NCBI GenBank assembly: GCA_021806645.1
Contig: JAJZQX010000024.1
Location: forward strand, 1-33,803
Origin: Myxococcales bacterium
GTDB lineage: Bacteria > Myxococcota > Myxococcia > Myxococcales > Anaeromyxobacteraceae
Reading direction: 5' to 3'
Length of the DNA stretch: 33,803 nt
Numbering within the stretch: the first letter of the stretch is position 1; the number at the start of each line of letters is the position of its first letter. The notes beneath the pieces are model-generated. The model was not told where the DNA came from. It did no database searches and was given only the letters and a program-made list of their open reading frames with translations. The position numbers and the translations under genes were made by a program. Below, one piece after another: positions 1 through 33,803 of this stretch.

Positions 1-375
1 ATCGAGTCCCGGCAGGGGACGCTCCTGTGAACCGTGGCCATCAAGTGGCTGCGCGGCCTCCGCGCACGACTCCGGTGGACATCAACCAGCCGGGCCTCAG
101 GTCCATCAGCCAGCTTGAGCGGCCACATCAAGGTACCATCGACTGGTGCCAATCGGCTCAAGGTCTCGGACGGCGATCAAATGATCGCTGCGCAACTCAG
201 TAGCCGTCTGGTTGCGGAGACTGACATGCCCTCCGAGAACTAGGCTACTTCGTATCCAGCCTCTACGCTTCTGACCGCGCCTTGGACTGGGCCTATCCGA
301 GGTTGACGATCCTTCCCTCGGTGACTGACGACGCCGAGGTCAGGTCCGGAGGGGAGGGCACTCACGGGCACTCCC
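1..375. other. No recognisable gene; possible 3' tail of an upstream gene
   Basis: The stretch has lower GC than the rest of the window. Frame 1 is open from the first base to a TGA at 28-30, so a few codons of an upstream gene may end here. The only longer open frame (34-243, plus) has no recognisable motif and a composition typical of a chance ORF. Given the tRNA scar just downstream, this is probably decayed mobile DNA, but that is inference. Confidence 0.4.
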
Positions 376-669
376 TCAGGTGTCGGACTCCGACTTGCGA
401 GCGACCACCTCCGCAGTCCTCAGCAACGCCAGAGCCGCCTCGACATCTCCCCGCGCCGTCGCCTCCGCAGCAAGCCTGGCGACCGCAAGGAGGTACGCGC
501 TACGTGCGGTCACCACCTCGGCACGTGGGGCCGCGTCCGGTGACGTGGAGTCCTGTCCCGCCGCCGCATCCAGCTCCGTCCCGCCCTGTCCCGGGGCGCA
601 TGGAGCCGCATCCGGCCCTGTAAACCCCTGAAACCGGCCCGATTCAATTCCCGTAGGGGTCACCATCAT
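376..669 (-). CDS. Small hypothetical protein reading out of a tRNA 3' end (doubtful)
   Basis: A 97-codon frame whose first residues (MMVTPTGIE) are the antisense translation of the tRNA 3' end at 643-665. Such VTPTGIE starts are common in annotated ORFs beside tRNA attachment sites and usually carry no meaning. The C-terminal half (around residues 54-97) is more protein-like, with two predicted amphipathic Ala/Leu-rich helices containing GDVEAALALLRTAEVV, and a charged end KSESDT. No family is recognised. It may be a degraded end of an integrase-associated ORF or a chance frame; an internal start is possible. The opposite strand is also open here, as often in GC-rich DNA. Confidence 0.25.
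   Translation of the reverse strand: MMVTPTGIESGRFQGFTGPDAAPCAPGQGGTELDAAAGQDSTSPDAAPRAEVVTARSAYLLAVARLAAEATARGDVEAALALLRTAEVVARKSESDT
643..665 (+). tRNA. Truncated tRNA 3' end (attachment-site relic)
   Basis: The bases from the T-loop (TTCAATTC) through a 3' T-stem strand (CCCGT), a 7-nt acceptor strand (AGGGGTC), discriminator A and an encoded CCA at 663-665 have the exact layout of a tRNA 3' end. The matching 5' parts are absent: the 5 nt before the T-loop do not pair with CCCGT, and no GACCCCT acceptor strand lies 70-90 nt upstream. This is the usual footprint left when an integrative element carries a duplicated tRNA 3' end. The amino acid identity cannot be read from the fragment. Confidence 0.65.
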
Positions 670-703
670 CCCCGCCAGAGTTCGTCCCTCTGGCGGGGTT
701 TTT
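670..703 (+). terminator. Strong intrinsic terminator after the tRNA relic
   Basis: A perfect 11-bp stem (CCCCGCCAGAG at 670-680, CTCTGGCGGGG at 688-698) with a 7-nt loop is followed directly by five T (699-703). It sits 4 nt after the CCA of the tRNA 3' fragment, as a tRNA terminator would, so the duplicated segment probably included it. Confidence 0.85.
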
Positions 704-741
704 CCTTGGGTGGTGACCGGAGCGGCAGCGCTGGCGGCGCG

Positions 742-1074
742 TCATCCATGGGCAGCGCGAGCCTTCGTCGCCCTGGCTCGCCGGGTCGGCCGAGGCCGAG
801 ACCGGGCCAGGCGATGCTCGGCGTCCCAGAGGTCCACGGCGACCTGCAGGTTCAGCCAGAGCGCCGGAGTGGTGCCGAGCGCGCGCGAGAGCAGGATGGC
901 GGTCTCCGCGGTGACGGCCCGGCGCCCGGCGATGATGCCGTTCACCCGCTGGATGGGGACGGCCATCCTCGCGGCGAGCTCGACCTGCGTGACGCCGGCG
1001 GGGCGGAGGAACTCCTCCAGGAGCATCTCCCCGGGCGGTGTCGGCCGGCGCTTCATGGTGGCGGTGGTCAGCAT
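742..1074 (-). CDS. higA: HigA-family antitoxin (XRE-type HTH)
   Basis: About 110 aa. The start resembles HigA proteins (MKRRPTPPGEMLLEEFLRP), followed by an XRE-type helix-turn-helix of about 55 residues (VTQVELAARMAV, then RVNGIIAGRRAVTAETAILLSRAL) and the family signature TTPALWLNLQ. HigA binds and neutralises the HigB mRNA interferase and represses its own operon. The ATG at 1074 is preferred because GAGGAG lies 7 nt upstream; a TTG at 1089 overlapping the higB stop and an ATG at 1056 are alternatives. The gene follows higB in the same orientation, as is normal for this type. A basic Arg/Ala tail of about 20 residues is unremarkable. Confidence 0.9.
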   Translation of the reverse strand: MLTTATMKRRPTPPGEMLLEEFLRPAGVTQVELAARMAVPIQRVNGIIAGRRAVTAETAILLSRALGTTPALWLNLQVAVDLWDAEHRLARSRPRPTRRARATKARAAHG

Positions 1075-1085
1075 GTTCTCGCTCC

Positions 1086-1376
1086 TCAATGGTAGTCCAC
1101 GAGGTGGACGTGGGAGGCGTTGCCTCCTTCGAATCTGAACGTGATGCGGAACTGGTCATTCACCCGGATGCTGTAGTACCCGGAGAGGTCTCCCCGGAGC
1201 CTCTCGAGGCGGTTCCCGGGCGGAACGGCCAGGTCCCGGATGTCGGCGGCGGCGCCGAGGAGGTCGAGCTTGCGCCGCGCAATCCGACGCACGTCGGTCC
1301 CGAAACGGCGCGCGGCCCGGGACTCCACCCCGGTGTGCACGTCCCGCGTGGCGTCATCGAGGTAGCCGACGATCAC
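1086..1376 (-). CDS. higB: HigB-family toxin (RelE-like mRNA interferase)
   Basis: About 96 aa with the pattern of the HigB/RelE fold: an N-terminal strand VIVGYLDD aligning with the usual MIRSFRD, then a helix rich in Arg (RRFGTDVRRIARRKLDLL), the conserved PGNRLERLRGDLSGYYSIRVNDQFRITFRF segment in overlapping parts, and C-terminal HVHLVDYH. HigB cleaves mRNA on the ribosome. The GTG at 1376 fits the family N-terminus and has AGGA 7 nt upstream; an ATG at 1394 would add six residues but lies only 6 nt from the palindrome at 1401-1419. It overlaps or abuts higA, so the two are one operon. TA modules often travel with mobile DNA, which fits the neighbouring scars. Confidence 0.9.
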   Translation of the reverse strand: MIVGYLDDATRDVHTGVESRAARRFGTDVRRIARRKLDLLGAAADIRDLAVPPGNRLERLRGDLSGYYSIRVNDQFRITFRFEGGNASHVHLVDYH

Positions 1377-1400
1377 CGGCCCATCCTGACCCATGGTCTC

Positions 1401-1419
1401 TTGAACGTCAAGTGTTCAA
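1401..1419 (-). promoter_or_regulatory. Palindrome upstream of higB, candidate HigA operator
   Basis: TTGAAC (1401-1406) and GTTCAA (1414-1419) form perfect 6-bp arms around a 7-nt spacer. It is AT-richer than its surroundings and lies immediately upstream of higB. HigA autoregulates through inverted repeats at this place in other systems; binding here is inferred. Confidence 0.6.
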
Positions 1420-1466
1420 TGGGCCGGCCCGGCCGCCTCGGCGCAGGCCCCAACCTCAACGACTGG

Positions 1467-1500
1467 AACCGCCGGATGCGGACCCGCATGTCCGGTGGTG
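1467..1500 (+). ncRNA. Orphan domain V of a group II intron
   Basis: The 34 nt fold as a group II domain V. ACCGCCGG (1468-1475) pairs with CCGGTGGT (1492-1499) with one G-U; a 2-nt bulge GT (1490-1491) follows on the 3' side; ATGCG (1476-1480) pairs with CGCAT (1485-1489); the loop is GACC. The lower stem carries a CGC in the place of the catalytic triad. A purine-rich GTGTGGGAGGGG follows, as after domain V in bacterial introns, but no complete domain VI and no reverse transcriptase are present. The higBA module lies where the intron body would be expected, so this is a 3' remnant. Confidence 0.7.
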
Positions 1501-1738
1501 TGGGAGGGGAGCAGCCGGGATTGTGAGTCGCTTGCCTTGCGGACGGCCACGCCGCCTGGCGCCGGGAGGTGGGGGCCGGGCCTGCTGGCACGGGATGGGA
1601 GACGATCCTTGTCGAGGGCGTGTCGGGCCGTGTCGTGGCAGGTAGGACAGCGTGCCAGCGCGATCGCTTTACAGGGAGTAGCGAAGGCAGTTACCATGCG
1701 TGAATCGAGCGCTGGTCTCCGGCGACGAGGGAGGGCCG
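1501..1738. other. Non-coding stretch before the FG-GAP gene
   Basis: No gene is supported. It begins with what may be the start of a truncated group II domain VI (to about 1520). Two matching arms, GCTGGCACG near 1584 and CGTGCCAGC near 1661, are about 70 nt apart and could pair, but no known RNA is recognised. The promoter of the downstream lipoprotein must lie here, yet no convincing -35/-10 pair is visible. Confidence 0.35.
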
Positions 1739-4093
1739 ATGAGGCTGGTTACCCAAATTGCCGCGCTCGTCTGCATCGCTGCCCTGACGGCTTGTTCCGG
1801 AGGCGGCCCCGCGACGGCCACCTGCGGCGCCTCGGGCACGTCCTGCTGCGCCTCGAACGTCTGCGACACCGGGCTCTCCTGCAACTCCGGCGTCTGCCGC
1901 GCGCCGGGCGGGACCTGCGGCGGCGCCGCGCAGGCCTGCTGCGCGGGCGGCACCTGCGGCACCGGCCTCGCCTGCGCGCAAGACGTCTGCCTGACCCCGG
2001 CGCCGACCTGCGACGCGCCGTTCGCCGGGCCTGGCGACGTGGCGCTCCCCTTCGCCCCGGAGTCGATGGCCGCCGCCGACCTCGACGGGGACGGGAAGCT
2101 CGACCTGGTCGCGGCCGGCGGCACCGCCAACACCATCGCCGTGTTGAAGGGGAAGGGCGACGGCACCTTCTCGGCGCCGGTGACCTACCCGGCCTCCTCG
2201 CCGGTGCGCCTCGCCATCGCGGACCTCGACGGTGACGGCCACCTGGACATCGCCGCGTGCGGCGGCGGGGCGGTGACGATGATCTACGGCCCGACCTTCG
2301 CCGCCGCGTCGACGAAGACCATCACGGCGGGCACCAGGCTGATGGGGATCGCCGCCTCCGACCTCGACGGCGACGGCAAGGTGGATCTGGTGGTCGCGGA
2401 CGCCGCCTCGTCGACGGTCTCGAACGTGGTGGTGCTCCTCAACCAGGGGAGCAAGGTGTTCACCAGCCAGGCGTACCCGGCGGGCGACTACCCGAACGGC
2501 GTCGCCGTCGCCGACCTGAACGGGGACGGGATCCCGGACGTCGTCGCGGCCGACTATTACGCTCCGCTCTCCACCGGGACCTGGTCCGCGACGGTCGCCG
2601 TGCTCCTCGGCACGGGTGGCGGCACGCTTGCGCCGGCGGTGCTGTACGACACCGGCACCAACTCGACTGCGGTCGCCATCGGCGACCTCGATGGCGACGG
2701 CAAGCTCGACCTCGCCGTCGCCAACCTCGCCGACGGGAACCCAGCCGACGTGGCCATGCTGCACGGGAAGGGCGACGGCACGTTCACCTTCCTCGCCAGC
2801 CTCCCGACCGGCAGCAAGGCCTACGACGTCCTGCTGGTGGACCTGAACGGCGACGGGCGCCTCGACATCGTGGCGCCGGCCTACGGGAGCGCATCGGCCA
2901 GCGTCTTCCTGGGCGGCGCGGCCGGCGCCTTCACCGCCGAGGCCTACGGCGTGGGCGGCGGGCCCACCGCGGCGGTCCCTGGCGACTTCGACGGCGACGG
3001 CAAGCTCGACCTCGCCGTGTCGTCCTTCCTCGACCGCTCCGTCCGGATCCTCCGCGGCGCCGGCGACGGCAGCCTTGGCGCGCCGCACGTGACGCGCATC
3101 GGTGATTCCCCCGCGTCGATGGCGGCGGGAGACCTGGACCGCGACGGCCGGCTCGACCTGGTGGTCGCGGAGTGGGCGGGCGTCGCCGCGCTGCTCGGCA
3201 ACGGCGACGGGTCCTTCCGGCGGAGCGTCGTGGCGGCCGGCGCGCCGGCCTTCATCGCGCTCGCCGACGTGAACGCGGACGGCAAACCCGACGTGCTTTG
3301 GTCCGACTGGTTCGCGGCCACGGTCACCGTCCACCTCGGCAACGGCGATGGCACGTTCACGGCCAGGCCGTCGTTCGCGGCGGGCGACACGGGCCCGGAC
3401 GGAATCGCGGTCGGGGACCTGAACGGAGACGGCAAGGCCGACCTGGTGGTCACCACCGACTCGGGCGCCTCGGTGTTCCTCGGCAACGGCGACGGGACGT
3501 TCGCCGCCGGCTCCCGGGTCGCCATGGTGGCCACCGTGCGCCCCGCCGCCGTGAGCGTCGCGCTGGTGGACCTCGACGGCGACGGCAAGCTCGACCTGGT
3601 CGCGGGCGGGTTCGACCTCTACGTCGCCAGGGGGAACGGTGACGGGACGTTCCAGGCGGCAACGGCCAAGGGCGTCTACGACGTGTACGATCTCCTCGTC
3701 ACCGACGTGAACGGCGACGGCGCACCTGACGTCGCCGCGGCGTGCCCGGCCGTCTACACGGGGCCGAGGGTGAGCGTCTTCCCGAACCAGGCCGGCGTGC
3801 TCGGGTACTCGGTGTCGACGCCTGGCCCGGCCGACCCGAGCGCCATCGCAGCGGGCGACCTCGACGGCGACGGGAAGCCCGACTTCGCCGTCACCGGGGG
3901 GCTGGCGGGCGACCTGCTGGAGGTCTTGCTGGGGAGGGGCGACCTCACCTTCCCGCGCACCGAGACCCTGCATGTCGGTGACGGCGTGGTGGACGTCGTC
4001 CTCGGCGATTTCGACGGCGATGTCCGCCTCGACGCGGCGGTGCTGAGCCGGTTCGACGACTCGGTCCGGGTCCTCACGAACCGGTGCCCCTGA
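1739..4093 (+). CDS. Secreted FG-GAP/VCBS repeat lipoprotein with Cys-rich modules
   Basis: 784 aa. The start at 1739 follows GAGGGAGGG and begins a lipoprotein signal peptide with lipobox LTAC, so the mature protein is probably lipid-anchored. Next come two tandem Cys modules of identical spacing, C-x6-CC-x4-C-x5-C-x4-C (about residues 29-80). The rest is 14 FG-GAP-type repeats, each with a calcium-binding-like DxDxDG core such as DLDGDGKLDLVVA; the 14th (DFDGDVRLD) is degenerate. Fourteen repeats would make two seven-bladed beta-propellers, which is inference. Such proteins usually bind ligands or surfaces outside the cell; no catalytic domain is visible. An in-frame upstream ATG at 1700 would bury the signal peptide and is rejected. 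The gene stands alone. Confidence 0.9.
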   Translation: MRLVTQIAALVCIAALTACSGGGPATATCGASGTSCCASNVCDTGLSCNSGVCRAPGGTCGGAAQACCAGGTCGTGLACAQDVCLTPAPTCDAPFAGPGDVALPFAPESMAAADLDGDGKLDLVAAGGTANTIAVLKGKGDGTFSAPVTYPASSPVRLAIADLDGDGHLDIAACGGGAVTMIYGPTFAAASTKTITAGTRLMGIAASDLDGDGKVDLVVADAASSTVSNVVVLLNQGSKVFTSQAYPAGDYPNGVAVADLNGDGIPDVVAADYYAPLSTGTWSATVAVLLGTGGGTLAPAVLYDTGTNSTAVAIGDLDGDGKLDLAVANLADGNPADVAMLHGKGDGTFTFLASLPTGSKAYDVLLVDLNGDGRLDIVAPAYGSASASVFLGGAAGAFTAEAYGVGGGPTAAVPGDFDGDGKLDLAVSSFLDRSVRILRGAGDGSLGAPHVTRIGDSPASMAAGDLDRDGRLDLVVAEWAGVAALLGNGDGSFRRSVVAAGAPAFIALADVNADGKPDVLWSDWFAATVTVHLGNGDGTFTARPSFAAGDTGPDGIAVGDLNGDGKADLVVTTDSGASVFLGNGDGTFAAGSRVAMVATVRPAAVSVALVDLDGDGKLDLVAGGFDLYVARGNGDGTFQAATAKGVYDVYDLLVTDVNGDGAPDVAAACPAVYTGPRVSVFPNQAGVLGYSVSTPGPADPSAIAAGDLDGDGKPDFAVTGGLAGDLLEVLLGRGDLTFPRTETLHVGDGVVDVVLGDFDGDVRLDAAVLSRFDDSVRVLTNRCP

Positions 4094-4329
4094 GCGCACG
4101 CCCAGCCCGGTCCCGGACGTCGGCGTGGTGAGGGCCGCTCTTCGCGCCAGGGCGGCCACGCCGCTTGACGCTTCGGTGACACCAGCCTGCGACGCTGGGC
4201 ACTGGACATGGATGACCTGTGCAGGCTGCCGGTGACGGGGCAGGGAAGGCTACCCGTCGTCCCGATCTGCGAGAGCGCCCCGCGGTCCGGGATACCCAAG
4301 GTGGGCAGACCGGGGCCACAATCAGCGCA
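4094..4329. other. Gap without supported gene
   Basis: Between the FG-GAP gene and the gene fragments. Open frames on both strands are proline/arginine-rich and lack motifs. No promoter, terminator or RNA was recognised. Confidence 0.4.
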
Positions 4330-4512
4330 TGGTCGACCTCGGCCACCCGCGCGGCCTTCTCGATGAGTTCCCGGGCCTTCGCGTAGTCACCTTGCCTCGC
4401 CGCGCGCCCTCGAACCGAAGAGGTACACGCGCTCCGGCCGGTAGGCCGGGACGAGCCGGCGGAGCAATTCCGCCAGTGTCGGGTCAGTCACCCGGTCGGG
4501 GGGCTCGGCCAT
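4330..4512 (-). pseudogene. Broken MNT-type nucleotidyltransferase, N-terminal part
   Basis: From an ATG at 4512 the frame reads MAEPPDRVTDPTLAELLRRL and reaches the nucleotidyltransferase signature LFGSRARGEAR, where the active-site GSR lies, and then stops at 4387-4389. The usual DSDxDL metal-binding segment that should follow within about 10 residues is missing, so the enzyme cannot be active. In a shifted frame the DNA continues as QGDYAKARELIEKAARVAEV (to about 4330), which looks coding but is not identifiable; a HEPN-like partner is only a guess. MNT-type proteins usually pair with HEPN toxins. The fragment is fused in frame to the end of the DUF790/glycosidase chimera upstream. Confidence 0.6.
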
Positions 4513-4596
4513 GGCGCCCAGTGTAGCCCGCCCGCCGTCGAAGATCGCGTCCAGGCTCCAGGCCGGGCGAAACCCCAGTTGACCCGCGGGCGGCGC

Positions 4597-4839
4597 CACC
4601 GTGAGCGCATCGCGGCGGGCCGCCTCCGGCAGATCGCCTGGCCCGACGTTCCGCGCCTCGTCGATGCAGGGCAAGAGGTTGGCGATGCGGGCCTCGCGCA
4701 GGCGCTGGAGCTTGGCGCCCAGGTACTCGGGAGTCCAGAAGCCGACGATCTCGACGAGGGAAAGATCGGGACGCGCAAGCTTCGACCAGAGCATCCCGGC
4801 GAAGGCCTGGCGCATGACCCGGCGCTCCTCGTGGGTCAC
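4597..4839 (-). pseudogene. Chimeric remnant: glycoside hydrolase fragment joined to DUF790 C-terminal fragment
   Basis: One open frame holds pieces of unrelated genes. The first 20 residues, containing RRVMRQAFAGMLWSK, match the segment found in large MGH1/GH63-like glycosidases (usually followed by QFYHYDV). After residue 20 the text changes to LSLVEIVGFWTPEYL and then KLQRLREARIANLLPCIDEARN, typical of the C-terminal part of DUF790 (Bax1-like nuclease) proteins. About 30 further residues are unassigned before the nucleotidyltransferase fragment begins in the same frame. The pieces are far too short to fold as the original enzymes. Family calls are from memory of the motifs; the DUF790 match is the stronger. 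Confidence 0.6.
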
Positions 4840-4871
4840 ATGTGCCTCCTTCGGGTCTTGGACCTCCGGCT

Positions 4872-5072
4872 GGCGGGGCCGTTGCGCGGGCGACGGTGTT
4901 CCTTCGAGGGCTGGGCACCTAGTCCCGGAAGGGCCGGGCCAGCTACCACTACGTGGAGGTCGGCGGGCAGCGGAACGCCGATGCGGCCTGGTACCACGCG
5001 GCGCCCGAGGAAGCGGCCAGCCGCATCGCCGGCTATATCGCCTCCTGGCACGGCGTCATGGTCGAGCGGTAG
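4872..5072 (+). pseudogene. DUF427-family remnant, C-terminal part
   Basis: The frame ending at TAG 5070-5072 reads SRKGRASYHYVEVGGQ, then DAAWYHAAPEEAASRIAGYI and SWHGVMVER. This is the C-terminal half of DUF427 proteins (KGxAxYY, DAAWYYPxP, AAxIxGxVAFW). An in-frame TAG at 4920-4922 and the lack of the N-terminal half show that it is broken; upstream in the same frame only a short GGAVARATVFLRGLGT precedes the stop. It ends 23 nt before the start of egtD. DUF427 has no established enzymatic role that I can state. Confidence 0.65.
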
Positions 5073-5095
5073 CCGGCCAGGACAGGGAGGGTCTC

Positions 5096-6118
5096 ATGGC
5101 GAGCGCACCAGCGGCCATCGCTGTATCCAGGTCGACAGGTCGAGGCGCGGCCAGTGTGCCGGCGACCTCACGGGAGCGCTTCCGTGGTGACGTGCTGGCG
5201 GGGCTGGCGCTGCCATCCCGGGCCATCCCGTCGGTCTGGTTCTACGACGCCTGGGGGAGCCGCCTCTTCGAGCGAATCATGCGCCTCCCCGCCTACTACC
5301 CGACGCGGGTCGAGACCGGCCTCCTGGAGCGCCACTCCGACGCCGTGGTGGCACGGCTCCTGGGTGGGCCATCCTCCGTCGTGGACCTCGGCGCCGGGGA
5401 TGGTACCAAGACGAAGCTGGTCATGGCCGCGGCCCGCCGGCGCGCGCCGACCGCCGCCTACGTCCCCGTCGACGTGTCGGCCACGGCGCTCGAGGCGGCG
5501 GCCGAGCACCTGCGAACCACCTGGCCAGGTCTCGAGGTCCGGCCCGTGCATGGCGACTACGTGGAGGGGTTGGCGCAGGCGTCGCGAACGAGCGGACACG
5601 CGCCCCTGTTGGCGCTCCTGCTCGGCAGCAACATCGGGAACCTGGAGTGGACGGCGGCGGTCGCGCTGCTGCGGTCGCTGCGGCAGGCACTCCGCCTCGG
5701 CGACCACCTGCTGGTTGGCTTCGATCTCCTCAAGTCCGAGGAGGTTCTCCGCGGCGCCTACGACGACCCGGACGGCGTGACGGCCGCGTTCAACCTGAAC
5801 CTGCTCTCCCGCGTCAACCACGAACTGGGCGGCGACTTCGACCTCTCGGCCTTCGAGCACCGGGCCACCTTCGACGCCGGGCGGCCCGCCATGGAGAGCT
5901 GGCTCGTCTCCCGGCGGCGGCAGGTCGTCACCGTGGCAGACCAGCGCTTCGAGTTCCGGGAGGGCGAGGCCATCCAGACCGAGATCTCCTGGAAGTACAC
6001 CGACGGCCAGATCGCGGCGCTGGCCCGGGAGGCGGGCTTCGAGGAGGTGGAGCGCTTCCACGACGGGCGACGCTGGTTCGCCGAAGCGCTCTGGCGGGTC
6101 GGACCGGAGGCGGCGTGA
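5096..6118 (+). CDS. egtD: L-histidine N-alpha-methyltransferase EgtD
   Basis: 340 aa, normal for the family (about 320). It transfers three methyl groups from S-adenosylmethionine to the alpha-amino group of histidine, giving hercynine, the first step of ergothioneine biosynthesis in the cytoplasm. The family N-terminus is clear (SVWFYDAWGSRLFERIMRLP followed by AYYPTRVETGLL), as is the SAM-binding DLGAGDGTKTKLV, LLLGSNIGN and the C-terminal FREGEAIQTEISWKY. The ATG at 5096 has GGGAGG 5 nt upstream. The stop overlaps the GTG of egtB, so the two are translationally coupled. Longer upstream starts in this frame run into the DUF427 remnant and are rejected. Confidence 0.95.
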   Translation: MASAPAAIAVSRSTGRGAASVPATSRERFRGDVLAGLALPSRAIPSVWFYDAWGSRLFERIMRLPAYYPTRVETGLLERHSDAVVARLLGGPSSVVDLGAGDGTKTKLVMAAARRRAPTAAYVPVDVSATALEAAAEHLRTTWPGLEVRPVHGDYVEGLAQASRTSGHAPLLALLLGSNIGNLEWTAAVALLRSLRQALRLGDHLLVGFDLLKSEEVLRGAYDDPDGVTAAFNLNLLSRVNHELGGDFDLSAFEHRATFDAGRPAMESWLVSRRRQVVTVADQRFEFREGEAIQTEISWKYTDGQIAALAREAGFEEVERFHDGRRWFAEALWRVGPEAA

Positions 6119-7353
6119 CGGCGAAGGGGGCTGGCGGCCTGGCTTCACGGTGGAGGGACGTGCGCGCGGCCACCGAGCGGCTCTGCGAGACGCTCGAGCT
6201 GGAAGACTACGTCGTCCAGTCGATGCCGGACGCCAGCCCCGTGAAGTGGCACCTGGCCCACACCAGCTGGTTCTTCGAGACCTTCGTGCTCGCGCCGCAT
6301 GCCCCGAGGTACCGCCCGTTCCGGGAGGGCTGGGACGTCCTCTTCAACTCCTACTACGTGGCAGCGGGACCGCGGCACCCGCGGCCCGAACGCGGGTTGC
6401 TGACCCGACCCACGGTCGCCGAGGTGCGGGCCTACCGGGCCTCGGTCGACACGGCCCTGGGAGCGTTCCTGGCGACTCCCGAGGCGGCGGTGCCCGAGGT
6501 GGCGGCGCTCGTCGAACTCGGACTCCACCACGAGCAGCAGCACCAGGAGCTGCTGCTCACGGACATCCACCACGCCTTCTCGCGCAACCCGCTGGCGCCT
6601 ACCTACCGTCCCAGATCCGCCCCGGCGCCGACGGTCGCGACTCCACTGCGGTGGCGGCAGCACGGTGGAGGCCTGGTGCAGATCGGCCACGAGGGGGCGA
6701 GCTTCGCCTTCGACAACGAGGGGCCGGCTCACCAGGTGTTCCTGCAGCCCTTCGCCGTCGCTTCCCGCCCGGCGACCGTGGGCGAGTACCTGGCCTTCAT
6801 CGAGGACGGCGGCTACCGGCGGGCCGAGCTCTGGCTCTCGGACGGGTTCGCCGCGGCCCAGGCCGGTGGCTGGGTGGCGCCGCTCTACTGGACTCGCAGG
6901 GAAGGGGGTTGGTCGCGCTTCACGCTCCACGGGGAGTGGCCCGTCGATCTCGGTGCGCCGGTGACCCACGTGAGCTTCTACGAGGCAGACGCCTTCGCCA
7001 GGTGGGCCGGATCGCGGCTCACGACCGAGGCCGAGTGGGAGACGGTGGCGTGCTCGTCTCCAGTTGCCGGGCAGTTCGTGGAGGATGGGTGGCTCGAGCC
7101 GCTCGCGACGGATGGCGACGCGCCATTCATGGGTGGCGCCTGGGCCTGGACGTCGAGCCCGTACGTGGCCTACCCGGGCTTCCGGCCCGCCGCCGGTGCG
7201 GTCGGCGAGTACAACGGCAAGTTCATGGTGAACCAGCTCGTCCTGCGCGGCGGTTCCTGCCTCTCGCCGGGGAGCCACCTGCGCCCGAGCTACCGCAACT
7301 TCTTCCCGCCTGGCGCACGCTGGCAGATGACGGGGATCCGCTTGGCGCGGTGA
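6115..7353 (+). CDS. egtB: Hercynine oxygenase EgtB (sulfoxide synthase)
   Basis: 412 aa. This non-heme iron enzyme joins hercynine to a thiol (gamma-glutamylcysteine or cysteine, depending on the type) with oxygen to form the sulfoxide intermediate of ergothioneine. The N-terminal DinB-like domain carries the three iron ligands: His49 in WHLAHTSW and His139/His143 in HHEQQHQE. The C-terminal FGE-sulfatase-like domain (about 180-412) has WVAPLYW, HVSFYEADAFARWAG and the final RGGSCLSPGSHLRPSYRNFF segment. The GTG at 6115 overlaps the egtD stop (GTGA) and has GGAGG just upstream. No egtA, egtC or egtE lies in the window, so the thiol donor cannot be decided from context. Confidence 0.95.
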   Translation: MTAKGAGGLASRWRDVRAATERLCETLELEDYVVQSMPDASPVKWHLAHTSWFFETFVLAPHAPRYRPFREGWDVLFNSYYVAAGPRHPRPERGLLTRPTVAEVRAYRASVDTALGAFLATPEAAVPEVAALVELGLHHEQQHQELLLTDIHHAFSRNPLAPTYRPRSAPAPTVATPLRWRQHGGGLVQIGHEGASFAFDNEGPAHQVFLQPFAVASRPATVGEYLAFIEDGGYRRAELWLSDGFAAAQAGGWVAPLYWTRREGGWSRFTLHGEWPVDLGAPVTHVSFYEADAFARWAGSRLTTEAEWETVACSSPVAGQFVEDGWLEPLATDGDAPFMGGAWAWTSSPYVAYPGFRPAAGAVGEYNGKFMVNQLVLRGGSCLSPGSHLRPSYRNFFPPGARWQMTGIRLAR

Positions 7354-7388
7354 GCGTTCCGCCCGCCGCCCCGCCTGCGCGGCAGCCG

Positions 7389-7470
7389 TCGCTCTTGCTG
7401 GAAGCCGTGCCACTGCGGATCATGCTGAACACCGAGGCGCCCCTCATGGGGGCGGCCACCACGCGGCGAC
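7389..7470 (+). pseudogene. Glucokinase-like C-terminal fragment
   Basis: The frame reads LLEAVPLRIMLNTEAPLMGA (part), which resembles the last 25 residues of bacterial glucokinases (PxRVVLNPxAxLLGAA). Nothing before about 7389 resembles the rest of a glucokinase and there is no stop at the expected end. It lies directly upstream of the gnd remnant, where a glk gene would make sense in a sugar-phosphate operon. The match is short, so the identity is tentative. Confidence 0.4.
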
Positions 7471-7518
7471 GTCCACGGCCAGCGGCCGTGCCGGCGTCTC
7501 CGGAAAGGCGGAGCGGAC

Positions 7519-7755
7519 ATGAGGATCGGGATGATCGGGCTGGGCAGGATGGGCGCCGAAGGGGCCGCCACGCCGGAGGACCTGCCGGGCCGGCTTCCTG
7601 AGCCGCGGGTAGTCTGGCTCATGGTGCCGCCCGGCGTGGTCGATGCCGCCATCGGTGAGTTCGCACCGCTCCTCTCGCGCTGGGAGTCCAGGTACGCGGA
7701 CAAGGTCCTGTCGGCCATGCGCGCCGCCTTCGGCGGCCACCGGGAGAAGCCGTGA
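7519..7755 (+). pseudogene. gnd: Miniature 6-phosphogluconate dehydrogenase with two internal deletions
   Basis: 78 codons made of three conserved pieces of the roughly 300-aa YqeC-type Gnd. Residues 1-13 (MRIGMIGLGRMGA) are the NADP-binding N-terminus; about 14-46 hold [19 protein letters not shown]; about 53-78 hold [20 protein letters not shown], the extreme C-terminus. The substrate- and catalysis-related central part is missing, as is the rest of the Rossmann domain, yet both joins keep the reading frame. The start has GGAG and a good context, and the stop overlaps the zwf GTG (GTGA). The product cannot be an active dehydrogenase, but the short frame is probably still translated and may couple translation into zwf. 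Confidence 0.8.
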
Positions 7756-9131
7756 CCGCCGTGCGCTCCGGGGCGCTGGTCTTCTATGGCGCGACCGGGG
7801 ACCTGGCCTTCAAGAAGATCTTCCCCGCGCTGCAGCGCATGGTGAAGGCCGGCGTGCTCGACGTGCCGGTGATCGGCGTGGCCCGCGGGGGCTGGACGCT
7901 GGAGCGGCTCAAGGCCCGCGCCCAGGCCAGCGTCGAGCAGCACGGCGGCGGCGTGGACCCGGTGGCTTTCCCCCGCCTCATGGGGCTGCTGCGGTACGTG
8001 GAGGGCGATTACTCGGCAGGGAGCACCTTCGAGGCGCTCCACGAGGCGATCGGTGACGCTCCGGACCCGGTCCACTACCTGGCCATCCCCCAGTCGCTCT
8101 TCGAGGTGGTGATCGAGCACCTGGGGCGGGCCGGTCGTGACTCGGGGGCGAGGCTGGTGCTGGAGAAGCCCTTCGGGACCGACCTGGCCTCGGCCCGGCG
8201 GCTCAACGCGGCCGTGCACAGGCGCTTCGACGAGCGGTCCATCTTCCGCATCGACCACTACCTCGGCAAGGAGGCGGTGCAGAACCTGGTCTTCTTCCGC
8301 TTCGCCAACACCTTCCTCGAGCCCATCTGGAACCGGCGCTACGTGGAGAACGTCCAGATCACCATGGCCGAGCCCTTCGGCGTCAAGGGGCGCGGCGCCT
8401 TCTACGACCAGACTGGAGCCATCCGCGACGTGGTGCAGAACCACCTGCTCCAGGTGCTCTCCAACATCGCCATGGAGCCGCCTCCCTCCAGCCACGACAC
8501 CGAGACGCTGCGCGACGAGAAGGTGAAGGTGCTGAAGGCCATCGCCCCGCTCGAGCACGCCCAGGTGGTGCGCGGCCAGGTGCGCGGCTACCTCGACGAG
8601 CCCGGCGTGGCCCCGGGCTCCAGCACCGAGACCTTCGCGGCCCTGGAGCTGGCGGTGCAGTCCTGGCGCTGGGACGGCGTGCCGTTCTACATCCGCACCG
8701 GCAAGAGCCTGCCGGTGGCGCGCACCGAGGTGGTGGTGAAGCTGCGGCGGCCGCCGCCCATCGCCGGCGTGCCGCTGGTGGCGAACCATGTCCGCTTCCA
8801 GCTCGGGCCCGAGTTCCAGATCGCGCTGGGCGCCTCGGTGCGCGAGCCCGGCGAGCGGAACGGTGGCCACCCGCTGGAGCTGCTGGCCAGCCACGATCAC
8901 GAGGGGGCCGAGACAGATCCGTACGCCGAGCTGCTCGGCGACGCCATGCGGGGGGAGACCTTCCGCTTCGCCCGGGAGGATTACGTCGAAGAGGCATGGC
9001 GGATCGTCGATCCGGTCCTTCGGGGCGGCCCGCCGCCCGTCACCTACGAGCCGGGAAGCTGGGGTCCTCCCGGGGCCCAGGCACTGGTGCCCGGCGGCTG
9101 GTTCGAGCCGGGTGGCGGGCGCGCGCCATGA
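7752..9131 (+). CDS. zwf: Glucose-6-phosphate 1-dehydrogenase
   Basis: 459 aa, slightly shorter than the usual 480-510. It oxidises glucose 6-phosphate to 6-phosphogluconolactone with NAD(P)+, opening the oxidative pentose-phosphate or Entner-Doudoroff route. Visible are the N-terminal nucleotide fold [28 protein letters not shown], and the active-site motif [13 protein letters not shown] with its catalytic region His-Tyr-Leu-Gly-Lys. The C-terminal domain has [18 protein letters not shown]. The GTG at 7752 overlaps the stop of the gnd remnant and the stop overlaps the pgl ATG, so the three form one operon. A second in-frame GTG at 7761 is possible as the start. Confidence 0.95.
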
Positions 9132-9823
9132 ACGAGGAGATCCTGCCCGATGCCGAGGCGGTGGCCCACCGGGCGGCGGCCGTGATCGCCGAGGCGGCCC
9201 GCGACGCGGTGGCGGCGCGCGGCCGGTTCGTCCTCGCCACCAGCGGCGGGGCGACGCCCTGGCGCATGCTCGAGGAACTGGCGACCGAGGAGGTCCCGTG
9301 GGACCGGGTCCACCTCTTCCAGGTGGACGAGCGGGTGGCGCCCGACGGCCACCCGGACCGGAACCTGACCCACCTGCGGGCGAGCCTGCTGGCGCGCCTC
9401 CCCCGGGCGCCGGCGGGCGTGCATGCCATGCCCGTCGAGGAGCCGGACCTGGCCGCGGCCGCCGCCGGCTACGCCTTGACGCTGCGGTCCGTGGCCGGCG
9501 AACCGCCGGTGCTCGACCTCGTTCACCTGGGCCTCGGCGCGGACGGACACACCGCCTCCCTGGTCCCCGGCGACGCGGCACTCTCCGCCGTCACCGACGT
9601 GGCGGTGACCGGCCCGTACCAGGGCCACCGGCGGCTCACGCTCACCTTCCCCGCCCTCTACCGGGCCCGCCGCATCCTCTGGGTCGTGACCGGCGCGGCC
9701 AAGGCCACCGCGCTGGCTCGCCTCCTCCAGGGAGATCGGGCCATCCCGGCGGGGCTGGTCCGGAACGATCGCGCGCTCGTCCTCGCCGACGTCGCCGCCC
9801 ACCTCGGCTCGCCCCTGCCGTGA
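9128..9823 (+). CDS. pgl: 6-phosphogluconolactonase
   Basis: 231 aa, normal for the DevB/SOL-type lactonase. It hydrolyses 6-phosphogluconolactone made by Zwf. Motifs include [16 protein letters not shown] (sugar-phosphate loop), the conserved [16 protein letters not shown], and [16 protein letters not shown]. The ATG at 9128 overlaps the zwf stop in ATGA. The gene ends 5 nt from the convergent end of the RND pump gene, leaving no room for a classical terminator. With gnd broken, the operon now makes 6-phosphogluconate but no longer encodes its oxidation here; a second gnd or an Entner-Doudoroff pathway elsewhere would be needed. Confidence 0.95.
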
Positions 9824-9828
9824 TCGGG

Positions 9829-12800
9829 CTACCGCTCCACCCCGCGGGCCGCCAGGGCCGGCAGGAGCCACAGCACCAGCGGACCCGAGAGCGCGAAGCC
9901 ACCGATGACGGCGATGGCCAGCGGCTGCATGAGCTGGCTGCCCTGGCCCAGCCCGACCGCCAGCGGGGCCAAGGCCAGGGCGCTCGCCAGCACCGTCATG
10001 GCCACGGGCCGCAGCCTCCGGCTCGAGGCGCGCACCCAGGCCTCCGGCCAGGCCAGGCCGGCGGCGGCCCCGAGGTGCGCCTCCCGCACCACGAAGATGG
10101 CGTTCTCCGCGGCGATTCCGGTCATCATGATCGCGCCCACGTAGCTCGAGACGTTGAGCGTCATGCCGGTGAGCCGCAGGGCCGCCAGGCTCCCCGCCAG
10201 GGCCGCCAGCGACGTGATCACGGTGGCCAGGGCCGAGCGCACGTCACCCGAGACGAGCAGCGTGATGACCCCGACCAGGACCAACCCCGCCAGGAGAACG
10301 TAGGCCAGGTCCCGGAAGGACGCCTGCTGCTGCTCGTACTGGCCGCCGAGCCGCATCGTAACGCCGGCGGGGAGGATGTGGGCGGCCTCGACCCGGCTCC
10401 GGATCTCGGCCACGGTCCCGCCCAGGTCGCGCCCGGCCAGCCGCGCGGTCACCGCCACGTAGGTGGCCAGGTTCTCCCGGTCGATCTCCGACTCGGGTGC
10501 GCCGGTTCGCACCTTCGCCAGGGTGGAGAGCGGGAGCAGGGCGCCCCTGCCGGTGCGCACCAGGAGCTCGCCGAGCGGCCCGCGGTGAGGCGCGAGCACG
10601 CGCAGGTCGTAGAGCCGGTCGCCGGACCGGATCTGGCCGGCCACGGTGCCGAGCAGGGCCGGGGCGACCGCCGCCTGGAGCGTCCCGGTCGAGAGTCCCT
10701 CGCGCGCCGCCGCCAGGGGATCGACCCGGATCTCCAGGGAGGGCCCGGCGACGACGATCCCGTCGAAGGAGTCCACCACGCCCCGCACCCGGGCCACGAT
10801 GGCCGCGACCTCGCGAGCCTTGCGCGACAGCACCTCCGGATCGCGCCCGAAGAGCTTGATGCTGATGGGCTGTGGCGCGCCTCCGGTGAGGTCGCCGATG
10901 TTGTCCTCGAGCAGCTGGCCGAATTCGGTGTGGAGCGCCGGCTCGACCACCGCCAGCCGGGCCCGGATGTCGCCGATGATCTCGTCGACCGGGCGGCGCC
11001 CCGATCGAGGCTTCAGGTTGATGACGTAGTCGCCCTTGTTCGGCTCGGTGATGAAGAAGCCGAGCTGGGTCCCGGTGCGCCTCGAGTAGCCCTTGACGTC
11101 GGGGATGGAGAGGATGACCTTCTCGGCCTGGCGCAGCATGGCGTCGGTGTCGGTGAGCGAGGTGCCCGGTGGCGACCAGTAGTCGAGGATGATCGCCCCC
11201 TCGTCCATGGCCGGGAGGAACTCGGTCCCGATGGTCCGGTACAGCGCCAGGGCCGCGAAGAGGAGCAGCAGCGCTCCCGAGACCGCCACCCACCGGCGCC
11301 GCAGCATGGCGCGGGTGACCCGGTCGTACCAGGCGGAGAGCCGCGCCCTCCAGGCGGCGGGAGGGGAGGCCGGCGCCCGCGGCAGCCCGCTTCCCGCCAG
11401 CGGCACCAGCACCAGCGAGACGACCAGGGAGGCGAGAAGCACCAGGACCATGGTCAGGGCCAGCGGCTTGAAGAAGGCCCCGGTGACGCCCGGCAGGAGC
11501 GCGAACGGGACGAAGACCGCCACGGTGGACAGGCTCGATCCCAGGATGGCGGGCCAGAGGTCGCCCAGCGCCGCGCGCACCGGGTGCGGTGAGCCGTCCT
11601 GCTCGGCACGGTGGATCCCCTCCACCACCACGATGGCGTCGTCGGCCGCGAGCCCCAGGGCCGCCGCGACACCGGCCAGGGTCATGAGGTTCACAGTCTG
11701 TCCAGTGGCCGCCAGGCCGAGCCCGGCCACCGCCACCGCCAGCGGGACCGCCAGCACGGCCACCAGGGTGGTGCGGACGCTGCGCAGGAAGAGGAACAGC
11801 ACCAGCGCGGCGAGCGAGATGCCGATGGCGATGGCGTCGCGGACCCCGGCCACCGATCCGGCCACGAAGCTGGCCTGGTCGTAGAAGGTGCTCCAGCGCG
11901 CCCCCGCCGGCAACAGCCCGGGCTCCTCCCGGAGGAGCCGATCGATCCCGCGGGCGATGGAGACGGTGTCGCCCGAGGGCTGGCGCAGGACGTTCAGCAA
12001 CACCGCCGGCTTGCCGTCGGCGGTGGTGCGCACGTAGCTCACCTCGTCCGCGACGCGAAGCGCGCCCAGGTCCGCCAGCGGGACCGGAGGGCCCTTGGCG
12101 GGGGCCACCGCCAGCGCGCCCAGCTCCGCGAGGTCGGCGACGCGCCCGTCCACCAGCGCCAGGTAGAGCTCGTGGTTCTGCTCCACCAGGCCGGCCGAGA
12201 TCACCAGGTGGTTGCGGCGGATGGCGTCCACCACGTCGGCCGGGGTCAGGCCACGGGCGGCCAGCTTCCGCTCGTCGAGGACCACCTGGAACTCACGCCT
12301 CCGGCCGCCCTGGATCTGCACCTGGGACACGCCCGGGATCCGAAGCAGGGCCGGCTTGAGCACCACCTCGGCGTGCGCCCGCAGGTCGGCCTCGGAAACC
12401 GTGTCGGAGGTCAAGGCGTAGCCCAGGATCGGGAACACCGAGGTGTTCATCCACTCGACGTCGATGTGGGCCCCGGCGGGGAGATCGGGCCGCACCCGCT
12501 CGGTCTCGGCCTGCACCCGTTGCAGGGCCGCCTGCATGTCGGTGCCCCAGCCGAAGTTCGCCGTGATCTCGGTCGAGCCCCTCGAGGTGACCGAGCGCAC
12601 CCGGTCGATCCCCGGGACGCGCAGGATGGCCTCCTCCAGCGGGCGGGTGACGGCCGGCATCATGTGCGCCGCGGGCACCTCGCCGGCGTCGGCGATGACC
12701 TTGACGATGGGAAAGGTGACCGACGGGAAGATGGAGGACGGCAGGCGCGACACCGCGAAGACCCCGCCCGCGGCCAGCAGGACGGCCAGCGCCACCAGCG

Positions 12801-12837
12801 CCGAGCGCCGCCGCCGGGCCAGCTCGACCAGGCTCAT
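9829..12837 (-). CDS. RND-family inner-membrane efflux transporter
   Basis: 1002 aa, typical length for an RND pump. One membrane segment near the N-terminus is followed by a large periplasmic loop, a six-helix block, a second loop and a second block. Helix 4 has GLAADDAIVVVEGIHRAE with the proton-relay pair Asp399-Asp400, as in drug (HAE) pumps. Helix 10 has GIAAENAIFVVREA, with Glu911 where AcrB-type pumps have Lys; a Glu here is, from memory, a feature of metal pumps such as CusA. GTEFLPAMDEGAI also recalls CzcA/CusA. The substrate is therefore unclear: heavy metal or hydrophobic compound. The ATG overlaps the stop of the adaptor gene (ATGA). Last gene of the operon beginning at 15711. Confidence 0.92.
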   Translation of the reverse strand: MSLVELARRRRSALVALAVLLAAGGVFAVSRLPSSIFPSVTFPIVKVIADAGEVPAAHMMPAVTRPLEEAILRVPGIDRVRSVTSRGSTEITANFGWGTDMQAALQRVQAETERVRPDLPAGAHIDVEWMNTSVFPILGYALTSDTVSEADLRAHAEVVLKPALLRIPGVSQVQIQGGRRREFQVVLDERKLAARGLTPADVVDAIRRNHLVISAGLVEQNHELYLALVDGRVADLAELGALAVAPAKGPPVPLADLGALRVADEVSYVRTTADGKPAVLLNVLRQPSGDTVSIARGIDRLLREEPGLLPAGARWSTFYDQASFVAGSVAGVRDAIAIGISLAALVLFLFLRSVRTTLVAVLAVPLAVAVAGLGLAATGQTVNLMTLAGVAAALGLAADDAIVVVEGIHRAEQDGSPHPVRAALGDLWPAILGSSLSTVAVFVPFALLPGVTGAFFKPLALTMVLVLLASLVVSLVLVPLAGSGLPRAPASPPAAWRARLSAWYDRVTRAMLRRRWVAVSGALLLLFAALALYRTIGTEFLPAMDEGAIILDYWSPPGTSLTDTDAMLRQAEKVILSIPDVKGYSRRTGTQLGFFITEPNKGDYVINLKPRSGRRPVDEIIGDIRARLAVVEPALHTEFGQLLEDNIGDLTGGAPQPISIKLFGRDPEVLSRKAREVAAIVARVRGVVDSFDGIVVAGPSLEIRVDPLAAAREGLSTGTLQAAVAPALLGTVAGQIRSGDRLYDLRVLAPHRGPLGELLVRTGRGALLPLSTLAKVRTGAPESEIDRENLATYVAVTARLAGRDLGGTVAEIRSRVEAAHILPAGVTMRLGGQYEQQQASFRDLAYVLLAGLVLVGVITLLVSGDVRSALATVITSLAALAGSLAALRLTGMTLNVSSYVGAIMMTGIAAENAIFVVREAHLGAAAGLAWPEAWVRASSRRLRPVAMTVLASALALAPLAVGLGQGSQLMQPLAIAVIGGFALSGPLVLWLLPALAARGVER

Positions 12838-13784
12838 GGCGCGGGCTCCACCGGGGTGGCCTCGGGTAGCCCGACCTGTCCTTCGACGATGACCGGGGTC
12901 CCGACCGCGAGCGCGGGCGCCAGCAGCTCCACCAGGCCGCCGTCCTCCAGCCCGGGCCGCACCTCGACCCAGTGGGCCTTCCCGTCCTGGACCACGGCGA
13001 TGCGCGCCACCCCGGTCAGGTCGTCCTTCAGGAGCGCGGCGGACGGCACCGCCAGGACCCCGGCGCGAGTCGCGACCACGAAGCGCGCCGTCCCGAAGAG
13101 TTCCGGAGCCAGGCGAGCCCCTTCGACGGGCGTCACGCGCACCGGCGTGACCCGGTCGGCGCCGGATGGCACGATGGCGGCGACGACGCCCTTGACGGGC
13201 CCGGGACGGGCGTCGAGCGAGAGCTCCACCAGGCCCCCGGGGTGGACCTTGGGCAGGTTGGCCTGCGGAAGGTCGGCGATGAAGACCACGCCCCGGTCGT
13301 CGGCGATGGACAGGACGTCGGCGTGGGCGCCGAGGAGGTCGCCCTCGGCGGCCTGGTGCGAGATCACCACGCCACCCTGCGAAGCGGTGAGCCGGCGCAC
13401 CACGCGGTTCGCCTCCGCGACGGCCAGCGCGCGTCGAGCTTCGGCGCGCTGGCGGTCGCCGCTGGCCGAGGCCACCATGGCGCGCGCGCCGTCCACCGCC
13501 CCCTGGCTGCTCTGGGCCACCACCTCGCCGAGCACCTGGCCGGGCACCACCCGGTCACCGTCCGTGACCGTGAGCCGGACCAGGACGCCGTCGAACGGGG
13601 CCCGGACGACCTGCACCCGCAGCGCGACCGTCCGCCCGGGTGCCGAGACGGTCTCGCGCAGGTCGGCGCGCGAGACCTCGCCCAGGCGGACGGGAGTGGC
13701 CCCGGGGGGCGGGGCGGCCTCCGGAGCCTGGCGGTTGCATGCTCCGGCGAGGACGGCGACGATCAGCGGCAAGGCGTGTCTCAC
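12834..13784 (-). CDS. Periplasmic adaptor (membrane fusion) lipoprotein of the RND pump
   Basis: 316 aa. A short signal with lipobox AGAC (ALPLIVAVLAGACNRQAPEA) indicates a lipid-anchored adaptor. The barrel-sandwich domain appears as VVRAPFDGVLVRLTVTDGDR, split by a helical hairpin (about 90-135, GDRQRAEARRALAVAEANRV), then GVVISHQAAEGDLL. The C-terminal half is the beta-barrel and membrane-proximal domain (VPSAALLKDD, ARIAVVQDGKAHWVEVRPG). It bridges the pump to the TolC-like channel. The GTG at 13784 overlaps the stop of the channel gene (GTGA). No Met/His-rich metal-binding extension is seen. Confidence 0.9.
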   Translation of the reverse strand: MRHALPLIVAVLAGACNRQAPEAAPPPGATPVRLGEVSRADLRETVSAPGRTVALRVQVVRAPFDGVLVRLTVTDGDRVVPGQVLGEVVAQSSQGAVDGARAMVASASGDRQRAEARRALAVAEANRVVRRLTASQGGVVISHQAAEGDLLGAHADVLSIADDRGVVFIADLPQANLPKVHPGGLVELSLDARPGPVKGVVAAIVPSGADRVTPVRVTPVEGARLAPELFGTARFVVATRAGVLAVPSAALLKDDLTGVARIAVVQDGKAHWVEVRPGLEDGGLVELLAPALAVGTPVIVEGQVGLPEATPVEPAP

Positions 13785-15085
13785 GGTGTGCTCCAGCGGA
13801 TGCGTTCGGCGTCCGCGACGCGCCAGGCGAACACCGCCTGGTTGTGGGCGATCCGGGCGTCGCGCCAGGCCGAGAAGGCGTCCAGCACCTCCAGCGACGA
13901 CGCGAGACCGCTCCGGTAGAGCGCCTGCACCTGGAGGTAGGCGTCCTCCGTGGGCGCCAGCGCGGCGGCGCGCTGGCCGATCTCGGCCAGGGATTGGGCG
14001 GCACCGACCTCCGACCGGACCAGGCCAAGGCGCACGGCGCGCCGGGTCAGCTCGAGCACGGCTCGCGAGGTGTCGCGCGCGACACGGGCCTGGGCCAGGC
14101 GGGCGCGGTAGAGCCCGAGGTCGAGGATGGGCCAGAACAGGTACACGGAGGCGGTCATCCCGGCCTGGGCGCCGAACCAGCCCGGAGGGTTGCCGGCGGC
14201 GGGGACGAGGCCGCCGCCCAGGACCCCGGCGTCGAGGACCAGGTCGAGTCGCGGCCGGCGGCCGGCGTGTGCCGCGTCGAGCGCGCGCTCCGACGCGAGC
14301 AGGTCGGTGCGTGCCGCCTCCAGGTCCGGCACCTCGCGAGCGGGGGCGCCGCCGGCGGCCTCCGACGGGGCCGGGAGGTCGCCGGCCGCGAGCGGCCCCT
14401 CCGGGGCCCGGCCCATGAGGTCGTTCAGCTCCACGCGCGCCTCGCCCATTCGCCGCCTGGCACCCAGCAGGTCGGCCCGCTCGGAGGCGAGGCGCGCGTC
14501 GGCGCGGAGCCGGTCGGCGGTCACTCCCTGGCCCGACGCGGCCCGCGAGGCCACCAGGCTCCGGTAGGCCAGCAGGCGCTCCAGCGCGACCGACCGGACG
14601 GTGACCTCCTCCTGGTCGGCGAGCAGCTCGGCGTAGCGGACCCGGACCTCCCGGTCCAGGTCCTTCTCGTCGAGCCGGGCCCTGGACCGGGCGGACCGCT
14701 CCCGCGCCCGAGCCGACGCCACCAGGGCGGTGTTCTCGCCGCCCGTGTAGAGCGGCTGACGCAGCACCACCTGGAGCCGATCCTCTCCGACGTCGATGCC
14801 ATACGGGCGCCCGGGTCCGTAGCGCAGGGCGCCCTCGACGGCCACCTGGGGCCCGAGGCGGGCGCGCGCCTCCAGGACGCGCTCGGCGGCCCCCGCGGCC
14901 ACGAGCGCCGAGACCGGGAGCCGCGCGTTCGCGGCGTGCGCCTCCGCAAGGGCGCGCTCCAGGGTGATCGGCTCCTGGCCGGCGGCGGAGCGCGCCAGGA
15001 CCATGCCGGAGAGGAGCACGAGGAGCTTCGGCCAGGGCGCCAAGGCCCGCGCCGGCCTGGCAGGCCGGCTGGTCCACCCGATCAT
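13781..15085 (-). CDS. TolC-family outer-membrane efflux channel
   Basis: 434 aa. A signal peptide (LLVLLSGMVLARSAAGQ) is followed by two OEP repeats rich in long amphipathic helices: ITLERALAEAHAANARLPVS, GALRYGPGRPYGIDVG and RQPLYTGGEN in the first, then PRLDLVLDAGVLGGG and LFWPILDLGLYRARLAQA in the second. This is the outer-membrane exit duct of the tripartite pump. Its ATG overlaps the stop of the upstream periplasmic protein gene, continuing the unbroken coupling of the operon. A basic N-terminal stretch before the hydrophobic core may mean the true start lies a few codons later. Confidence 0.9.
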   Translation of the reverse strand: MIGWTSRPARPARALAPWPKLLVLLSGMVLARSAAGQEPITLERALAEAHAANARLPVSALVAAGAAERVLEARARLGPQVAVEGALRYGPGRPYGIDVGEDRLQVVLRQPLYTGGENTALVASARARERSARSRARLDEKDLDREVRVRYAELLADQEEVTVRSVALERLLAYRSLVASRAASGQGVTADRLRADARLASERADLLGARRRMGEARVELNDLMGRAPEGPLAAGDLPAPSEAAGGAPAREVPDLEAARTDLLASERALDAAHAGRRPRLDLVLDAGVLGGGLVPAAGNPPGWFGAQAGMTASVYLFWPILDLGLYRARLAQARVARDTSRAVLELTRRAVRLGLVRSEVGAAQSLAEIGQRAAALAPTEDAYLQVQALYRSGLASSLEVLDAFSAWRDARIAHNQAVFAWRVADAERIRWSTP

Positions 15086-15711
15086 CGATGGGACCCTACG
15101 GGTTTCACGTGAACTGGACCGGCCAGCGCGGCCTCCAGGGCATCGACGCCTTCGAGCGCCTCGGCGGTGGCTGCCGCCAGGCGGGGCAGATCCCGGCCGG
15201 TGATGGACGCTTCGATCGCGTCGAGCTGCCGATCGAACGCGATCCGGGCAGGCGAGGCCGCCAGGGCCGGCAACCGGGTGAGGGCTCGCCAGACTCCCCT
15301 GGCTTCGGCCAGGGGGGGCGCGGCTCGATCGACGGCCCCCGCGTCGGCGGCGATCTGGACGTCACGCAACAGCAGGTCGAGTCGTTGCGGTCCAATCACC
15401 CGGAGCGGCAGGTAGGGGCCCAGCCGCTCGACGGCCCATGCGCACAGCCGGTTGGCCTCGATCCTGGTCCGGCTCACGTCGCCGCGCTCGACCGCGCGCC
15501 GCGCCTCCGCCAGCGTCGCCCGTGGCGCCTGGAGTTCCTTGGCCGGGAAGTCCGCCGCGAGCTGCGTCAGGGCGGTGTCCAGGCGCACCACCAGGCGGCT
15601 CGCCTCCACGTGATCGCGTGCGTCGTATAGGTCCTCGGCCAGCTCGGCGACGTTGGTCAGGGCCAGCGGGACCTGTCCCGCGAGCGTAAGGGCCACCAGT
15701 AGCGCCTTCAT
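15082..15711 (-). CDS. Periplasmic helical protein, first gene of the efflux operon
   Basis: 209 aa, not assigned to a family. It starts with a clear Sec signal peptide (MKALLVALTLAGQVPLALT) and is otherwise almost all helix, Ala/Leu/Arg-rich, with heptad-like patterns (LAEARRAVERGDVSRTRIEA, LLLRDVQIAADAGAVDRA). No catalytic or metal-binding motif is visible. The ATG at 15711 is chosen because it begins the signal peptide; an in-frame upstream ATG at 15750 would precede it with charged residues. It leads the operon and overlaps the tolC-like gene (ATGA), so an accessory or sensing role for the pump in the periplasm is likely but inferred. Confidence 0.75.
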   Translation of the reverse strand: MKALLVALTLAGQVPLALTNVAELAEDLYDARDHVEASRLVVRLDTALTQLAADFPAKELQAPRATLAEARRAVERGDVSRTRIEANRLCAWAVERLGPYLPLRVIGPQRLDLLLRDVQIAADAGAVDRAAPPLAEARGVWRALTRLPALAASPARIAFDRQLDAIEASITGRDLPRLAAATAEALEGVDALEAALAGPVHVKPVGSHR

Positions 15712-15752
15712 CAATGCCACCCTCCCGGGCCACGAAGGGCGGCCCGACACTC

Positions 15753-15798
15753 ATGTAAGCCTGGCACCATGAGGAGTCCCTGAGAAGCGGATGAGAAA
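15753..15798 (-). promoter_or_regulatory. Three 11-bp-phased half-sites and -10 box of the efflux operon
   Basis: On the plus strand TGAGGAG (15770-15776), TGAGAAG (15781-15787) and TGAGAAA (15792-15798) repeat with an exact 11-bp period, the spacing used by OmpR/PhoB-type regulators. On the minus strand the last half-site is followed by 11 nt and then TTACAT (15758 down to 15753), a plausible -10 box, with no normal -35. This is the layout of an activator-dependent promoter. The adjacent response regulator gene is the natural candidate to bind it. Confidence 0.65.
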
Positions 15799-15845
15799 TC
15801 GCTCATGCGCCGCCGGGCCGCGTCGGGCGTGCTAAGCGTGCAGCC

Positions 15846-16520
15846 ATGGCGGTGCTGGTCGTCGAGGATGAGCGACGGGTTCGCTCCTTCATCGAGCGGG
15901 GGCTCGAGGAGGAGGGCTATGCCGTGAAGGGCTGCGCCGAGGGGCTCGCCGCGGACGAGGCGCTGGCGTCGGGCGGAATCGAGGCGGTCCTCCTCGACTG
16001 GATGCTGCCCGGCACGCCGGGGATCGAGCTGCTGCGCCGGTGGCGCGACCGGGACGAGGTCACCCCGGTGATCATGCTGACCGCCCGCGACGCCGTCGAG
16101 GACCGCGTGGCCGCGCTCAACGCCGGAGCCGACGACTACCTGGTGAAGCCCTTCGCCTTCGACGAGCTCGTCGCCCGCCTCCGCGCGGTGCTTCGCAGGG
16201 CCGGCGGGCGCGCCAGCCCCACGCTGGCCTTCGACGACCTGGTCCTCGACCCCGTAGCCCATCGGGTCACCCGCGGCGGCCGGCCCATCCGGCTGACGGC
16301 GCGCGAGTTCGCGCTGCTGCAGTTCCTGCTGGAGCATGCGGGGGAGGTGGTGACGCGCACCCGGATCGTCGAGGCGGTCTGGGAGCACGACTTCGACACC
16401 TTCTCCAACGTGGTCGAGGTCTACGTCCGCTACCTGCGGGTCAAGGTGGACCAGCCCTTCGGGAAACCGCTGATCCACACCATCCGCGGGGTTGGGTACC
16501 AGCTGGGGCTCCCGCCGTGA
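15846..16520 (+). CDS. OmpR-family response regulator (CusR/CopR-like)
   Basis: 224 aa. Receiver domain 1-115 with acidic pocket (VVEDERR), phosphorylation site Asp51 in LLDWMLPG, Thr in MLTARD and Lys in LVKPFAFDEL. The C-terminal winged helix (about 125-222) shows LTAREFALLQFLLEHAGEVV, NVVEVYVRYLRVKVD and HTIRGVGYQL. It should bind tandem direct repeats such as those at 15770-15798. Its stop overlaps the GTG of the kinase gene (GTGA). Divergent from the RND operon, which it probably controls; the CusR-like label rests on overall likeness, not on a metal-specific feature. Confidence 0.92.
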   Translation: MAVLVVEDERRVRSFIERGLEEEGYAVKGCAEGLAADEALASGGIEAVLLDWMLPGTPGIELLRRWRDRDEVTPVIMLTARDAVEDRVAALNAGADDYLVKPFAFDELVARLRAVLRRAGGRASPTLAFDDLVLDPVAHRVTRGGRPIRLTAREFALLQFLLEHAGEVVTRTRIVEAVWEHDFDTFSNVVEVYVRYLRVKVDQPFGKPLIHTIRGVGYQLGLPP

Positions 16521-17602
16521 CCTGGCTCCGGACCGTGAGGGCGCGCACCGCGGCCGCGTTCGCGGGGGCCGTGCTCGCCTCCATGCTGGTGTTCGCCGGC
16601 ACCGCCGGCGCGGTGCTCTTCCTGGATGAGCGCCGGGAGGCCGCCGGCCGGCATGAAGCGGGTGTCTCCTCGCCGGCCGGGCTTGACGGCGAGGAATTCG
16701 GCCTGGTCGTCAAGGTGGCGGCGGCCATGCTGGTCGCCGCGCCGCTGACGGTGGCCGGCGCGGCCCTGCTAGGCCTCTGGCTCTCTGGACGGGCGCTCGA
16801 GCCGATGCGCGAAGCGGCCAGGCGGGCGGTGGCGGCCCGGGCCGGCTCGGGGGCGCTCGAGCTGCCGGTGCGCGGCCTCGGTGACGAGTGGGACGCGCTC
16901 GCCACCGTGACCAACGAGCTCCTCGCCGACCAGCGCCGCTCCGCGGAACGGGCCAGCGCCTTCGGCGCCAACGCCGCCCATGAGCTCCGCACGCCCCTCA
17001 CGGCCATGCTCGGCGAGGTGCAGGTGGCCCTGCGGAGGGAGCGGACGCCCGAGGCGTACCGCGAGGTGCTCCGCAAGACTGAGGACGAGGTGCTTCGGCT
17101 CACCAGCCTCGTCGAGAGGCTCCTGACGCTGGCCCGCGCCGACGCCGGGAACCTGCATGCCGAGGCCACGCCCTTCGACCTGGCCGAGGCCGCCCGCCAG
17201 GCCGCCCAGCGGGCGCTCGCGGCCGCGCCCGAGCGCCATGCCCGGCTCACGGTCAGGGCCACCTCGGCGATGGCGCTGGGGGACCACGTCCTCACGGGCC
17301 GCGTGCTCGACAACCTCATCGACAACGCGTTGAAGCACGGCCGGGGCGCCGTCGAGGTCCTGGTGGAACCACGAGGAGCGACGGCTCGCGTCTCCGTGAC
17401 GGACCAGGGCGGGGGCCTGCCCAGCGCGGTGCGCGCCCGGCTCTTCGAGCGGTTCAACCGGCAGCCAGGACCCGTCGAGGGCTTCGGCCTCGGCCTGGCG
17501 ATCGCGCGCGCGCTGGCCGAGGCCGAGGGCGGCCGGCTGTCTCTCTCCGAGGGGGGAGACGCGGGAGCATGCTTCGTTCTGGAGTTGCCTGCCGCCGGAT
17601 AG
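16517..17602 (+). CDS. Sensor histidine kinase partner of the response regulator
   Basis: 361 aa, short for the class. Two membrane segments (about 13-36 and 69-92) enclose a small periplasmic loop of about 30 residues. A HAMP-like linker (LEPMREAARRAVAARAGSG) follows. The HisKA box AAHELRTPLTAM has the phospho-acceptor His155, and the ATPase domain has N-box DNLIDNALKHG, G1 DQGGGLP and G2 FGLGLAIARALAEAEGG. The tiny sensing loop lacks the Met/His clusters of copper or silver sensors such as CusS, so the signal cannot be named. The GTG start overlaps the regulator stop, so they are one operon. Confidence 0.9.
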   Translation: MTWLRTVRARTAAAFAGAVLASMLVFAGTAGAVLFLDERREAAGRHEAGVSSPAGLDGEEFGLVVKVAAAMLVAAPLTVAGAALLGLWLSGRALEPMREAARRAVAARAGSGALELPVRGLGDEWDALATVTNELLADQRRSAERASAFGANAAHELRTPLTAMLGEVQVALRRERTPEAYREVLRKTEDEVLRLTSLVERLLTLARADAGNLHAEATPFDLAEAARQAAQRALAAAPERHARLTVRATSAMALGDHVLTGRVLDNLIDNALKHGRGAVEVLVEPRGATARVSVTDQGGGLPSAVRARLFERFNRQPGPVEGFGLGLAIARALAEAEGGRLSLSEGGDAGACFVLELPAAG

Positions 17603-17773
17603 TCGCAGCTCGTTGGCGGGGCCCTGGTGGCGCTTTCGACCGCAGGGCTGCAAGGACCGGTCCAGGGCTCGCGGAGTCCAAGAGGATGCCGCTCGAGAGC
17701 CGGCGGTGACCGGGAGCCTCCCGGGCGTTAGGAGAGCTGGCGGGTCGGCGCGGCACGAAAGGCGGGCGCGAGC

Positions 17774-18556
17774 GTGGAGATATCCATCCAGGGGAAGCGG
17801 GCGCTGGTGACCGGGGCCAACTCCGGGATCGGCGCGAGCATCGCGACCGGCCTCGCGGCGGCCGGGGCCCGGGTCTGCGTCAACTACGTCGTCGCCCCAG
17901 AGGCGGCCGAGCTGGTCGTGGCGGGGATCCGCCAGGCTGGCGGGGAGGCCATGGCCCTCCAGGCCGACGTCTCGGACGCAGCCCAGGTCGGCCGCATGTT
18001 CGCGGCCGTCGACCAGGCCTGGGGCGGGATCGACGCCCTGGTGAACAACGCCGGCGTCGACGGCCCGCGAGCGCGGGCGTGGGAGGCCGAGCCGGAGGCC
18101 TGGGAGCGGGTGCTCCGCATCAACCTCGTGGGCGGGTTCCTCTGCGCGCGGGAGGCCTTGAAGCGCATGGTCGCGCAGCGCGGCGGGGTGATCCTCAACC
18201 TGACCTCCGTCCACGAGAAGATCGCGTGGAGCGGCTACAGCGCCTACACGGCGGCCAAGGCGGGCCTCTCGATGTTGACCAAGACCATGGCCCAGGAGGC
18301 CGCGCCCTTCGGCGTGCGCGTGCTCTCCCTGGCGCCCGGCGCCGTCCGGACGCCCATCAACCGCCCGGTCTGGAGCGACGCGGCGAGCCTGGCGGACCTG
18401 CTCACCAAGATCCCCCTGGGCCGGATGGGCGAGCCCGAGGAGATCGCCCGGGTGGCGACCTTCCTGGTCTCCGACGCGGCCTCCTACCTCACCGGCAGCA
18501 CCGTCTACGTGGACGGCGCCATGACCGACTACCCCGACTTCGCCCACGGCGGATAG
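17774..18556 (+). CDS. Short-chain dehydrogenase/reductase (glucose 1-dehydrogenase-like)
   Basis: 260 aa, classical SDR length. The cofactor loop is TGANSGIG (about residues 14-21), the NNAG motif follows in LVNNAGVDG, and the active site reads Ser in LNLTSVHEK with Tyr and Lys in YSAYTAAKAG. The C-terminal LTGSTVYVDGAMTDYPDF is typical of glucose 1-dehydrogenase-like SDRs, but the substrate cannot be fixed from sequence alone. It starts at a GTG with only a weak ribosome site. The stop is 8 nt before the GH15 gene, so the two probably form an operon linking glucan hydrolysis and sugar oxidation (inference). Confidence 0.9.
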   Translation: MEISIQGKRALVTGANSGIGASIATGLAAAGARVCVNYVVAPEAAELVVAGIRQAGGEAMALQADVSDAAQVGRMFAAVDQAWGGIDALVNNAGVDGPRARAWEAEPEAWERVLRINLVGGFLCAREALKRMVAQRGGVILNLTSVHEKIAWSGYSAYTAAKAGLSMLTKTMAQEAAPFGVRVLSLAPGAVRTPINRPVWSDAASLADLLTKIPLGRMGEPEEIARVATFLVSDAASYLTGSTVYVDGAMTDYPDFAHGG

Positions 18557-18564
18557 GAACCACC

Positions 18565-20931
18565 ATGGATGAGCGCTCCGCGCCAGGCTGGCCTGGAATC
18601 CCCGCGCGCTGGACCTCGGCGAACAAGAGCGGCGTCGGCACCGCGCTCGACGGGAGCGCCATCTGGTTCACCGCCTCGCACGGGATCCTCAACGAGGTCT
18701 ACGCGCCACGCATGGACCAGGCCGCGACGCGCGACCTGGGGCTGGTGGTTACGGCGCCAGGCGGCTTCTTCTCGGAAGAGAAGCGCCACGCCAGCCATGA
18801 GGTCACCAGCCCGACTCCGGGAGTTCCCGCTTACCGGCTCACCAACACCTGCACCCAGGGCCGGTACCGGATCGAGAAGGAGATCATCACCGACCCGGGG
18901 CGGCCCGTCGTCCTGCAGCGGATCCGCTTCACGCCGCTGCGGGGGCGGCTCGAGGACTACCGGGTCTTCGCCCTCCTGGCACCGCACCTCGACAACCACG
19001 GGGCGGGGAACACCGGCTTGGTGGGAGCGTACAAGGGGGTCCCGGCGCTGTTCGCGTCGCGCGGGGGTCACGCCCTGTGCCTCATGAGCAGCACCGGCTT
19101 CCGGGCGCGCTCCGCCGGCTTCGTCGGCACGTCGGACGGGTGGCAGGAGCTCATGCGCCACGGGGAACTCCGGGATCGCTTCGCCGGCGCCCAGGACGGC
19201 AACGTGGCGCTGACCGGGGAGCTGGAGACCAGCGGCGGGGAGCTGGTCCTCGCGCTCGGCTACGGCCGCAGCCTCGAGGAGGCGGCGCACCAGGCCCGGG
19301 CCGCGCTCGCCGAGGGCTTCGACGGGCAACTGGACGCCTACACCAGGCCCTGGAAGCGCTGGCAGGCGGGTCTCTGGCAGGCGCCCGAGCGGCCGCTGTT
19401 CGCCACCAGCGCCATGGTGGTGAAGGTCCATCAGTCGAAGCACGTTCCCGGAGCCATCCTGGCGAGCCTGGCGGTGCCGTGGGGCTTCTCCAAGGGCGAC
19501 GGCGATCTCGGCGGGTACCACCTCGTCTGGCCCCGCGACATGGTCGAGGCGGCCGGGGGCCTGCTCGCGGCCGGAGCCAAGACGGAGGCTCGGGAGGCCC
19601 TCGTCTACCTCGAGGCGACCCAGGAGGACGACGGTCACTGGCCGCAGAACATGTGGACCGAGGGCCGTCCCTACTGGCGGGGCGTGCAGATGGACGAGAC
19701 CGCCCTGCCAATCCTCCTCGTCGACCTGGCGCGACGCCATGGGGCGCTGCGGGAGCGGGACCTCTCGGCGCGTGGCTTCTGGCCCATGGTCAGGCGGGCG
19801 GCCTCGTACCTGGTGCGGAACGGCCCGGTCACCCAGCAGGATCGCTGGGAGGAGGACGGCGGGTACACGCCCTTCACCCTGGCGGCGGAGATCGCGGCGC
19901 TGCTCGCGGCCGCCGACCTGGCGGAGCTGGCCGGGGAGCCCGGGCTCGCCCCGTACCTGCGCGAGACCGCCGACGCCTGGAACGACCGGATCGAGCGCTG
20001 GCTCTACGTGCGAGGGACCGCCCTCGCCCGTCGAACCGGAGTGGACGGCTACTACGTTCGCATCGCGCCGGCGGACGTCGAGGACGGAGACCAGGCGGTG
20101 GCGCTCAAGAACCGCCCGCTCGACGAGGCCGTGGGCCGGTCGGACGCCATCGTCAGCACCGACGCGCTGGCCCTGGTCCGGTTCGGGCTGCGATCCGCGG
20201 ACGATCCCCGGATGAGGAACACGGTCCGGGCCATCGACGCGCTGCTCCGGGTCGAGACGCCCGCCGGCCCGTCCTGGCATCGGTACAACGGCGACGGCTA
20301 CGGCGAGCACGAGGATGGCCGCCCCTTCGACGGCACCGGCGTCGGCCGGGCCTGGCCCTTGCTCACGGGTGAGCGGGCTCTCCACGCCCTCGCCGGCGGA
20401 GACCGGGCGGAGGCCGCGCGGCTCCTCGCCACCATGGAGGCCCTCGCCGGGGACGGCGGTCTCCTGCCCGAGCAGACCTGGGACTCCGGAGACATCCCGG
20501 AGCGAGAACTCTTCCTTGGCCGTCCGGCGGGCTCGGCCATGCCACTGGTCTGGGCCCACGCCGAGCACCTCAAGCTGGTGCGCTCGCTGGCGGATGGCGC
20601 GGTCTTCGACACGCCGCCGCAGACCCTGGAACGTTACGTGAAGGGGAGCGCGCCGTCGAAGCACGTGCCTTGGCGTTTCAACCACAAGATCCGCGAGCTG
20701 CCGGCCGGCCGGACCCTTCGCCTGGAGACCCTGGCGGCGGCCGTCGTCCACTGGAGCGCGGATGGCTGGAGGACGGTCCGGGACCTGCCGACACGCGCCA
20801 CCGGGCTCGGCGTGCACCTCGCGGACCTGCCCACGGAGGTGCTCGCCACGGGTTCCGTGGTCCAGTTCACCTTCTACTGGCCAGGCGACGGGAGCTGGGA
20901 GGGAGCCGACTTCTCGGTGAAGATCCCGTAG
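18565..20931 (+). CDS. GH15 glucoamylase-like glycoside hydrolase
   Basis: 788 aa, the length of bacterial glucoamylases with an N-terminal beta-sandwich (about 1-270) and a catalytic (alpha/alpha)6 barrel (about 290-690), plus a small C-terminal domain. It releases glucose from alpha-glucan ends. Conserved stretches are GGYHLVWPRDMVEAAGGLLA, GHWPQNMWTEGRPYW and QMDETALPI. The likely general acid is Glu429 or Glu430 in DRWEEDGGYTPFTLAAE, and the general base Glu636 in GGLLPEQTWDSGD. No signal peptide is visible, so the enzyme may be cytoplasmic and act on stored glycogen or maltodextrin. The last 58 nt overlap the convergent MIP channel gene. Confidence 0.93.
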   Translation: MDERSAPGWPGIPARWTSANKSGVGTALDGSAIWFTASHGILNEVYAPRMDQAATRDLGLVVTAPGGFFSEEKRHASHEVTSPTPGVPAYRLTNTCTQGRYRIEKEIITDPGRPVVLQRIRFTPLRGRLEDYRVFALLAPHLDNHGAGNTGLVGAYKGVPALFASRGGHALCLMSSTGFRARSAGFVGTSDGWQELMRHGELRDRFAGAQDGNVALTGELETSGGELVLALGYGRSLEEAAHQARAALAEGFDGQLDAYTRPWKRWQAGLWQAPERPLFATSAMVVKVHQSKHVPGAILASLAVPWGFSKGDGDLGGYHLVWPRDMVEAAGGLLAAGAKTEAREALVYLEATQEDDGHWPQNMWTEGRPYWRGVQMDETALPILLVDLARRHGALRERDLSARGFWPMVRRAASYLVRNGPVTQQDRWEEDGGYTPFTLAAEIAALLAAADLAELAGEPGLAPYLRETADAWNDRIERWLYVRGTALARRTGVDGYYVRIAPADVEDGDQAVALKNRPLDEAVGRSDAIVSTDALALVRFGLRSADDPRMRNTVRAIDALLRVETPAGPSWHRYNGDGYGEHEDGRPFDGTGVGRAWPLLTGERALHALAGGDRAEAARLLATMEALAGDGGLLPEQTWDSGDIPERELFLGRPAGSAMPLVWAHAEHLKLVRSLADGAVFDTPPQTLERYVKGSAPSKHVPWRFNHKIRELPAGRTLRLETLAAAVVHWSADGWRTVRDLPTRATGLGVHLADLPTEVLATGSVVQFTFYWPGDGSWEGADFSVKIP

Positions 20932-21728
20932 GCGTCGTGGCCGAAGTGGAACACCTTGGCCACGCGGATCTCGAGCGTGCGAGCCCATGGCAGGGCTCGC
21001 CGGAGGCCGACCGCCGCCAGCGTCCCGGCGAGCGGACCGACCAGGTAGATCCACCAGCCGCCCAGGTCGCCGCTGACGAGCCCAGGGCCGAGGGTCCGCG
21101 CCGGGTTCGTGCTGGTGCCGGAGAGCGGCGCCTCGACCCAGACCAGGAGCGCATAGAGGAACGGGAAGAGCGCGGGCGTGAAGCCCCGCAGGCGTCGATG
21201 GCCGAGGAAGAGGAAGAGGCCGGCGACGAGGCAGAAGGTGGCGCCGGCCTCGCCAAGCACCGCGGCCCACGGTCCGGCCGGGCCGGGGACGGTCGCCCCG
21301 TAGGCGACGCTCGCGCCCGTCGCCCCCCAGAGCCGCAGCGGCAAGGCGCCGAGCACGCCTCCGGCCAGCTGGGCGACCAGGTAACCGAGCGCCACGCCCG
21401 CGGCCATCCGGCCCTCGAGCCAGAAGGCCAGCGTCACCATCGGGTTGAGGTGCGCGCCGCTGACCTTCCCCACGTGGGACACCGCGATGAGCGCGCCCAC
21501 GCCTCCGAAGCAGAAGCCGGTGACGGCCCTGCGGGCCGGGGCGTCCGGCAAGAGGGCCGGGACGGGGCTCGACGAACCGAAGGCCAGGATCACCAGGGAG
21601 CAGCCGACGCCGACGAGGATGGCCGTCCCCACGAGCTCCCACCACCAGAGCGGCCAGGCTCTCATCGCCGAGCCCGCGGGGCCTCCGGAGGCTGGGCCGG
21701 CATCGGCGGCACGTGGCATGAGGGCCAT
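20874..21728 (-). CDS. MIP/aquaporin-family channel with atypical first NPA box
   Basis: 284 aa with six hydrophobic helices. The first half-helix motif is SGAHLNPMVTLAFW, where the usual NPA is NPM; the second is SGTSTNPARTLGPGLVSG with a standard NPA followed by Arg. Water or small neutral solute transport across the inner membrane is expected from the family. The start at 21728 is uncertain; an internal ATG at 21665, directly before MRAWPLWWWELVG, would give a more usual N-terminus. The hydrophilic C-terminal tail of about 25 residues (FHFGHDAYGIFTEKSAP) is encoded antisense to the end of the glucoamylase gene. Confidence 0.85.
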   Translation of the reverse strand: MALMPRAADAGPASGGPAGSAMRAWPLWWWELVGTAILVGVGCSLVILAFGSSSPVPALLPDAPARRAVTGFCFGGVGALIAVSHVGKVSGAHLNPMVTLAFWLEGRMAAGVALGYLVAQLAGGVLGALPLRLWGATGASVAYGATVPGPAGPWAAVLGEAGATFCLVAGLFLFLGHRRLRGFTPALFPFLYALLVWVEAPLSGTSTNPARTLGPGLVSGDLGGWWIYLVGPLAGTLAAVGLRRALPWARTLEIRVAKVFHFGHDAYGIFTEKSAPSQLPSPGQ

Positions 21729-22040
21729 TCTCGTCGAAGTCGTGACGCCGCGTCAGGCGGGACTCGTGCCCGTCCTCCAGGCACGCGCCCCTCCCAGGAC
21801 GCGGGCGCGACGCATGCCAGGGTCGCGTCCCTGAACGGGTCGCGAACGCTCGCGAACACCGGCGCCGGTGCAGGCTCTCCTCCGGATCCCAGGCAGTTCG
21901 GCAGGTTGCATGGACCGGGCCGCGGCACGGCGGCTGTATACAGATCCTGGGCCCGCACCCACCAGGGAGGCACGGCCACCCAGCTGACCGGCGCTCGACA
22001 TGCAGGACTTGCCGGGCCTCGCAGGCGTTCCGGAGTCCTC
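21729..22040. other. Divergent intergenic region with a CTGTATACAG palindrome
   Basis: No gene is supported. It should carry promoters for the MIP channel gene (minus) and the AI-2E operon (plus). A 10-bp perfect palindrome CTGTATACAG lies at 21934-21943 and stands out as AT-rich in this GC-rich DNA; its TATACA could also serve as a -10 box, with TTGCAT at 21906 too far away (25 nt) to be its -35. Nothing else was recognised. Confidence 0.45.
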
Positions 22041-23258
22041 GTGAAGACGCCCGCGCAAGAAAAGGCCACCGTCCGCTTCGAGATCGCGCCCCGGACCTTC
22101 GCCTGGATCCTGGCGATGCTCGCGGGCCTCTGGCTGCTCAGCCAGCTCTGGGTGATCGTGCTGCTGGTGGTGGTGGCCCTGATCTTCGCGGGAACCTTCA
22201 ATCCCATGGTCGAGTGGATGGGGGAGCACGGGCTCAAGCGCACCCCGGCGCTGGTCCTGCTCTTCCTCGGGTCGGTCGTGGCCGCCTCCCTGCTCCTCTT
22301 CCTGACCGTGCCACCGCTGCTCGAGCAGCTCGCCAGGATCGCGCGCGGCGCGCCGGCCGCGCGCGAGGAGCTGATCGCGCTGCTCGAGAAGCGGAGCTTC
22401 ACGCTGCCGCTCGCCCAAGCCGTGCGGAACGCCGGGCTGGAGCAGACCTTCGACCGGGTCCAGACCTACCTGCTCGGTTACTCGTCCCAGGCCGTGCTGG
22501 TGGTCGGCTACTTCGTGTCCACGGTGGTCCTCTCCTTCTACTTCCTCGCGGACGGCAAGCGCACCCAGGGGGCACTCTACGCCGTGGTGCCGCGCGGCTA
22601 CCACATGAGGCTGGCGCGGATCATCCACAACATGGAGACGATCGTCGGCGGCTACATGCGCGGCCAGATCATCACCTCGGTGGCTATCGGGGCGTTCACC
22701 TTCCTGCTCCTGCTCGTCTGCCAGGTCCCCAACGCCTTGTCCCTCGCCCTGTTCGCGGCGCTGACCGACGTGATCCCCTTCGTCGGGGGATTGCTGGCCG
22801 CCGCCCCCGCCGTCCTCTCCGCGCTCGACCGCGGCGTGCCGCTGGCGGCCGTGGTGGCGGTCTCCATGTTCCTCTACATGGAGTTCGAGAGCCGGGTCCT
22901 GGTTCCCAAGGTCTACGGGCACGTGCTGCGGCTCTCGCCCTCCGCGGTCGTCCTGGCGCTGCTGGCCGGCGGCATCCTGCTGGGCGTGATGGGGGCGCTG
23001 CTGGCCCTGCCCATCGCGGCGGGCCTGCAGATGATCCTGGAGGAGCTGCGTGTGGAGATGCCCGGCGACGACAGCGACGATCGCACGGCGCGCGCCCGGA
23101 ACGCCAAGACCGAGGCCACCTACGAGCGGATGAGCGCGGGGGCGACCGCCCCGGAGGCGGGGCTGATCGCCAGGGACCTGGCCCACGACCTCCGGGACGC
23201 CGACGCCGAGCAAGCGGCCCGGGATGCGAAGGCGGCGGAGAAGGGAACGACCCCATGA
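22041..23258 (+). CDS. AI-2E family (PerM-like) membrane protein
   Basis: 405 aa. About seven or eight hydrophobic helices in the AI-2E/PerM arrangement: two close N-terminal helices (WILAMLAGLWLLSQL, VIVLLVVVALIFAGTF), a helix after a short loop, a long soluble region (about 95-155), then helices with the family motifs YFLADGKR, GYMRGQI and DVIPFVGGLLAAAPAVL. The C-terminal 65 residues are hydrophilic and Asp/Ala-rich, longer than usual. Members move small molecules or sodium/protons; the substrate is unknown here. The GTG at 22041 is the only start just before the first helix. The stop overlaps the start of the hybrid kinase (ATGA). Confidence 0.88.
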   Translation: MKTPAQEKATVRFEIAPRTFAWILAMLAGLWLLSQLWVIVLLVVVALIFAGTFNPMVEWMGEHGLKRTPALVLLFLGSVVAASLLLFLTVPPLLEQLARIARGAPAAREELIALLEKRSFTLPLAQAVRNAGLEQTFDRVQTYLLGYSSQAVLVVGYFVSTVVLSFYFLADGKRTQGALYAVVPRGYHMRLARIIHNMETIVGGYMRGQIITSVAIGAFTFLLLLVCQVPNALSLALFAALTDVIPFVGGLLAAAPAVLSALDRGVPLAAVVAVSMFLYMEFESRVLVPKVYGHVLRLSPSAVVLALLAGGILLGVMGALLALPIAAGLQMILEELRVEMPGDDSDDRTARARNAKTEATYERMSAGATAPEAGLIARDLAHDLRDADAEQAARDAKAAEKGTTP

Positions 23259-25345
23259 GCGATCCACCACGCCCCCTTCCCGCCGGTGCCGGGCCCGCCG
23301 CCGAGGCCCTCTCCGAGGTCCGGCGCGAGGAGGCGCTGCTGAAGACCGGGGCCCTGCAGAACGCCATCCTGACCAGCGCCAACTTCTCCATCATCGCCAC
23401 CGACGAGAAGGGGGTCATCCAGCTCTTCAACATCGGCGCCGAGTCGATGCTGGGCTATGCGGCCGTCGAGGTGGTCAACAAGATCACGCCGGCCGACATC
23501 CATGACCCGCAGGAGGTGATCGAGCGCGCCCGGGCCCTGAGCCTGGAGCTGGCGACCACCATCGCGCCCGGCTTCGAGGCCCTGGCGTTCAAGGCCTCGC
23601 GCGGCATCGAGGACAAGTACGAGCTGACCTACATCCGCAAGGACGGGACCCGCTTCCCGGCCATCGTCTCGGTCACCGCGCTCCGCGACGCCGAGGCCCG
23701 CATCATCGGCTACCTGCTGATCGGCACCGACAACTCGGCGCGCAAGCAGGTCGAGGAGAAGCTGCGCTGGACCGAGGAGGGGTTCCGTCTCATGGTCGAG
23801 AGCGTGACCGACGCCGCCATCGTCATGCTCGACTCGGCGGGCTGCGTGGTGAGCTGGAACACCGGGGCGGAGCGGATCAAGGGCTACCGGGCGGAGGAGA
23901 TCGTCGGCCAGCACTTCTCCCGCTTCTACCCTCCCCAGGACATCGAGCACGGCGTGCCGCAGCGCGACCTGGACGCGGCGGCCGAGGGACGGCTCGAGGT
24001 CGAGGGCTGGCGCGTCCGCAAGGACGGCACCACCTTCTGGGCCAACGTGGTCTTCACCGCCATCCGGGATGCGGCCGGAAACGCCCGCGGCTTCGCCAAG
24101 CTGACCCGCGACCTGACCGAGCGCCGCCAGGTCGAGGAGACCCTGACCAGGGCCAAGGGGGCGGCGGAGAAGGCCAACCTCGCCAAGTCGGACTTCCTCT
24201 CCAGCATGAGCCACGAGCTCCGCTCCCCGCTCAACGCCATCCTCGGGTTCGCCCAGTTGATGGAGTCGGACGCCGCGACGGTCTCGGCCTCGCAGAAGGG
24301 GGCCATCGTCGAGATCCTCCGTGCCGGCTGGTACCTCCTCGAGCTGATCAACGAGATCCTCGACCTGGCCCAGATCGAGTCCGGGAAGATGTCGCTGTCC
24401 AGGGAGCCGACCTCGCTGGCCGAGGTGATGCTCGAGTGCCAGGCCATGATCGAGCCCCAGGCCCAGCCTGGCGGCATCCGCATGACCTTCCCGGTGTTCG
24501 AGGTCCCGATCTTCGTCCTCGCCGATCGCACCCGGCTGAAGCAGGTCCTCATCAACCTCCTCTCCAACGCGGTCAAGTACAACCAGCCCGCGGGGGAGGT
24601 GGTGGTGACCTGCGCCGAGAGCGCCCCGGACCGGGTTCGCATCAAGGTGAAGGACACCGGCGCCGGGCTGAGCCCGGAGAAGCTGGAGCAGCTCTTCCAG
24701 CCGTTCAACCGGCTCGGACAGGGGCGCGGCTCGGTGCAGGGCACGGGCATCGGCCTGGTGATGAGCAAGCGGCTGGTCGAGCTGATGGGTGGCGTCATCG
24801 GCGTGGAGAGCACCGTGGGGGTCGGCAGCGTGTTCTGGTTCGAGCTGGGCCGGGTGGCCGCGCCACGGCTCGAGGCGGGCCCGGCCCAGGCGGCGGGCCC
24901 GGCCCAGGCCCCGGCTCCACACGGCGGGCCCCTGCGCACCCTGCTCTACGTCGAGGACAACCCGGCCAACCTGAAGCTGGTCGAACAGCTAATCGCGCGC
25001 CGCCCCACCATGCGCCTCCTGAGCGCGCTCGACGGGAACATGGGCATCCAGCTGGCTCGCGCCAACCAGCCGGAGGTGATCCTGATGGACATAAACCTGC
25101 CCGGCATCAGCGGCCTCGAGGCCCTCAAGATCCTCCGGGAGGACCCGGCCACCACGCACATCCCCGTGCTCGCCCTGAGCGCCAACGCGATGGCACGGGA
25201 CATCGAGAAGGGGCTCGAGGCCGGGTTCTTCTCCTACCTCACCAAGCCCATCAAGGTCGCCGAGTTCATGGAGGCCCTCGACACGGCGCTCGAGTTCGCC
25301 AGCACCCACGCCGGCTCGGGCGCCGGTGACGGGACCAGGCCGTGA
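23255..25345 (+). CDS. Hybrid histidine kinase: PAS-PAS-HisKA-HATPase-REC
   Basis: 696 aa, no membrane segment, so cytoplasmic. The first PAS domain (about 35-165) contains FSIIATDEKGVIQLFNIGAE; the second (about 175-290) contains AIVMLDSAGCVVSWNTGAER and KGYRAEEIVGQHFSRFY. The HisKA box SHELRSPLNAILGFAQLM has His320; the ATPase domain has LLSNAVKYN, DTGAGLS and GTGIGLVMSKRLVE. An Ala/Pro linker (about 540-565) leads to a C-terminal receiver with Asp612 in VILMDINLPG and Lys in YLTKPIKV. It can phosphorylate itself and its receiver and perhaps the receiver of the next gene. It overlaps both neighbours (ATGA and GTGA), so the three proteins are probably made in step. Confidence 0.92.
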   Translation: MSDPPRPLPAGAGPAAEALSEVRREEALLKTGALQNAILTSANFSIIATDEKGVIQLFNIGAESMLGYAAVEVVNKITPADIHDPQEVIERARALSLELATTIAPGFEALAFKASRGIEDKYELTYIRKDGTRFPAIVSVTALRDAEARIIGYLLIGTDNSARKQVEEKLRWTEEGFRLMVESVTDAAIVMLDSAGCVVSWNTGAERIKGYRAEEIVGQHFSRFYPPQDIEHGVPQRDLDAAAEGRLEVEGWRVRKDGTTFWANVVFTAIRDAAGNARGFAKLTRDLTERRQVEETLTRAKGAAEKANLAKSDFLSSMSHELRSPLNAILGFAQLMESDAATVSASQKGAIVEILRAGWYLLELINEILDLAQIESGKMSLSREPTSLAEVMLECQAMIEPQAQPGGIRMTFPVFEVPIFVLADRTRLKQVLINLLSNAVKYNQPAGEVVVTCAESAPDRVRIKVKDTGAGLSPEKLEQLFQPFNRLGQGRGSVQGTGIGLVMSKRLVELMGGVIGVESTVGVGSVFWFELGRVAAPRLEAGPAQAAGPAQAPAPHGGPLRTLLYVEDNPANLKLVEQLIARRPTMRLLSALDGNMGIQLARANQPEVILMDINLPGISGLEALKILREDPATTHIPVLALSANAMARDIEKGLEAGFFSYLTKPIKVAEFMEALDTALEFASTHAGSGAGDGTRP

Positions 25346-26487
25346 TCGATCCAGCCGAGATCCTCAAGGCCAGGATCCTGGTCGTGGACGACCAGGCCGC
25401 CAACGTCCTCCTGCTGGAGGGCATGCTGAAGGGCGCGGGCTACGTCGCGGTGACCTCGACCCGCGACCCGCGCGCGGTCTGCGAGCTTCACCGCGCCAGC
25501 CACTTCGACCTGATCCTGCTCGACCTGCAGATGCCCGGCCTGGACGGCTTCGAGGTGATGGAGGCCCTCAAGGAGGTCGAGAAGGACGGGTACCTCTCGG
25601 TCCTGGTGGTCACCGCCCAGCCGGGCCACAAGCTGCGTGCGCTGCAGGCCGGCGCCAAGGACTTCGTGAGCAAGCCGTTCGACCTCGCCGAGGTGCTCAC
25701 GCGCGTCCACAACATGCTGGAGGTCCGGCTCTTCGCCAGGGCGCTCGAGCGGACGGTGAAGGACCTGGAGGCCAGCCGCGAGCTGATCCGCGCCAAGAAC
25801 GTCGAGCTCAAGAAGCTCTTCGACCAGGTGGTGGCCGAGCGCAAGGTGTCGGAGCGGCTGGCGCTCAACGTCCCGCCCGACTCGATCGCCGCGCGCTTGA
25901 AGGCGCGCCCGGACGTGACGGCGGACAGCTTCGCCGACGTCACGGTGCTGGTCGCCGACGTGGTGGGGTTCGCCGAGCTGACGCCGGCGGTGAGCGCCGA
26001 ACGGCTGGCGCTGATGATCGACGAGGTCTTCGCCGTCTTCGACGACCTGGCCGGCCAGCGCGGCCTCAAGAAGGTCAAGACGCTGGGGAACTCCTACATG
26101 GCCGCCTCCGGCGTGCCGGAGCCCGCGGCCGATCACCCGGCGCGGGCGGCGCACCTGTCGCTCGACATGCTCCAGGCGATGGAGCGCCTCGACGAGCGCG
26201 TCAGCGCCAAGCTGCAGGTGCGCATCGGCATCGCCACCGGCCCGGTGGTGGCCGGCGTCATCGGCAGGCACCAGTACCTCTTCGACGTGTGGGGTGACGC
26301 CGCCAACACCGCCAGCCGGATGGAGTCGCACGGCGTGGCCGGGCGCGTGCAGGTGGCGGAGAGCACGCGGCTGCGGCTGGGCGAGCCGTTCCAGCTCGAG
26401 GAGCGTGGCGTCATCGAGCTCGAGGGCCCGGGCGAGCTGAAGACCTGGTTCCTGACCGGGCGGGGCCAGGCGGCCGCGCCGGCGTGA
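25342..26487 (+). CDS. Response regulator with class III adenylate/guanylate cyclase domain
   Basis: 381 aa. An N-terminal receiver (about 8-130) has VVDDQAAN, phospho-acceptor Asp in LILLDLQMPGLDG and Lys in FVSKPFDL. A coiled linker (about 135-175) leads to a class III cyclase domain (about 190-360). The first metal aspartate is present (VLVADVVGFAEL), as are a Lys in KKVKTLG, the Asp of FDVWGDAANTASRM typical of adenine recognition, and its Asn/Arg transition-state pair. The second metal aspartate, normally in a GDxY motif, is Asn250 (LGNSYM). Catalysis may therefore be weak or need a partner. The GTG overlaps the hybrid-kinase stop, so that kinase likely controls it. Confidence 0.9.
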   Translation: MIDPAEILKARILVVDDQAANVLLLEGMLKGAGYVAVTSTRDPRAVCELHRASHFDLILLDLQMPGLDGFEVMEALKEVEKDGYLSVLVVTAQPGHKLRALQAGAKDFVSKPFDLAEVLTRVHNMLEVRLFARALERTVKDLEASRELIRAKNVELKKLFDQVVAERKVSERLALNVPPDSIAARLKARPDVTADSFADVTVLVADVVGFAELTPAVSAERLALMIDEVFAVFDDLAGQRGLKKVKTLGNSYMAASGVPEPAADHPARAAHLSLDMLQAMERLDERVSAKLQVRIGIATGPVVAGVIGRHQYLFDVWGDAANTASRMESHGVAGRVQVAESTRLRLGEPFQLEERGVIELEGPGELKTWFLTGRGQAAAPA

Positions 26488-26501
26488 CCGGGGAGGGCTG
26501 G

Positions 26502-28169
26502 TCAGCCCGCGGTGGAGCGACCGTCGGCTCCGCGCCGCACGCCGATCATCCCGAAGCTCTTGAGCCTGCGATACAGCGTGGCCGAGCCGATCTTGAGTTG
26601 CTGGGCGGTGAGCGTCTGGTTCCCGCCGTTGGCCTCCAGGGCCGCCAGGATGTAGTCCTTCTCGACCTCCTCGAGCGGGCGGACCGTCCCCTGGATGGCC
26701 ACGGGCCTGGGGATGGCCTGTCGGATCTCGTCGGCCAGGTCGTCGAGCTCGACGCGACTTCCCCGGGCCAGCGCGACGGCGCGCTCCATGGCGTTCTCGA
26801 GCTCCCGCACGTTGCCGGGCCACTCGTAGCGCAGGAGCTGGACGGCGGCGCCGGGGGAGAGGCCCGAGAGCTTGCGCTTCATCCGCAGGGCGGCCTCCGC
26901 CAGCAGCACCCGGGCCAGCGGCAGGACGTCGTCCCGGCGCTCGCGCAGCGGGGGCACGTGCAGCTCCACCACCTTGAGCCGGTAGTAGAGGTCCTGCCGG
27001 AAGGTGCCGCCCTCGACCCCCTGGGCGAGGTCGCGGTTGGTGGCGGTCACGATACGCACGTCTACCCGGCGGCTCTTGTTCTCGCCGACGCGGCGGATCT
27101 CGCGCTCCTGGAGCGCGCGCAGGAGCTTGACCTGCATCCCCGGCGAGACCTCGCCGACCTCGTCGAGCAGCAACGTGCCGCTGTTGGCCGCCTCGAACAG
27201 ACCGGGCCGGTCCTGGGTCGCGCCGGTGAAGGCGCCACGGGCGTGCCCGAAGAGCTCGCTCTCGAGGAGGGTCTCGGTGATGGCGCCGCAGTTGACCGCG
27301 ATGAAGGGCCCGGCCGCGCGCGTGGACTGCTCGTGGACCAGCCGCGCGATCCGCTCCTTGCCCGAGCCGCTCTCGCCGGTGATGAGGACGGTGGAGTCCA
27401 CCTGGGCCACGCGGCGCGCCAGGTCCACCAGCTGCCGCATGGGCGCGCTCCTGGAGACGATCCCCAGCGGCTCCTCGACGTCGGGGGCCACCCGCACCAG
27501 CGCGCGGCGGCGCTCGCTCAGCTTCCGCTCGGCCGCCTTCAGCGTCTCGGTGACCCGGTGGAGCGAGACGTCGAGGCAGGCCTTGAGCCGGGTCGGCTCG
27601 AAGAAGCGCAGCTCCTCGGCGTGCTCGTCACCCCACTCCTCGCGGGTCCGCCCGATGAAGTGGCACGCCGCGTCGCCCTTGCCCAGGCAGCGGTCCTCCA
27701 GGACGTAGACCTCCTTGCCGGCGCTCCGGCTGAAGTAGCCGCTCTTGAGGCCGCAGATGGTCCAGCAGACCGGCACGTCGGTGCGGCCGAAGTGGAGGAG
27801 GTGCTGCTCCGCCTCGTAGGAGGCGAGGAGCGTGGCGCCCTCCTTGGAGAGCGCGCCATTGCTGCCCGGCTCGACGCGGAAGAGGCCTTCGAGGGTGTTG
27901 ATGCGGGTGCCGGCGCGGAGCCAGTCCTCGTCGGTGTCCCACTTGAACTCGGACTGCAGGGCCTCGGCCATGCGCCAGCCGTTGGCGAAGCCGAACTGGG
28001 TGAGCACGGTGCGCGCGGCCGTCAGGCCGAAGTTCTCCGCCAGGTACTTGCGGAGCAGCCCCATCGCCACCGCGTCGACGAGGAGCGCGCGCTGCCCGGC
28101 GAAGCGGATAATGCCTCCGTCCGGGTCGAGCTCGAGGAGCTCCTTGTGGTCCAGATCGTCGGCGCGCAT
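26502..28169 (-). CDS. Sigma-54 activator of the XylR/DmpR type (XylR_N-V4R-AAA-Fis)
   Basis: 555 aa. The XylR_N/V4R sensor (about 10-180) is followed by a linker helix, the AAA+ domain (about 235-470) with Walker A GESGSGKE (265-272), the sigma-54 contact loop GAFTGA (312-317) and LLLDEVGEV, and a Fis-type helix-turn-helix at the end ([20 protein letters not shown]). Cys135, Glu158, Cys161 and Cys169 have the 23/3/8 spacing of the zinc site known from MopR-type phenol sensors, but the LHxLEG motif that holds the phenol-binding His reads INTLEG. A different ligand is likely. The ATG at 28169 is chosen for its AGGA and homology; longer starts cross the palindrome at 28178-28202. Confidence 0.93.
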
Positions 28170-28177
28170 CGATCCTG

Positions 28178-28202
28178 CCTCTCCTTCGAATTGAAGGAGA
28201 GG
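28178..28202. promoter_or_regulatory. 10-bp inverted repeat over the leader of the activator gene
   Basis: CCTCTCCTTC (28178-28187) and GAAGGAGAGG (28193-28202) are perfect 10-bp arms around GAATT. On the minus strand the 3' arm includes the purine-rich GAAGGAGAGG just upstream of the activator ATG, so the dyad could be a protein-binding site (autoregulation, or upstream activating site for the divergent gene) or an mRNA hairpin hiding the ribosome site. Confidence 0.6.
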
Positions 28203-28243
28203 GTACGTCATTTTGACTGCCGCCGCCACGCCCGCCGGCCCCT

Positions 28244-28261
28244 CGGTCACGTAAGTGACCG
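28244..28261. promoter_or_regulatory. Palindrome, candidate activator-binding site
   Basis: CGGTCAC (28244-28250) and GTGACCG (28255-28261) are perfect 7-bp arms around GTAA. It lies in the divergent region about 30 nt upstream of the candidate sigma-54 promoter, a reasonable although rather close position for an enhancer-type site. Confidence 0.5.
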
Positions 28262-28282
28262 GAGTTGCCAAGGTCTGCTCGG

Positions 28283-28298
28283 TGGCCCGGCGGATGCT
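28283..28298 (+). promoter_or_regulatory. Candidate sigma-54 promoter of the ice-binding-like gene
   Basis: TGGCCCG-GCGG-ATGCT has the -24 GG and -12 GC separated by exactly 10 nt, close to the consensus TGGCACG-N4-TTGCA. Transcription would start near 28309, about 70 nt before the GTG at 28378. The neighbouring divergent gene encodes a sigma-54 activator. In GC-rich DNA such matches occur by chance, so this is only a candidate. Confidence 0.45.
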
Positions 28299-28377
28299 TC
28301 GTGAGGGGTTCAGGGCACCCCGCTACCGGCGGACCGTGCTTCCCAGGAATCGCACGCAGTCAACGCCAGGAGTTCCA

Positions 28378-30129
28378 GTGAAATCGATATCGAAGCTGTC
28401 CAGGGTCGGAGCCGCACTCGTGCTCCTCTCGCTCGCCGCCTGCGGGAGCTCCACGGACGGGGGCTTGAACCCGCCGGTCGCGCCGACGGTCCTGTCCACC
28501 ACGCCCGTGAGCGGTTCCGCCAATGTCCTCGTCAACGCGCCCATCAGCGCCACCTTCGGCGAGGCGATGGACCCGGCCACCATCACCGCCATCACCTTCA
28601 CGCTGACCTCCGGGACGCCCGCGATCGCCGTCCCGGGCACCGTGACCTACTCCGGCTCGGTGGCGGTGTTCCACCCGACCGCGCCGCTCGCCAACTCCAA
28701 GACCTTCACCGCGACCATCACCACCGGCGCCAGGAACATGGCAGGCACGGCGCTGGCGACCAACCACAGCTGGACCTTCACGACGGTGGCGGCGGTTCCG
28801 CCGGTGGCGCCGACCATCGCCTCCACCACCCCCGCCAGCGGCGAGACCAATGTGCTCGTCAACGGGGTGGTCAGCGTCACCTTCAGCGAGCCGATGGATC
28901 CGACCACGATGACCACGTCCACCTTCGTGCTGACCTCCGGAGCGGCGGTGGTACCGGTCGCCGGCACGGTGACCTGCACCAGCTCGACCGCGGTCTTCTC
29001 GCAGGCCCTTCCCCTCGCCGCTGACACCACCTACACCGCGACCGTCACCACCGGGTCCAGGAGCATGATGGGCGGCGCGCTCGCGGCCAGGCACACCTGG
29101 AGCTTCAGCACCGGGAGCGCCGTGGTGCCCCTCGTCCCGCCGGCGGTGGTCTCCAACCTCCCCCTCGACGGCGCCGGCAACGTCCTCGTCAACGGGGTCG
29201 TCAGCGTCACCTTCAGCCAGGCGATGGACCCGACCACGCTCGACAGCGCCACCTTCACGCTGACCTCCGGTACGCCGGCGGTCGCGGTCGCGGGCATGGT
29301 GACCTACGCCAACTCGAAGGCCGAGTTCATGCCGTCCGCCCACCTCGCCCCCAGCACCCTCTACACCGCGACCATCACCGTCGGGGCGTCGAACGTGGTC
29401 GGCATGCCCCTGGCGGCGAGCTACACCTGGAGCTTCACCACCGGGAGCGCGATGCCGATGGGCAACCCCGTGAACCTGGGGATGGCCGGCGGCTTCGTGA
29501 TCCTGGCCAAGACCGGGATCTCCACGGTGCCGACCTCGGCCATCACCGGTAACCTCGGCCTCAGCCCGGCGGCCGCCAGCTACATCACCGGCTTCTCGCT
29601 GACCGCGGATGCCACCAACGTCTTCTCGACCTCGCCGCAGGTGACCGGGAAGGTCTACGCCTCCGACTACGCGCCTCCCACGCCTTCCAACCTGACCACC
29701 GCGGTCGGCGACATGGAGCTCGCCTTCACCGACGCCGCGGGGCGCGCCCCGGATGTCACCGAGCTGGGCGCCGGGAACATCGGCGGCATGGTCCTTCCCG
29801 CGGGCGTCTACAAGTGGGGCACCGGCCTCCTCGTCCCGACCGACGTCACGCTCAATGGCTCGGCCACGGACGTCTGGATCTTCCAGATCGCCCAGGGGCT
29901 CACCCTGAGCAGCGGCGTGAAGGTCCTGCTGGCCGGTGGCGCGCTGCCGAAGAACGTCTTCTGGCAGGTCGCGGGCCTGGTGGACCTCGGCACCACGGCG
30001 CACGGCGAGGGGGTCATCCTGTCTCAGACGGCGATCACCCTGCGCACCGGCGCGACGGTCAACGGCCGGCTCCTGGCGCAGACGGCGGTCAGCATCGACG
30101 GCAGCACGGTCGTCGAGCCGGCGCCGTAA
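28378..30129 (+). CDS. Lipoprotein with three Ig-like domains and a DUF3494 ice-binding-like domain
   Basis: 583 aa. A signal peptide with lipobox LAAC (residues about 10-22) indicates a lipid-anchored surface protein. Three repeats of about 100 residues follow, each with the Big_5/SbsA-like pattern: STTPxSGxxNVLVN, then SxTFxxxMDPxT, then a closing WxFTT. The C-terminal 190 residues match DUF3494 (VILAKTGISTVPTSAITGNL, GFSLTADATNVF, GVYKWGTGLLVPTDVTLNG, ATVNGRLLAQTAVSID), a right-handed beta-helix fold that includes ice-binding proteins and adhesins. The GTG at 28378 has AGGAG 5 nt upstream. Ig-like stalk plus DUF3494 head suggests adhesion to ice or another surface; which is not decided by sequence. 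Confidence 0.9.
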   Translation: MKSISKLSRVGAALVLLSLAACGSSTDGGLNPPVAPTVLSTTPVSGSANVLVNAPISATFGEAMDPATITAITFTLTSGTPAIAVPGTVTYSGSVAVFHPTAPLANSKTFTATITTGARNMAGTALATNHSWTFTTVAAVPPVAPTIASTTPASGETNVLVNGVVSVTFSEPMDPTTMTTSTFVLTSGAAVVPVAGTVTCTSSTAVFSQALPLAADTTYTATVTTGSRSMMGGALAARHTWSFSTGSAVVPLVPPAVVSNLPLDGAGNVLVNGVVSVTFSQAMDPTTLDSATFTLTSGTPAVAVAGMVTYANSKAEFMPSAHLAPSTLYTATITVGASNVVGMPLAASYTWSFTTGSAMPMGNPVNLGMAGGFVILAKTGISTVPTSAITGNLGLSPAAASYITGFSLTADATNVFSTSPQVTGKVYASDYAPPTPSNLTTAVGDMELAFTDAAGRAPDVTELGAGNIGGMVLPAGVYKWGTGLLVPTDVTLNGSATDVWIFQIAQGLTLSSGVKVLLAGGALPKNVFWQVAGLVDLGTTAHGEGVILSQTAITLRTGATVNGRLLAQTAVSIDGSTVVEPAP

Positions 30130-30140
30130 GCGGGTCCCGA

Positions 30141-30176
30141 GGGCGCTCCGGCCATTCGCATGGCGCCGGGGCGCCC
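30141..30176 (+). terminator. Long hairpin after the ice-binding-like gene
   Basis: GGGCGCTCCGG (30141-30151) pairs with CCGGGGCGCCC (30166-30176) with one G-T, and CCAT/ATGG extends the stem toward a TCGC loop with a 2-nt bulge. There is no T-run afterwards, so it may be a weak terminator or an mRNA-stabilising 3' structure. It begins 11 nt after the TAA. Confidence 0.5.
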
Positions 30177-30238
30177 GTTCGGACGGGGCGGACCAGCCTG
30201 ACCTGGACGGCTCGGCGATTCCGGGCCGGACGTGGCCT

Positions 30239-30745
30239 TCAGGAAGCCTTTGAGGTGGGGCTCCGCCACGCCGGCCGGGCCGGCGCCGGAGGGGCCGCGG
30301 CGGCGGGTCCCGTCGCCGCGGGCGACGTTCCCTGCTGGCGCGCTCCAGTCCTGGCGGGCGGGTCGTTGGCCAGGCCTATGACGATGCCGGCGTGGCGCTG
30401 GACGGCCTCGTACAGCTCGTTCGGCCCGATGGGCTTGAGGAGGACGGCGCGGACCCCCGCCTCCCGGCACTGGCGCAGCGAGTCCTTGTCGCGGGTGCTG
30501 GTGAGGATGATGACCGGGGTCTCCCGGAGCGTCGGGTCGGCGGCGAGCCCGCGGCACAACCCCGGGCCGTCGAGTCGCGGCATGCGCAGGTCGCACAGGA
30601 CCAGGTCGGGCCGCTCCACCCGGGCGATGGTCAGCGCCTCGACGCCGTCCCGGACGTCGAGCACCCGCACGTCCTTGTCGATGAGGTAGACCTTGATCAG
30701 CTCCAGGGTCACCTTGCTGTCGCTCGCCAGAAGGATGGTCTTCAT
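30239..30745 (-). CDS. Single-domain response regulator with Ala/Pro tail
   Basis: 168 aa. A receiver domain (1-120) with phospho-acceptor Asp52 in LVLCDLRMPRLDG, Thr in IILTSTRD and Lys in LLKPIGPNEL. The acidic pocket has a single Asp9 (LLASDSK) in place of the usual acidic pair. No output domain follows; instead there is a disordered Ala/Pro/Arg-rich tail of about 45 residues. The ATG at 30745 has a GGAGGC about 4 nt upstream. It stands alone between convergent and codirectional genes; stand-alone receivers often act by protein contact, for example in motility or phosphorelays. The partner kinase is not obvious from context. Confidence 0.85.
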   Translation of the reverse strand: MKTILLASDSKVTLELIKVYLIDKDVRVLDVRDGVEALTIARVERPDLVLCDLRMPRLDGPGLCRGLAADPTLRETPVIILTSTRDKDSLRQCREAGVRAVLLKPIGPNELYEAVQRHAGIVIGLANDPPARTGARQQGTSPAATGPAAAAPPAPARPAWRSPTSKAS

Positions 30746-30938
30746 GTGGCCTCCCAGGTGCCGGACGGGCCGGTTGGGTTCGCGATGACGCCGGCCAGCT
30801 CACGGGGGCTCGGTCACGGAGGCTGACGATCCTGGCGGCCGGATGTGACCGGACGCGCCACCACCGTCGCGGGATGGCCGGCCCACGACGGCACCGAGGC
30901 CGGTCCGCGGCGTGCCGCGGCGCGTCAACCAGCTCTCT

Positions 30939-31301
30939 TCAGGCCAGGGCCGACACGGCCACGAAGAGATCGACCGCGTCGGGCCGCTCCAGCGGCAGGG
31001 CCACGCGGCGATTGGGGCCGAGGACCGCCAGGCGCCGGTCTCCGGCCAGCCAGTAGGCCCGTTGCGTGCCCGAAAGCTCCGTGCGATCGCGGACGCGAAC
31101 CACCCGGACCGCCTCGAAGCCGGGGTCGAGCGCCAGCCCCCGGCAGCGGAACTCGGCCTGGTCCGAGTCCGGCCCGGCGCCGATCACCAGGACGATGACG
31201 GTGTCCTTCTCGGCCAGGGCGGTGGCCAGCCCCGCTGGGACCGCCGGCTCCGCCGGTTGCCACGCCCGCGCCATCGGCTGCCACGCCTGCGCCGTCATCA
31301 T
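30939..31301 (-). CDS. Unknown 120-aa protein coupled to the ATP-grasp ligase
   Basis: Not assigned to a family. The N-terminus has a short repeat (AWQPMARAWQPAEPAVPAG), then an alternating strand/helix pattern: a hydrophobic strand DTVIVLVIGAG, VRVVRVRDRTELSG, RLAVLGPNRRVALPL and a final helix AVDLFVAVSALA. No catalytic motif is visible. The ATG at 31301 overlaps the ligase stop (ATGA) and has GGAGG upstream, so both proteins are translated together. This coupling argues for a role in the same peptide pathway, such as substrate recognition or a partner of the ligase, but the repeat-bearing N-terminus could also itself be a substrate. These are guesses from context. Confidence 0.7.
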   Translation of the reverse strand: MMTAQAWQPMARAWQPAEPAVPAGLATALAEKDTVIVLVIGAGPDSDQAEFRCRGLALDPGFEAVRVVRVRDRTELSGTQRAYWLAGDRRLAVLGPNRRVALPLERPDAVDLFVAVSALA

Positions 31302-32308
31302 GCTTGCCTCCGTGTCTCGTTCACCACCCGCGGGGCGGGGCGCCGCACTGGCGCGCTGCCCCGTGCCTCGACCGCCGCCTCGACCAGCGCCTCGGCCACG
31401 GCCCGGGTGATGGGCTGGCCGGTCCGGTCCTCGAGGAAGAGCCACTGGCCGGCCGGGTTGGCCTCCAGGAAGAGGTGCTGCCCCTCGTCGGTCCTGCGGA
31501 AGTCGAGGGCGGCGTAGCGCAGGCCGAGGTTGAGCAGCAGCGACCGGATGCCGCTGGCGACCTCCGCCGGCAGCTCGCAGGGCGCCACTCGCGCCTGGGC
31601 GTAGGCGGGGCGGAAGTCCCGCGGCGAGCTGGTGTCACGGACGTCGATGGCAGTCGCGAAGAGCCGGCCGCCGGCCGCGGTGACGCGGACGTCGGTGCCC
31701 GGCACGTAGGCCTGGAGGATGGCCGGGGCGAGCCGCAGGTCGTCGAGCCGGTCCCGGTCGCCCTCGGTCACCAGGCGGGTCGGCCGCCAGCTCTCCTCGG
31801 TGGGCCGGAGCGGCTTCTGGATCACCGGGCGATCGCCCAGCTCCTCCAGGAAGGCCCGAGCCTCGTCCGGCGCGCAGGTGACGAGCGTGGGCGGCACCGC
31901 CAGCCCGGCCACCGCGGCCGCCGCCAGCTGGGTCGGCTTGTGGCCGGCCCGCTCGTCGCGCCAGGGGTCGTTCATCCAGCTGGCGCGGAGCGAGCCCCAG
32001 ACGCCGGAGAGCCCGGCGTGGACCTGGGCGGTGGCGTAGGCGGTGAACGGCGGGGAGAGCGCCTCGTCCACCACGTAGGGGCGAGGGCGGCGCCACCAGA
32101 CCGCCTCGATCTCGGCGGCGTCGAGCCGGGAGCCGCCCACGCTGGTGAAGCTGGCGCCGTTCACGCTCCGGCCGGCCGAGAAGCTGAACTGCACCTGCCG
32201 CGGCAGGGTGGCGAGATCGAGCAGCTCGCAGCGCCAGCCCTGGCGCACCACCGCCTCCATGACCGGGGCGGTGTGCGCGTCCTCCGGGTGGCTGACGACC
32301 AGGATCAT
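31298..32308 (-). CDS. MvdD-like ATP-grasp ligase (RiPP/graspetide maturase)
   Basis: 336 aa, the size of MvdC/MvdD-type ligases. Family features in order: N-terminal strand ILVVSHPEDAHT, the EAVWWRRPRPYVVDEALSPP motif (WWRRP), NDPWRDERAGHKPTQLAAAA with GLAVPPTLVT, the ATP-binding strand PVIQKPLRPTEE, ILQAYVPGTDVRVTAAGG, and the metal/ATP site YAALDFRR with FLEANPAGQWLFLE. Such enzymes use ATP to join side-chain carboxylates of a precursor peptide to hydroxyl or amino groups, making lactone or lactam rings. The ATG at 32308 has GGAGGGG. It lies 79 nt after a candidate precursor gene and overlaps the downstream gene. There is no second ligase, transporter or protease nearby. Confidence 0.88.
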   Translation of the reverse strand: MILVVSHPEDAHTAPVMEAVVRQGWRCELLDLATLPRQVQFSFSAGRSVNGASFTSVGGSRLDAAEIEAVWWRRPRPYVVDEALSPPFTAYATAQVHAGLSGVWGSLRASWMNDPWRDERAGHKPTQLAAAAVAGLAVPPTLVTCAPDEARAFLEELGDRPVIQKPLRPTEESWRPTRLVTEGDRDRLDDLRLAPAILQAYVPGTDVRVTAAGGRLFATAIDVRDTSSPRDFRPAYAQARVAPCELPAEVASGIRSLLLNLGLRYAALDFRRTDEGQHLFLEANPAGQWLFLEDRTGQPITRAVAEALVEAAVEARGSAPVRRPAPRVVNETRRQA

Positions 32309-32338
32309 GGCTGGGCCCCTCCGGGCGCGGTGGACCGT

Positions 32339-32358
32339 CCGGCCGCGAGGGCGGCCGG
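32339..32358 (-). promoter_or_regulatory. Intercistronic GC hairpin between precursor and ligase genes
   Basis: CCGGCCGC (32339-32346) and GCGGCCGG (32351-32358) form a perfect 8-bp stem with a 4-nt loop, in the 79-nt gap between the precursor stop and the ligase start. No T-run follows. RiPP operons often carry such a structure so that the precursor is made in excess of its enzyme; that role is inferred. Confidence 0.55.
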
Positions 32359-32387
32359 CGGAGACCGCCAGCTGGAGCCGGCCACCT

Positions 32388-32579
32388 TCACATCCGGTCC
32401 TGCGGGCCGGCCATCGGCAGGTCGCAACCCCAGGGCTGGACGCCGCCGAGATCGTCGGGCGCGCCGTTGCCCGGGTTGCCCTGCGGGGCCTGGACGGTCT
32501 GGGGGTAGATGCTGCCCGGTGCCGTGAAGATCGACCAGGGGTAGATGTCGCTGGTGTTGTCCGTGCCTCGGCTCGCCAT
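32388..32579 (-). CDS. Candidate RiPP precursor peptide (63 aa)
   Basis: A 63-aa peptide with AAGGA 8 nt before its ATG, directly upstream of the ATP-grasp ligase gene. The N-terminal third is rich in Thr/Ser (T6, T9, S10, S16, T19, S23, T28) and has IYP twice (DIYPWS and SIYPQT). The C-terminal half is Gly/Pro-rich with aspartates D42, D43, D53 and D61, a single Cys52 and PWGCDLP. There is no Lys and no Glu, so an ATP-grasp ligase could only form esters between Ser/Thr and Asp. No microviridin leader (PFFARFL) or TxKYPSD core is present. The leader/core border is unknown. A longer frame upstream to 32711 is not supported. Confidence 0.65.
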   Translation of the reverse strand: MASRGTDNTSDIYPWSIFTAPGSIYPQTVQAPQGNPGNGAPDDLGGVQPWGCDLPMAGPQDRM

Positions 32580-32629
32580 GGTGGTCGTCCTTTGAGGTGG
32601 TGGCTTGCGCCGCGTGAGCCGGAAGCGGG

Positions 32630-32694
32630 GGGTTCCTCCCGGCAGCGAGATGGACGATCCAGCGCCCGCGATGTGACTTGGCGCGGAGGAACCC
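32630..32694. promoter_or_regulatory. 10-bp inverted repeat upstream of the precursor gene
   Basis: GGGTTCCTCC (32630-32639) and GGAGGAACCC (32685-32694) are perfect 10-bp arms 45 nt apart, in the 142-nt gap between the TPR-protein stop and the precursor start. It may be an operator for the RiPP operon, or a structure at the 3' end of the upstream mRNA. No clear -35/-10 pair was found nearby. Confidence 0.45.
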
Positions 32695-32721
32695 GGCGCG
32701 CCGCGCGCCATCCGGGGTCGC

Positions 32722-33803
32722 CTAAGGCTTCGGCTTCGCGGCCGGCGCGGGGGCCGCGCCGCGGCTGCCGAGCCGGTCGCGCAGGGCGCGCGCCTCGGTG
32801 AGGAGGCGCAGGTCCGGATCGGCGCGACGCAGCACGACGAGCAGCCGCTCGGCGCCGGCCCGCGCCGCGTCGGGCTGGCCGAGCCGCTCCCGCGCCCGCG
32901 CTTCCAGCAGCAGCGAGCGGGACCAGGCCCAGCCGCGCCAGACCCCGCGTGGCCACATCCGGTGGAACCGCTCCACCGCCGCCACCACCTCGGAGGGCTC
33001 GCCCCCGCCGGCGGTCAGCTCGGCGATGAGGTAGGCCGGCGCGATGGCCACGTTGGGCCAGGGGTCGCGCTGCTCCAGCAGGGCGAGCGAGGCGGCGGCG
33101 GCGGCCCGCTCCCCCCGGCGCCAGGCCACCAGGGCCGCCACCTCCTGCGCCTCGGTCGAGGCCGGGTCGAGCGCGGCGGCCAGCCGCTGGGCCAGGGCCG
33201 GATCGCCGACCAGCGCCAGCAGCACCAGCGCGTCGCCGGAGGCCTCGGGCTGCAGCTTGACCACCGCGGTGGCCGCATCCCCGAGCAGCCCGGCCTCGCC
33301 GGTCCCGGCGGCGAGCAGGCCACGGACGCGGGGCAGATCGCCTGGGCGCATTCCATCGACGGCGCCCGGCAGGCTCCGCAAGAGCCGCCAGGCCTCGGCG
33401 AAGCGCCCCTGCGCCCCCAGGATGTCGAGGAGCCGGAACCGGTTCGCCAGCTCGCGCGGGCTCATGGCGATGGCCTGGCGGGTGAGCCGCTCGGCCTCGT
33501 CGAAGGCGCCGGCGGCGACCAGTGCGGCGGTCAGGTCGTTGCGCGCCGCCGGGGTGGCCTCGGCGGCGGCGAGCTGCCGGGCCAGGGCGACGGCCGCGGG
33601 CGGATCGCCGAGCCAGACCAGCGCCCGGATGGCGAGCCGGCGGGCGGCCGGCGTGGCCGACGGGGCGCCGAGGCGCGCCGCCAGCTCGCGCAGCTCCCCC
33701 ATGCGGCCGGTGATGGCGAGGCACTGGGCCAGGTGGTCGAGCGGCCACTCGGCGTCCGGCTCGAGCCCCAGCACCGCCTGGAAGTAGGGGGTGGCGCCGG
33801 CCC
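32722..33803 (-). CDS. TPR-like repeat protein, 5' end outside the window
   Basis: The frame is open to the window edge (at least 360 codons) and no start with a ribosome site is seen, so the N-terminus is missing. The visible part is helical, Ala/Leu/Arg-rich, with TPR-like units such as YFQAVLGLEPDAEWPLDHLA, AGAFDEAERLTRQAIAMSP and QGRFAEAWRLLRSLPGA. The C-terminus is an Ala/Pro/Lys tail. No catalytic domain is in view; the missing part could be a kinase or transmembrane domain, as often in Myxococcota. It precedes the RiPP precursor gene by 142 nt on the same strand, so a link to that operon is possible but unproven. Confidence 0.75.
   Translation of the reverse strand, partial: AGATPYFQAVLGLEPDAEWPLDHLAQCLAITGRMGELRELAARLGAPSATPAARRLAIRALVWLGDPPAAVALARQLAAAEATPAARNDLTAALVAAGAFDEAERLTRQAIAMSPRELANRFRLLDILGAQGRFAEAWRLLRSLPGAVDGMRPGDLPRVRGLLAAGTGEAGLLGDAATAVVKLQPEASGDALVLLALVGDPALAQRLAAALDPASTEAQEVAALVAWRRGERAAAAASLALLEQRDPWPNVAIAPAYLIAELTAGGGEPSEVVAAVERFHRMWPRGVWRGWAWSRSLLLEARARERLGQPDAARAGAERLLVVLRRADPDLRLLTEARALRDRLGSRGAAPAPAAKPKP

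Follow-up and report, generated by a model that had tools for sequence, protein, structure and literature searches.

An Anaeromyxobacter-family graspetide-type locus with a putative core-first precursor, and related ligases that may staple the tails of whole proteins

The layout described for known graspetides is an N-terminal leader followed by a C-terminal core. The usual order of the linked residues is nucleophile before acid (PMC12291112). For the graspimiditides (fuscimiditide, ThfA/ThfB), the tetrapeptide RPFG has been put forward as the key to recognition by ThfB; natural ThfA has its leader before the core, and the leader still works when moved to the C-terminus, an engineering step reported in 2026 (PMC13003496). 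No mention of a natural graspetide with the core first (a 'follower' graspetide) was found in the literature searched. Corallotide, a graspetide of group 15 with a TIGR04187-type synthetase in a myxobacterium, has a large precursor in which isopeptide sites of the form Lys-x3-Asp recur and the modified repeats follow an N-terminal region, and it has oxygenase and beta-lactamase partners (PMC13097080).

The locus analysed here lies in a window of 33,803 nt, the whole stretch of DNA under analysis, which is one complete contig (C11) of a Myxococcales genome of the Anaeromyxobacteraceae (assembly GCA_021806645.1; 4.14 Mb, 33 contigs, 99 % complete). It has in common with the graspetide synthetases (MdnB/MdnC, AMdnB, PruB, CdnC and PsnB; TIGR04187/04184/04185, PF21068) the ligase fold, the pre-ATP-grasp domain, the catalytic positions and an adjacent small peptide gene. 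However, its ligase scores below every NCBIfam curated cut-off and falls in a separate clade, its operon holds a kinase-TPR gene and a sigma factor gene, and its peptide is without a PFFARFL-type leader. A short motif of RPFG type is found as in the graspimiditides, and the tolerated engineered core N-terminal of that motif is comparable to the layout at the window, where, in contrast to natural ThfA, the motif appears behind the core (PMC13003496); no PIMT-type methyltransferase gene was noticed near the locus. Corallotide is comparable in its large, repeat-bearing precursor, its synthetase type and its myxobacterial host, whereas the oxygenase and beta-lactamase partners are absent at the window (PMC13097080). 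A signalling enzyme fused to further domains beside a peptide-modification system is also seen in the TOMM kinase/cyclase (TIGR03903) and mod_pep_cyc (TIGR04510) proteins, but the kinase-TPR protein of the window scored far below the curated cut-offs of both models (E 7e-33, 114 bits against 706; E 4e-27, 95 bits against 400). On the evidence below, our verdict is that the locus represents a real, selected and regulated graspetide-type system, belonging to a clade with an apparently unusual precursor layout.

A sequence-only reading of the window had described three consecutive minus-strand genes, and all three were confirmed in position and strand. The first encodes a candidate precursor peptide of 63 aa (P0001; 32388..32579), with an ATG start and AAAGGA upstream. 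The second encodes an ATP-grasp ligase of graspetide-synthetase type (31298..32308; 336 aa), with an ATG start and a strong Shine-Dalgarno sequence (GGAGGGG), and the third a 120-aa protein to which no function was assigned (30939..31301). The third gene is translationally coupled to the ligase gene, its ATGATG overlapping the ligase stop codon, and its product is 60 % identical to an ortholog in G002, another species of the same genus. Third-position G+C was similar to that of neighbouring genes (0.92, 0.96 and 0.92 for peptide, ligase and 120-aa ORF, respectively). Neither the peptide nor the 120-aa protein matched a Pfam or NCBIfam family. The model of the 120-aa protein had a topology vaguely like thioredoxin or KaiB, but this likeness was not relied on because mean pLDDT was 60 and comparison with PDB folds gave nothing significant.

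The motifs WWRRP and NPAGQWLFLE, by which the ligase had been recognized, are present at residues 71–75 and 284–293. The description of the enzyme as an MvdD-like graspetide ligase was upheld as to its grouping with the graspetide macrocyclases but not as to the subgroup, since the ligase scored below the equivalog cut-offs of MvdC (161 bits against 425) and MvdD (128 bits against 475) and falls in a different clade. The MvdD pre-ATP-grasp domain (PF21068) was detected at 41.4 bits (gathering cut-off 27), and the best NCBIfam model was TIGR04187 (GRASP_SAV_5884; 237 bits, E 2e-70), below its curated cut-off of 350. A profile of 13 family ligases, in which W71, W72, R74, K124, K165, D269, E282 and N284 are invariant, matched AMdnB, MdnB, PruB, MdnC, CdnC and PsnB in the PDB at E-values of about 1e-65 to 1e-36, while the match to RimK was far weaker (E 3e-14). 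A fold search with the AlphaFold model (pLDDT 88.8) gave the same ranking (AMdnB 2e-27, RimK 1e-14). By sequence and model, the ligase is a complete enzyme of graspetide-synthetase type, with catalysis predicted. If the enzyme were RimK-like, or another amino-acid ligase by which a protein terminus is extended, and the peptide were unrelated to it, the ATP-grasp fold would likewise be shared, and RimK is indeed the next structural neighbour. However, the ligase carries the MvdD pre-ATP-grasp domain, adjoins a conserved peptide, and joins the graspetide macrocyclases and neither RimK nor glutathione synthetase; this alternative is highly improbable and was rejected, as graspetide synthetases match far better by both profile and fold. 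A scan of viral contigs for the ligase returned one distant ligase only.

The description of the operon as compact did not hold. The 102 bp that end the window (33702..33803) recur without a difference as the first bases of contig C23, which in the correct orientation carries a sigma factor gene followed by the kinase domain of a Ser/Thr kinase-TPR gene (79 and 78 % identical, respectively, to the sister species G002). The C-terminal TPR part of this gene lies in the window (32722..33803, minus strand), where it is cut by the contig end, and is 66 % identical to the 971-aa kinase-TPR protein of G002. The operon therefore reads sigma factor, kinase-TPR protein, 63-aa peptide, ligase and 120-aa protein, and is followed by the gene for a receiver-domain response regulator. 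Gene order in G002 is identical, split over two contigs inside the ligase gene. The sigma gene product scored above the cut-off of the ECF sigma-70 model (TIGR02937). No export or protease gene was found linked to the locus. A sigma and kinase-TPR pair of the same kind lies elsewhere in the genome (G000:C8, 20000–34000; L180) with no ATP-grasp gene nearby, and the regulatory pair therefore also occurs alone.

A promoter-like motif, GTCACA-N15-CGTC, with the layout of an ECF −35/−10 pair, has two matches in the window, both on the minus strand and both at the same sites in G002: one upstream of the peptide gene (32653..32677) and one (30825..30849) upstream of the gene for the response regulator, a single receiver domain (30239..30745, minus strand; PF00072, 82 bits) with a syntenic ortholog in G002. 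The stricter pattern GTCACAT-N13-TCGTC was found at exactly two places in the G002 genome, before the same two genes, and at six in the window genome. There were no matches in two congeners in which no ligase was found (G001 and G003, each about 79 % complete), and a reversed pattern used as a control gave zero matches. This co-occurrence suggests that the linked sigma factor pairs with the GTCACA-N15-CGTC promoter, and the response regulator is a probable member of the same regulon as the peptide. The four further sites in the window genome, which count against this pairing, are at G000:C3:911-935, C18:384-408, C29:194939-194963 and C20:48807-48831; three of them precede ORFs that by eye resemble Ig-like surface proteins, two of these being near-identical copies at contig ends, with an ATG about 8 nt after CGTC.

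The peptide had been called an unfamiliar precursor. This stands in so far as it belongs to no Pfam or NCBIfam family, but relatives do emerge through short patterns (Ser/Thr-x4-Asp and P[FWL]G) rather than through alignments. In a sequence search of 60 genomes only the G002 peptide was a credible relative, with the others near chance level. That ortholog aligns without gaps over 63 aa and is likewise located between the kinase-TPR and ligase genes. The two sequences have in common MA.RG.....D.Y.WSI.TAP.SIYP, then 22 positions without identity, and then PWGCD.....PQD. Across the full length dN/dS was about 1 (0.66/0.67), since variable and conserved blocks cancel each other, and block-wise identity was used instead. 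Residues 11–26 are identical at 12 of 16 positions and residues 48–63 at eight of 16, while residues 27–47 have zero identity and no conserved Ser/Thr position. Block 11–26 is kept as protein, because five of its codons differ only synonymously. An ungapped ortholog in the same place with conserved blocks argues against a chance ORF, and this comparison indicates that the peptide is under selection.

A candidate core, Thr6-x4-Asp11 (TDNTSD; SYWVDD in the ortholog), lies at 32547..32564 on the minus strand, with Ser6 taking the place of Thr6 in G002. The chance of such an i,i+5 pair in the window peptide taken alone is 0.37, and the evidence for it is family-wide, coming from enrichment in small ORFs and protein tails. 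Behind the candidate core are two candidate recognition elements, also on the minus strand. The first is Y-x-W-S-I-x-T-A-P-x-S (residues 13–23; 32511..32543), which is conserved in the ortholog and by eye resembles the PFxL(A/S)TPHHS motif of the large-protein tails described below. Its residues 13–21 (YPWSIFTAP, YGWSILTAP in the ortholog) are a partial fit to the Phhx(1,2)h leader motif (Makarova et al. 2022; PMC8939145), and the statistically supported pair precedes them. The second is QPWGCD (residues 48–53; 32421..32438), of RPFG type. WSIxTAPxS and PWG are the only parts of the peptide that resemble PFxL(A/S)TPHH, a resemblance without profile support, and the peptide ends 12 residues past PWG, with no helical C-terminal segment after the motif. 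Profile–profile comparison of the peptide with the tails and the other small ORFs gave no support, leaving short patterns as the only link, and for this reason no homology between them is claimed.

A core-first order, with recognition last, is the layout favoured for the window peptide. The ordinary graspetide topology would instead make residues 1–26 (YxWSIxTAPxSIYP) an N-terminal leader, with a core behind it using the acids Asp42/43, Asp53 or Asp61. Block 11–26 is the best conserved part of the peptide, both orthologs have D or E at positions 42, 43, 53 and 61, and all characterised graspetides found in the literature searched have N-terminal leaders. However, few conserved nucleophiles lie behind the block, residues 27–47 retaining neither identity nor a Ser/Thr position, and the precursors of the clade have their repeats before the PFxL motif. 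The ordinary arrangement is therefore considered unlikely, though less so than the other alternatives weighed here. Other pairings are possible, of Ser16, Thr19 or Ser23 with Asp42/43 or Asp53, given the conservation of block 11–26 and the [DE][DE] at 42–43.

The window ligase belongs to the family found in Anaeromyxobacter, the genus named in several of the records; cultured Anaeromyxobacter (A. oryzae, strain PSR-1) also have a family locus. A kinase-TPR gene (about 1000 aa) precedes the ligase in all 14 loci with readable upstream sequence (L030, L032-L041, L044, G002 and the window), and nine of these have a sigma-like gene either before the kinase or after the ligase. Outside the family, no kinase-TPR partner was found beside the ligases, only unrelated weak matches. 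Ligase homologues without an adjacent peptide would have spoken against the precursor, but none was found in the family: wherever a locus was complete, a small ORF lay between kinase-TPR and ligase, with wildly different sequences from locus to locus. In the ligase subclade of the window (SH-aLRT 95), P[FWL]G is present in all seven small ORFs (QPWG, LPWG, RPLG, VPFG, RPFG twice and RPWG; single-sequence chance 0.01–0.19) and is followed in four of them by an apparent helical hairpin. The pattern [TS]x4D occurs in 10 of 11 non-redundant family small ORFs (expected 5.0, P=0.0003), with no clear excess at the other Ser/Thr–Asp spacings from 2 to 10. At L040 the C-terminal end of the small ORF is VPFALATPHH, which is the motif seen in the large-protein tails. 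The window genome also holds a second, paralogous system (G000:C1:21331-22302; L030), in which the ligase (44 % identical) is accompanied by a separate kinase-TPR gene, by a small ORF of 123 aa where both TIKSKD and QRPLG occur, and by a sigma gene on the downstream side. Small ORFs upstream of the ligase at L036, L038 and L041 have long Lys/Ala/Arg-rich tails like those of histone H1, and Lys-rich starts are also seen in the astacin-type precursors L066 and L067.

At L036, L038 and L039 a PF[LV]LA motif with its helical part forms a separate ORF directly before the ligase, beside a separate peptide ORF. This arrangement would suit a different explanation, in which the ligase modifies another protein, such as the kinase-TPR or 120-aa protein, and the small ORF is a partner or activator that brings the recognition motif in trans; graspetides that depend on a partner protein are known (PMC13097080). 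However, the Ser/Thr-x4-Asp pair lies within the small ORFs themselves, and no tail of the peptidase type was noticed in the sequence of the kinase-TPR C-terminus. Modification in trans is thus more doubtful still than the ordinary topology.

The family alignment was used to scan 84,980 species genomes for a wider set, and 80 ligases were fetched. In a tree of 97 ligases, a clade of 59 that includes the window family was recovered with an SH-aLRT of 98, in a quick reconstruction without bootstraps in which the window family itself was supported at only 64. A split (97) separates this clade from ligases with small, leader-first precursors, in which PFAFRFL or PFLLHYLE marks the leader and an acid-rich core lies behind it. 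It includes 38 large-tail precursors: outside the family, most close ligases follow an ORF of about 320–990 aa (ORF starts being mechanical). These ORFs are tripartite, combining a folded enzyme and a stretch of low complexity with a C-terminal part, which opens with PF[VIA]L[AS]TPHH or a variant about 50–95 residues from the end and continues into a helical C-terminus. The enzymes of 39 tailed proteins are from unrelated families (Astacin 20, Trypsin_2 11, S8 subtilase 3, M43 3, tyrosinase 1). Their loci lie among L050-L103, for example L066:4688-6001 (from Streptomyces), L059:4685-6001 and L083:251-1894.

Over the 130 residues leading up to the PFxL motif, Thr-to-Asp pairs showed a strong excess at spacing 5, numbering 127 where 39 were expected (z 16), and a depletion at spacings 2–4, while Lys-to-Asp pairs were in excess at spacings 3–5 with a peak at 5 (z 22–25). 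The enzyme domains of these proteins had no such excess at these spacings. At least three [TSK]x4[DE] units were present in 39 of 39 tails and in six of 39 domain controls, with TPLAQD, KEVRKD and KERIPE as typical units. Because the i,i+5 spacing had been picked by eye in the small ORFs before it was tested there, the tails, a separate set in which it was then found, are the fairer and independent evidence. Core first and recognition last is apparently the rule in the ligase clade, as read from these sequences, and is clearest in the tailed proteins, which are probably the actual substrates of the L050-L103 ligases.

Peptidase-rich ATP-grasp loci of this kind have a counterpart in the branches numbered 7 and 8 by Makarova et al. 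(2022), who described them as rich in peptidases of unrelated families and without a predictable precursor, and who proposed that the peptidases supply the peptides (PMC8939145). We infer that these branches and L050-L103 are the same clade. The tail patterns suggest that the peptidase itself may be the precursor and not a supplier of peptides. A search of the open-access literature for ATP-grasp together with astacin gave nothing beyond nematode effectors. Iyer et al. are said to have discussed, in 2009, ATP-grasp genes beside peptidases. Within the open-access literature, the wider claim that tailed peptidases are substrates is likely to be new.

For the window locus we favour, as fairly probable, a graspetide-like Thr–Asp staple with its core in front and recognition behind, under ECF-sigma and kinase control; crosslink and recognition site are deduced from sequence patterns. 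The layout is chemically allowed, since the engineered follower works for ThfB (PMC13003496). The ligase would bind a short element in the C-terminal part of the peptide, WSIFTAPGS and/or QPWGCD, and would activate an N-terminal Asp, for which Asp11 is the best candidate, by phosphorylating its side-chain carboxylate to an acyl phosphate. Attack by a Thr hydroxyl (best candidate Thr6) would then join the two side chains as an ester and close a ring of six residues, with the loss of one water. The sigma factor would recognize GTCACA-N15-CGTC in front of the peptide and response-regulator genes, and its input would come from the membrane kinase-TPR protein. As no export or protease gene is linked, our guess is that the peptide is a signal or modulator acting with the kinase. 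The broader proposal is that a widespread ligase branch staples the tails of whole proteins, mostly peptidases, through a tag behind the core, and was re-wired to a short peptide under kinase and sigma control in Anaeromyxobacter relatives; we regard this as evenly balanced. If true, it would give a natural clade in which the described order of leader and core is reversed, with natural follower graspetides that serve protein stapling rather than small-peptide natural products, and ready-made tag-and-staple enzymes for whole proteins. It would also account for the precursors that could not be predicted in the ATP-grasp branches rich in peptidases and make that puzzle testable. The window locus brings along a sigma factor, a kinase and a pair of promoters, and is a compact case in which regulation and chemistry can be tested together.

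Two other features of the window were observed. One is the gene pair usual for ergothioneine synthesis, which adjoin each other on the plus strand at 4601-7353 and encode a histidine-specific methyltransferase (PF10017) and a DinB/FGE-sulfatase protein. The other is a plus-strand gene at 28255-30129, in whose product three Big_5 domains occur together with an Ice_binding domain (PF11999).
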